DNA from: Paramacrobiotus metropolitanus | Lineage: Eukaryota > Tardigrada > Eutardigrada > Parachela > Macrobiotidae | NCBI RefSeq assembly: GCF_019649055.1 | Contig: NW_026570242.1 | Span: 806,001 to 870,000 of the forward strand | Reading direction: 5' to 3' | DNA: 64,000 nucleotides | In this document: in pieces, positions 1-64,000 of the stretch | Numbering within the stretch: the stretch's first letter is position 1 | How the letters are laid out: every line of letters begins with the position of its first letter | The notes under the pieces: model-generated | Databases searched by the model: none | What the model saw: only the letters and a program-made list of their open reading frames with translations | What the model was told of the DNA's origin: nothing | Program-made: the position numbers and the translations under genes

Positions 1-699
1 TTAACGGTGCAGTGGTATACATATACCGTATATTCTTAAGCTATCAGTACGATGAATCCAGCTTCGACTAAACCAAGCCTAGCCGCTTTCTGTGTACTCT
101 CGGAACTAAAGATGTGCACTCTTAGCAGTATTAAACATTCATGCATTCACTTTTTTATAGTTTTAGGGCAGGGACTTTGGACTTCTGTGTTTGATGGCAA
201 GAGAGATCCCGTTTCATTTCTTTTTTTCTGTTATTAAATAATTTTCTCTGATAGTTTGCAATTTGTAACGGTGAAAGTAATAAGTCCACTAAAGTTAGTG
301 ATGTAATAAGTGCACTATGTAGTCCATTCACTGTTACTCATATTAACAACGCACTTTGTTATTGTGTTGATATTACTCATTTCAGCAGCACAAGTCGCCA
401 TCGAACAACCATTGTTTCTTGCCGTATGCCGAGCAGCGGCATAGGTTTTATTGAAGGATTATCTTAGTTATTATTGCAACCTGTTGTAATCCTTAAGTAC
501 ACAGTCGCGAGACAAAAGATTGACTGCAATGTGATAACTCATACAAAAGCAAAGATAATACCGACTTCTTTTTATCAATCTGCCACATAATAACTGCTAT
601 AAAATCGCCATTCTGAAAATTACACATGAATTCTTCAATCTTTAGTCGGCTGACCAATTATACGATAGCACTTCCAGTATATTGACATCGACCGGTAAA
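1..699. other. non-coding stretch before the first gene
   Basis: AT-rich sequence with many stops in all frames. Short open frames here lack splice sites that would join them to anything. It presumably holds the promoter of the MAM-domain gene that starts at 700, but no specific element was recognised. Confidence 0.5.
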
Positions 700-2303
700 A
701 TGGCACGCACTGGAATATTGCTGGTGGCAATAGGTAAAGCAGAACTGTTTGTTACACTAAAGTAAAATTTGAAATTAAGATTTTCTTTCAAATGTACAGC
801 GCTGTCGTCATTTGCGTTTTCTTTGGCCGATGGACGCTTCCTTCAGCCCAAAAGCCAGCAAACGTCATTTCTATGCACCGTCGCATTTGCTGGTCAATCA
901 CCGGCATGTTGTACTTGGGCACCCTACACCGCGCTGACCGATACCATTGGCTCAACAGAATGGGAAAAGCCCATTGGGATGAGCAACTTCCAGCCGTCCA
1001 CGCATCCTGAGCAGCTAGCTCATGACTCTTGTAAATTCAACTCACCTGTACCTGATTCACGTCTTTAACAGGACGATTTAATATTTCGCTTTGCAGCCAT
1101 TAAAACACTGTTTTCTGTCTGCGACAATCAAGCCGGTTCATCTAGCCGTTCGGCCACATACCAAAGCAAGGGTGGTTTGTATGGCAATGGTCAACCAATT
1201 CGGCTGCAGTTTTGGTACAAGATTGCCGAAGAAATACTTAATGCTAAGTTGGAAATTTCTACCGTCACCAAGCCAAGAGGACTTAACAGAATATGGAGCA
1301 GCTCGACACTCCAAAGCCAGTGGGCCTTGGGCGAAGTTATTATCCAAGAAAGTGAACTTTACCAAATCAGATTTACGGCAAGGCACACCTGCATCACCTC
1401 CATTTGGCTTTCAGGCATTACTGCTCATAAAAGTAAGGCTATCGCTAATCTAAGTTGTCATCGGTCTTTATTGGTCAAATCAAACTTAAGGCAAAGTAAA
1501 GAAGGAAATACAAAAATTACAACAACAAAATTTCATTCAATTTATCCAGCCCTTCCATCGTGCCCAGCACAGACGCCGCATTACCCCGTTGAATTTCTAT
1601 CGACAAACGCTATCGACTATCGATTTGCCATTACGGTTATTAACGGGTTTAATTGTAGCCGTTACTTTTATTACTCGTATTTAATTTACGTATGCTTTTG
1701 TATTAGTGGAACGCAGCAATAACGATGACTGCCTGCCTACAACTACCACCACCACGACCACTACAACAACGCCGACAACTACCACTACCACAACAACGAC
1801 AACCACGGAAAAAGTGTATCCTCCACCTACTCTGACCATGCGCGTGAAGCGCTACAGATATGACAGCAAATGTGATCCATGGATTCACGCTAATGCCGGT
1901 AGATGTGATCCACGATTCGATATTGTGTACACGTGGATTGGCACCGATGGCCGAACAATGTACGGAAAGTCAATGAATCTACCTACCTTTAGTCAGAACG
2001 TGGGCTTGACATACACAATACTGCTATTTTTTTAGGACGCATAAGCAGTACTACAACGCCGGTGACGATTTGATTGAGGTCAATTTCCCAGAGTCCGTGA
2101 AACATGCGGCTCTGGTGCAAAAAGGTAGTGCGGCTCGCGTAAGAATCGTGGCAGAAGACGAAGACGATGTTGGAAGTAACGACCATATTGGAACCTTTGA
2201 CTTTTTATATATTGTGCCAAATGAGCCGGAACCGCCAAGAACCGAAACACGACAGTCTAACGGAGCGGAAATGTCCGTAGAATACACAGCGGTCTTCCAG
2301 TAA
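700..2303 (+). CDS. secreted MAM-domain protein with Thr-rich linker (5 exons)
   Basis: Probable exons are 700-733, 800-1030, 1097-1432, 1707-1968 and 2036-2303. They sum to 1,131 bp (376 aa), and the phases match at every junction. The first exon plus the start of the second encode a signal peptide (MARTGILLVAIALSSFAFS). Residues about 35-200 read as a MAM domain: a Cys-Thr-Trp motif near residue 50, later the core IRLQFWYK, then a segment beginning WALGEV that runs to QIRF. MAM domains mediate extracellular adhesion or recognition. A near-pure threonine run (about residues 211-232), likely O-glycosylated, leads into a C-terminal domain I do not recognise, with paired cysteines (SKCDPWIHANAGRCDP) and an acidic strand ending DHIGTFDF. 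The last intron uses a weak donor (GTCAAT); the nearby GTGGGC donor gives an immediate stop. The polyadenylation signal is at 2333. Confidence 0.72.
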
Positions 2304-2332
2304 TGTACCACCAGCATCAGCATAAATGTTTT

Positions 2333-2338
2333 AATAAA
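2333..2338 (+). terminator. polyadenylation signal AATAAA
   Basis: AATAAA lies 30 bp after the stop codon of the MAM-domain gene and about 40 bp before the convergent end of the adenylate-kinase-like gene. The two transcripts therefore end very close together. Confidence 0.6.
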
Positions 2339-2378
2339 ATATAATCTGTTGCTTCAATGCAGACTAATGGCTACCTGA

Positions 2379-3150
2379 TTACTGTATCTGGGGCACCAGA
2401 GTTCTTTGAATCGTGTCGTATACCTGTTCAATTTCTCTGTTGGCATCAACCTAAAATTTCCACTGTTCAGTAACAGGACCACAAATCAATGGCGCAGCAC
2501 TGGTGGCGTAGCTCTACTTATGGTTAGACTTAGCGTTACCCTGATAATAAACTGTTGCATTTGCATGTCCTTTATCATCGGCGTCGTGTATTTTACGTAA
2601 TACTGTATCCGTTTGCAAACAGTCTCCGCTTTATCTTCCGGACGAGTTCCGTGCTTGCTCCGAGTGGCCGTTCTGTCTGCCAGCACTACGTCGGGGCACT
2701 CCAAAATTATCACTACCGAGGCTTTTCCAAACTACAAACAAAGTTTCGCGAAAAGCTGTTGGTGCATGCAAGTGGTCGCCCATCAAACGTACGTCTGCTT
2801 CGAAGTAGGACCGCTGCTCAGGATCTCTGGGGTATCCATGAATAATATAAGGCTGTTTTCGGGATAAATGCTTGAAAATGTTCTCCCGAAGCACCTCATG
2901 GACATCGCGCTGCAATACCGGAACTTATTAGCAGCCATATTCTAACGTAAATGGTAAAGATGCTCAAAATTACTGAATCGCACAGATATCCTATATCGAC
3001 GTTCAATTTACAACGTTTTCCGCGAGGTGTATCATGTAGAGCTTCTTCCCGCATCAGTTGTCCCATAGAAAGATGTGTGTATCCAAGACGTTCTGCAATC
3101 ATATCGCAAATCACGGCTTTCCCTGCCGACGGTCCTCCTATAACAGACAT
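2379..3150 (-). CDS. short adenylate-kinase-like (NMP kinase) protein, 4 exons
   Basis: Exons are 3150-2974, 2909-2793, 2731-2540 and 2450-2379: 558 bp, 185 aa, in phase throughout, with introns of 61-89 bp. Landmarks run in the order of an AK1-type kinase. They are a P-loop (VIGGPSAGK), a THLSMGQLMR NMP-binding stretch, YIIHGYPRDPEQ (family IDGYPRD.EQ), VVIILECPDVVLADR, a short-lid Arg/Asp segment, and a C-terminal IIRVDANREIEQVYDTIQ. The length fits the short, lid-less class (about 190 aa). Such enzymes move phosphate between ATP and AMP or CMP. Several key positions differ: GKGT is GKAV, STGD.LR is SMGQ.MR, and the Asp before GYPR is His. Activity may be altered. The start is the Met just ahead of the P-loop; an upstream exon cannot be excluded. 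Confidence 0.8.
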
Positions 3151-4082
3151 AAATTGCAATAAATAGCATTTTTGAAAGGCACGATAGTTGAAACTTTGAT
3201 AGTCGCCAGCATTTTACCTAAAACAAGTACTATCGGCAATCCAGACCTCTGAATAGCGATCGACTCCGACGTCCGAGTCTGTATGCAAAGTAATGATGGC
3301 GTCCTTAGCTTATGGTTAGTAATTCGGATATCATCTGATGTGATTACGTAATACCTGGTTCCACGTTCTGAACGACATTTTAGCGGTAATCTCGTAACTG
3401 CAGCAAAATTAAGAAAAAATCAGCCCTACCGCACACCGGCAACACGCTAGGTTTCGCTTTTAGCACCATTGAAGCAAATTTCCCGTTTTCTTAGCCATTA
3501 ACTTTAAAAGTAAGTACAATTCACAGGAGTCAGGATAAGTCATATTTTACGATTAATCTTGTTATCGGTACAGTATTAATTTACATTTTTAATAGAAATT
3601 GGACTTTATTTCTCAATATGTATTTTCTCAATATGTTTCATTTTTAATAGATACTTACTGCACTATGTGATACGTTCAATATTAAAAGAACACGGTCAAC
3701 ACACTGGTAATCCTACGCAGTGTACCAGTTTGTGTCAAATAATAAAACGAATATACAGGTTCCCGAAAAATAAAGAATCAAACTTTTTTTTGAACAGGAA
3801 TCAATTTCCGCGCAAAAAAACTTGAATATGTACGACAAAATAAAAGCTTGTATTGTACGAAAATCGCTGGTTGTTGCAGGTTTATTTTCACTCACTCAGT
3901 ACTTTACTTGAAAATTGAAATTAAGTAGGTATCTATAGATGCGCTTATAACTGCGAAAAACAGTCATCCAAATCTATTATAATTATATGTTGATGACAGG
4001 AATATTATACACTTTTTTGGCGACAGTACAGGAAGTGAGGAAGTTAGCGACTGCGCATTTCTCAGCCCTTTATGCACTGCAT
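3151..4082. other. intergenic stretch, nothing recognised
   Basis: AT-rich spacer between the start of the adenylate-kinase-like gene and the 3' end of the EF-hand gene. No coding exon with usable splice sites was seen on either strand. Confidence 0.5.
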
Positions 4083-7000
4083 TCACGCAATCTCGGCTGT
4101 CTCAAATGGTTGCATAGTTTTCATAAGATTCAAGCTATCGGACAATGGAAAAAACGATGGCAGAGATTTATAGCGTTTAAACCATTTGCTGTGGACATTA
4201 CTGGGAACAGGCCCGTCACAAGCTTTGTGAAGCAGCTCTTCGAAGTGCGCAAGAGCCGCCTCGCGGCTTTCCACTCGGTGATCAACATCCTCAGTCCGCA
4301 AGAGGACCTTCCTCAAATTATCTTCGGTTGACGACAATGGAAGCTTCCTTTTCCTTATCGATTTAATCAGCTGCCTAAAGTCTGTCCACATACCTCGGCG
4401 GATGCTACCTTGATAGCAGTCTTGAATCTTTTTCATTCGAATTTGCTGCACCAACCGGCGTTCCACGGTTTCGACAGACTGAAACTGGCTGATTTGCATC
4501 TCTCGTGCTTGCTTTTTGATCTGTTTTGTCAAGCCTCTCATCAAATGGTCGCGCTTTTCACTAAGGAATGACTCCAGTAGAAAGGTCACTTGAGCAAACA
4601 TCCTCTCGATCCGGCGCTCCGGGGTCTTGGATAGCGCCATAGCTGCTTCGTCGGCTTGTTTGCGTAGGACCTCTGCCGAGTCCACAAACAATAACTCCGG
4701 AGATAAACTAAGTTTTTCCCGCTCATTGTCCTCGGTAACTTGCGGAACAGGTGTAGTTGTCTGGTAGGAAGCAACCGATTTCGACACGCCTTTTTCATCT
4801 TGAAATTTGATAGGCCTAACCGAGCTTGCGCCAGAGGGAGTAATTTCTGGAGTATTACTTCCGTATGCATACGCACTAACAGCAGATACCAGAAGTTGGT
4901 TATTGTTGGCGGACTGAGACTGCGAACCCGAAAGACCAGAAAATCTGCTGCGTATCTTACTCGGTGCGAATGGAAAACTAGCAGTGCTTGAATGCTGTGA
5001 TGCGGCAGAAGCACTGTTAGACGGTATGGAAAACGTACTAGTGCTCTTCTGACCGACTGCGGCTGGTGCACTGCGGCAAGAAATAGTTGACAGGCTGGTT
5101 TTTCGAAAATTTCTCGGGTCGTTCTCCTCCAATACCAGCTCGCTTTTCAACCGCCTAGACCGAGCCAAAATTGCTTTGGTCCGGGAATCCATAAAACAGT
5201 AATCTTTTTTAAATAGCCCTGTTGTTTGTGTCAATAAAGTAGCTCGGAGTTCCTTGCGGTCTAGCGATTGTTCGTTTAGCTTCTCCGCTCCAGCTGTCGG
5301 CGGCGCAATAATTTCCTTCCGCGTCTCTTTCATAATAGCCGTTGCAGCTTGCACCAGTTCTCGCGTTGAATCATTTCTCCGTGATGGATCGATAGCCGCG
5401 AGTAATCGTTCCTCATCCTGCTTGGCGGCTTGTTTTAACATTTTGTACGCTCGGAGCTGTAGCGCCTCCAGGACATCTGTCGGAGTTGGATCAACAAGCC
5501 AAACGTTATGGATTTCACGGAAACGTCGTCTCAAAAACTTCTCGTAATCCGTTCGATCACCTTGGGCGGTAGGTGCTACACTTGGTTTCTTCCTGGGTTT
5601 TCCGTGATCCAGGATATTGGCTTCCGAATGCAGATGAGGTGATTTTGCGATCTCCTGCAGCATTTGCTGTGCGTTTTTATTGAGCCGGCGAATGTCTTGG
5701 TGGTTCACCAGCGTATTAGCCGCTGCAAGTACGTGCTGGGTGTGGTCTGGTTGAGGGGAGAAATGAACGCTGGGAACTGTCGCCTGAGCCGTATCCTGGT
5801 TCTTTTCATGTGTGCCAGGTGATTGGGAGCGGTACTTCGCTAACTCGTCTTCTAGCTGACGCAGTTCCAGGGCTTGCATTTGTAGTCGACTTGTTTCTTG
5901 CGGAGAAAACCGTAGCGCAATCATGGCCGGCGGTGGCGTCATTGGTGTCGCACTTTTGGCAAAATGGGCGGTTGAGATATCATTGGTGAGCGCATACGGA
6001 GTCGGCAGGTGCAGTTCTGCGTCATTTTCAGAAAAGCGATTGACCTTTGAGGGGGTGTATGGCGAGTGTCGCGAAGGCATCCCAAGAGGGTTCCCATCGT
6101 CCCTCAAAGAGAATCGTTTCACAGCGGCATCGGTAGAGATTTTACGACCAGTTGGAGCGTGTTTAGCCAATCGCTCCATTCGCTCGTCAGACGTCAGCAC
6201 TTCAGGCTCAGGTGGCGGCTGCTCCAGTTCAATCTCGTTGACCAGCGCATACTGCGCAGTGCGGTAATATCCAAACACGCGCAGCAATTTTTTGATATCC
6301 TGTAACGAATGCTCTATGAAAATATTAATTTTGCAGTCCTTTGCGCAAAATCGTACCAGCCAACGGCTCTGCATAAATAGTTTCTCCAGTTTCTGCTGAA
6401 TCCGCCAGGCGAGAATCAGCCGCTCAGGAAAAACGGCATGCCAGTTGCATGTTATGCCCGGGATATCGCACACATCTGTTCCGATTTCCTTTGGCGGCAT
6501 AAGTGGCTGCGGATTACGTTTGCGTACATACTGACGAATCGCGTTGAACGGTTCTTTTTTCTGTGCCGTCTTATCCTTAATAAAGCCTGTCTTTGTTCTT
6601 CTGCCTGATTCCGATGTGAACGATGCAAAGGAATGCACGGGCTCAGATTTATCTGACAAACCTACGAAACGGGACTGCAACATCCTGTGGATACTAAACA
6701 ACACGTGATGGCTATACATAAGTAATTGTTGGTACCTTCTACTTCCAAACAGTAACGTAGTCGAACTCTGCGCTCTTTGATCCAAGCGCGCATTCCTTTG
6801 CGAAGCTCCTTAAAGGTCACTGCCTCTCGCGTTGCTTCGTCAACTTCGACCATCATGTCCAATATGGTTGTCTCGGTTACTTTATCCACATCCATCTAAA
6901 AAACTACAGGCGAGTATTATTCAGCTTTTCCAGAAATGCAATATGGAAAATATGGCGGTCACATGATACGTAACACGCAGTACGTCGGACAAAATAACAA

Positions 7001-8584
7001 ACACGAAAGCTTATCGCCGACCTTCGATAAAATCAAAAACGTTGTGGTCACACTTACTTTCTCACATAGTCGCTGCACTTTTGCCATATCAAGCTTCCAT
7101 GATTTATCTTTGTCGGCATAACGAAAGAGGTCCGATAAACGCCATCGTTTCCGGGCGGCCAGATCAGCCAGCATTTTCATCAGATGGGGTACCGGCAGCC
7201 GGGGTCCTTCCTCGATTACTTGATCATCCGCAGCAATATCCATTGCATCATCATAAAGGTCAATCGTGTATCTGTTGAACGCGTGCTTTCTCAATAAAGT
7301 CAGCTCATCGGGGGTATAGTATTCATGATGCCCTTTCTTGACTGGAACTGGTCGCTTCTTAGCTTCTAATGCCAATCGAGATTCTGAAATTTCGGAATCC
7401 GATGACATACCGGATACGATCGAGCTCTGTGTCAGGAACTCCTGTGGTGTCCTGGTGATCTGACGACTCAAGCGCCGGCGACCATCCTGGCCGTGGGTTG
7501 TTACTTTGCGACGCTTTCGTTGATTAGCCCCTTTTGGCGCCTCCATGGTATCATCGATGTTATCATTATCATCATCGTAATAGTTCTCATTCTCAAGCTG
7601 ACTGGACTTCCTGTGTTGTGCAGATGTTCTTGTCCGTCGTCTCCCCTTACGAACTGGAAAGCTCATTATGCGTTTCGTCAGTACCGTTGACCTCGTGGAC
7701 TTTCCTTGACTTATCCTTTTTCTTTTCGTTTTGGTGCTCTTGCGTTTACTCTTGATGGGGATTACTGGCATCGAAAGTGAGGCCTTTGAAGATGTACGCT
7801 TCTGTCCGAGAAGTCGTGCTAACTCCCACAGCACTGACTTCGATTTTTCGGTGTGCAGAGTACTCAACAACGCGGGAAAATTCTGGTTTGCAGCAGAAAT
7901 TTCAGAGATTTTGTCATAAATAAATCCTCTGTTTGTTCGTTCTAGTAAAACTGCTGACTGGATCGCCGGTTGGGGTGGTTCGTGAGAAATTGCTGCGGAC
8001 AAGTCCGTTTTATTTAGGCCGTATCGTGGAGAGGTGTTTAACTGCGCAAAACCGATACGATATCCAGGGTTGTACAGCTTCCGATGGGCCCATTCCAGAT
8101 GCTGGCTCAGTCTGGATTCGATATCGAAGCAAAGAAGTTTATAAACGCGCTGCGCTATCGTATTTCTGTGAGTAGCTTCATCCAGCCATTCGAAAAGCTT
8201 CTCGCTTCCATTGAATTCCACGGTCTGTTCTTGAAGTTTTTGAATCGCAGCGTTATAGCGACGCCACAGTTCTTCAAAGGTCATATGAAGCGCGCCGTTT
8301 GAGGTGGATTGGTTGACAGTCTTGCACTCAGGTTGGCTATCACTTGTTGTGGCATTGCGCGCTGCAGTGGAAGACACATCCGGTGTAAAATTCGAAGTTG
8401 CAACTGTAGCTGATTTATCCGGGTCAAAAAAATTTAAACGAGGAATTAGGGATCTTTGCTTATTGGCTCTCAAAATTGGTACCAATCTGCTTGGCAGTGC
8501 CCACGCAAGATATGGCAGCGGCTCAGTTAATCCTCGCTGAGCAGCTTGCGACTCATCCGTAAAAGCAGCTTCAGAGGCAGACAT
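4083..8584 (-). CDS. large protein with two degenerate EF-hands and disordered, helical tail
   Basis: Three exons (8584-7058, 6895-6743, 6674-4083) encode 1,423 aa. The first junction has a textbook GTAAGT donor and TTTTTTAG acceptor. The second (intron 6675-6742) is the best in-phase choice rather than certain. Around residues 480-545 there is a paired EF-hand module spanning the first intron. Its first loop (DKDKSWKLDMAK) keeps acidic positions 1, 3 and 9 but ends in Lys instead of Glu. Its second loop (DEATREAVTFKE) keeps only positions 1 and 12. Calcium binding is therefore doubtful. Upstream is a Lys/Arg-rich linker; downstream are long Ser/Pro-rich regions and charged helices. I cannot name an orthologue. 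An EFCAB-type ciliary protein is possible from the fold and the CFAP58/SPEF2 neighbours, but unproven. Confidence 0.7.
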
Positions 8585-8688
8585 GTAGAATGGACCATGA
8601 GCGTTACTTTAGTTCACCTAGTTGTGTAGTAGGACACTGGGAAAAGTAAACAAGTACAAAAGAACAATTCTATTCGGAAAACAAGAAC
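8585..8688. promoter_or_regulatory. short divergent intergenic region
   Basis: Only 104 bp separate the start codon of the EF-hand gene (minus strand) from the small gene at 8689 (plus strand). If both starts are right, this stretch and the 5' leaders must hold both promoters. No TATA box or other motif was evident. Confidence 0.35.
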
Positions 8689-9001
8689 ATGCAGCTGGCA
8701 GCTACTCGCAAGGAGAACAACATCAGCGTGCTTGCGAAGATTACTGTACATTCAATGCAGCACTGTGACGCCAGTGACGGCAAATTATATAATGTACATA
8801 GTACTAACCAGGTAAGTAGAGACAATATCGTGCAACTGGATCAGGACCAACATCTGGTAATAAATAAATAATAAATAAATTTCCTAACAGCTTGGTTGCC
8901 ATAGATACCATAAATTCAGCTGCGAAAATCAATACCGATACAATAATTTATTATGTTCGAAGAAAGTGCCGATTCAACTGAGTACAGCTCTTTTTGGCTA
9001 A
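8689..9001 (+). CDS. tiny two-exon gene, 77 aa, unknown
   Basis: Exon 1 (8689-8811, 41 codons) ends at a perfect CAG|GTAAGT donor. Exon 2 (8891-9001, 37 codons with stop) follows a TTTCCTAACAG acceptor in the same phase. An AATAAA signal lies 20 bp after the stop. The product is small and basic-polar, begins MQLAATRKENN, has no signal peptide or membrane segment, and contains five cysteines. I do not recognise it. The case for a real gene rests on matching splice signals, phase and polyadenylation site. It could instead be a non-coding spliced RNA. Confidence 0.5.
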
Positions 9002-9020
9002 TTAAGTATGTAAGTTAAAG

Positions 9021-9026
9021 AATAAA
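9021..9026 (+). terminator. polyadenylation signal AATAAA
   Basis: AATAAA 20 bp downstream of the stop codon of the small two-exon gene, supporting a transcript that ends here, before the RING-ligase gene at 9227. Confidence 0.5.
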
Positions 9027-9226
9027 GTGGCATGAACCCATTAATTAAGAGTGGGTACATTTCTTCCTGTCCGGTTGACCACAATATTGATACCACGCAC
9101 CATGCAACTTAAAAGTATTAAAAGCGCCTACGCATGAATGATCGAGGTCTCCACTGACTGGAACTGTCTTTTTTACCAGCTGGCTTCTGTCCTGAGCGTT
9201 ACAGTCTTTTAAAATCAGACGAAAAT

Positions 9227-11270
9227 ATGCTGGTGCTACGTGTTAACGGCTGGGTTGTGGATATGATAGCCCGACTACCATTAGCATTGTTTATCGATTA
9301 TGTAATCGGACCTGCGTGGTCATGGCCGCCCCTTCCTCCTTCTTTAAATGAATCCATAATGCGCCTAAAGTATCTCAATCCTTCAACTGTTCCTTCTCCT
9401 CCTGGCTCTCCCACATTGTTGGAATTCTTTAATGCCCTCGGACTACGTTTATCCCTGGCGAGCGGTAGGGACGACGTGTACGGGGATTGATAACTGCGCA
9501 GAATAATCCAGCGCGCTGCGTTTTTCAGCTGTTCTGGGCGCATGGCTCGTCATCCGCTGTTATCCCACATCTCAAATAGTTCTATGGGCGCTGTGGATGG
9601 AAACCCTTGCGTTGTTTGCGGCCGTACTGGGACTAAATATGCTGACTATTTTCACCACTATATTCTTTTGGATTCCCATCTATTTGGCTGTGCAGATCTT
9701 ACACGCGTGGATGGCGTACAATCTCCGTCAATTGCGTATGCTGGAATCAATGGGGTTGCCAAATGCTGGGCGACTGTATGGTTTGCCTGTCATTCATGAC
9801 GGCATTCTGATGTTCTTCTGGCCAAAAATGCCGGCAGTTGTCGGTGCTGTTCAGATATTCTGGTATCCAATTGCGGATGAATCGTGGCGGTTGAGCTTTT
9901 TTGTGACCGTTATCTCCGTGACCGCCGCTCCCGCACTGTATTATTTGACCAGTGCTTTCGTGTGGCGCCTGTATTCCAGTTATATCATGATGAAGATCCG
10001 GTACAGAGGAACCATCAGCGTCAGGATAGTCACTCCATACTATGCTGCACTAGAGGCAGTCATATGGCAGACAGTTGGAGAAGACCCCATCAATCGAGCC
10101 TATGCTGCGGTGCTTTTCTCCAGAGTCTTCTATCGTTTCTCGCTGAACTTTTACGGGAACGGTGCGCAATCAGCCATACAGGATCTTTCGCAAAACCTTG
10201 TGGATAACACTGTTAATTCCTGGATTACGATATTTGGAGCGTGTTGGGTAGTCTCTGCAGTATACCATTACGCCATGGAACATTGGGTACAAGGAATGCA
10301 GCTCAGCTTAACGGACAGTGATTCACGAGAATTTGATGTTATGAAGTATGACCTTTGTGGATACTTGATAATCTTCTGCTCTCTTGCTAATCTGACGGCA
10401 TATCCAGTGGCGCAAATCCATTTGCTTCGACTCTGCATTTTCTTTGTTCTGTACCGCTTGTCGAAGCTGTCATTGTATGCGCTAGGTCACTGCCGTATAG
10501 CCGCCATGGACGAGGTAGACGATCATATTTTGTTTATTCGGACTGTCGCTGATGGAGCACTAGCAGTGCTAATCGCGGGATTCTTCCTGGCGCACAGAAT
10601 GTGGCAAGCGCCACTAAAAATCCGAGAACTTTTGACTTCCGGTTGGCTTAAAGACAGATCCACGTTATTCACTCCTGAATTTGAGATGTGGATGCACGGC
10701 GAAGCCAGTCTAGCCGTTGGAGATCTGATCGTTTTGTCGTGCGTTATTCTGATTAATGCTGTAGCCAGTTACGCCCATTTAATCAAGAAGCGACCACCAA
10801 AACTGTGGCATGTTGTTCTGCAGAGAACAGACTGGTTCGCCAGTTTGTGGAAACATGGTATTCGGGAAGCACTCGCTATTGCGCTTCACAGTGTTGTGCT
10901 GACTCTGTTGTGGGAGGACCGCGTGGACATGATTTTTCTGACCGTGATCTATTTATCACGACTTATGGATGCGATGACGGCACTCCATCAGGCCGTAGTA
11001 CGGGGACTCGATGGACAGATCTTTTGCTGGTCAAAGTGTATTATCTATGCATTGCAGTCTCCGGATGAAGCAACGTTTGCTGCGTGGAATGACTTTTGCA
11101 GCATTTGTCGTCTGGAAGAAGATGACCGCTTGAGCATTTGTACCCTGCCATGTGGTCACTACTTCCACAGAGAATGTATAGAAGAGTGGTTAAAACGCCA
11201 AATGAAATGTCCGATGTGCATGCGGAAAATTTGGTTCGATAATGGGGATGTTAAAATGGACAAGACATAG
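9227..11270 (+). CDS. multi-pass membrane RING-H2 E3 ubiquitin ligase (TRC8/RNF145-like)
   Basis: Two exons (9227-9464 and 9529-11270; a 64-bp intron, phase 1) encode 659 aa, close to the 660-or-so residues of RNF139/TRC8 and RNF145. The first 500 residues are a run of hydrophobic helices separated by short polar loops, as in the TRC8 N-terminal domain. A C3H2C3 RING follows near residues 605-645. It starts CSIC, continues LPCGHYFHRECIEEWL, and ends CPMC; all eight metal ligands are present. Family members sit in the ER membrane and ubiquitinate ER clients, linking sterol state to degradation. The choice between RNF139 and RNF145 cannot be made by eye. The internal Met at 9597 is in frame but lies after the first membrane region, so the upstream exon is preferred. 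Confidence 0.85.
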
Positions 11271-11924
11271 CCTTGAATGCGTTAACGGTTTGGATACGGT
11301 GTTGCTTGCTCACTTATCAACACAACGAATGCGGCTGTTGTGCGTTCTACCAAAATTTATAAACGGATGAAGTATTCAGGACGCGTTTTGCCTTGGACTT
11401 TTGGACTGTTATCTTGCGGAATACGGATTGACTGTTAAACACTTTGCTGTTTCACACATATATTTTGCGTACTTAGTGCGATTTGGTAGAAAAATTCTGT
11501 CAGAGTCGTAAAGGTTTGCAAGCTGAACGATTGAGAAATTTCTTTGTTGAATTGTTAATAGTTTTAGTACTACAGTAGTAAGTACTATTAACGCCTGGCG
11601 CAATCCCCTTTTATGTACGAAATACGTATTAAAACTATGACACTCCAGAAGTGGTTTACATTCTGATGGTTTACATTTGTTGAAGCAATGGTCCTTCTAA
11701 GGACTACGCTGTATACTTATGCAACAACAGCAACTCCAGAGGTGATTATCGCTACGCAACGTGGTTACATTCGGTACTGAAACTGACAACTGTTTTGTGG
11801 AGCTGCGTTTCCGCTTAGGTGGAATCAAGGAAGTACTTACTTAAGTAGAATGGTAATACAAAAATACCTATCCTAGGCATGACTAGTTACCCCATGCTCG
11901 CTACAAGAACACGAAATTTTTGAG
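11271..11924. other. intergenic stretch, nothing recognised
   Basis: Spacer between the RING-ligase stop and the next gene on the same strand. It is rich in stops and no exon was found. It presumably holds the 3' UTR of the ligase and the promoter of the Ser-rich gene. Confidence 0.45.
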
Positions 11925-13390
11925 ATGCAGTCAAACATCAACGATATTCGGTACAATGTTTCCATCGATTGGTTTGGTGTCGATGAATCGATTGTACAAC
12001 GCCAAATGGACTGCATCGAACAACAATTAGCAGACATCAATGCAAGCAAACTTCCTGGACAAATTCGCATGTATGTGCGTGGAATCGTGCCGGTGCGCTT
12101 TTCTCAGCTGATTATGTGCGCGCGATCCTGGTTATTAATCTTGGTTTTATGTAATTTTTTGGTTTTATTGATTGTCTTGAACGAAGTCTGATTTTTATTA
12201 AGGGCACCGCAATCTGAATAGTCCAACACGTATCTTCTTCTATTATGAAATACTTCTATGCATTGCATATTCTGAAATTTTATTTTACTCTAGGATGGAC
12301 AGAAAGAAGCAGATTATGTGGCCGCGGAAGATCCTACTTCTCGCCGAGTACGTATTTAAAACATTCTGTCTGCCGTCTCATATGTACAGGAAGCACTTTT
12401 ATTTAGGACTTTTCAATTATGCTCTTCTAAAGTAACAAAGTGAGGGTTTAAGGGAAATTTTTGTGTTGTTCTGAGTACTCTGAGTTCGCATAATAGTGTG
12501 CATTTTGTACGCGGGAGTACAGTACGTTTTTACGATCTGCTTTGCTTCTCTCAATCTCGTTGCTCTAGGTCATAGGTTCCAGAAGTTCGGTGGATGAATC
12601 ATTCCATGACCGTACCGCGCACAACCATAAATCCTCAACATCGTTCCCACAAGCAAGCAGAAGCACCCCGTCAGCCAGTCCTCATCGTTCCCCGAAAACT
12701 TTACTAAAGCCGTTGGGTACGACGTCCTTGATCAGTTTTGGCAGCCGTTCTCGGGAATCCCATTACGATCGATCGGATGATCGGAACGCATTCTCAGATT
12801 CCGATCCGTTTTACGGGGCACCTTTTGAAGACCAGTTTGATACAGTTTTTCACGGCGGTGAAACCATCGACAACAGTGGCGATGCGCCGGCTCCTGATAA
12901 TTCCGAAAAAATATCACGGACAAGGAAGTCGAAATCGCAAGGAAAGGGGAATAAAGTCCGAGCTCCATCTGCCGGACAATCCAGTATGGCGTCGTTATGC
13001 GAGGATTTATTCAACACACCGCGGATGGCAAGGCGGTCCGACGACGTTCTGGAAGGAGAAAAGACCTTCAAAAATTCAAGTACTCCCATCTCAAGGAATA
13101 GTAGAAAAAGCAGTGAGGACCTGCCAGAATCAAACGATGCGCCGGATGAGGACGACGCAGCAAGCATCGCGAGTAATGACAGTGCCGATTCGCCGGCCAA
13201 CCTTACGAGCCCTGCGCCATCCCTGTCAGATATAAAAGCCTCGGACTCTTTGATCTATCATCAGAAGAACCGTGTTAAAGCAAAAAACCGGTCGTCAGCA
13301 CGGAAGCAGCGTAAAAAGCCGTCAGCAGGTGATAAAATTGTAACAGTGCAAATCATTCCGCCAAAATCTACTCTACATCAATCATTTTAA
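11925..13390 (+). CDS. Ser-rich, mostly disordered protein (3 exons)
   Basis: Probable exons are 11925-12074, 12294-12347 and 12569-13390 (1,026 bp, 341 aa). The 54-bp middle exon and the last exon are both phase 0, with good acceptors (TTTACTCTAG and GTTGCTCTAG) and a GTACGT donor after the middle exon. The donor of exon 1 is weaker (GTGCGT after residue 50), so that boundary is tentative. The first 50 residues are ordered-looking (NVSIDWFGVDESIVQRQMDC). The rest is very rich in Ser, Asp and Pro, with many basic and acidic tracts. A central segment reads SLCEDLFNTPRMARR, and the end is Lys/Arg-rich before IVTVQIIPP. No catalytic domain is visible and the family is not recognised. Confidence 0.62.
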
Positions 13391-14133
13391 AACTTTAAAT
13401 TTTAATCGTTTCCTTCATTTTAATATTTTTTTAATCCTTCGCGATTTAACGGCACATACGGACGTCATTCATGTTAGTAGGATAAACAGAATTGTTGTTG
13501 CAGATCGACCAACCGCAAAAAAGGCAAGGAAATGACAGCTACTTTGGAAGAGTGTGGAATACGCACGACTGCGAATAATTTGCGAATTTATTTCTCGGTT
13601 ACGGTTATTCGTCGACCTACTTCCAAAAGTATTCAGTTAAGGCCTACGGCCTTGATGTCGGTGTGTGAGCGGTCTACGATATTTTTGCGACGTAAAAAAA
13701 GTTAGTTTTCGTTTGTTTTGGCCGCAATATGTGCTAGCCAATTATTCGGTGTGACTACGGTTTTCATTACAGAAATGTATAATATACATTGTTCTATTGA
13801 CCTTATACGCAAAACGGTGCGGTCCGCACTCTGCGGTTGGTATAAACTTGGCATATGGCACCAGCAATATACATTAATTTTGGTATTCCAAAAGAACATA
13901 ATGAGTACGACTCCGTGCTGTGCTTCCTTGATAGCGCACATACAGCATAAGAATAAAACAAACTGTACAAAAAACGACAAGGTAACAACTCACAAGTCAA
14001 TTCCAAATCGGAGTACAGGATTCCCATACAATTCAGTCCCAACCAAATTCCAAATCGGAGTATCCACTAATTTGCACCACTTTGGAGATCACCCTTTAAC
14101 ACATACACTGCTTCAAAGTTGTGCTGAACTTGA
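13391..14133. other. convergent intergenic stretch, nothing recognised
   Basis: Spacer between the ends of the Ser-rich gene (plus) and CFAP58 (minus). Open frames here overlap one another on both strands, contain many alternative start codons, and show no splice logic. I see no gene. Confidence 0.45.
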
Positions 14134-17100
14134 TCAACTGACGTTTGGCGAAAATCCCAGATTGATCACCGCTATATTGGTATCTTTTGCTCGTGTTGCC
14201 TCTTGGTTGAGCTGCTCGGCGCTCCTTGATGAAATCATTGTAAGAGCAAGGGAGTTAGGTGTAGATTTTGATGGCTGAGTTTTATAACCACCCCCGTAAA
14301 AGATTGTCTTCTGGTACAATGGTAAATCTGTACCATAATCCGCATTTCCCTTTCTAAAAATTTGGGAAGTCGACCGTTTGTCGCTAAGTTTTCGCAGCCG
14401 GAAATACTGTGCTTTGTACTCTTCGATGTCTCGAATCAATCTCTCATTCAGGAGTTTTTCTTCATTCCACATGGACGTGTACATGTTGACATCCGCTGTT
14501 AGACCCTAAATTAAAAATAATGGATTTTTTAACGAAAAGGATCTGTAGGCATTATGGCTGCTTTGCATGTAAATAACTGAGGCAAAGAACTTTACCCGCA
14601 TCTGTTTGGTTTTGTCTTGCAAGGCCTTTTGGAGATGTATGACCTTTTCGTAAATCTCCTGACTGGGTAGGCGCGCCATGATTGATTTCAGTTCGATGTA
14701 CAGATTTTCTTTCTCTTGCAGCATGCGTTCTATCTGTATAACTTCGTCCGTCTTCTTGATCAGGCGACGCTGGTACGTTTGTATCTTGAGTATCAGCTCA
14801 TATGTGCTGGGATCGTTTCCTTGCAACGCTCTCCAGCGATGGGCATTAGCGGGAATTCGTAGCTCTTCTTCCAAAGTTTTACAGTGGTTCTTCTCCGACA
14901 GGAGATCCTTATTCAGGCGATAAATTTCCGCACGCATTTCTTCCATGGCTGACGAATTCCTGGACATTATACCCTTTTCGCGGTTAAGCCTCTGCGAAAT
15001 GAATATCACGTTAATATTTAACATCAGAGTTCAAGTAGACGATTCAGTTTCTTGAACATATTTATTTTACCTGTAATTCCAGCTTAAGCACGCGTATATC
15101 TTCCAACCGTGCTCTGTAAGCTCCTTCACCCTTCTCCATGATAGATTCCAGGATCTTTATCTTTTCCGACAGCAAAATTAGTTCATCATTCCTGCGCACC
15201 ACTTGCGTACCGAGAATATCCCGTTCTCGCGTAATACGCTGAACTTCTTTTAACATTTGCTCTTTCTCTTGGTCGGCATGCTTAATAATCCGCACTAATT
15301 TAACCTGCTCAGATTCGACATCACCCAGTTTGTTCTCAATATCCTGGGTCTTCTTCTTCAGCAGTGTCAACTCTGACCGAAGTGTATTCCGCTCCGTCTC
15401 CAGACGCTGCCGTTCCAGATGCTCTTTAGCAATAGCACCTTCCACTCTGGAGATTTGATCCCGTAGTTGTTCCATCTGATCTGCCATAATTTTGATTCGT
15501 CGCTTGTACTTTTCAATCTCTTCATTGGCATCGCTGACGTTCTTGCTGAGAATGTTGCGCTCGGTGCGGATGGTTTCTAGTTGATTACGCATGGCCTGTG
15601 TCTTCGCATCGGTTTCTTCGTTTTGCCGCTTCAGATCGGCAATCTTGCTGTCTTTGTCGTTGACATTCTTTGTCATGTCTAGAATCTCTTCTTTCAATGC
15701 ATTTATCGTACCTTGAATAAATTAACAGAATGTGCTCGCAAAGTATGTTGAAACTTGAGTCATTTTAAAATTTTTGCACTTGACTAACCGGCATTTTTTA
15801 CTCTCTCCTTTTCCAGATTCCCCAAAATTCTCCTGGATTTCTGAGCTTCTTGCTCGTATCTTTGTATCTCCAGCTCAAGCGCGTGTTTTTCCATTTTGGC
15901 TGTGAGAATTTGCGCCTCCAGCTTGTCGGCATCCGAACTGTGACGCTCCAGATTTCTCCTAATAGTGTCACGTTCTCTTAACAGATCTTCCATTGCTTTT
16001 CGATCTGCTATGCCTTGCAGCCGTTGTGTTTCAAGTCGCTTTTCCAGCTCAATCGCTTGCTCTTTAAGAATCTCCCGGTCCGACTCCAGCTGCGATTTAA
16101 CCTGGTCTAAGGTCTGTACTTTTCGCAGAATGGCCTCATTGGCTTTCGTGAGCTTCCCATTTTCGACATTCATTCGGTGCACCTCCGATTCATGCAAATC
16201 CTGCTCCTGCTTAATCTTGACGTTTTCTTTACGCAGTTCTTCCGCGGTATTAACTTGTGTGTCGTAGTCGGTCTGCAGCTTCTTTTGTTTGTTCTCCATG
16301 GCTCCCAAATCGGCTTTCATGCGGTCAACTTCCACCTGATAGGCCAACTTACATTTATCTACTAGAGGAGTAAGTAGAAGGCGCATTTTATTAACATAAC
16401 ATAATCGTCTGGCGAAGCCATGAACTTCTAGTGCAGTTGTTTAAATAAAACGTAACCCTTAGTTCGCGTAGCTGTGTCCTTTGTTGTGCCATAGTTGTCT
16501 CCGCCCTGGCCAGATCATCCGATAGGTTTGTTTCCTCCTTTTTGGCATCGACGACTTCCTGTTTCGCCTGCCTGAGCTCCCTTTCCAGCTTTTCTCGCCG
16601 TCTTTCTTCTCGACTTCTTTCGTCTTTCTTCTCGGCTAACTGCTCCACAAGCTAAAAGCCAAGGCGGTATTAAGTGCGCAACACGATTAGCAAAAATCCA
16701 GTGATTACTGTCATTTGATGTATATAACAGTGCATAACACCTACCAGACACCTCTCAGCGTTGGCGTCCTGAAAATTTCTTTCAATTTCGCCAATTTTGT
16801 TCTTTGTTTCCACCAGCTCCTGCTGGGCTTGCTCCAGTCTGACAATGTACTCATCGCGCTCTTGCGCCAGCTTGTCCTTGGTTCGCAGCAACTCCTGTGC
16901 ACTGAAATGTATGACGTTCATCCCGCAAAGGAAATTACTCCACCTCTCAGCTTACCTGTGTTCTTGACCGGTTGCAAAATTGGCATTCTTCTCTACCAAG
17001 CGGGTCAGATTACCGATTTCCATTTTGAGTGTGGTTATGGTCTCTCCGGCTTTGTCCTCCCGTTCATGTGCTTCATCGAGCATTTTCCAAGCTTTCTCTA

Positions 17101-17666
17101 TCTCTTTCTTCAGCGCTTGTATGGTAGCCTGGTCTTCCTGCGCCAACCGAGTTGCGGTGGTTATTCTGCTGGAGTTGGCAACAATCTCCGCATGTAAATC
17201 CCGGCATTTGCCCATCAACTTGATTTCATTCTCATGCGCCATTTTGATGGCCTGATGAAGTTTTTCGTATTCGACACGGAACTTGCCCAGACTTTCATTG
17301 CCAATCAAATCTTTGATGACCAACTGGAAATCGCGTTCCATATCCAGCATAGCCGCCTCATCATGCGACATACGAATGTTAAGTTCATTGAGCATTTGAT
17401 CATCAATCTGATAGGGAACTTGTCCCGCCGTTGCATCACGGTTGCTTCCACCGGCAGCCCCGCTATCTCGGCGGCCTCCATATCCCGGTTGGCGCTTAGC
17501 TGGCGTTGCAGCGGCCGGCTTAGATTTAGCCTTGGGATCATTGAGATTAGTGTGGCTGCTCGATGTTCTACCGGGACCCTGAAACCAGAAATTGTAATTC
17601 TTCGATTTTGTGCACAGTGAGTGGCGGCCAGACAAAAATCTTCATAAAACTTGCCTTTTCAGTCAT
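14134..17666 (-). CDS. CFAP58: cilia- and flagella-associated protein 58
   Basis: Eight exons were placed: 17666-17655, 17578-16956, 16901-16745, 16651-16457, about 16347-15789, 15711-15071, 14991-14596 and 14505-14134. They give 984 aa, against about 870 in vertebrates. The protein is almost wholly coiled coil. Diagnostic matches to CFAP58 run from end to end: ALKKEIEKAWKMLDEAHERE, TLKMEIGNLTRLVEKN, GQEHSAQELLRTKDKLAQ, RKAMEDLLRERDTI, RERDILGTQVVRRNDELILL, CKTLEEELRIPANAHRWR, and a tail with FYGGGYKT. The Ala/Pro/Gly-rich N-terminus is a lineage addition. CFAP58 is needed for the mid-piece and axoneme of sperm flagella and other motile cilia. The first intron appears to be GC-AG (AAG|GCAAGT). 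The acceptor of the fifth exon is my least certain boundary. Confidence 0.93.
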
Positions 17667-18390
17667 TCTTCAGACAGCTCTGCACCAACATCGGTGTGCG
17701 ATGCAGATTTTTAAATCTAGTCAGGACATCAGCTAATCTAAAAGAAGATAGATTTTCGCAACTTGTTTTACAAGTTGTAGCAACAGCAGAATTCTGCAGA
17801 CTGGCTGGGATCGCTCGACGTAACCAACATTGCCTGGTTACATATGTTTCTGTGTGGTGTGAAGCTGTGCGGTTCTTGGTAAGCTTCTTGTAACAAGCCG
17901 TAACATGATTTGATTTTGCTTCTTAAATCAGGAATTCGAACAGACGATCATATTAGAAAGATTCTTACAAAACTGTAAGAGTATAAGAAGCGCTCCATAA
18001 TTCTGCGCCGAAAACGCTTTTTTGTTGACGATGTTTTCGGTTATCACAGAAAAACAGCAGCACTGCCGGGCGAATGTGCCTTTATTGGAATATATGTTTA
18101 GCTTTGAAATGATTGCTGTACGATCGATCACAGTTGTTTTGGAAAATTGTCATCAGACTTCTCACAAGTGCAATAATCAAAAGGATAAAATGTCCCGAAC
18201 AGATGTCAACGGCATTAACGAATTCCCATAAAAATTTTGGACGCGTGAAAGTAAAACAGTAGCTGTTGGGTTTTTTTTTCCATTCCAAGCCATACAGATT
18301 ATGGACGTCGGCCTAACCGATAAGTGCTAAGGCGACCTGCCCCATAAATTCCGGTACCTCTGTACAAAGAGGAGACCATACCAATCGGGC
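17667..18390. other. divergent intergenic stretch
   Basis: Region between the CFAP58 start (minus) and the small spliced gene starting at 18391 (plus). It probably carries both promoters. Short open frames are present but none has splice signals or recognisable content. Confidence 0.4.
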
Positions 18391-19839
18391 ATGGACATCA
18401 CTGGGGCAGAAATAGATCCCATCCAAAATTTTTACGGTAAAGTGGCCTTCACGCACAATGGATCAAAAATGGCGTCCGTTCTGCTGTGACCTTTAAATCC
18501 GAAATGTTGATTCTGTAGCGTGCGTGCAGAATGCTGCAGAAGCATTAAAACAACTGGAATGCCAAATATCCTCCGAAGAGGTGAGCCATGAATCTTCGAC
18601 CCAGCGTCTCAGTTCGCTACAGTTTTTTATCGCTAGCTTTTATGGCACATGAATGGCACGATAGTCATTAGTCGATACTCAGGTGTTGTCAGCGAACCGA
18701 ACACTCGGTTCCATTAGCTCTATCTGCTCTCAGCAGTGAGTGAGTAGGCTAACACATTCAGCCATCTCCCACTCATGCGCGAATTGGGACATATCCACGA
18801 ACGAACTCAAAACACAAAGAAGCTGTAAGTACCGCACGTTTAGTAGCCGCGTGGTAGTGGACGCAGTGGTCTTGGTTTGCTGACAACATCCATATACAGA
18901 CAGGTACTCGTAGTTTGATGCACTCTGGGTGACTAGTACTGGTTGTGATCGTAAAAGCGAAAGCGAACCGCGTTTCCGCTGCTGGGCATTGTACTCGTAC
19001 TATGAATTTATGGGTTTCTATCACAGATTGAGCAGGAAGTTTTGGAAAGAAGATTGGATTATTACCGTCGATTTGTAACGGAACACTTTTGTCCAGCCGT
19101 TTCGACTGAAGATAAACAGATATCCACAGATTACCAGCAAGAGGTCATGAAAATAGGTTAGCAGTTTGTGAAGGGGCAACCGTGTATTCCTAATGCGTAC
19201 TCTAGCCTGTAGGAGTTAATGCAGTTGTATCCACTGTTTAAGATCGGACAACCGTTGGAACTTCTACTTCTTCTGTGGCAAAATTCGAAGTAGCCTCAGC
19301 GGTGCAGACCAAATCACTGCCCCAATTTGTAGATCAACACGTCCAGTGTTTGCCTTCCGATGAGAAGGCAGCTTCGAATATGCGCCTTGATAACCAACAC
19401 CATGAAAGTGGCCAGGTACAAACTGCAATCGCTATGACCTCTTGCCTGTAGCTATACGGAGAACAAAGTTTTCTAGACCGTCACGAACTAAAGAGAAATT
19501 GCTTTTATTAACTGCTGCTGCATTGGGGGGGGGGGCGGCGCATGTAACAATAGCTTCGACGAAGCTGCTGATTGCAGGAACACATTTCACCACCGAATTT
19601 GGTATGTATTTTAAATTTTAACGTTAATGTTACTGATAAACTGTTTTGTTTTGCAGATGAAGTTCATACAGCTACCTCAATCAAGTTCCAGTGACTTAAT
19701 GCTTGACGAGTTCCCTAACCAACTAGCGAATTCTCGCAAAAACGTTCGAAGTCTAAAAAAGAATAATTTCCTATCACAGTGTTTGCGAAAAATGTTTCAC
19801 CTTCAAAAGAAACCAGGTTTTAATAAAGGCATTGCGTGA
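18391..19839 (+). CDS. small helical protein in five or six short exons, unknown
   Basis: Exons 18391-18436, 18519-18580, 19027-19156, 19243-19415 and 19657-19839 join in phase to 197 aa. An in-phase 24-bp micro-exon at 19578-19601 (after TTGCAG, before GTATGT) would make 205. No single open frame shows this gene; the evidence is the chain of phase-consistent splice sites. The N-terminal half is helical (CVQNAAEALKQLECQ, then EEIEQEVLERRLDYYRRF). The middle is polar, and the C-terminus is basic (SRKNVRSLKKNN). A poly-G run of about 11 lies in the intron before the micro-exon. A kinetochore- or centrosome-type small coiled-coil protein would fit the shape, but no family was recognised. Confidence 0.58.
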
Positions 19840-20011
19840 AAACCTTATACGAACTATTCTTTCTTCTAGCCACCTGTGGTTAGAATGTCGAAAACTGACA
19901 ACCACTGTGTAAGATATGATATATTATTTCCATCAATAACCTGCTAATATGAAAACCACATCCAGTATTTATTACAGTATAACATTGGTTTCGTCATGTG
20001 ATCGAGTAAGG

Positions 20012-23000
20012 TCACAACCGCTCGATTGGTAATTCAGCAAATGAAAGGTAGTCACTGTATATGGTACAAAAGTTAATGTCATCCCCATAATCTACGAAAT
20101 CCTGCTCATTCAGTCGTTTCAGACAACTGCTCAGATCGGTCGCTTTACTCAACAAAGACTGAATTCCCATGTGTTCCAACTCAGTCCGAGTAGGTAAATC
20201 GCAAGGATGTGGCTTCGGCTGTCGTACACCTCGCAAGGGATCAACCTGGCACGGACGTCGGTTTATGAATAAGCTGTCCGAACCATCGGATGAAAACGGT
20301 TTTCTGTCTGTATTCCTAGGAATACCTTCCACCGCCGACGATGACTTGCAAAGACGAACAGCACTAGCGATTCGCTGGGATAACGTGCGGCTTGGCAGTG
20401 AATCACAGTATGTACTGTTGGTATCACTGGCGTCTGCTGGCGAGGAATCTTTCACCGTTGTCAAACTGGATCTGCTGTGTTCCGCGTCGGCATTTGGAAG
20501 GAATATTTGTCCTTGGACTTGCTCGTTGACATCACTGGTTGTGTTAACACCGGGTTTAACACCAGTGTTTGGGCTAACCCCGGTGCTAATCGTGGTTGGA
20601 ACGTTCGGGAAGACACCGACATTTCCCTGGTTTGGAACTGCGGTCGGAGGGTCCTGTGCGTTTTCGCCAGCGGGTGTTGTCAACCCACTGGTATCTACAA
20701 TACAGTCTAAATTATCTATCCACTGGTATCTGGTATCTATTCTGACCTACGACGCTCCAACACAGCGAAGCGAACTCATAATTTACCAGTCGATTTCGAG
20801 GTGACTATGGGCTTTGTCGGGCGTAAGTCATCTGTACTGGTTGCTCGAGCTGCCCTTCGCGAAACAGTTCCATCGTCCAGCTCCGACGATTTCACGAAAT
20901 GCACATTCCGATCTATTGGTTCTGCAATATCCCAAAAATACACAGATTATATCTTTGCACTGCCCAACCGATGCAAAACTGGGGAATGCAAAGGCTTCCG
21001 CACTTTTCGTTCATTTTTGTCACTTGCGCACCTTGATTTTTGTGAACCGCATCATGCCGCTGAGTGTGCCGCAGCTGACGCTTTAGCTCTTCGACGTCGA
21101 AATGCAGCTTAGCCAGTTGGTCATCTTTCATGAACTGTGCTTCCGAAAACTTGACATCCTCGTTGTTTCTTACGTTTCGCGAATCTAGCGGTTCATGAAA
21201 GATATTATTTATTCCGGGTACTGCTTGCCACAGGCATCTGAAGCGGTGGCTCTCTCGAGGAAAAAAATGCCTACCGCCCTTTTCATCAAAATGATGCCGT
21301 GATTCATCTGTTCCGTTTCGGACATCCTGGAGATCTCTCCTTGTTTGCAAATGTTTATCGCTTTTAAAAGGAGTTTGTTCAAAATCCGACCGGCCACGGT
21401 TGTTCAGCGCTTCTCTGCGGTCTAAACAAGAAGCAATGACAGTGCACACTGATGAGTAATAGTAAATCGTGTGAAAGGCTCACCATGAGCTTCCCGTATT
21501 TGCTTTAATCTTTCTTCTAAACTAAATCGCGGTGTCCCTAAAGAAGCATCGATTCCCCATTTAAATTCCGAAGCACACCATGCACAAGAAAACTCAGACC
21601 TGATGCTCGGTACTGTGACCGTTGCAATTCGTTTATCATTTCGTTGAGTTGACAAATTTCTTCTTCCTGCTTTTGAATAGTTTGTTCCAAGTTTTTGATA
21701 CGTATTTCCGCATTCTGAGGGATTTCGAGGGTCGTTTGTCTTTTTTCGCGTTCTTCTGAAAATGATATTATGTCGTGTCGCTCATGGTCAGTATTTGCTA
21801 CCTATACATCCAGAAGACAAAGCTGGAAATCCTATGCCTGACTAGGCATACCATTTGGTGCACTTCCATTCAGCTTATAAGTGTTGTATCCACTTTGTGT
21901 TGTTGTTGGGTCACCATATGGCCTGCTGCTGATTCTAAGGGTTTTAATAGTTTCTCGAAGCTGGATCAGCGCTTGGTTCTGCCCCGCTACCGCAACAACC
22001 AGTTCGGATAGCTGATCCTGAATCTTTAGTGCTATACGTTCCGCCCGATCCTCCTGTCGATTTGGAATACTGGTTGCCGCTTGAAGAAACCAACCGTCAG
22101 TGAATAAAAGCCGCTAGTCATCGAAGCAGCGCGCACAGCGAATGTTGTTATTATGCAGCCGAGGTTATAACAACTGCGAGTTACCAATATCTTCGATTTT
22201 TCTCGACCCGGTTTTTCTCGACCCGGTAGTCGAGCTTTTAACGCAGTCTTGTATCGCCTTTAGAATTTTTAAGATCTCATTCCGGTCTTCTCGCTAAATA
22301 TAGAAAATAATGCAGTGTGAATAACATAGCCACAGTAAGATTTATGTACAGTATATCGTTTCTTACCGGTACCAACGATACTGAACTGCTGGACGAAGGC
22401 CTAGGTTTCTTGCTAATGGGTATCTTCCTGATGCTTCGGTTCTAGATATTATTCATATTCAAACACACTGCTGACTCTCATGACAAGTATTTGCCGACCA
22501 GTTTTACACAGTAACACGGTTTACCTTGTTACTTCCCGATAATCGTGTAGGGCGTTTGGTATATAGCTTCGCAGCTTGTCTCTCTAACAGTTTCCGTTTC
22601 TCGGTTTCTCGCTCCAGCTTGTCTTGAAACTCTGTTTGCAGCTGGGTAATTTTATCATGTAGATTCTCGTTTCTTTGCTTAATACGCTCATTTTCCGCTC
22701 TGCATACGGCATATTTCTTTAAACAAGCTTGAAGACGATCTTCGGACATAACTGGTAATGGCTTCAGTTTATCTGCGCTCGCTTCGCTTTCAGTTTGGAC
22801 GGTGTCTAGTTTGTTAATTAGCGATGCAAATTTTTCTTTCAACTCTGAATTCTCCGCTTGGCACGCGCTTAATCTGTTCAAACAATCATCGAATCCAGCT
22901 GGTTGTTTCAGGTCCGATGTTTTCTTGGGTTGACCTTTCAGTTCTGCACGGGATAAAGGGACAGATTTTTGATAAAAGGTTTTTAACGCTGGCCTTAGCA

Positions 23001-26000
23001 TTTCCACGAGCTTGTCCAAACTCTCCATCCTAACTGATTTGGACTGCTTTATAGCATTCAGAATCTGCATCAAAATCTTTCTTTGTTTGCGAACTTCACT
23101 GGATGCTGAGACAGGATTGCTGTCTCGAAACAAAGCCTTGTTTGTAATCCCACGCATTCGCACCGGATTTCTTCCTTTGTAAAGTGCCGAGTTCGGTTGA
23201 AGTCTATCTGGTTTGGTTTTCGCCGTGGTGTAAAGTTCCTTGAGCTCGTCTAGTCGAGATAGAAGTCGCTCGATTCCCTCTTGGCTTTTTCTGTCGATCA
23301 TGATGCGCTCTTCATGTGCACGATTTGCCGATTTATCTACTAGACCCCTGAGTTCTGCTCCAATGGTGTTCAGTTTTCTCACAACTTGATTCGCCTGAAA
23401 TTTGAATGGAGACTGCGCATTGCTAGATTTTCTATGGGCCTTGTTAAACTGGCGAAGAGCGTTACATGTCGGACAATGGATCGAATTTCCGATAGATCGT
23501 CCAGCGTCGACGACAGGCTTATGTTGACGATGGAGTCTCTTGGAGCGATTTGGCTTACGGTTTTCTGTATTCGGAATACGAGACGGGCGCCCACGAATGG
23601 TTGCTAACAGTAGCTCTTCCATTTTTTGCAGTTGGAAGGGAAGTTTTTTACAATGACTACAGTCAACATGCACCGGCTGCTCAAATCTTTTGTCCAGCCT
23701 TCGGAGCTTCCCAATGATTTTCTCACAGTCGCGGCTATTTGATGACGCTGCTCCTTTCATCTTTTTCTCGATGCTTTGCAATCGCTGAGCCATTTTCTGA
23801 CAAGCTGCGCATTCGGATTTGACCGGTTTGGCTTTTGAACTGCCTGTTTCTAGCTTCCGAATTAACTCCTTGCGCAACTTTCGAAATTCATGTCCCAAAG
23901 CGGTACCCGCTTCAGTATTAGGTGGTTGTATTGATGAAGACCGCTGGCGCTCACGGGGTAACGATTGTTCGTTGGGTGTTGTCGCGTGCGATCGATCCTG
24001 TCTTGGACTGTAGTCGGCAGACACAGAACGACGTGGGTTTACAATTCTTTCGCCTTTATGCTCCTGCAAACTAAACTTAAGCAAGTCGAAAATAGGATCT
24101 ACTGTTTTCTCAGTACATACTTTTGCAGAGTTCGGATGTAGCTTGGCTGTCTGCTTCCGTAACAAGAGAAGTTCCTCGAACAGCTTCTGCTGAATTTTAT
24201 TTAGCGAAAACAGCGCTTCCTCCACGCCTGCCATCGAGGCATTACTCTCTGTTTGGTCGAGCGGCATATTCGCCGTGCCTAGTTTCGCTGTCAAATCTCT
24301 TATAGCATTTTTTAAACTTCGAAACTCTCTCTGCATCTGCCAAAAAATGAGTATATCAGTCGACAGAAAATGCGTCCGTCTACTCGCTTACCGATTCTGT
24401 ACCCGCTTGAAACCGCAGTTGGTTTTCATACACTTGACTAACTGAATCCACGGTTCGTAGGTGTTCTTGTTTATTAGCCCTTTTTTCCCCTTTTTGCGGT
24501 GATTTCAGCAAATCCAGTGCCTTTTCCATTAGGAGTTCTGCCTTAGTACAAAGCGCTTCAAGTGAAGCTACAACTTCCGCTTGGCGATCAAGATTATCCG
24601 GTATTTGTGAAAGGTGTCTTTTACGAGTAACTATCGAAGTACTTCGTCTAACCGGAAATATTGTAGCAGACTTCGTTAACTTCCGTGAAACAGAATCAGC
24701 ATCCCCAGGTGACGAGAATCCCGTCTGCAGTAAATTTTGTAGTTGGTTCAAGTACCGCTGGAAAGTTTCTAAGAGCGAATTCAAATTGTGACTGGTGTCG
24801 GTTGTCGACGGGATTGTCGGCATGTATTCATCTTGACTGTTTCTTGCAGGGTTGTGCTGATCTTTCGTGTTTCTGCTTAGCTCAGGATTCCGATCTGATG
24901 GGTTCTTGGAGCGTTTGTGCGAACCATGTGCCGGCTCACCCAAGCTTTCCTCGAAATCATCCACACCATTTGATCCACGTTCCGGTTCCACGATTCTTCT
25001 GGAGTGCGTGTTTATGCGCTCATAATCTGGGGATGAGCGATTGCTTCTCTGAAACATGGCACCCGAATCTGGCGCTGTTTGTGATCGGGAATTTCCAGCT
25101 TTCCTGTCCGAGTGCTGATCCACATCATCGCTGCGTTCATCAGCCACATTGGTATCTCCATATGACTGGAAGGATTTCGGTTTCGGCGTTTGCATTATCC
25201 GGTCATGATCCGAACTTGCATATTCAGTTTCGCTGTGGCTTTTACTCGCATCTCCTTGGAGAAGCTGAACACCTTGCACTGACTGCTTGCGCACACTGCG
25301 AGCACCATCCGATGCTGCAACAGAACTACTTGCTTGCGTAGGCTTTTCTTTGCTTTTTATGCTACTTCGCGAGGCTGATCGGTCATCTAAAACGTGACCT
25401 TCGGCTGCGTTATCGTGTACCGATACTGTTGACAAGCTTGCTGGATATTCCGTCACACTTTCCGGACTTTCCGGTCGCTCAAATGAAGCGTAGGTATTTA
25501 GTCTGACGGACGAATCTGACCGTTCGCTGGTTATTTGCACATCAGATTTTGCGTCGGCTTCTTCGACGGTGTGCGCGGGTTTCGTAGGTGTCATATCTGT
25601 CTCTTCCACGCTAGAATACGACTCATGTGGTAAAGGGAACATATTCGTTTCAGACACATCTCTCGTTAGCGCCGCATCTGCCGAATGTCGTCGTCGTGAT
25701 CGCCTGCGATTGCGATATCTCTTTCCTCTTCGCTCTTCCGGATTATTTTCAGTTTCATAATAATCAGGATCATTGCAAATGCGACACTTCTTGAGAACTT
25801 CTGGTGGTTGATTGCGCGGTATGGATTCTGGTTCCGCTCGTTCTGTTTGTGAAGACCGATCCACGTGCGAAGGGGAATTTTTTGATATCGATTGATGAGA
25901 CGCTTTGTATACAGGACTGGGATGCGAATGGCCATTTCCTTTCGTCGGTCTTGAGAATATGGATTCCTTTGATGAATGGTCGCTGTGAAGTGGAAGCAAA

Positions 26001-27683
26001 TTCAAAATATGCTTTTGTCGTACAAAGCGCATTTTGGACAACGAAGATTCTCACCTGTATGCGCTGCTGTAGCTGATCTGCCCACTGAACGAAGCGGCAT
26101 TGCTAAGAGGATTATCTGAACTCCGCCATTCCCGGCTTGACGAGTTTGCAGTATTTCTCGTGTTTCTATGTATAAACTTGTTAGCACTAGACGTTAACCG
26201 GTAAACGAGTACTTATCATTCTAGAAAATAACAACTAATACTACTTTACTGGTTCTACTCTTTTCAACCATTTTTTAAACAGAACATTCGATACGTTATA
26301 CAGGAGCTACCGATGCATTACCCATTCGACAACTGGTGATGATTTGGTGGTAATTCTTCTTGATTCCAGTGGTGCGATGTAGGCCCCCCGTGTTTGTTTT
26401 GACCATTTGTGGCCCGCGTGGTAGGATGGAAACGGCAAGAATTATCCTGCAGTGTACGAAGTAGAAATGGGAATTGGAATGTTTCACGTTTTCTTCCATC
26501 TTGATATAACAAACAAAAATTTCAGTTGACCTGGGTAACTCCTTTCAGGCGCGTTTTTGACCGACTATCTTGACCTTTTATCCTTTCATCGCCGGATGGT
26601 GTAACATAGCGCTTGTTCTGTTCTTCGCATAATGCGCACCTGTGGTACAGTTTCATTCGGAACAATTTATTGCGCTTTGAATATAAACAGAAATGTTACC
26701 TGCTCGTTTCTTTTGATGACTCGAGCTTAGAAGCACGCTGATGATAGGTCTATAACACAAAACTCGTTTACAAACACATTTGGTTGGCTTTGCAGCTGCA
26801 TCGCTTCTAACGTGAGCTGAAAGTATTAAATTTTAATATTTGTACTCGTATGCAGTACCTACGGCAGCTGCTTGGTTCTCCAGGAAATGAAGAAGTCGAT
26901 GGAGATGGCCATTTACATTGGTGACGCTGTTGCGCAAATTCTTGAGCCCTGACGTGAACCTGCAACAAAACGCGCTAAAAGCGATACCGGTAGACAAGCA
27001 TTTACGGATTCGTAAAAAATGTTACACATCATTCGTTTCCGTAAATCCTTTGCTCGCTCCTTTTTTCACTTGTTCGTATGCCGTTTTAACTTGGTCGATT
27101 TCGTTAACAATACCACTGCAAAAAGGGAACATAGGCAGCAGCCACTGCAGAGGAAGGAATTTTCGTAGCATTATTTGGAAGAAAGTTTATATTAGGAAAG
27201 GTTGCTTATACTTGGTATCATCGCAGACTTCTTTAATATGTTTGGCGATACGCTCTTTGCCGGGCGAACCAGTGGCCTAAAATACAAGCATGCGGCTCAA
27301 AACGATTTTTACACTAAGCACAAATGATGAAAGTGCAGAATCCTGCACCAGTGTATCCTAAGAAGCGTACAAACGATCCCTTCCGCAGAGAAGCTCCCGA
27401 TCCCTTCCCTTTCCTGGATGAAGCATTTATTTTTTCACCAGCATCTCCCACCACCAATGCGAAGCGATAATCTCCTGATCCCCCAAGTTCCTCCAGTTCC
27501 CTCTGGGAAAAGACATTTTCCAGGCCATAGATCTCAAAGTCTCCCCTGAAAATAAATTAATCGTTCCCAGCCACATACTGTAAGATATTTTGTTTTTTTC
27601 ACGTAAATTTCGATCACATTTACGGCTTAAGGGTCAAGGTCATACCTGTCAGGAACAAACGAGGACCCCGATCGGCTTCCCAT
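20012..27683 (-). CDS. very large multi-exon coiled-coil protein, uncharacterised
   Basis: A chain of in-phase exons runs from an ATG at 27683 to a stop at 20012. The N-terminus starts MGSRSGSSFVPDRGDFEI in two exons (27.5-27.7 kb). It continues through ATGSPGKERIAKHIKEVCDD (27.2 kb) and IDQVKTAYEQVKKGASKG (27.05 kb) to LKNLRNSVTNVNGHLHRLL (26.9 kb). Two long exons follow: one ending at about 24396 (Ser/Arg/Glu-rich, disordered, with a CRICNDPDYY motif) and one at 24336-22516 (about 600 residues of basic coiled coil with repeated CxxC-like pairs, such as CAACQK and CSHCKK). The tail is made of small exons at 22.4, 22.25, 22.0, 21.7, 21.5 and 21.2 kb, then a Pro/Asn/Thr-rich end. Some N-terminal junctions near 26.5-26.8 kb are ambiguous, and two adjacent genes cannot be excluded. 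The shape suggests a centrosomal or basal-body scaffold; that is inference. Confidence 0.6.
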
Positions 27684-28433
27684 GGCATCGGTGTTAATGG
27701 ATTAAGGTCAAAAAAGGTGACCTTGTCGTACTGATACAATGATACATATATTTTTACACCAAGTACTAACCAAAGCTCCAGTAATTAAGAAGTACGACTG
27801 TACGAGAGATTATACGTATGTTACGGAAGATCAACATAATAATAACAATTAATAATTTAATAATAATAATTTTTGTTTCAGCGTTTAAGCTTAGAGATTA
27901 TGCGTGGTAATGCTATGAGTGTGTTGTGCACAGTCCCTTCTCATGTTAATTGGGACAAATTCTTCATTTGATTGGTATTGATTGAGCGAAGCTCGCTGTA
28001 TACAAATTGCCAAATTAACAGGCATAATAAATAGCAAGATCAAATTTGTAATATAACCGAAAGTGAAATGTTGCTTAGCTATAGCCTATAACAATCCTTG
28101 TACACGGCAGTGTTAGAGCGTCGAGCATACTGGTACAGAAACCAAGTGCTTCATATCGTACTGAAACTACTTCGTACTCTACTTTAAAACGTGCGCACTT
28201 TAAAAATACAACAGATACAACAAAGCATAAATATAGTGCTGAAACTTCCTCTGCTCAGTACACAGATAAGTACAGTAATGTGAATACTATATTTATGCAT
28301 TAACCTACATAAATATTTCTGTTATTAGAGTTTCGAACGATAACTGGCACTTAATTTAAAAGTTGTTTTTCTGAATGGCACATTCTGTTATCATGCGTTT
28401 TTTCTCGGGGCAGTAGGGTAGGATTTAAATACG

Positions 28434-28520
28434 TAAAATGTAATTTAACGAGCGAAGACAACGTTGGAAATATTACAGTAATATTTCCAACGTTGTCTTC
28501 GCTCGTTAAATTACATTTTA
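28434..28520. repeat. perfect 42-bp inverted repeat with 3-bp spacer
   Basis: The arms 28434-28475 and 28479-28520 are exact reverse complements, separated by CAG. The arm contains AACGAGCGAAGACAACGTTG. Perfect identity means it is very young, kept by gene conversion, or an artefact of amplification or assembly. Confidence 0.9.
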
Positions 28521-28523
28521 AAA

Positions 28524-28785
28524 ATTAACGATTTAATTTATTTTAATTTGTTTAATTTGTTTAATTTAAAATTAAATAAAAAATAAATTAAATAATTAAA
28601 TAATTATTATTAATATTAATTAAATTAAATAATATTAATAAATAAATTAATTAATTAATTAATTAATAAATTAATTAATTAATTAATTAAATAATTATTA
28701 TTAATATTAATTAAATTAAATAATATTAATTAATAAATTAATTAATAATTAATCGTTAAATTAAACAAATTAAATCGTTAAATTA
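28524..28785. repeat. AT-only imperfect palindrome
   Basis: About 260 bp made almost entirely of A and T (TTAATTAA-type runs). The flanks mirror each other: a left flank with ATTTAATTTGTTTAATTT-like sequence answers a right flank with AAATTAAACAAATTAAAT. It sits exactly between two perfect palindromes. Confidence 0.75.
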
Positions 28786-28786
28786 C

Positions 28787-29006
28787 ATGAGTAATCGAGG
28801 CAGTTTGCAGAATATAAACAGCAGCAGGTTGGAGGCTATGATCTAATCAGCTTACGTTAGTTCTTTCAAAGAGTAATATTATTACTCTTTGAAAGTTCTT
28901 TCAAAGAGTAATAATATTACTCTTTGAAAGAACTAACGTAAGCTGATTAGATCATAGCCTCCAACCTGCTGCTGTTTATATTCTGCAAACTGCCTCGATT
29001 ACTCAT
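28787..29006. repeat. perfect long palindrome, 109-bp arms, 2-bp centre
   Basis: The arms 28787-28895 and 28898-29006 are reverse complements with a TT centre. Each arm itself carries a smaller palindrome (TTCTTTCAAAGAGTAATA and its complement), so the middle is a palindrome of palindromes. No open frame, transposase or target duplication is apparent. Confidence 0.9.
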
Positions 29007-29142
29007 TAGTCATTACTGCAGAATTTTTCAGCATCTGCAAATAAAACGTAAAACTCGGGAAAAGTACTATATTTAATTACTTAATGAAAAATAATTTGAC
29101 GGATACCTGCTTATCTAACTGCAGAGGATTCACTATCTACGA

Positions 29143-32100
29143 ATGTCTCTTTCGGATAAGGCTTCCAGAGCGAGCGAAAAGAGCAATTTAACATGGACTC
29201 GCACTGAACCTCTTTTCCAGCTCAGTCCAAATTCACCATCAGACACATCTTTCGGTGGAAAAAATGAAGTATCCGCCTTTGAATCGGATTTTATCGAAAG
29301 TATTTCGGATCGTTTACAACGGGTCTATGGCTTGCCATATGGAAAAGTCACTAAAAAAGTGTATGAACTGGTATCTAAAAAACTGATATAAATTCAAAGA
29401 TAGCCACTAATTATGGTACATATACCTACGATCCATGAATCACTCCTAGAGTAGCTTCTAAGCTTCCTACTTGGAATAGGGCATCACTGGCATAAAGAGC
29501 CAGAAATGTAATTTCCGATCTCATTTCTTTGACTGTTTATTAATTTCATGCCGTGAATTGCAGATTTTGCGAAAACAATATGAAAAGGTTATCAGCATTC
29601 TCAACGAAATCTGTTGCTTTGATGACCGGACATTTTCGGTCAGCATTTTCTTGTAATTTTGCATCTAACTGTGTCCAAATAATTGTATTTCTTCCCAAAA
29701 CTAGGCTGGAAAGTTTTGCGCACTATTAGGATTCTGCTATTATCAGACGAAAAACTACCGAAGTGCCAGCGAATGCTATGGGCGCTTGTGGAACAACGAC
29801 CAGCAGAATCCCAGTCACGGACTTTGGCTGGCACACTGCTATGTTCTTTGCGATCGATTCCAGGAAGCATTACATGTTTTGGATTCAATTACCAGTGACA
29901 ATCTACTGGCCGAGATAAGAGTGCTGCGAGCCGCAATCTTCGTAAAATTACAACAGCTAGATGACGCAACTGTAGGTTAAGGCCAAAGTTGTAGATCTCA
30001 TAAGAAGTATTTACAATTTTATCAATGGTCTTTCTGATTTACTCTAGGATTTATTTAATGAGTACGGAGAAGAAAAGTCAAACGACTTCAACTTTGGCAT
30101 TTTGTTGTATAATAAACAAAAATTCCATCAAGCGCGCGTGGTTTTTGATAATGTGGAGCTGACTCAAGGGTCAACAGCCGACTGCCAGTATGCACAAGCG
30201 TTATGCTCTTTCAAACTACAGGATTATGCTACCGCGCAGGAGTTATGTTCCGAACTGCGCGAAGCCCTTGACGTGCCGCATGCACCTTTAGAAGTGTCAT
30301 CCAATCGTCTCATTTGTTCAAACCAGGAAAGCTCAATGCCGGCGAAATTCTGTGCAGGCATCGCAACACTGCTTTCGGGATGTTACCTGCAAGTTAATCA
30401 GCGTATGCAGATTTTACGAATTACGACAATAATGCAAGTACGATGTCCTGATTACGTATTGTAATCCACTGTTTGCAGGGCGTTCCGCCAGTTCATATTT
30501 AATATCCATATCCACTAACGGAGGATCCAGTGAAGCAGAATTCTATTGCAAAGCATCGCAAACATATATAGCAGCTGCATCTGGTGACAGCGACTTTCAT
30601 ACGCTTGAAGCTCTGGTGCAATCAGAAAACCATGCCGGATGTGCTGTCCATCGTAACCTGCTGCTGTTGTATTTGGAAAACAACAAAAGAGTGGAAGCCA
30701 GAAATTTGATTGAAAGTTTCGGTGACCAGTTACGGTGCGAGTTTGATCAAGAGGTAAGTAGAATCCAGAATGCAAGGGGACTCGACCCAGTGCACATTTT
30801 TGACAATGTTTGTAGTACGAATGGCCAATCGTTCAAGCAGTTCTCTTGGGTCTGGAGAATCCGTTAGCGTCTTCGTCGGTTTCGCTGGATATGCAGACAA
30901 GCATCGCTAAAGATATCGCTTATTATCAAGAAGAGCTCCGAAATCTCCAGTCGATGCAGCAGCAAGACGGCGACTCACCGAGCGACACTGGGAAATACGA
31001 AAAAAAGCTACAAAAAGCCGAACAAGCGTAAGGACGCAAAACTGCAGCAATCAAACAAATAGACGGCAATTTTATCTGCATTTACATCTGCAGGCTTCGC
31101 ACCATTCAATTGTACATCGCAAAGTTATACTACGACCACAAAAATTATTCCCAAGCTATCCACGTTTTACCAAGGGATACCAATGTGGACAATATCGACA
31201 CAACAACGGCCATGGCACATTGTTTGTTTATGGATGGACGCTACGAAGATGCTGTTGTTATATATGACAGCTTGATCGCCCATTTCCGCAACGCCTATTT
31301 TACACTAATTAGCGTATGTAATTATCATACTTTTAAATATATTAGCAATAACAGCAGTTAGACCATATGCATATACAGTACATTTTCGGGAACTTTGCAG
31401 TAACAGACATCACAAGAAGTTTTTATTTCTAGACGCCTGTGGACATTGTTTCCCATTACTGTGCCTCACAACTCTTCAGCATAGAAGATGTCGCAAAAAT
31501 TAAAGAGATCATTGGGGAAATCATTCGCTCGGAGAAGGTTAATTTCGAGGATATGGAGTCGGAGTATCGGGAAATTGCTGCTGCAAGAAGTCACCTGATT
31601 GCCACGTGTCTGAATCTGGCGTGAGTTTTAAAAGCAAGCGCACAATTATACGCAAATCGTTATCTGATAATGCTTCTTTTAGCGTGACCTTTCTGGAAAA
31701 TGGCAACTACGGCGAGGCTTTACAAAAGGCTGAAGAGGTGCTGCGACTGCAGCCATGGCATAAGGATTTCACTGTCTGGGACATGTTAAAGAAAGTGATT
31801 GTGCTAATCGCAAGAAACGTAATATCAGAAAGTTCCAGAGGAGACGGACTTATTTGGAACGCGATTGTTAGCCATTTATATGCATTGGAAGGTAAGCAAC
31901 TTCTTAACCTGAACTTAATCAGCAGCATACGCAATACTTACAATTGTCAACCTTTTCAACTTTTTCGTTTCAACTTTCAAATTATCTTTCGAATTTGTGT
32001 GCTTCGTTAAATTGGTACTTATATTTAGTTAGTACTGCGAGAAAAACAAAAGCATACCAAAACTGATTTCTGGAACAAAATTGCCGCTTTATTTAATTCA

Positions 32101-32372
32101 AAACTTTTATATTTCGTTCGACAGAGCAAGTTCAATCCAGTGGAGTAGAGGACGACGAGCACAGTAACATAAAAAGGAATGAAATGCTTCCGATGTTAAA
32201 ATTACAAAAAGAGGTCCGAGATGTTCGGTTGGTGTGTCAAACAGTTATTTGTGAATTTGCCGGAGTGAATTCCCAATCCAGTTCGGACAGAAAGCACAAG
32301 AGAAACTTCAGTCGAGACTTGTTTACGGACTTAACCAGAATCGTAACCACTTTCGGTCACCAAAAAAGTTAA
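29143..32372 (+). CDS. IFT70: intraflagellar transport protein 70 (TTC30 family)
   Basis: Early exons are clear: 29143-29370, 29564-29638, 29705-29971, then one from 30048, all phase 0. Later exons lie at about 30.5-30.75, 30.8-31.03, 31.1-31.3, 31.44-31.62, 31.68-31.89 and 32.13-32.37 kb. After joining, the product follows TTC30 closely in its TPR pattern: VYELILRKQYEKVISIL at the start, then CALLGFCYYQTKNYRSASEC, EIRVLRAAIFVKLQQLDDA, FGILLYNKQKFHQARVVFD, NLLLLYLENNKRVEARNLI, IAKLYYDHKNYSQAI, and FLENGNYGEALQKAEEVL near the end. It has an N-terminal extension of about 60 residues relative to vertebrate TTC30. IFT70 is a TPR superhelix in the IFT-B complex that builds cilia and supports tubulin glutamylation. 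Middle exon boundaries (30.3-30.5 kb) are uncertain. Confidence 0.8.
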
Positions 32373-32857
32373 ATGTAACCGCGATGAACTTAAACAATGG
32401 CATTAAAATTTTGCACCTTCGTTTTTCGCGGCATGGACTTATTTCCTTAACCGGCTCGGATCCTTCGCAAATTGTTTGCTTTATTTGATTACAATAGTAT
32501 CAAAATCGCCTTTTTTGTACAGAGTAAATTATTCTCGTCGTACATTATTCCACAAAAAATAGTCCGTACTCATATCTCAGACAAACGCGTACAGCAACTC
32601 CTTATGCAAACAAAACAGCAAAACTGGAGCACAACACAGCAAAATTGGAAAGGCCAAAAAGAATACCGAAACAAGTACCCACTTTCAGAACGTCTTTAAA
32701 GAGCAGCATATATTGTCAACCTTTTGTCGACATGTTTTTGTTGCTTGAGTCAAGTTGAAACACGGAAGATTACTGATGGGGTAAGTATACCGTACCGAAG
32801 TACTGTAAGTGATGACACCTCAGCCGTTTGTGGTGTTGAACTGGGAAACTAGCTCTC

Positions 32858-33480
32858 TTAAGGGATTTGGCCCGGTACATAGCACCAAATTCGTGTACAT
32901 CCACGGGAACCTTCGCTGTCGCGCACTCCCAAATACTTTTTTGCATTGCTTTATGGTACGTAAAGAATTGTATACGTAGTTGTGAAATCCGTTTGCGCAA
33001 CATCCGGTTGCGGATTATGAGGTAACAAAATTCCAAAAGTTTAATGTTCAGGTGTAAAGTCATTATGGACCGATCCTTTCAAATTTGCGTAAATGCACAT
33101 AACCATGAGATTGTTTGGTGGAACCAGACTTCTAGGATTTTTTTAGATTTTAAAATGAATTTTAAAATTTTTGAAATTCATTTTAAAATCTAAAAAAATC
33201 CTAGAAGTCTTCTGTACCAATCTTCAAAATGGGATCGAATCTTTTTTTGCATTTAAACTTTTGGAATTTTGTTACCCTCATAACTCCGCAACCGGATGTT
33301 GCGCGCGCAAACGGATTTCACAACTACGTATACAATTCTTTTGGCTACAAAATACCATAAAGCAATGCAAAAAAGTGTTTGGGAGTGCGCGACAGCGAAA
33401 GGTCCCGCCAATGTACACGAAATTTAGTGCTATGTACTGGGCCAAATCCCTTAAAGGACTTAAAGACTTGAATGATGCGA
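32858..33480. repeat. imperfect foldback element, about 200-bp arms
   Basis: The left arm, about 32858-33045, reappears as its reverse complement at about 33253-33465 with scattered differences and small indels. The shared core includes CATCCGGTTGCGGA and AATCCGTTTGCGC. An inner 85-bp hairpin (33126-33210) with arms of about 36 bp sits in the loop. Neither arm carries a transposase. This looks like a non-autonomous foldback transposon or MITE; no target duplication was identified. Confidence 0.7.
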
Positions 33481-33816
33481 CTCGAGCCATGTTCTACTTA
33501 TGGGAAGTGCGAAGCGATATTGCAATAACAAAGTAACTTACCATGTTCAAGCTGAGACTGCAAGGTGCATTGTTACGATTATCCGTGAAATGAGAACCTC
33601 AATCAACAACGAGAAATGGAGGATACAATCCCACCAGGATTCTTCCAACAATAGCGATAAGATGATAACGACTAAATAAAGACGTGGATGCAGCAGATAC
33701 GCAGTCACCGTTGACTTTATCACAGCAGCTTTCTCCACGGATTATCTTGATATACTGACAGTTCCAGGCAGCATTCAAAAGGTCAAAGCGTTTTCTCCGT
33801 TAGCTGCATCCACGTC

Positions 33817-33964
33817 GGCCTGCCCGTCGGTGAGACGCCGCTGGATCCCAGGATACCAATAATAAGCGCTGGGTAATAGAGATGATGCGCTGTTGGGGAT
33901 CTTCTTTTCCAGTGTCGTATGGTGCCATTCGTGGATCCAGCGGCGTCTCACCGACGGACAGGCC
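33817..33964. repeat. 32-bp inverted repeat around an 84-bp loop
   Basis: 33817-33848 and 33933-33964 are reverse complements with one mismatch; the core is GGTGAGACGCCGCTGGATCC. It is GC-richer than its surroundings. It could form a stem-loop in DNA or RNA, or mark the ends of a small mobile element. Confidence 0.75.
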
Positions 33965-35989
33965 AGGAGGAAGCCCATCAGAATCCATTTTGCTCCAGTG
34001 GCAGTCGGCTTCCATGAACTCGTGATCCATGCAGTGGGAGCCGAATAAAGGGTTTCACCATTCCCAGCTATTGCTAATAATGAGACGGGAAAGTTCACTG
34101 AAGAGTAAAACTGGATACGATCCGGAAGACAGAATAGATATACAAAATGCAGGTAAGGTGCTCCATAAAGCGATACTGTTCGTGGTTGAATAGCAATCCA
34201 GTTGATAAAGGGTGTTAGGACGAAGCGCTACGATTATCGGCCGAATTCCGGAGCTCGGCGGTTATCGTCCAGCAGCTGGGTAATAGGATATACAACGAGC
34301 TATCACAGCGGCAAAAATACTGTAAAGCACAATAATCCTAAGCAAATTACAACAGCTACAATAAACCGTTACGCAGCTTCACATGTACACTTCCATAAGT
34401 AAACCATGGCTCATGGTCAGTGGAATCACCCATTTGTTTCCCTTCCCTGAGGCGTTGCCTTGTACTACAGTACATACAGCCTGTGGTGATCTGCCCTGCC
34501 TACATGATTAATATCGTGCCACCAAATTCCCTGACCACTACCGCAGTAATGCTATAGATACCGACTAATAAGTAGTAATAACCCAACGATCGCACATGAC
34601 ACCACACACGACAAGACGAGACGTCCGCGCCGGTACATCATTCTCCCAATTGCAACCAGAAGGCCATCTGTGGATTAGCTGATCTTCGATGGGGGCAGCA
34701 GACAGTCAGGGTTGAAGTTACCCCGCCAAAAGGCAAGGTTGAAGAGGCTCCTTTACCTTGAGGCTCCTTCCCGTCCACACCACAGCTGAAAAAGTCCCGT
34801 TGACTTGACAGTATGAACTATGAAGTACGCGACCAACAATCAACTTGAACAGTGAAATAATATAGAAAAGGTTGAGGTACGCGGTACGGTTAACTACGTA
34901 TCTTCATACACACAAGGGACTCATATAAATATACTCGTGCAGGGAATTGTACTCGTACTACTCTGTACATAACTTTTATTAACTTACCGGTACTTTTACA
35001 TTTTGGAAAGACATTGTTTTTGGCGAGGCTATTGCTTACCCGATAATCCATTTTAATGCGATGAGTGCAAAGTTTCTCTCATTGAAGACGTGGCGGGAAG
35101 TCGTGAACTAATCCGGGGGTTATAAAGGATTTCGTCATTTTGATGATCCCGATAGACCTAAATCACATTCCAAATTTACCATGGCAACCAGACGGCGATA
35201 AAGTAAAACACGCAAAACATTGACCTTTCGCTGATGCAGCAAAGCGAGGGAAATTATTTTTATGGATAGTTTTGTTACTTACTTAACACGCGAGATTTTT
35301 CGGTTACCAGAAATCAGCGAAAATAATGAACCAAGTTAAAAGTCTCAACTCGGGTCCCAGAATTCTAAGATTTGATACTCGTGACAGCGGTGACACAGTC
35401 ACTGACACTTACTTCTGATCGTTCCTACGAAACTGCGACTGCCAGTGGTATTTCACTCGAAGTCATTCTGGAAATTTTAAGCAAAGTAACGAGTAACAGT
35501 TTAACAGAATGTTCGTCCCGGACATTTAATATCAAGTCTCAAAACCAGCAGGATTACGGTTAACCACATCTGTTACTCGTATCGTGGCATGCACAGGACC
35601 ACAGATGCTCAGGCTAACAGCCTATACCTCGAAATACAAAAAGAGCAGGAACTGACAGGTAGCTGATCTACCTCAGAAGGCCAGAGCCTCTTAGTTGCTT
35701 GGAGACCTAGTTAATTTCTTTGTTGCCATGGATAACTCAGAGCAAATTCTCGCGAATTAAAGTTCTTAAAGCACAGGCCACGTGGAAATAGGTTACAAGT
35801 TCGAGAAATCCTTTTTTACCGGCCGTCCAATCAGCACAAGCTCTCAAACTGCTGATTGCGGTGTTGAGCAACAACAGTAATACAATACGTACTCGCCTGC
35901 TCAATTTGTGATGCCGATGGTACAGTCCGGGCTTTGCGTTGCTACTTGTATGCTACACAACTAAGGACCCATCAATAGAAGTTACGCCA

Positions 35990-36660
35990 TGGCCGAACCC
36001 ACAATGCGGCGATTCGCTGCCGCGCAAATTAGATCTGTGCTTGGGTGAGGGCGGTGCCAAAAATGCATACTCGTAAGAGCCTTACGCGTATGTATGTAAC
36101 TCCACCCCCTAGCATGCATACATACACGAAACTGATCGAACTGCCAGTGGATCTCGAAATTCAAACGCTCGTCTTTTCGTTTATTTCAACAGAACTTCCA
36201 AATCGATATATCAAAGATAGAGTAATTTTCAAACTTTTGGTATGCAGGAGTGGAAATCTATGGTAATGAAGAAAGTTATGGCTGTTTTAGTTTCTCATAG
36301 ACTTAGCATAGGATGCAAGCAACGCCTCCTCACACGGGCCTATGCTTTGTTTACGAGAAACCAAAACAGCCATAACTTTCTTGATTTGCCATAGATTTCC
36401 ACTTGCTATATACCAAAAGTTTGAAAATTAATTCTCTATCTTTTGATATATCGATTGGGAAGTTCTGTTGAGAGGCAAACGAAAGAAGCGTGCTGCAAGT
36501 TTTGGGGATTGACTGGCAGTCAGGTCGGCTACTTATGTGTTTATGAGCGAGCTGGTCACATCTACACGCGTGCCGCACACCAGCTCGTTTTAAGCCATAC
36601 GCACAAACCAATTTCGACGGCCGGAAGTCTTACTTATATAGACGGGTGCTAACTTATGTG
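35990..36660. repeat. imperfect foldback element, second family
   Basis: 36181-36296 and 36356-36474 are inverted copies at roughly 90% identity around a 59-bp loop. The shared core includes CAAACTTTTGGTAT and GATATATC. Weaker inverted similarity continues outward to about 35990 and 36660. The loop holds no gene. The arms differ in sequence from those of the 33-kb foldback. Confidence 0.7.
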
Positions 36661-37790
36661 ACATACAAGTTGCAACGCAAAGCCCCTAGTACTTATAAAA
36701 TCATCGATGGTTAACTCGGTGTAATGCAATCAGTGCGCAATCATTTCGGTAAGTATTAGGACATTGGTCACATTGCTACTGGCAACATATATAAGGCATT
36801 CGGTACTTAGTGTAATTTCATAGAAATAGAAAATCAAGAGATTAGGAAATCGAAGAAACCCAAGAGACCAAATTAAAGACCGCAGAAAATCCAAGAAACG
36901 CAAGAAAATTAGGAACTATTTCCAAGGACATTTTGATAAGATGACCACAGAAAATAAATTCTTTTGAGAAATAGTACATACCGAAGTGCCGTATGCCGAA
37001 TTGTCTGTATGCCGACATGTCCCGCAGGCCGAAATGGTCGTACCAGCTATGCTTACAAGTACACCGTAGTAATTTTAGCAACAAAAAACGACTCAGGAAA
37101 CTCTAATCATACACATTCGAACAGGATAGATTAGTAAATAAAAATAAGAAACTTAATGTAAATCAAAGTAAGATTTCCCAATGATCTCCGGCATTGCTGA
37201 ATTAATCTTAATATAATATTTACAACATTTAAGCACCCTATTTACTACAATAAAATTAATTTCGGCACACGAATAGTGTTTTTGTTAAATGAAATCCTTT
37301 ACATACTTCTCCCGCGCTTTAATTACAGGCGGAAGATATTATTATTATTAATATTTGATTTATTAATCAGACCGCAGCAGGACCATATTTTTCCCACTTT
37401 GTGCCAGAACCTGGACCTGTGTTATACCGTTGTTTTAAATTATATTTCCACTATCTCATAAATGGATACTCGTCTAATTCGTCTTTACGGTCGCACTTTC
37501 ACACGCTACGGAATTATTGTTTTAGTGAACGTGAACCTCGTTTCGGAGCATTACAGTTGTGCAAATTTGGAAACATTTATTTTCTGCCTAAACAACCTTT
37601 GCTAGATTTATCGTTTACTTGGCTCACGTGCTTACTTGGCTTATAAGTGATGCTGTTTATTTCTGCTGCTTGTAGCGAATTAAGTAACTGACTGCATTGA
37701 CTGACCGTCGCAGTTTTATGCAGAATCATATGATAGCGTAGGAGTCGCATTAATGTTAATTTAACCGTTTGATGGGATCGAAAACCATGC

Positions 37791-39916
37791 ATGGCGTTCT
37801 GTGTGATTAATCTATCCGAAAAAGGCCGTAATACCCTGGGTCACGTTGGAACGGCCTTTTCAGCGATCCTGGTGGCTTTAGGTGGGAGTGAATGCATTTT
37901 GTGTGCCAGCGCTCTTTTTGCATATCGCATTACAAGAAAAGCCCAATTATTAAAAAATTTTTCTGTAGCAATGCGGCTGCTTTTACAGGTTTGGTAATAA
38001 TTGCGATGGCTCTACACATTCGTTCCCGCATTCAAACCAATCTTCAATTGCTTGACAATTACAACGGCTCCAGTTTTATCTATTACCTAATTATTGTTGG
38101 AGTAATCGTTATCATAACCCACGGGGTTGGCCTGAAGATCTTCGCCGATCTGGGATTTTACGAATCACGTTATCGATGGGAGAATCACACTCGTCTGTAC
38201 GGTCTTATAATACTGGTCGTCAAAATTATCGTCTTCGTTACTATAGTTGTTGTTTTCACTCATCAGTTCACGATGAAGAAATATTTTAAAAATGGTCTGA
38301 AATCTGCAATGGGCCGCTATTCCAAAAGTCCCGAAATCAAGCGGGCGATGGACCAACTCCAGATACAACTGAAATGCTGTGGAAGTAATGAGTCAGCCGA
38401 CTGGTTCACCATTGCTTGGATCGATAATGCTTACCTCGATCTGCAGGCAGCCGAAATCAAGAAAGACCTAAAAGATGGCGTGTACAAAGCCGATAATGTG
38501 CCCTTTAGCTGTTGTAATACCAATATCTCGCGTCCATGCATTCACCGCAACGTGAAAACTCCTCGAGTCGACTATATATGGCCGAAGGACAGTACACTAT
38601 ACAACATGGGCTGCACACCGGCTTTAGCCGAAGATTTCGGCAGAACCACCCTGAATGTCACCGGGTACATAGTGGTCACTACTTATCTTTTAATGGTTCG
38701 TTCGACTGCAGATTTGCAGCAAAACTTTTACACCTAAGCTTACAAAGGTTTATTTACTGTTAGTGGGTGATTCTCGTCATCTTGAAGCTGCTTTCCACGG
38801 GAATCGCTAATACGTATCCGTGGGGTGATCCCGAGGGAGATGCCCCAACGTGGCTGCTTGAAATGTGTCCAATACAGTGGTGTGACAGTGAAACTCCCAA
38901 ACCGCCGGACGATACCAACCAGGGCATTCCTGGCTTAGCGATTCCGCATCGTAGGAAATCGCAGTATACGAATGAAGCATTTGAAGCCGACGAAGAAGAC
39001 AGCGAGCAAGAGGTGGTGGCCCATCAGCCACTATTACGCGACATAGCGAACGGTAAACCACCTTCCGATCCGGTACTCAAGCATCGGCTGACTAATACGT
39101 TTATGGACGATGAGCTGCCGGATATCGTGTACTCCAACACTGGTCAGCCACAGCAAAGATCCTTCAACATGATTTCGGACATTGCTGCGAAAAGAGCCCA
39201 CCGTACGGCGGCGCCGCAAGGTATAGTACAAACGCACAGGATACCTACCCAGTAGTATATTCTATTTGAATAGAAGTTTGCCGCGAATGATATAAGGACT
39301 GTATAATACCATGAACAGGTAGCACCCGTACTGTATTTCATGATCGGGTGAACGACACAATTCGTACTTCGTAGACGAGAGAGATACTGGTTCGGTAACG
39401 GACGATGGCGAGACTTCAATGGATACCAACGATACTTCTCGAGCAAAGCGGAAAAAGAACCGAAAGCAGAAAAAGCGTGAGAACATATTCATGTTGTGCA
39501 GACATGCCCATTATAATGGTTATTGTTTCAAAAGCATAGCACGTAGTACGTCTCTGATAGCGTTATTCGCTTATTCGATAATCTGCTATTGCTTGACAAG
39601 GTGTCATCACCGTTGGATCTTACAAATCGGTATTGGCTTTGCAGCGGCAGAGCATTCACACAAAAGAAAGACCGGCAAACATGATAAAGCTAAGAAGAAG
39701 AAAAAGGAAAAACACCACAATGACAGAAGAACAAGCAAAGAGGAAGACGATACCGATTACGATGCCCAAGATAATGACAGCGCCGGGAACGATGGAGATG
39801 GTGGAGAAGACTCCAAATCAAAGAAAAAGGACAAAACCCGGAAGAAAGATGGTGCTCAGCAGAAACATAAAGGTCGATCCAAGAAAAACCGCTCCCAACG
39901 CAGAAAAAAGCGATAG
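37791..39916 (+). CDS. peripherin/ROM-type tetraspanin with long charged C-terminal tail
   Basis: The first exon starts MAFCVINLSEKGRN and splices in phase 1 (intron about 37882-37989) so that the first membrane helix reads AILVALGLVIIAMAL. Four membrane helices are predicted. The large loop is of the peripherin-2 kind: QLKCCGSNESADWFTIAWID, then VPFSCCNTNISRPCIH and a late YNMGC. All hallmark cysteines are present. Peripherins shape membrane rims in photoreceptors; invertebrate relatives are less studied. After helix 4 (exon from about 38768) comes a cytoplasmic tail. A phase-1 intron near 39220 adds a Lys-rich segment, and the last exon (from about 39650) encodes alternating Lys and Asp/Glu runs ending RSQRRKKR. 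The exact junction near 39.5-39.65 kb is unsure, and the last exon could belong to a separate transcript. Confidence 0.75.
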
Positions 39917-40361
39917 GAACGCTCGTGTCAATCCCGAATAGCTGGCGGTAGTCCCGCAGACTCCCTCTCATATCTGAGTAATACAATCAGATTGAAAGGT
40001 TCGTTTTTCTGCTTATCTTGGAGAAAACCGGCACGTTCCAGTTATTATTCAAGCTGGGAAGTTGTTACACAATCGCGGCAATCATCTGCGCGAGCGGCGC
40101 TGGTTAGTTAATCTATGCACTGGTTATCATTGTGATAGACGCTTAATGGGTTGATAGCAGATAGCAGTGTCTAGATTGATCAGCGTTTCTGCTTAATCAC
40201 TTTTGTTTTGTGCGTGCTAGTCGGCTCCGAACTGTCCATGATATACAGAAGTTTTGTTTATGTGGTAGTATATATCACAACAAGAATACATTTACAGATT
40301 TAATTCCACAGACTACCCATTTGCGTGGTATTCTGAAAACCGAATTTAATAATATCCGAAA
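39917..40361. other. intergenic stretch, nothing recognised
   Basis: Spacer between the tetraspanin stop and the SLC13-like start on the same strand. It likely holds the 3' UTR of the first and the promoter of the second. Confidence 0.4.
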
Positions 40362-42918
40362 ATGACCACAACCAACTGGACCCGATTAGTCAGCCCCATA
40401 AAGCGCAGGCTAATTCATTGGCGGGTGTATTTGTTCTTCCTTATACCTCTGCTGCTGTCTCCGATACCAATATGCCTTGGCACAAAGGTATCTTATACGT
40501 TAAAAAAAATAAATTTAGTTCCGTAAAAAGCACTTTTGGAGTTTTTTTGTGAAATGCATTTCCAGAGCGCGAAAGCCGGATACATTTTACTGATCTCCTC
40601 GTCGTTCCTTGTTTTGGAAATTATTCCGATGCCTGCTACTGTGTTACTGTCTTTGTTTCTGATATCAGTCACCGGCCTGCAGTCTACAATGCAATCTGCG
40701 CTTACATTTGGATCGGTACGCTTTGTCTTCGTTATGCTAATTCAGTACATCGGTAAAAAAGGTTTAAGATATATACCGCTCTCCTTTCCCTAATGACTGG
40801 CTGCGTTTATTTCTTTCTACCGGTTACGTTGCAGGATACGATGTTCATGTTCACCGCTGTGCTGATTCTGGCTATTTCTATTGAAAAACAAAACTGCATA
40901 ACAGATTGGCGCTGTTAACCCTCAGAGCTATTGGAGTTAGTGAATCTAGGTGAATAATCGTTCAACGGATATTTATGCATATATGGAGACGACAACGGAA
41001 AGTACTTTAAAACGTTTTTTAGACTGATTCTGGGCTTTCTTTTAATTTGTGGGATCCTGTCCATGTGGATGTCCAATACCGGCAAGATACTCGTATACGT
41101 AACATAATCACACTTCTACAAATCTATCCAATTCAATTGTTATTTTTTTAGCATGCACTCTTATGATTTTACCAATTGCAATGGCCGTATCCGAGACGCT
41201 CTCGGACAGTGATGATTCTGATGAAGAGGCATCCAATATAGAAAAAGCCGACCAGTCACTGAAGATATCGGCTGAGGAAATTGTTGAACTAACGCATAAA
41301 TCAATCGAAGGTGAAGCAACGGTGTTCGTTGAGGTTAACCAGAACACTTCGGAAGCTGTAGCAGACGAAAAAAGAAAGACAAGCACAGCGTCAAAGAAGA
41401 AGTCCCGGATGCCGGCCACCCCGTTGTGTAAAGCGTTGCAGCTGGCTATAGCTTATGCTGCTAACATCGGCGGAATGGCCACCCTGATCGGTGCTTATCC
41501 CAACATGGTGTTCAAAATGACGCTAGAAAAGTACTTATGCAAGGAATTGATGCGCGCAGTTTAAGTTAACGTAAATGCGTAAATTGTATCAGGTTATACG
41601 GAATGGATACGGGGTTAAACTTCCTTTCGTACTTCGTTGTCTGTGGTCCGATGTCCATCTGCTCATTGCTGTTGACCTGGATCATCTTCTCAACGATGTA
41701 CATTCCTAACTGGTTATGCTTTTGGAGAAGAAAACATAACCCGCCACCGGATTACTCACGGCGCATAAAAGCACTGAACAAGAAGATTGCTGAACTGGGA
41801 AAAATAACGTAGGGTCAACAGCAATTGCCTCGATGAATTAATTCTGAGACAATCTTCTTCAGGCAGGCGGAAATTACGGTTCTGATTTTATTTTCGACTG
41901 TGATCATTTTGTGGCTAACGCGGGATCCAAAAATTTTTGCTGGATGGAATGTGATTTTACCTCCCAAGTAAGCATGACCGATATGACCAATGTTAAATTT
42001 ATGATGCGATAACATTTATTGCACTTAATCTAAAGTAAAATACGTGCACAAATTAATCGTCCTCACTTGTTTTTCACCTGTGCTATAGAATAGCCACCGA
42101 CTCTCTTCCGGCACTCTTGGCTGCTGTACTTCTTTTTGTTTTGCCACAGAATTATTGCCATTTATGGAATGGGGAATATGCACCAATTTTGAGGTGGAAG
42201 CAGGTGGTGCTAAAGTTTCCTTGGGAGTTGATGTTATTTGTTGGCGGTATCACGACAATAACCTCAGTAGCCGACGTACGTTCATTATAGCCGTGAAAAC
42301 ATAGCCTGAACCCGGCAATTACTTATTTTTGTATCGTTTCTATATTGCAGTCGTCCGGTCTTATTACTGCCCTGGGAAATGCCGTTCCCGATTTAACCGG
42401 CATTCCACCAATTGTAACGCTTGCCATCATCTGTATCGCTGTTTCGGGACTGACTGAATGCATGAGTAACTCGGTGATCACATCGATACTGCTACCAGTG
42501 TTAGCCAATGTGGTACGTGGAACAGTTCATTCATTCAATGACATTAAATAATCTCAACAACGGCATCGATCTCATTTCCCGTTAATATTTACAGTCGGAA
42601 GACATGAAAATCAATCCGATCTACTTTATGCTAGCGGTGGCCATGGCCAGCCAGTTCGCTTTCATGCTACCGATCTCAGCGTTTCCCACACTGATCGTTT
42701 ACAATTACGGCAACGTGACAGTGGGAGAAATGGCCAAATCAGGGATCGGTCCAAAGATAGCATGTCTGGTCTTCCTTATCTTTAGCCTGGAAGTGACGGG
42801 AGGACAAGTGTTTGACATCAAAAACTTTCCCATATGGGCCAAGGACAGATTTGACGCCAGAACATTGCAAGGCGCTGTAACAGCGTTCTCCAATGCGACA
42901 AATGTTACTGCCAGTTGA
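40362..42918 (+). CDS. SLC13-family sodium/dicarboxylate-type carrier (multi-exon)
   Basis: The start exon (from 40362) encodes MTTTNWTRLVSPIKRR and a first membrane helix, ending at GTATCT. Later exons give family landmarks in order: AGYILLISSSFLVLEIIPMP; a MWMSNTGK motif at about 41065 (the family's Ser-Asn-Thr substrate and sodium site); LMILPIAMAVSETLSDS followed by a long acidic-then-basic cytosolic loop; AIAYAANIGGMATLIGAYPN; IPPIVTLAIICIAVSGLTEC with the second motif as MSNSVIT; and AMASQFAFMLPISAFPTLIV. These are the two SNT hairpins of the SLC13/DASS fold. Members take up citrate, succinate or sulfate with sodium. The second SNT reads SNS, so substrate or ion use may differ. Some exon edges between 40.8 and 42.3 kb were not resolved. 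Confidence 0.85.
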
Positions 42919-42996
42919 ACGTTCCCTTTGATTATGTGTCATAGCAGCGTAGAGCTTCATGAAGGTCCAAAAACTTGCAGTTCAAAAATCCAGCAA

Positions 42997-44778
42997 TCAG
43001 TGCTTCCGGTGGTGTAAACATGCTTTCGGCATAGCGATCATTCTCCCGTCTCCTAACCGCCAAGGCACATAGTGTTTTTTCACGATTATTGAAGCTACTT
43101 GTACTGTGTCCCCGAATGGGAGATTCACCATTTGCAATGGACGATACTTTCTCAAAGCGTCCAATTGGTCGTTCTTTTTCACAATGGTCGTTTCTTTAGC
43201 GACATCGTGCACACTGTACGCTCGGTGCCGATTGGGCAGTACTCGCTCATTGCACTCCATCGGATCATTGCAGAAGGCAGCATAAAAATTCAGATAGAAG
43301 GCACGCAGTATTCTTAAATGTTCGTAGCTTAGCGGAGTAGCCAATTTAAAAATTTGTTCACGCGAAATTTCTCCCACTTGGAAATGCAGCACCAGATGGG
43401 TGACCTTACGCGCCCAAGGATGGCATGCCCAGGTAATCTGGGACGTAAATTTGCGCCGCCTTTCGGTATCTTCGGCATCCTCGTCATCGAGGAGGTTGTA
43501 CAGTCTGGTTCGGAGTTCGACGTACGCTGCTTCCTGGTACCGCTTTAGTGCGCGAAAGATTTTGTGCAAATGAGCAGCTGCTGTGGGATCTTGGCCGCGT
43601 TTTTGCATGACGGACAAGTGACTGATTCCGCCCGCCTCTTTTGCAAAGTCTCCACAACCTAACTGCGATCCATCGACGGTCACCTTTGGAATTTCTTTAC
43701 GGTTTACTGACATAGTTCTTGTTCTGGCCATATTGCGTAACAAAGTATCGGTTCCGGTGTTGTAAAATGAGGAATTGACAGTTCGTCGTGCTGCTGTGAT
43801 TAGCGCTTTAGTATCATATCCGCGATTGGGTGCCGGGGGAATCAACCTGGGCTCTGATAAAGAGCGTCGATGAGTGAACTTTCGGGGTTCCGGTGGGTCC
43901 AGTTCCTCATCCGGGTTGGGATAAGGTAAACTTGTGGGATTGCTAAGATGTCGGTCCGTGTGGGGCATCCGAAAGTAACCCCAGCGATGCCGTTCTTGGT
44001 TTAGGGCGCTTGCCGGCATCTCTTCGTGCATCCACCGGAGAATGCTGCGAATCTTATCTTTCAGCAGAAAATCAGTATAGCATTGCCGAATCTGAACCAT
44101 CTGAGCGGCGTACATGATCGCCGGAACTCCTGTGTGTTCTATTAGGTACCTAAAGGCACAGCATGTTCTTAATCATATAAAACGCAACTGCGTTCGCCAA
44201 TTCACGAAAAACGGACTGCAGTACCAGCAACATTTTGAAATCGAAAGATGCCTACAAAGAGCATGAAATGTTAAAGTTCACCTGCCAAGTGCCCACTGTA
44301 GTCTTAATTTCTTTTCGCATTCCATGGACTTTCCTTGGTGAAAAACTTTATTTTTGTGATCACCGTGAATTAACAAGCACAGAGGAATGTTGGGCGCTTT
44401 ATTACTCCCGTTCCACAAGCGCTTAACGCTCATGTCCACTTGGTCGCACATAACAAACCAGTTACTATGTCGGATAAGAACGATGATGCCCTTAGCATTG
44501 CGTCGACCTAAACGGATACACAGCTGCTGAGGTGTCGGTTCGGTCTGGAATAAACGCCGGCTCACCACCATGACATCGTTGAAATCCTTTCGGGATTTGG
44601 TGACATGCTTCATGGATTCGTGCCGTAGGATTTCTAGTGGTCGGTCACGCACACAGGAATAAAACGGAGCCAGTATGGCTAATGTACTTTCGCGTCCGCA
44701 TTTGATGTCCATTAGAACACCGCTGCGCGGCTTGGACGAGCTTTCGGATCGCGGACGAACTGCCATTTCAAGTTTCAA
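42997..44778 (-). CDS. uncharacterised 549-aa protein (2 exons)
   Basis: Exon 1 (44778-44282) and exon 2 (44149-42997) join across a 132-bp intron with matching phase (GGCAG|GTGAAC to CCTTTAG). The seam then reads LQWALGRYLIEHTGVPAIMY. The N-terminal part is compact and basic, including CIRLGRRNAKGIIVLIRHSN. The middle is polar, with THRRSLSEPRL. The C-terminal half is helical (RALKRYQEAAYVELRTRLYNLL, broken by an acidic DDEDAEDTE) and then ends in a mixed strand-like region. No signal peptide or membrane helix was seen. I cannot assign a family. Ciliary function is possible by neighbourhood only. Confidence 0.65.
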
Positions 44779-45394
44779 ATATCAGGATCGGAAAGCTAAA
44801 GAAACTAGTGGTGTCTACATATTACTGTATATAGGGTGTACTAATTCCGTATTCGCATTTTCCATCACAAAACAATGAGACATTCACATAAATTTGAAAA
44901 AACAAGGTTTGTTACAATGATCGAATCTTATAAGTCGCGTCTCTGTCTGGCATCTGCATTCCATGTCGGCTCTAGAAGTGTTTATTTCATCGGTTGCTAA
45001 GCTCCAACCGTCCCCGCGCAGCCGTAGTAAGGCGGAGCATATATATATTATTGTACCTGCGCAAAACTAATGTAAGTTACTTATTACTGTGGTCTGTGGT
45101 GCAAATTGTTTTTGTTCATGAGGCTGAGTTTTATGCAGTTCCCTATCATTTTAATGTTGAACGACTATCATTCAGCTTTCAGTTTTTGAGTTTCGTGCAA
45201 GCAGTACACGGAGTTTGGCTTTACTAAATTTTACTCACAAATCACAATGGTAAATTAAGTCTCGTCTGTAGAATATTTCAAACATCAATTCGGCTGCGCT
45301 GTTAGTACCCGAGCATTGCGTCTCAATGTATTTATCGCGGACTACAGTGTCTGATACCGAGGACTGCTTGTGGCTGCACAACAAGTACTGTAGA

Positions 45395-46772
45395 TTATGT
45401 AGAGCGGTATGAGTTGCTCCGGTGTTGTCGTTTCTTGCGTGGCGAATAAGACCGCCGCCGTTGTCGCGATATTGACCGGCTGTTATATCCAGATTTATGT
45501 CGCTTACTGCGACCATTTCGCGTTCTCTCACTATCCACTGAGGATTCGCTTTCAGAGCGGGTAACTGCGCGCTTCAAATAACTACTGGCTATCTTGTTGG
45601 TTATCAGCTTCATCAATCTGAATTTGTCGCTTTCCTGATGACGAGGGTCATCTCTGAGAACAGCTGTTTCCGTCTTTCCTGTGCTGCCGTCCCTGGCCGA
45701 ATGATGTGAAGGTTTTGAGTTGTTCCTTAGTCGGCTCGTACGCGCACTTCGCACCGAGGTTGAAGATGCAGATGAAGAGTGATAATGCTTCTCGCTGGAG
45801 ATTGTGCTGGTGGACCTATATCGCTCAGACTTTTCGGTCGGAGGCAGGGAAGGGATAGCGAGTGCACATTCTTGAGCTGCAGCCAAAATGTCGACTTTGT
45901 TACTCACTAGGGTCAACGTTCGAGTAACAACCACACAGACTGATAAAATAAATGATTCCAATAATGGTTAGATTTTCAATGGATGTTAACGATTTCAGTA
46001 ACCTTTGATGTAACCTTTGATCAATTCACAGTGCGAGTACTTCTGTTGCTGACCTTTGTCATCTTCGTTAAGATTTTTGTCATTGTCCTTTTGACTTATA
46101 CGATGGCGTAATTGTGCCAACTCATCTCGCAGCTGCGATATCTGTTCTTCCTGCTTGTCCACTCTTTTCTGCAGAACTGCACACATTAGGCATATTACTA
46201 CAAGCGTGAGAAATGTGTTTGTTTGTTTGTGCACGAAGAGCCATACGTTTGATGCAGGAACTCGCAGATGCTTCGCCCTTCGCGGACAACAGACTTTCTT
46301 CTGAACAAACCGGTTCCAATTCCTCTGCAAAAACGATGAAACCGATTACGTATATATTGTGATTTTGTTGCACATAAGGACAAACATACCTTGCGATCCC
46401 GGTTGAACCGAAAGAAGCGGCAGTCTGTTCTGTCCCAGAAGGTCGTACCCTGAAATGGAGCAATTTTAGTTTTTACGAAACAGAATTATATCTTCACCTA
46501 TTTTGTTTAACCAAAATATTAAATGATAAGCCGTTCATACTCAACGCCTGCAAAATCAACCATAATCATGATTCATGATAAAAGATACGAAGTTCAGCAA
46601 ATCTTCCAGCTGAATGTTATATTCCGTTCGCACCTTTAACGATGTTCACATGCATTTCGAAAGCACGTGTAAGCGTCGTTTTCAGCGATTTCGTCATTTC
46701 GGACAGTTCTTTCCTTGCCTCGTTAGACGGTTTATTGGAGATCAGTGCACTAATAGGATCATCGGTTCCCAT
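45395..46772 (-). CDS. small protein with coiled coil and Arg/Ser-rich tail (5 exons)
   Basis: The start ATG is at 46772 (MGTDDPISALISNKPSNEAR). All four introns are phase 1, with donors GTGCGA, GTATGT, GTATGG and GTTACA. The exons encode an acidic helical N-terminus, a short polar exon, and a coiled coil (LLQKRVDKQEEQISQLRDEL). The last exon holds VDILAAAQECALAIP, then a tail dense in Ser, Arg and Lys, ending SPRKKRQHRSNSYRST. The tail resembles RS-like nuclear or splicing factors, or a basic microtubule-binding tail. No RNA-binding domain is visible. The equal intron phases make exon skipping reading-frame neutral. Confidence 0.6.
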
Positions 46773-49320
46773 TTTTAACGTGTAATTACTTTTGGACTGA
46801 ATTTGGAAAATAGCTGTAGGACTGCGTTTTCAGGGGACAGCTTAGCGAGAGCTCGAATGCATATCAGCGGAAAAGAAAAATAACTGCCATTGCGGCGCCA
46901 TATGTAACGTTAATTTAATTCTCAGTTATTGTCACAAACATGTTATCATAAGTAAAAGCTGTTAAATTTTTCTGACCGAAGGGTATTCCATGGTTACAGA
47001 CACTGACAATAAATTACGTGTACGTAATGTCCTCTTATTTTTATCGGCGCGCTTTTTTTGTGATGACCAACAAAACAAAATACTGCAATAGAAAACTACT
47101 ATACATAACATACTGGCAATACCGTACAGAACCTATTTAGAGTAAGTTGTTGTGACAAAGCTTAAGTTGTGCGAGATAAGCCGGTGCATATTTCTGAAAA
47201 CTAAAAAATCTTTAACAAAATTGCAAAGGAAAACGTAAAATTGAGGATATGCTGTTACATCACTATCCATAAAAGGCTAGTGTGGCAGTTTTTTGAAATG
47301 AGAGTATCTGTACTGGTACGCACAACCAAAACCTCCTCTTTATCACCTGCTCGTCTATTACTTAATTAAATATGAATACCCCGGTGCTGGCATCAATTTT
47401 GTATACAAGTTTCAAAAAATTCTCCAGACATCTCTTAGTTTTCGCAAAGTCTTTGTTCTTACTGCAAAAGATTTGTTTGTTAGCATGGATAATACATAAA
47501 CATTCCACCATGCATATATGAGTATGATTTACTCGTAATCATTGTCTTGTTTAGCCTAACTTTTTGTAGTAAAGTTCAAATGAGCCGGTGATTGCATTAT
47601 GTGCTGCGCATTGTCAAAAGATCTTTTCTGAGGTAACACCCGCCACACAAAATCCGGTGACTTATGACGGACCAACCTCGACTGCCGTTATGCTGTTATA
47701 TCTGTACGATATCACCATTCGGTGGGGTCAGTAAATTTAGCAGCTTTCGGCAAGTCCTTTTGGGACGTGTGATCACTGAGGTATTTTATCAGGCTGTTTG
47801 TGTAATTCGGTTATATAGTAGATGTCGTCTCGGTTTTTTCTTATGTTATTTTGATATTTATTGCCGCAGACGTACAAATCATGTAATACCTAAATATTTT
47901 GGTTGCGTAAAAAATCGTGATAGTGTTGGATAGTCAGCTCAGAGAATAAAAGACCATTTGCATTTTGGAAAATGTAGCCGTAGTAATTATTGTGATAGCC
48001 CTAACGTTTTCGTCAGCAAGAAAAAATAATGATATGACTAATGGTACTGGTGCACAAAATTAATTGGTTTACCAGCTTTCAGCTTTTCAGCTAGGAGCTT
48101 TTAAGCCTTTTGGCACCGCATGACGGGAAGCGGCTATCATGACACTTTTTAAGCTTGAGAAGGCGGCTGCAAATCCAATTTCCTATGGAGTTATTGTTTT
48201 AATCTAATTAATGGGCCTTTCAGTCATCCTTAGGAGACGTTGACTTGATCACACTTGTCAGAAGGCCAAAATGATCCGCAAGCTGTAGCGACGCGGGTTA
48301 CTTAGCGGTTCTACCGTACGTCCGTCCTGTTTAATTTTACCGAGTCCGTACAACGCGTGGTTAACGTTGCCGGGATCACTTTAGCTGCTGCAGCACACAT
48401 GACGGCTTCCTTGATTATGTAATGCAGCCTGTGTACAATATAATCTCATCTTTATGGGAACCGCTTAACAAGCTGTGCACTTAAGATAAAAAAGGCGTTC
48501 CTCTGCTGTAGAAAGAAAGTCCGGTATAATCTGTTTTTTTTCTCCTGCCGAATGTTGCTGTCGCAGTACTTGCATATATGTCGTTGGGAATCAGATGGTG
48601 GGAAAATGTGGAAATCGGCTTTTCTTCCCGTATTGTCATGACATTAGTAAGTTCAATCGATCTCTAACCCTAAGGATTACTTAATAGTCCAAGTCATCCT
48701 CTTGGCATGCGTAGCGTCATGTCGTATTATGCAAAGTAGGCAGCGCTTCTATACAGCTATATTGTGCCTTCATCGTATATACACGCAGCAAGCAGCCTTG
48801 ATTTCAAAGGTTATCTCCATCCGGCCTAATGTGTTCCCTGGGGTCAGGATTCCTTGACGCATGCCGTAGATGGGCTCTTAGGGCAGATAATTTCCAGCCT
48901 AATAGCTGTTCAAGAACTTCATTGTGAACTGTGTGGACGGTTGTACCAAGGCCAGCGGAATATGCTGCTGCAGGCAACGAGAGCAGCGCCGAGCGCAGCA
49001 AATTACAGTTGATGTAATGTGTTGCCGATTTATAAAGACGCTGCGGCAAATGATGCTGAAACACTTTTTGTTAGCCATTTAAGCGGGAATGAAAAGGACC
49101 AGCACGACCGGATATCCGAGGTTGCATCGGGCTGTGCACCTGATTGCAGACGACCAGTTCGATGGATCCGATTTGAGCGGCGATTGTCAGCGTTCGACTG
49201 CGGCTGAATATAGATGTGCTGTTTTTTACACAAGCGCCATGGAGGCGATTTATATGCAACGAATTTTTTATCGATTAAACCGGCTTTGAAAAAGGTTTAC
49301 TTATACTAGATTATCTAAAA
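46773..49320. other. gene-poor AT-rich stretch
   Basis: No exon chain was found. The open frame at 48804-49064 (minus, 86 codons) has reasonable composition (LLRSALLSLPAAAYSAGL), but I could not connect it to splice sites, so it is not called as a gene. The 5' region of the gene at 49321 lies at the right edge. Confidence 0.4.
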
Positions 49321-49899
49321 ATGATGCTGTATAACTTAACCGGCACCGAACACATCTCGGAATCGTGGGCCGGTGTGATTGTCTTGCTCATACTGTTTCT
49401 CCTCATTATCGTTGGCTTTATCCTGTTTTGGTGCTTCAATACCCCGACCGAAGACTGGCTGGATCAGCCGTTACTGTGGACGGACGGGAGTGCCGTGAAG
49501 GCGCAGGATTTATGGCAGGAGCGCTATCTTCCTTCAGCGTCAGTATCGTACAACGGCGTGGAAGGCCCAGATAAGCATCTGACACCGGCGGAATGCGAGC
49601 CGGTGAAGTACGCACGCAGTGCGGAGGAATTGCACCTGACATCTCCGGTAATTCAAAAGAGTCCTGCAAAGCGTTTGAAGGAGTGGATGTCGCAAATGGC
49701 CAGTCGAGGCTACCGCAATTTTCGGCATTTTTTCGTGAATGAACATGAGAAAATCTTGGACTGTCCGGTGGATAAATCATCGTCCGGGCTGGCGGTTGTG
49801 TGCGACGCGGATTTTTATTCACAGCCGTTTTCAGTGGATCAATCGCGCAGTAGGAAAGATGGACGGAATATTCACCGCATTTCCATGTCCGAGTTTTAA
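49321..49899 (+). CDS. single-pass membrane protein, 192 aa, intronless
   Basis: One uninterrupted frame from ATG to stop, with GC-richer codons than its AT-rich surroundings. A short N-terminal ectodomain with a possible N-glycosylation site (NLTGT) is followed by one strong membrane helix, residues about 18-39 (VIVLLILFLLIIVGFILFWC). A cytoplasmic region of about 150 residues follows, with TEDWLDQPLLWTDG, a Tyr/Arg-rich basic patch (MASRGYRNFRHFF) and a Ser/Arg-rich end. There is no cleavable signal, so it is likely a type III or type I anchor. The family is not recognised. Confidence 0.65.
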   Translation: MMLYNLTGTEHISESWAGVIVLLILFLLIIVGFILFWCFNTPTEDWLDQPLLWTDGSAVKAQDLWQERYLPSASVSYNGVEGPDKHLTPAECEPVKYARSAEELHLTSPVIQKSPAKRLKEWMSQMASRGYRNFRHFFVNEHEKILDCPVDKSSSGLAVVCDADFYSQPFSVDQSRSRKDGRNIHRISMSEF

Positions 49900-50632
49900 C
49901 TTTACGCGGAATATGATTTTTTGCTAAAAGTGGATTTAGCATTATTTATTTAAAGAATGCGAGAAGGTTCAATGGAACATTATGGTACCGGCTTTCATAA
50001 TCGATCATAACTTTTAGATATACACGATACAGAATGAATGGACATATGGAAGCGTCTTTCAGGCATGCCGCATGCGGATACGTAAAAAACAGAACTGCTT
50101 TTGTGGTGATGCTAGTGTATACTCATATAAATAGTTCTATACGTAGTTGCGCTCTTTTATTTTTAACATTCGTGTTAATGCAGTAATGAATTAAAGCATT
50201 CTAGCGCCCCATTTAAAATTCGATTCGGTTGTTTGCAGTTTGCACTTACATAATATAGCTGGGATAATCTCGCCTTTATATTATTTCAGTAAACTTTGGG
50301 TGACCGATTCTGCAGGACAATAATTATACCAGATGCAATTTAAGTACCAAGAACAAAAGAAACTTTCGTGTTATGACTTTCCATACGCTGCGTCAAATCT
50401 GTGCCGTGCGGCTGAATTCAGCAATTCTAGTTTCAAATCAATTAATTTTAATGCATTATAAATCGATTTTCGTGATGACGCATCTGTGGGAAATTTGGAA
50501 TACATGTTTTATCTATATATGCACAATAGAAAAAGAATTAAGTCTAAAATAAAGCTAATAACGTCCCGAAAAAGCAACGTCACGTCAAAGTTAAAAACGT
50601 CACAAAGCTCTGCATCCCTTGCATAGTACATT
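49900..50632. other. AT-rich spacer
   Basis: Presumed 3' UTR of the membrane-protein gene and spacer to the convergent cryptic gene. No exon was seen. Confidence 0.4.
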
Positions 50633-51238
50633 CTACCTATCGTTATTAAAAAGTACAGAATATTTTCTTATCAGAAAATCAAGTTTAATATTATCATAAT
50701 TAAAGCGAACATCGACTTGACCTTTGCTGTTGATAATTTTTCTGTACGTTCTAATTTGCATAGTGCATACAATTAGCCTGCGTCCATGAACTGCCGCTTC
50801 ACTACTCGTATACATAGTATAGTCTGTACTATTGTACTAGTGATCCGCGTTATAACACGTACAAGTGGTTACCTGTAGTGAACCCGATAGCTCAAATTGT
50901 TTGTGAATTTCCAGAAACAAAAATACTGCACAAAAAATGCGCAAGAATGTTCGCTCGCATTGCTTTTACAAAGTATGTGGTAAAAGCTGAGCATTTGGCA
51001 AATAGGCTGAACTAACCTGAGAAAGAATTGCCCGGTGTAGGTTTTGTTCGTTAGTAATAATCAAATTTGAACAATAGTTTTCTTTCACAGAATATGACAT
51101 TATGTAGAAGTACTTTTGCTCGCTATCAATTCTTTCTCGTAGGAACTGTTCCATAATTTTATTAGATAACAGTGTTATCCTAATGCAGTCAATAAAATTT
51201 GAAACTGATCTACATGCCATTTCTGATAGCATGTCGAT
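50633..51238 (-). CDS. cryptic spliced gene, at least 3 exons, unknown (5' end not resolved)
   Basis: Exons 51238-51017 (74 codons), 50925-50873 (53 bp) and 50777-50633 join in phase. Donors are CAG|GTTAGT and ACAG|GTAACC; acceptors are CCGCAG, TGTGCAG and GACGCAG. The joined product includes MLSEMACRSVSNFIDCI, MEQFLRERIDSEQKYFYIM, then YFCFWKFTNNLSYRVHYR, and ends LIRKYSVLFNNDR. Codon use is AT-rich. A further exon at about 51320 with a GTAAGT donor fits phase 0, but an in-frame stop lies just upstream and no ATG is visible, so the 5' end is open. An internal Met near the start of the first listed exon would also serve. No family was recognised. A decayed gene is possible. Confidence 0.42.
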
Positions 51239-51346
51239 CTGCGGGAGCCGTTTAAAAGCGATTAAAAAGTGTAATCCTGCCGGTAAGTGCATGCATACTA
51301 GTACTATACTCGTACTTACGTTCTCAGTCTCCTGCTCGATCCGCAA

Positions 51347-52628
51347 TTCAGCAGTGACCCATATTCAAAGTATTCCTAACACATACGCTAATACGCTATC
51401 CAAAGCGCGAGCACGGATTTGAACTATCGATCTAGTTTATCTCAAATTTAAAGACTATAATATTATTTGTACTTTAGCAAATAGTGTACTTGTCCTATAC
51501 CTTCTTCCGTTTGACTTCCTTGGCTTGCGCTTGTGTTTACAGATGTGTACGTATTTAACAGATATGTGTATAATAGCTAGGCATGAGGCAGTCTTTACTT
51601 ATATGAGCGCTGGCGGCCGGGCTCTTATATCTATATACGGTAACTTAATTTGATAATTAACGTAATCACTGGTAGTCGATCCACATCGTTTTCGGTAGCT
51701 CCTCCATTTATTTTTATGTCTACCTTCTCAAATTTTAATGTCTGGCGTTGAAAGATTAGTCCATGGAGCTCTGGCAAATCAGTCAATGAAAGAAAAATAA
51801 TATAGGTGTAATTGTTTGTTTCCACTTTCCAGTTTTTGTTTGTGTACGTTTATGTGCGTTTAGAGGTGCACAGTAAATTTTCAAACACACACTATTTGTT
51901 GATTGTCCGCTGTTAGAGATTTAGAATGAGCTACTCTAAATTATTTAGTACTTATTTTTGTGTAAAACGTTTTGTTAAAATAATTTTCGCTAAAACTTTA
52001 CAACATTGATACGGTGACTATCGTCCGCTCAGAGTTTCAGACAATATCATAATTATAGTACACAAAGTGTGCATGAATTTTGAAGAACTAATACTGTAAT
52101 TAAACACGTAGCTGCATCTGTGCTCTTCTTTTTCTTCGTCAGTTTATAAGATTGATTTTAACTTGTTAAGCTACACTTAAAACTAAGATACCGTATATAA
52201 ATACAAGTAGAAGTATAAATATAAATATAGATCTACGATGGATATATACTGTACTCGTATCTGTACAATACAAGTCCAATGCGACTATGTGCATTGTGCA
52301 CCGTTTTATATTTGTGACGCGCGTTTATTTGTGTGGGTGTCCTGATAGCGCTACACACGGGGTGGCGGTCTTGCATCAGCTGTTTTTGCAATTTCCATTT
52401 TCCAGTCTCTTCCTCTTTAGGCTCGTTTTTCGAGAATCCGATCTCGATAGAGAACCAAACATTCATTTGTTCGTTTTTGTTACTGTGAATTACCAGTTGA
52501 AACGGATGAATCATATAAATTCAGTCCTGCTTTTATCCTTCTGAGCATTCCTGCCATGGATTAATTCCTTCGATGAACTGAAAGTACTGTAACGCTCCCA
52601 GGTGCCCAAAAACACCATATCACTGATT
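51347..52628. other. AT-rich stretch with one possible coding exon
   Basis: A minus-strand open frame at 51631-51825 has protein-like content (LPELHGLIFQRQTLKFEKV) and a usable acceptor (TTTGCCAG). It could be an upstream exon of the cryptic gene at 50.6-51.2 kb. Phase could not be followed across. Otherwise nothing was recognised. Confidence 0.3.
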
Positions 52629-53205
52629 ATGGGTCTCCATCGTGGTTATTGTTTGAGTTGCTGCACCCGACTTCTGACCAGTATCGCAGCGCGGACATTG
52701 TGCACGAATATTACGAGCAGCGCAGCGCGAAATGGCTATACCAGTTTAGCTCCGCTTAGTTCGTCTACTGGATTCTACGGGAATATTTGGCGGGTAAGTG
52801 AATTGCAGGCGTTTGCAGCACCCGTGAGTTTTTGGCCGTTTGATTGACTGATTCTGGACGCAGAAGCCGTGGAAGATCGCTGCATACTGGCCGCGATTCG
52901 CCAGCAGTTCCTCATCGCACAGCGGCTCCGCGAACCAGCAGAACAGCGAGCAGGATGCCTCCGTGCATTCCCATTTGCGACCGCCTCGGAAACTGCGACA
53001 AGTCGCTGGCGCAGTTGTCAGCGAAGTGCGCACCGACGAAGCACCGGAGACCGATTCGGCCCAGCGCAAAAAACGTCGACGTAAGTTCGTCATACCCGAA
53101 GATCGCTTGCCGATCGTCTCATATTCGACGGCGGAGGAGTACAAGCTGGAAGAACTGAAAGTTGCCCTGAAAACCTGGACCAACGGACAAGGAAAATCCA
53201 GGTAA
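52629..53205 (+). CDS. small basic protein, 168 aa (2 exons), unknown
   Basis: Exon 1 (52629-52793) ends at a perfect CGG|GTAAGT. Exon 2 (52864-53205) follows GGACGCAG in phase 0. The start MGLHRGYCLSCCTRLLTSIA resembles a mitochondrial-targeting helix (Arg, Ser and hydrophobics, no acids until much later). The second half is basic and polar, with SAQRKKRRRKFVIPEDRLPI and a C-terminal helix EEYKLEELKVALKTW. AATAAA follows at 53226. A second open frame in exon 1 (…EYYEQRSAKWLYQF) also looks protein-like but hits a stop before the donor. The family is unknown; a small mitochondrial protein is a guess. Confidence 0.5.
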
Positions 53206-53558
53206 AAAAATGGTATTAAATTATTAATAAATATTTTGGGTATATTTTTCTACATATATTGGTGTTAATTATTTTTTCACTTCAGAATAATTTATATCCA
53301 GGCATAAAATTGTATTAAATAATATTTTCTGTAAATTGTTCTGTATAACATCTTGTTATTAATTGTTTTCACTTCAGAATAATTTTTACAGAATATGTAA
53401 TTGTGATTCTGACATTCTGTAGTAAACTTTAGCAGTTTTTCGTGAATTGTCTGTAATACTCATTTTTTTCGTACACCTTGTATTTTGCACACGTTTTGGA
53501 CGCAAAGTGTATTTTGTCGCGCCTCCAGGTTGATTTTTTTTAGAATATTATTTTCTCT
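53206..53558. other. convergent AT-rich spacer
   Basis: Holds the AATAAA (53226) of the small basic-protein gene. The last base of the SPEF2 polyadenylation signal overlaps it. Imperfect direct repetition of an ATTATTTTCACTTCAGAATAAT-like unit occurs around 53268-53290 and 53357-53380. Confidence 0.4.
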
Positions 53559-53563
53559 TTATT
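53558..53563 (-). terminator. polyadenylation signal overlapping the SPEF2 stop codon
   Basis: On the minus strand the end of SPEF2 reads AAA TAA AG. AATAAA thus includes the stop codon TAA itself, which would give an extremely short 3' UTR if this is the site used. Confidence 0.4.
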
Positions 53564-56500
53564 TATCGGTATCCCAAACAAAATCACCGATAATTTCCTT
53601 AATTTTATTATCGGAGAGCAGCTGCTGATTTTGAGAGGAGTTTATTATTGCTAAAATACTCTGATAAAATTCATCAGCTAAATACTGCTCTTTGCGATGT
53701 GCATCCTGCAGCCAGTGATCCATGACACAGAACGTTTCCTTGGCTGTGTTGCGCACTGCTTCACACTTTCGGATGCAGGCGACGGTGATGCGGCACACTC
53801 GCAGCATCGTATAATCCACCTCCTGAATTACGGTTTCGGTAACGATTTTCTTCAGTTTTCTGGTCCGTTGCATTGCATTCGCAACTTCCACTTCGTCCAC
53901 TTCCGGTTGACCATCGCCGGAATCTAGAGCAGCATCTCGATGTTGCTCCTGCATTTCTGCGATGTCGTGCTTCACGGTGGAGATGAATTCGTCGTAATCG
54001 TACTTTTTAAACTCCTCGAACCATGAACTACTGGTGTCTGTTCCGTTTTCATCCGGAATCGTTTTACTTTCCAGTAATTTATGAACCAAGCGAGCAGTTT
54101 TTCGGTGCTCCATTTCCGTATCTGATTTTTCGCTTTCATTCGAATATTCTGCGGAAATATTTTCGGGAATCGTATCTTTCGTGTTTTCGCTTTCGTCTTC
54201 GTTTTGCGGTGACTCCTTCGCATCGTCGGTCGGATTTTCTTTTGGTGTATCGATTTTACAATGTTTAATTTTGTGTGTCACTCTTTGAGCCACTTCATCC
54301 AGAAAAAAGCGAATTATCTGCAGCATCTGTTCCCAGTAAGCTTTATCGTCCGAAACGATATCCACAAAATCACAGAGTTCCTGCTGGAAGCTTCCACAAG
54401 CCATTCCCAGGCAGAAATCCATCGGTGCTTCCAGGCAAACTCGCCGAAGAATTTCTTCCGCTCGTTGTGTCTGTTCTCCCGTTACGGCATGAAGAGGCAG
54501 TATCGGCTTCCGGAAAGTTTGGGGAAACTCGGTGGAATGTGGGAGGATGCTATTGTAACACTGTCCCAAGAAGAGGAGAATATTTTGGAATAACTCAATT
54601 TCCGCGAGAATCAAGGAGATATGGGTGTTTCGGTATTTATATACAACATCCGTATAACCGGAATTCTTCATTAAATCCCGGACGAAATCGTGTCGCGCCG
54701 CGTGCCGATAGTCGGCGATTTTGCAAAGCTTGAGGTAGAGATCTTTTAGCTTTCGTTTGTCTGTCTGAGCTGCGCGAATGTCCGGATATTTCTGCACATT
54801 TCTATCGTAATTCATCACATATTCCTTCATAAGATTAATGGATGTTGCATTTGGCATACTGAGGCACGATGTAAAGAGCTGCTGATTGTGTTTCGTATTG
54901 TGCGCCAGATGGATATCCACCATGTTCATCGTCGGAATGATTTGAGAGATTTGCTCGATGAATGCGTTTTCAATGGAGTTCCAAGCTTCTTGGATGTGTG
55001 TGAAGTTGTCCGTGTTGAGATACGGAAAATGATAGATTATGGGTGGAGAGTTGGACGGATGGAGATCGATTACAGAAAGCACCAGTTCGTTTCTGCGATG
55101 GAACTGTGAAATGGTTGGTAAATACTGCGGTATCGCCTCTTCTAGCCATTGGCGCAGGAAGGCTTCCTCGTCCTGAGTGAGTGGCCCGGTTTCCGGTCGA
55201 TGGTGGGATCCATGCGCCCCTCTCTTCATCCGCAGCAGTTCTTTCTCCATCTCTTCGACGGTATGAAACGTGGGGAAGTTCTTTGAACTGGCATCGTAAA
55301 TCACTCGGTCTTCTAAGCAAGACGATCGGTTTCGGTTGGAAGCCGGTTTTTCTTGTGGATTACTGCGATTCTTTTCCATGATCTGTGCAAGGCGCTGGTG
55401 GTTTCTCTTCAAAGGGAATGTGGTGTTTCGGTACAACGCGATCGCTAAAAAGTACGATGTAAGATAAATGAAGATGTAAGATGGTACGATGTAAGATGAA
55501 TTACTGCATCCATGTATACGAAGAAGTTTTACCGATATGGTGACGCATGCCTTGGCGTTGGCGCGCGATGTGGTAGAGCTTTGCCTGACATTTGCAGTAG
55601 ACGTCCCTGACCAGTTTGATGTCCTGCTTGAAGAGATAATGAATGGCTGACGCCGCCAGCGGTGATCCCAGCATGTTTTCGGCTACCTGTCGCCGGATAC
55701 CCTCTCGATAGTTCCATACCCGATCACAGACCTCTTGTATGGTTTGGTTGAGCTGCTGTTGTACCGGCAGACTGACGCCGTCGGTGTGCATGATGGTGTT
55801 GCTTTCCATGACATCTTCAACGGTTTTCGCAATCAGGGAGTACGTTTCCTCTGGATTTTTCCAGTTGGCCAGACGTCCAAACACTTTCATTAGGAAGCGG
55901 GAATAAAACGTTTCCACACCTTTCCACTGTGTTTCATCTAATTGATCCAGGGTGTTCAGGAATTCCGTTAGATGTCGTCTGATTTCCGGAGGGTTGAATA
56001 TCTCTTCCGCATCCTCCTGGACGGTGGTAACCGGGGCATGTCCTGGTGTGTTGTGCTTATTTTTGGGCTTGCTGGGGCTGTGTTGTGCTGAATCGGTCAC
56101 GACGCGATCTTCTTCCAGTGGAGGGGGATCCGTGTGTTTCTCGGGGTGGAGAAGGTCGTTTTCTTCCGGACAGTCGACACACAAAATGGCGCTGAAGAAG
56201 CTGCGTGGAAATTCCCGAGGTTTTTGACCATAATCGTCTGGAATTAATTTGGACGACTGCCAGTGGGTTGGGTGGATGTCCAGAGAGCAGCCGCCGAGTC
56301 GCTGTTCGATCAGTTGTAGCAGCTCTGTCGAGTTGGGCAAGTCTGTCACTACCCATCCAAATGGCTGTACCTCGTCAGCCGGTTTTTCGCGGGCTACAAA
56401 TTATACAGCACATGGATGAAATGATGATTTTCTCGAATTTTAAGGAAATTGTTTTTACTGGGTTGAATATTTCTTTTATAAAAAAAATGTAAATTCTTTC

Positions 56501-59500
56501 AAGCACGACTAGGCAGTTGCCTGAAAGTAGCTTAATTAATTTTAGGAAATTTAGTTTGTGTAAGTAGAAAAATAATTAAATTTAGTATTTAATGAAAATT
56601 AATTTACTAGCAAGCTCCGGTTAAGAGTAGATAATGCCACCTGGGTTGTTTTCTTCCGTTCTGGATTTTGACTCCCCTCTGCCACCCTTCTTCGTGCTGG
56701 TCGTGCCGAGACTAACCGCGTCGTTAAATGGATCGACCGTGTTCTGCACAGGATGGACCACATGATTCTCGATCGCTTGTTCGAGTAGATCCACAATAAC
56801 GGCCGGTTCAATCGCGGCATCTTCGGACAACGAGCGAAGCAATCGGCGAGAAAATTCATCCTTCTGTGATCCTGGACTCAGCCAGCCGGTGTTGAGAGCA
56901 GAAGCCGATGCCGCCACCGATTTCGTTTTACTGCGCAACTTGGAAATACTAGCCTTTTTCATGGGACCTTTGGATAGTCGGCGTTTCTGTGTCGCCTTTG
57001 GGTCTTTAGTTTCCGGTACCTCTATTTGAAGAGCCAAAGCGGTTTCCACGGCTTCGTGAAGCAGATCGGCGAGGCTGATGATTTCCAGATTATACGTCAA
57101 CGCCAGTTTGTGGAGAATTGTCTTCTTCAGCAGACTTAACCGGCGTCCCGCGATAAATATGCTGATAAATTTGGTGGAAAATCTTGGCGTCTGGACGGTC
57201 GGCTGCCGCCATGTGGGATCATTGATGACACAGGAAATGATGTGACCGAGGTTGCGCTTGTTGATTTTCGACGCATTGATGAAACGCTGCATCCAGCTGA
57301 GGTGTTCGTACGGGAATTGGGTTGTTATTTCTTGGTACTGCTCGAATTCTTGATTTTCCCAGAATAGTGTGGGTCGGTCGGTGATATGCGGTGGATCGTT
57401 ATCTGGTTGATCGGTTTCTTGGCTTTGTGTTTCCGGAATTTCGGCAGCAGTATTTTCACTGGAATGATCATCTGTCGTAACTTCCGTTTCCGGTTGTGGA
57501 GGCTCTGCAGGATCGACATCTGCTGCGGGTTCGGGTGATTTTACGTAGGTATCGTGATATGCTTCGGCAAGGAGCTCCCTGCATGACTTGTAATTTTTGC
57601 ATATATTGTCGTAGAAGTTTTGGTTGAAAGGAATTTCGGCTTTGCGACACCATTCTTGGACATTGTCCATTGTAAGGATTCCTTCGTCTTCGAAGTCCCA
57701 AAAACCCTGATTCAGCATTGTCCTGACATATTCCATTTGCCGGAGTTTATCCATTTCAGCATTCAAGTGCGCTTCTTGTACCTTTGTATCAAACTCGCTA
57801 CGCCTGTTAATCAGATGAGCTAAAGCGATCTTTCTGTCGTGCTCGATTCTGGCATTAATGCGGTTGATCGTGGCGATTTCCGTTTCCTGTTCCCTGAGCT
57901 TTCGCTTCTCGACTAATGAATTCAGCCATAGTTCTTGTTGTTCTTTTTCCAGAGAAAGTTTCTGCTGCTTGCGCTCTTCCGCTTTTCGGTGAATATTTCG
58001 CATGTACTCGTCGCGATTAAAAGTTAGGCTTTGTTTGGATTTTTTCCTCTTGGGTGGTACGAATTCGGCCAGATTCGCTGGTGAATAAGGTGGCAGGTCC
58101 GTTGCCGACGGAGGCGTGATTTCGATCCCCGCTGTTATTTCTTTGAGCAGTGCTGAGTCGTCTGGCGTATTTTGAGAATGCAGAGGTTCACGAGGTGGTA
58201 CTATGCTAACTGACTCCGCTGATTTTACTGTTCGTGTGATGTCTGATGTTGGGCTTATCTGGGATCTGGTGGATAGGACGGATGCCGCTGATGTCGGAAT
58301 GGGAGAGGCAACAGCTGGTGCGATTGGGACCACATCACCGGCTTTTGCCTTATTGTTTGGGATCGGCTGGTTGTTGTTGTCGAACTCGTCTAATTCAGTT
58401 TGAACCTTTAGTCTCCAGTTAGAACTGTCTTGTGCGAGAGCCGGCCCTGTTCTAGAAAATGAATTTGAAACCAGGTGATTGATACTGTTTAATTCGAAGT
58501 GACCTCGGAGAAGCTGTTAGGTGGGAGTCCTTTTGCAGGCGACGTTCATTTTCTGCATTTAAAGCATCCCGGAAATAGCGGCATCGTTCTTCGCCCGGGA
58601 TTTCATATTTGTTAGTCAACTGGGTGAAAGTGTCGAAATCCATGTTGGTGCCGGCAATGAAATCCGCCCATTTGCCCTAAGCAAACGGCAAGGTTCGCGG
58701 ATAATATTACAAGCAGAATATAGACATAATTGGCGCGAACACGTAGTGGGTACACACAAACTTTTCGGTGGAATCTTTCGGCTTTCTCTATCGTCCATCG
58801 TGGGTTTTTTATGGGCAGAACTTTCAGGGCTTTTAGAACGTTGTAAACCAAGAGGGCCGCTGAGCCTGCTTTGGCCTGTGTAAAATAAACTTTTGTGCTC
58901 TCCATATGTGTTTTGACGAATACATGCACGAAAACGTGAAGAAGTTTACGTTTATGATTTGGACGATATCTGACAGGTTGATTTTCATGTCAATATCCTC
59001 CAGAGCTGGCAATATCCTCGAATAGTTATGGATTTTGGTTTCCAAATCACTGAAACAATTTGTTATCGTTAGCTCACAATCAGACGCATAGTTTCAGTAA
59101 TTTTAGATGTATAATTTAATGCAGTATGTACGCAGACAGTGAATGTGTCATGGTTCAGCTAATTTTGAAATAAGTACTTAAAAGTTGGTAGATATTCAGT
59201 TAAAACTTTATACGGTTTTGTAATCTCTATCGTGCGAAAATTGTGGTACTGTACTCGCTGTTCCGGATAAAAGGGAAATCAGGTTGCAGTCCAAATTTTG
59301 ACAGCATTTCTCCAAATAGATATCCATTGGCGAATTGTCGGTCAAATGAATTTTCATCTGTAGTTTTACAGGAAATTTAAATGGTGGCTTGGTTGGTCAG
59401 GGTATAAAATTAAGGAATGGTGTTTTAGAAATCAAATTACTTGTGTTCGGAATTTTCGTTACATACCGATGATGACAGACAGCTGAATTCGATGATTTAA

Positions 59501-59524
59501 AATGCTTTTTAGATCCTTTGCCAT
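53559..59524 (-). CDS. SPEF2: sperm flagellar protein 2 (SPEF2/KPL2)
   Basis: The first exon (59524-59467) and the next (about 59360-59255) join to give the CH-like N-terminus: MAKDLKSILNHRIQL, then FANGYLFGEMLSKFGLQPDF and KIHNYSRILPALEDID. Later exons match SPEF2 in order. The coiled coil includes NRDEYMRNIHRKAEERKQQ. The nucleoside-kinase-like region runs FISIFIAGRRLSLLKKTI, then IISLADLLHEAVE, IVDLLEQAIE and GWVVTDLPNSTELLQLIE, the last two across an intron at about 56390-56640. Helical repeats follow (LNQTIQEVCDRVWNYREG, RKLKDLYLKLCKIADYRH), then a final helix ending near FVWDTDK. The P-loop has lost its Gly-Lys-Thr pattern. The C-terminal EF-hand-like third of vertebrate SPEF2 is missing. 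SPEF2 sits in the central-pair apparatus of motile axonemes and in sperm transport. Confidence 0.9.
55440..55500. repeat. short tandem repeat filling a SPEF2 intron
   Basis: The 64-bp intron between two long SPEF2 exons consists largely of GATGTAAGAT-type units in imperfect tandem. The splice sites are intact: donor GTAAAA, acceptor TTTTTAG. Confidence 0.6.
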
Positions 59525-59798
59525 ATTTTATAAGGATGGGTGGCTGAGCAGTGACAAACAGTTCCAGCAAAAATTTTCGTAGTTCTGAACAAGGTTATCT
59601 TTAAACAATCTCTCTTTGTTCAGTATTTAATATCTAAATAAACATAAAAATTAACTATCAACAAAATATGTGACCCTTTTTTATGGCAATTCTACATTCA
59701 TGAAAAAGGACTTTCTCACAATTAAATTTTGAAATTGCGTAAAACCCCATAAACATCAGAACAGTAATACGAGTAATTAGTGTGTTTTTCAATTCGAC
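59525..59798. promoter_or_regulatory. bidirectional promoter region SPEF2/RMND1
   Basis: The two start codons, on opposite strands, are 274 bp apart. The stretch is AT-rich, with no TATA box at a convincing position. A flagellar gene and a mitochondrial gene would share it. Confidence 0.5.
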
Positions 59799-61228
59799 AT
59801 GCTGCGTTTTTCGCATTCTGTGAATAATCAGCATTATACAATACTTGCGTCTCAAGAGTTAGTACTTCCGGTGCTATTGTACGAGCATTGCTTAGCAACA
59901 ATTTGCGGATAACAGTTGGATCCATTTTTTTTGCAGATATCAGCTGGCTGATTCGTTTCTGACCGAAGAGTTATCCGAAGATGCCGTCCACTACAAGCTC
60001 TACGAGCAATCAAAACCGCCTTCCGGACAAGCTCCCACTAACGAGGGCGATGTGTTTATCTTCAGTGAGGGATCGGTGGTCTTCTGGAATGTGAAGAAGG
60101 ACGATGCGGCGTCTTTTTTGAAAGTGCTCCAGCAGCACGCAGTCAAGCCGTATTCACGTAAGTGGAACAGCAACATCCGATACCTATATCTTATCGTGCT
60201 GCAAGTTATATAAATCGTGATATGGAAAGGCGAGGAATTCTGCATTAGAGGCTTCAGCTTGTGTCCCTAATTTTCTGTATGTTTTTTTCGCTTTGTAAAG
60301 TGATGTCTGTTTTATCTGTATAGAGTCTATTGTCCAGGACGAAGCGGAATTTTTGGACTACTCGTTTACGGATGGCCATGGTGATGAGTACCGTGGTCGA
60401 CCAGGACTGCCGTCGGCAGGAGACGCTGCGAAGCTGTCATCCGACGGCCATATTCTGCTGCGGAAATCTATGGAGGCTGCTCATCCCCAATTGCTCAGTT
60501 TGATCAAATACGCCTTTTCTGATGCCATTGTGCTTTCTGGTACGTAGTTTAGCTTGACTGTTATTTATCGCTTTCGCAGTTATTTTCTTGATTTATATCA
60601 CATTATCACTCTCACGATTATCATTTTCGATAAATCGGTTTAGAATATTTGTAATCAATGTTTTGAATGTTTTTTTACAGTTAAGTTGGCCGTTTATGAG
60701 GCTATGTTGCAAGAATACGTCGGATCCATCGAAAACGTTGCTGAGGTGAGCGCAACAATGAATTTTAAAATTGTTGTGCTTTCTTTTTGTGTGCAATGTG
60801 CATGTAAAATTAATATGGTTCTCATAATTGTTGTGATTTATGCTTGGTTGCGCCAACAGGACATCAAAACAAACGGACGGATTAGCTTATCGAAAGATCA
60901 GGTGCTGCGGAAAACAGGGGAGCTGTTCTTCCTCCGGCACTCCATTAATCTGGGCTCGAATATGCTGGATCCACCTGATTTCTACTGGGATCGTGAGGAT
61001 TTGGAAGCACTGTACCGTGCCATGTGCACATATCTCAACATCGGTCGGCGTACACGAATTTTCAACGAAAAACTGAATCACTGTTATTCTTTGGTGGAGT
61101 TGTTGCGTGACCATTTAAACAACCAGCATCATGTTCGGTTAGAGCTGATGATTATCGCGCTCATTTGTGTGGAAGTGTTCTTTGAATTCTTGCATTATGC
61201 CGAGAAGTACATGAGCACGGCTCCGTGA
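59799..61228 (+). CDS. RMND1: RMND1-family mitochondrial protein (DUF155)
   Basis: Exons 59799-59857, 59937-60157, about 60328-60540, about 60681-60746 and about 60861-61228 join in phase. They match RMND1 from its middle to the end: YTILASQEYQLADSFL; GDVFIFSEGSVVFWNVKKDD; then LSVKLAVYEAMLQEYV, LRKTGELFFLRHSINLGSN, DPPDFYWDREDLEALYRAM and a final helix with MIIALICVEVFFEFLHY (membrane anchor). RMND1 is an inner-mitochondrial-membrane protein that supports mitochondrial translation. At roughly 300 aa it is shorter than the human protein (449) and lacks most of its N-terminal region. Either targeting sits in the first 20 residues (MLRFSHSV…) or a further 5' exon overlaps the SPEF2 promoter side. 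An AATAAA lies at 61293. Confidence 0.9.
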
Positions 61229-61292
61229 TTTTGTATATATTTTTTTACGAGCCGGTGTTTTCTTAGTTTTTTATCGTTTTATTGTGATCTTG

Positions 61293-61298
61293 AATAAA
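61293..61298 (+). terminator. polyadenylation signal of RMND1
   Basis: AATAAA 64 bp after the RMND1 stop codon, in the 380-bp convergent spacer before the clathrin light chain 3' end. Confidence 0.55.
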
Positions 61299-61609
61299 GC
61301 AGACTTGACAGATTAAAATCAGGGAATGTATTTACCACATCCAGCAGTTGAACTAAGGTCAATAAAAATGGAAAACATTGGGCTGTCACCGAGGTACGCG
61401 CAATACAAAGCGGCGTCTGGGCTCCGTTAAGCGAATAATATTATATAAAAACAAGGAGTATCACGACAACACAATGATTCGCACTGCGCACGGATCAATC
61501 GAAAATAATTACATAAAAAACAAAAAAAAACTTCAATATTTAGGTTTCACGTTATTCGAATTTCAAAGGTCGCTTAAATGTTATCGTCCCGTGAAAGGGT
61601 GTGCTGCAC

Positions 61610-63696
61610 TTAACCGCCCTGCTTCAGCTGCAAGATAATGGAACGCAGACGGGATACATCCTTCGTGCCTTTGGCTGATTTGGGATTGAAGTCGCACATG
61701 CGTGCCACACGCTCCCATTCCTCGCCGGGCTTGTCCGAATCACGCTGGCTGACGAAATCCTTCTCCGAATCGCGGTTGTTTTTCCTGGCCTTCTTAGAGT
61801 TTTCGTCCTGCAGCTGGTACCATTCCTAAGCAAACAATTTGCGATCTCAAACTGACAACAAAATTCTCTATTGCTATCAGAATACTGCATGAAAAACAAT
61901 TGTACATCTTGTGCACAAAGTAATCCAATAATTTAACCCTGTTTTCTGGCTAACTTCAGTGCCTTCGAAACGTTATCACACACCCAATCCGTAATTACTT
62001 GATTTTGTTAACGTTCACTAACACTAAAATAATAATCCCAATTTTTTTAGCAAACCTGCAGGCGAAGGATAATATTCAATTTAATTACACGACCATATAC
62101 GATCAGCCGTACAAGCAAGTTTTTTAGTTTCCTCTAAGCGGAACCAACTAGCCAGGGTTATTAAGCCGAATTTACCAGGTTTACTAAGTTCGTAAAAATG
62201 GAATTTGTAGTACGTAGAAGCATTTTACAAGAATACGTTCGTTGAAGCAACTATGCAAGATTTTCACCGCTATGTACTGAAACTCACCTCCAATTCTTTT
62301 CGAGCCTGTTCGCGCAGCTCCTGCTTTTTCTTTTCTTCGTCGGCATCTACACATACACGACAACTTACGATTGACACTCAAAAATATCTTCCATATAAAA
62401 TAATACGACGACAATCATTTGGTTTTATTATTGTACTGTTCCTAGAAAGTACTATTCGTATTCCTCCATTGTATTGCTTATTAATTGATCGCATCACGCA
62501 AAATCCATTGTCAAGTCAACAGCACTAGTCAACTTGCAAGAATTCCGCTTTTTAATAGCAATTTCATAATTGTAACCAGCAACCCAGCACATGGTACCAA
62601 GTACTTGATGACCAGACTTGGTCGAACTTTTGACTGGACTGAAAATTTCTCCACATATTTCCCAGCCCATCCCATCTCTTTTGGATGAGATGGGAACGGG
62701 ATGGGGACGACCAACAAATGCGCTAAAATGGCCTGAGATAATAATGATGGATGGGAACATAGAAATAAACATGCGAAATTCAACAATTTTATGTTTTTAT
62801 TTTCATCCCTAATTTCGGCACTTTGAAACCAACTTTTAAACCTGTCAAAATGGGATGAGAAAAGTTTGAATGGGCTGAAATGTTATCCCCCGGGAGTCAG
62901 ATGGGCTGATAAAGTTAAATACGGTAAAGGTAGGGTTGAAATGGGGATGGAAAAATCGAAATGTGACTGGATTTTATCATCTGCGCTGACTATTAATGCA
63001 CTGCTTCAATTGTAGAAAGTGAAGCAAGGCATACTGTCAATAATCAAAACATACCTTTCTTTTCTAATCGCTCCTTCTGATCCTCGCGCCACTTACGGAT
63101 CTTTTCCGGGGTCGATGGCCGGATCTTGGGAGGCTCAAACACCGACGGCCCATTCATCTGCTGAACCAACAGAGTAATCACTGCAAGTCGCATATTCGGG
63201 TGTGTCTTACTCACCGATCCACATTCTATGTACCTTTCATATCATTATCGAAAAGGAATTAATACTCAAAACGCAGTATGCTTGATAAATGCGTAACGTA
63301 AATTGCGCTAGTGAAAACTTATCTTGCAGTATTACTGCACTATTAATGATGAGCCCTTCAACTGTGAATTTTATCTAAGAAAAAGGAACGGCACTGTAAA
63401 ATTGCGTCACCATTTAGATTTAAAAAAAAACATAATGCTACTGTTTGTTAAATCAAAATTATACCAGACACAAATCAAACATTTCACAAGCGAGCATCAT
63501 AATAATATTACGAAGGAAAAAATCTATGCCATACTGGGGCCTTGTCAGTGTACCTGGCTAGAAGAATTTCCAAATCCATTCTCCCGTTCATCCATGAAGT
63601 CATCACCATTGACACCGTTAACATAGGGATCCGCGTTATCCTCGCGGACATTTGTCATCGTCGGCTGGTGGGCATCAAGATTCTGATGTTCACCAT
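61610..63696 (-). CDS. Clc: clathrin light chain, 5' exon(s) not found
   Basis: The last exon (about 61825-61610) encodes EWYQLQDENSKKARKNN, EEWERVARMCDFNPKS and KDVSRLRSIILQLKQGG, the conserved C-terminus of clathrin light chains that binds the heavy-chain hub. Upstream exons are at about 62345-62291 (DADEEKKKQELREQARKELE) and about 63160-63055 (PPKIRPSTPEKIRKWREDQ, the heavy-chain-binding helix). A polar exon lies at about 63696-63560 (DPYVNGVNGDDFMDEREN). The upper exon begins at a TTTAG acceptor in phase 1, so it is probably not the first. The conserved EEDPAAAFLAQQE-type motif of the N-terminus is absent here and should lie further upstream, perhaps outside the window. Light chains regulate clathrin coat assembly in endocytosis and at the Golgi. 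Confidence 0.9.
62640..62960. repeat. purine-rich degenerate repeat inside a clathrin light chain intron
   Basis: The intron contains repeated GATGGGA/GATGGGC-like units on the plus strand and a small inverted pair around 62665-62700 (CCCATCCCATC facing GATGAGATGGG). No coding content. Confidence 0.45.
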
Positions 63697-64000
63697 CTAA
63701 ACAAGCTCTTCGATCAGATCACGATCATGAACACTGCGCTACAGCACCACTCCCCGTAGCGGAGTTGCACGACACTGCGTTACACAACAGGGTGGCATTA
63801 TTTCCGGTCCTATTTCGAGCTTTTAATTAAACATGATTATTAAGCACTACTTTTCATTCCTAAAATCGCCTCTTTCGCCAATACAAATTAACTCCAATTA
63901 ATGCATTACTGATCAACAAAAATCTTTCCAGATATAAAGCAACGATCGGGGACGGCGATAAAATGGTAGAATATCAAATTAGTTCGTTACAAAAACAGAA
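63697..64000. other. right edge, no exon recognised
   Basis: Upstream side of the clathrin light chain exon at 63696. No start exon with the conserved N-terminal motif could be seen on the minus strand, and nothing was recognised on the plus strand. Confidence 0.35.

Follow-up and report, generated by a model that had tools for sequence, protein, structure and literature searches.

The window (the whole 64,000-nucleotide stretch of Paramacrobiotus metropolitanus DNA that was analysed) holds three palindromes stacked end to end at 28434-29006, in the space between two divergent genes, as the preliminary description of this DNA had reported. The outer two are perfect and are here called P1 and P3; the one between them is AT-rich and imperfect and is referred to as the middle element. 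The features of the locus and of its surroundings, in window coordinates, are the following.

22504-26050, minus strand: long open reading frames of the divergent gene, the putative coiled-coil gene of the preliminary description; no Pfam match
28434-28476, plus strand: left arm of P1, 43 nt, perfect; probably the original, running into the left flank
28478-28520, minus strand: right arm of P1, the exact inverted copy, 43 nt
28503-28516, plus strand: 14-mer TCGTTAAATTACAT in P1
about 28522-28784, no strand: AT-rich quasi-palindrome (the middle element), older
28570-28783, plus strand: tandem duplication inside the AT-rich element, 91-bp unit, 2.4 copies, 87% matches
28787-28895, minus strand: left arm of P3, perfect over 109 nt and probably the inverted copy
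28863-28895, no strand: nested palindrome in the left arm of P3, arm 16, gap 1
28898-29006, plus strand: right arm of P3, 109 nt; probably the original, running into the right flank
28898-28930, no strand: mirror of the nested palindrome, in the right arm of P3
29143-29391, plus strand: nearest downstream open reading frame, 82 aa, without matches in Pfam or PDB; outside the palindromes
29705-30461, plus strand: TPR exons of the neighbouring gene, IFT70-like by weak matches

The arms of P1 (28434-28520) are 100% identical about a centre that consists of a single A at 28477, so the perfection noted earlier stands, while the arm length of 42 bp given with it has to be changed to 43 nt. P3 (28787-29006) is just as it was first described, with 109-nt arms that are 100% identical, a 2-nt centre and an internal construction from smaller palindromes. 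A further palindrome lies within it at 28894-28934 (arm 20, gap 1), and one 16-mer alternates in orientation along P3, on the plus strand at 28863 and 28898 and on the minus strand at 28880 and 28915. Both palindromes have abrupt edges, since just 10 of 30 positions pair outside P1 and likewise 10 of 30 outside P3. The left arm of P1 merges into ordinary left flank and the right arm of P3 into ordinary right flank, and the inner copies of both face the AT-rich element. The 14-mer TCGTTAAATTACAT is found again at 28775-28788, where it spans the junction between the AT-rich element and P3, and its reverse complement lies at 28438-28451; this common 14-mer ties P1 to the right end of the AT-rich element.

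The middle element had been described as an AT-only imperfect palindrome of about 260 bp. It is indeed an imperfect palindrome, but the uninterrupted A/T run extends only over 28560-28753 (194 nt), and some G and C is mixed into the wider AT-rich segment, its outer arms (28522-28548 and 28758-28784) included; these arms are 85% complementary. The element matches its own reverse complement over 224 bp at 79%. Its best ungapped inverted score (29.5) was compared with 200 dinucleotide shuffles for each of three cuts, the maxima of which were 22.0, 25.0 and 23.5. Because the observed score tops all shuffles, the middle element is more palindromic than its composition explains; its palindromicity is far less striking than that of P1 and P3.

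The naming of the downstream neighbour as IFT70 is plausible, with TPR exons that match it (E 0.0022 and 0.025), and at the same time weak, as IFT56 scored slightly better in the first search (E 0.00098). Elsewhere in the window, an exon of the ciliary protein CFAP58 lies at 15065-15721 on the minus strand (E 6e-42).

A search for other copies of the arms was carried out in the whole genome assembly (169,799,020 bases in 533 contigs; 169.8 Mb), and no second P1 or P3 was found. The 851-bp region around the palindromes gave, besides itself and its inverted arms, only weak matches to AT-rich sequence; P3 alone, with E values up to 10, matched itself only; and a 29-mer taken from an arm of P1, searched with as many as 3 mismatches allowed, was found only in the two P1 arms. 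A transposon family was thus rejected as the source of P1 and P3. Simple repeats and very common words are passed over in this search, which is therefore barely informative for the AT-rich part. At four other AT-rich places with a match to the middle element (L005-L008), no perfect palindrome has arms longer than 13 nt, which is a weak test as these places also lack an A/T-only run of 50. The idea that AT-rich islands are general palindrome nurseries was dropped, as nothing comparable was seen at these four places.

The background of palindromes was estimated in 25 stretches of 10 kb (250 kb), of which 20 were taken at a fixed offset in contigs C1-C20 and 5 were picked from a random list of 60. 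Six perfect palindromes with arms of at least 15 nt and a gap of at most 8 (low-complexity arms dropped) were found, compared to none in all 20 shuffles of the 250 kb, and shorter arms are mildly in excess (16 with arm 9, against a mean of 5.1 in the shuffles). Because arms of 15 nt or more did not appear in any of the shuffles, chance is excluded as an explanation of P1 and P3. Four of the sampled palindromes have arms of at least 18 nt and a gap of at most 3, namely those in L017 (arm 40, gap 0), L013 (21 and 3), L025 (19 and 0) and L012 (18 and 1). Scaled up, this corresponds to about 2,717 in the genome (95% Poisson interval 740-6,956), a rough figure that comes from a small and incompletely random sample. 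No second copy of the L017, L013 and L025 palindromes was found in the genome searches. Clean edges are not universal, because the palindrome in L013 continues imperfectly past its perfect arms (91% over 56 bp). At L025:505-560 the left flank of the 19-nt palindrome has an extra direct copy of the inner arm, which suggests serial turns. In all 25 stretches, the ones in which these four palindromes lie among them, A/T-only runs stay below 50. In humans, the longest arm given in a survey of perfect inverted repeats is 140, and a palindrome catalogue is described as allowing up to 4 mismatches, with the very long palindromes being mostly AT repeats. Since the criteria of that catalogue differ from ours, there is no like-for-like comparison of densities, and we do not claim that the palindrome density of this genome is exceptional among animals.

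The palindrome in L012 (L012:1552-1588, 18-nt arms) lies within a dispersed repeat that occurs at 15 other places among the matches listed, and its relatives provide an empty site. The left, inverted arm is absent from all 15 aligned relatives, in which the right arm and the immediate flanks align (the right arm with one mismatch in L042; further out on the left, L042 and L052 are divergent). L041 has a diagnostic flank in common with L012, as judged by eye, and is without the inverted arm. The simplest history is therefore an insertion in L012; loss of the arm in the relatives, instead of gain in L012, is less likely. What was inserted is the neighbouring 18 nt in reverse complement, or 19 nt if one counts the G found just before them in the relatives, and L012 also has four extra bases (a CGCC duplication) close on the right of the palindrome. 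As read from the aligned copies, the empty site appears to show birth of a palindrome by inverted copying of adjacent DNA. The pattern fits the prediction of the four-point template-switch model, and stem-loop synthesis by Pol theta could give the same pattern.

Hairpins of a different kind are also present. An inverted-repeat scan of 314 kb (the window and the 250 kb) listed 12, of which 9 are imperfect, and the three of these that were checked for copies are all multicopy. The hairpin at L013:2150-2740, with arms 92% alike, gave at least 86 matching pieces when 40 of 99 candidates were scored, and that at L034:4570-4925, with arms 84% alike, at least 80 from 40 of 255; each is present at 40 or more places, the query included. 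The third, at 33040-33300 of the window, is part of a very abundant repeat (40 of 917 candidates scored, at least 138 matching pieces) and contains a 42-nt hairpin at 98% (33126-33210). The window has, in addition, a GC-rich inverted repeat at 33817-33964 (arms of 32 nt at 97%, spacer of 84 nt) and an imperfect long hairpin at 36186-36471 (30-nt arms at 97%, 48-nt arms at 88%). This genome therefore has two classes side by side, hairpin elements that are dispersed and have diverged arms, and palindromes that are perfect and lack a second copy. P1 and P3 fall in the latter, single-copy class.

The multicopy hairpins raise the question of whether P1 and P3 are themselves a mobile element of the foldback or MITE type, present once or founding a new family. 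With no further copy found in 169.8 Mb, centres of 1-2 nt and flanks in which a target-site duplication is absent by eye, we consider this highly improbable. An artefact of sequencing or assembly, in which fold-back chimeric reads were incorporated or polishing copied one arm over the other, is unlikely too, although there are reasons to consider it. Palindromic reads are described as common among the mitochondrial reads of MDA-amplified tardigrade nanopore libraries, the Illumina reads, at a mean of about 138 nt (as obtained by division of the published totals), are shorter than P3 (220 bp), and short-read polishing might homogenise near-identical arms. The assembly described in PMC8277472, which is probably the genome analysed here, after trimming, was made from about 3000 animals with the nanopore Rapid kit, Canu, nanopolish and Pilon (nanopore 45x, Illumina 62x), and the DNA preparation is given, in the part of that source available, without genome amplification. 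This would make the amplification artefact, one of the options offered by the preliminary description, unlikely. Each single arm is also shorter than one Illumina read, and similar shorter palindromes (37-80 bp), which single reads can span, occur elsewhere in the genome.

If the palindromes are real, they could be old and have been kept perfect through gene conversion from arm to arm, as has been proposed for palindromes in nematomorph mitochondrial genomes (PMC6649704). We give this little credence, as the neighbouring AT-rich palindrome has only about 79-85% identity and so has not been kept perfect, and as the birth of a new palindrome is seen at L012. A functional hairpin, which would be a source of siRNA or microRNA or would act in cis on the divergent genes as a regulatory cruciform, may coexist with an origin by template switching. 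The distance of 136 bp from the end of P3 to the ATG at 29143 would suit such a role, transcripts would fold into long perfect duplexes, and microRNA hairpins reportedly arise by template switching (PMC8794818). A known RNA or microRNA precursor was rejected, with none of the 29 Rfam matches listed reaching the gathering score of its family; we read the microRNA matches among them as reflecting the perfect stems. In the 250 kb and in the window beyond 28434-29006, the arms have no exact match that reaches 15 nt; a small-RNA target in either was likewise rejected, with a CTG-rich 14-mer in the IFT70-like exon as the one exact match (E 0.02). Nothing that speaks for a role in replication, in chromatin or as a promoter came to light. 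Function as the explanation of the palindromes is hence very unlikely, and a regulatory role is possible but unsupported.

We are fairly confident that P1 and P3 are inverted duplications, made next to an older AT-rich quasi-palindrome when the template was switched locally or when repair synthesis snapped back, and that the locus is a mutational scar and not an element. Good indirect evidence makes it most likely that P1 and P3 are two young inverted duplications; the kind of mutation is a known one, and their length and stacking are unusual. Both have the perfect arms, the abrupt edges and the adjacent source DNA by which template switches are recognised, and their lengths (43 and 109 nt) are below the great-ape maximum of 128. 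We infer that they were born in the same way as the L012 palindrome, and from their layout we also infer the polarity of the arms, the order of events and the role of a fragile spot. The older AT-rich quasi-palindrome may have served as this fragile spot, as suggested by adjacency at the one locus, and because L005-L008 show nothing comparable the idea is kept for the locus of P1 and P3 alone. Synthesis from each side of the AT-rich element would have folded back on itself, either because the template was switched at a replication fork, within or between strands, or because end joining involved snap-back synthesis. On the left 43 nt and on the right 109 nt of adjoining DNA would then have been copied in reverse complement, followed by rejoining. 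P3 would have required at least two successive turns, the first a 16-nt fold-back and the second one of 109 nt that copied across it. A single sequence such as this fits a template switch at a fork and snap-back end joining equally well.

Long perfect palindromes are regarded as short-lived in most genomes, and the preliminary description had taken their survival to imply very recent birth or one of several other causes. Birth in situ is favoured by the perfect arms, the abrupt edges, the single copy and the precedent at L012. The qualifier "very recent" goes beyond this, as up to about 2% of divergence between the arms is allowed: there are no differences at 152 arm positions of P1 and P3 together, which gives a 95% upper bound of 1.95%. 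Animal mutation rates are a few per billion per generation, and with these numbers an age of up to millions of generations is still allowed.

In the literature covered, which is incomplete, on tardigrade palindromes, template switching and Paramacrobiotus inverted repeats, we did not find these palindromes reported; gene-scale palindromes have been counted in two other tardigrades, at a different scale. Young palindromes with empty sites make the birth length, the junctions and the decay directly measurable, here in an animal known to survive DNA breaks, and they caution against taking every palindrome in a tardigrade assembly for an amplification artefact. One may speculate, doubtful as the idea is, that desiccation-tolerant tardigrades continuously make long perfect palindromes (arms of tens to more than 100 nt, perhaps thousands of them in a genome) when desiccation breaks are mended by snap-back repair, that they tolerate these unusually well, and that some of the palindromes may seed the hairpin families of this genome.

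P1 and P3 can be compared with several known systems. With the foldback and MITE hairpins, of which this genome has multicopy examples, they share the palindromic form, but they lack dispersed copies and, in flanks inspected by eye, target-site duplications. The nematomorph mitochondrial palindromes (PMC6649704) are also long perfect inverted repeats, of up to 284 bp, but are described as mitochondrial and coding, while P1 and P3 are nuclear and outside recognised exons. Like the palindromic AT-rich repeats (PATRRs), the middle element is an imperfect, AT-rich palindrome that measures a few hundred bp and scores above chance against shuffles; it differs in being flanked by perfect palindromes with G and C. 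Insertions made by Pol theta are perhaps usually shorter than the arms of P1 and P3. Stem-loop (snap-back) synthesis by this enzyme, whose part here is putative, is described as giving templated insertions in the form of inverted repeats (PMC11292364), and the likeness lies in the copying of a strand's own end as an inverted repeat. A further parallel in form is with four-point template switches, which are reported to create new hairpins (PMC8794818) with a copied length of median 12 and maximum 128 in great apes (PMC7954356). P3, with 109 nt, is near that maximum, and 109 and 43 nt are both far above the median; moreover, two copies here flank an older quasi-palindrome and P3 has several turns. 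What these switches share with P1 and P3 is the exact inverted copy of adjacent DNA, the perfect stems and the abrupt edges (PMC7954356, PMC8794818), and with L012 alone also the empty site in relatives.
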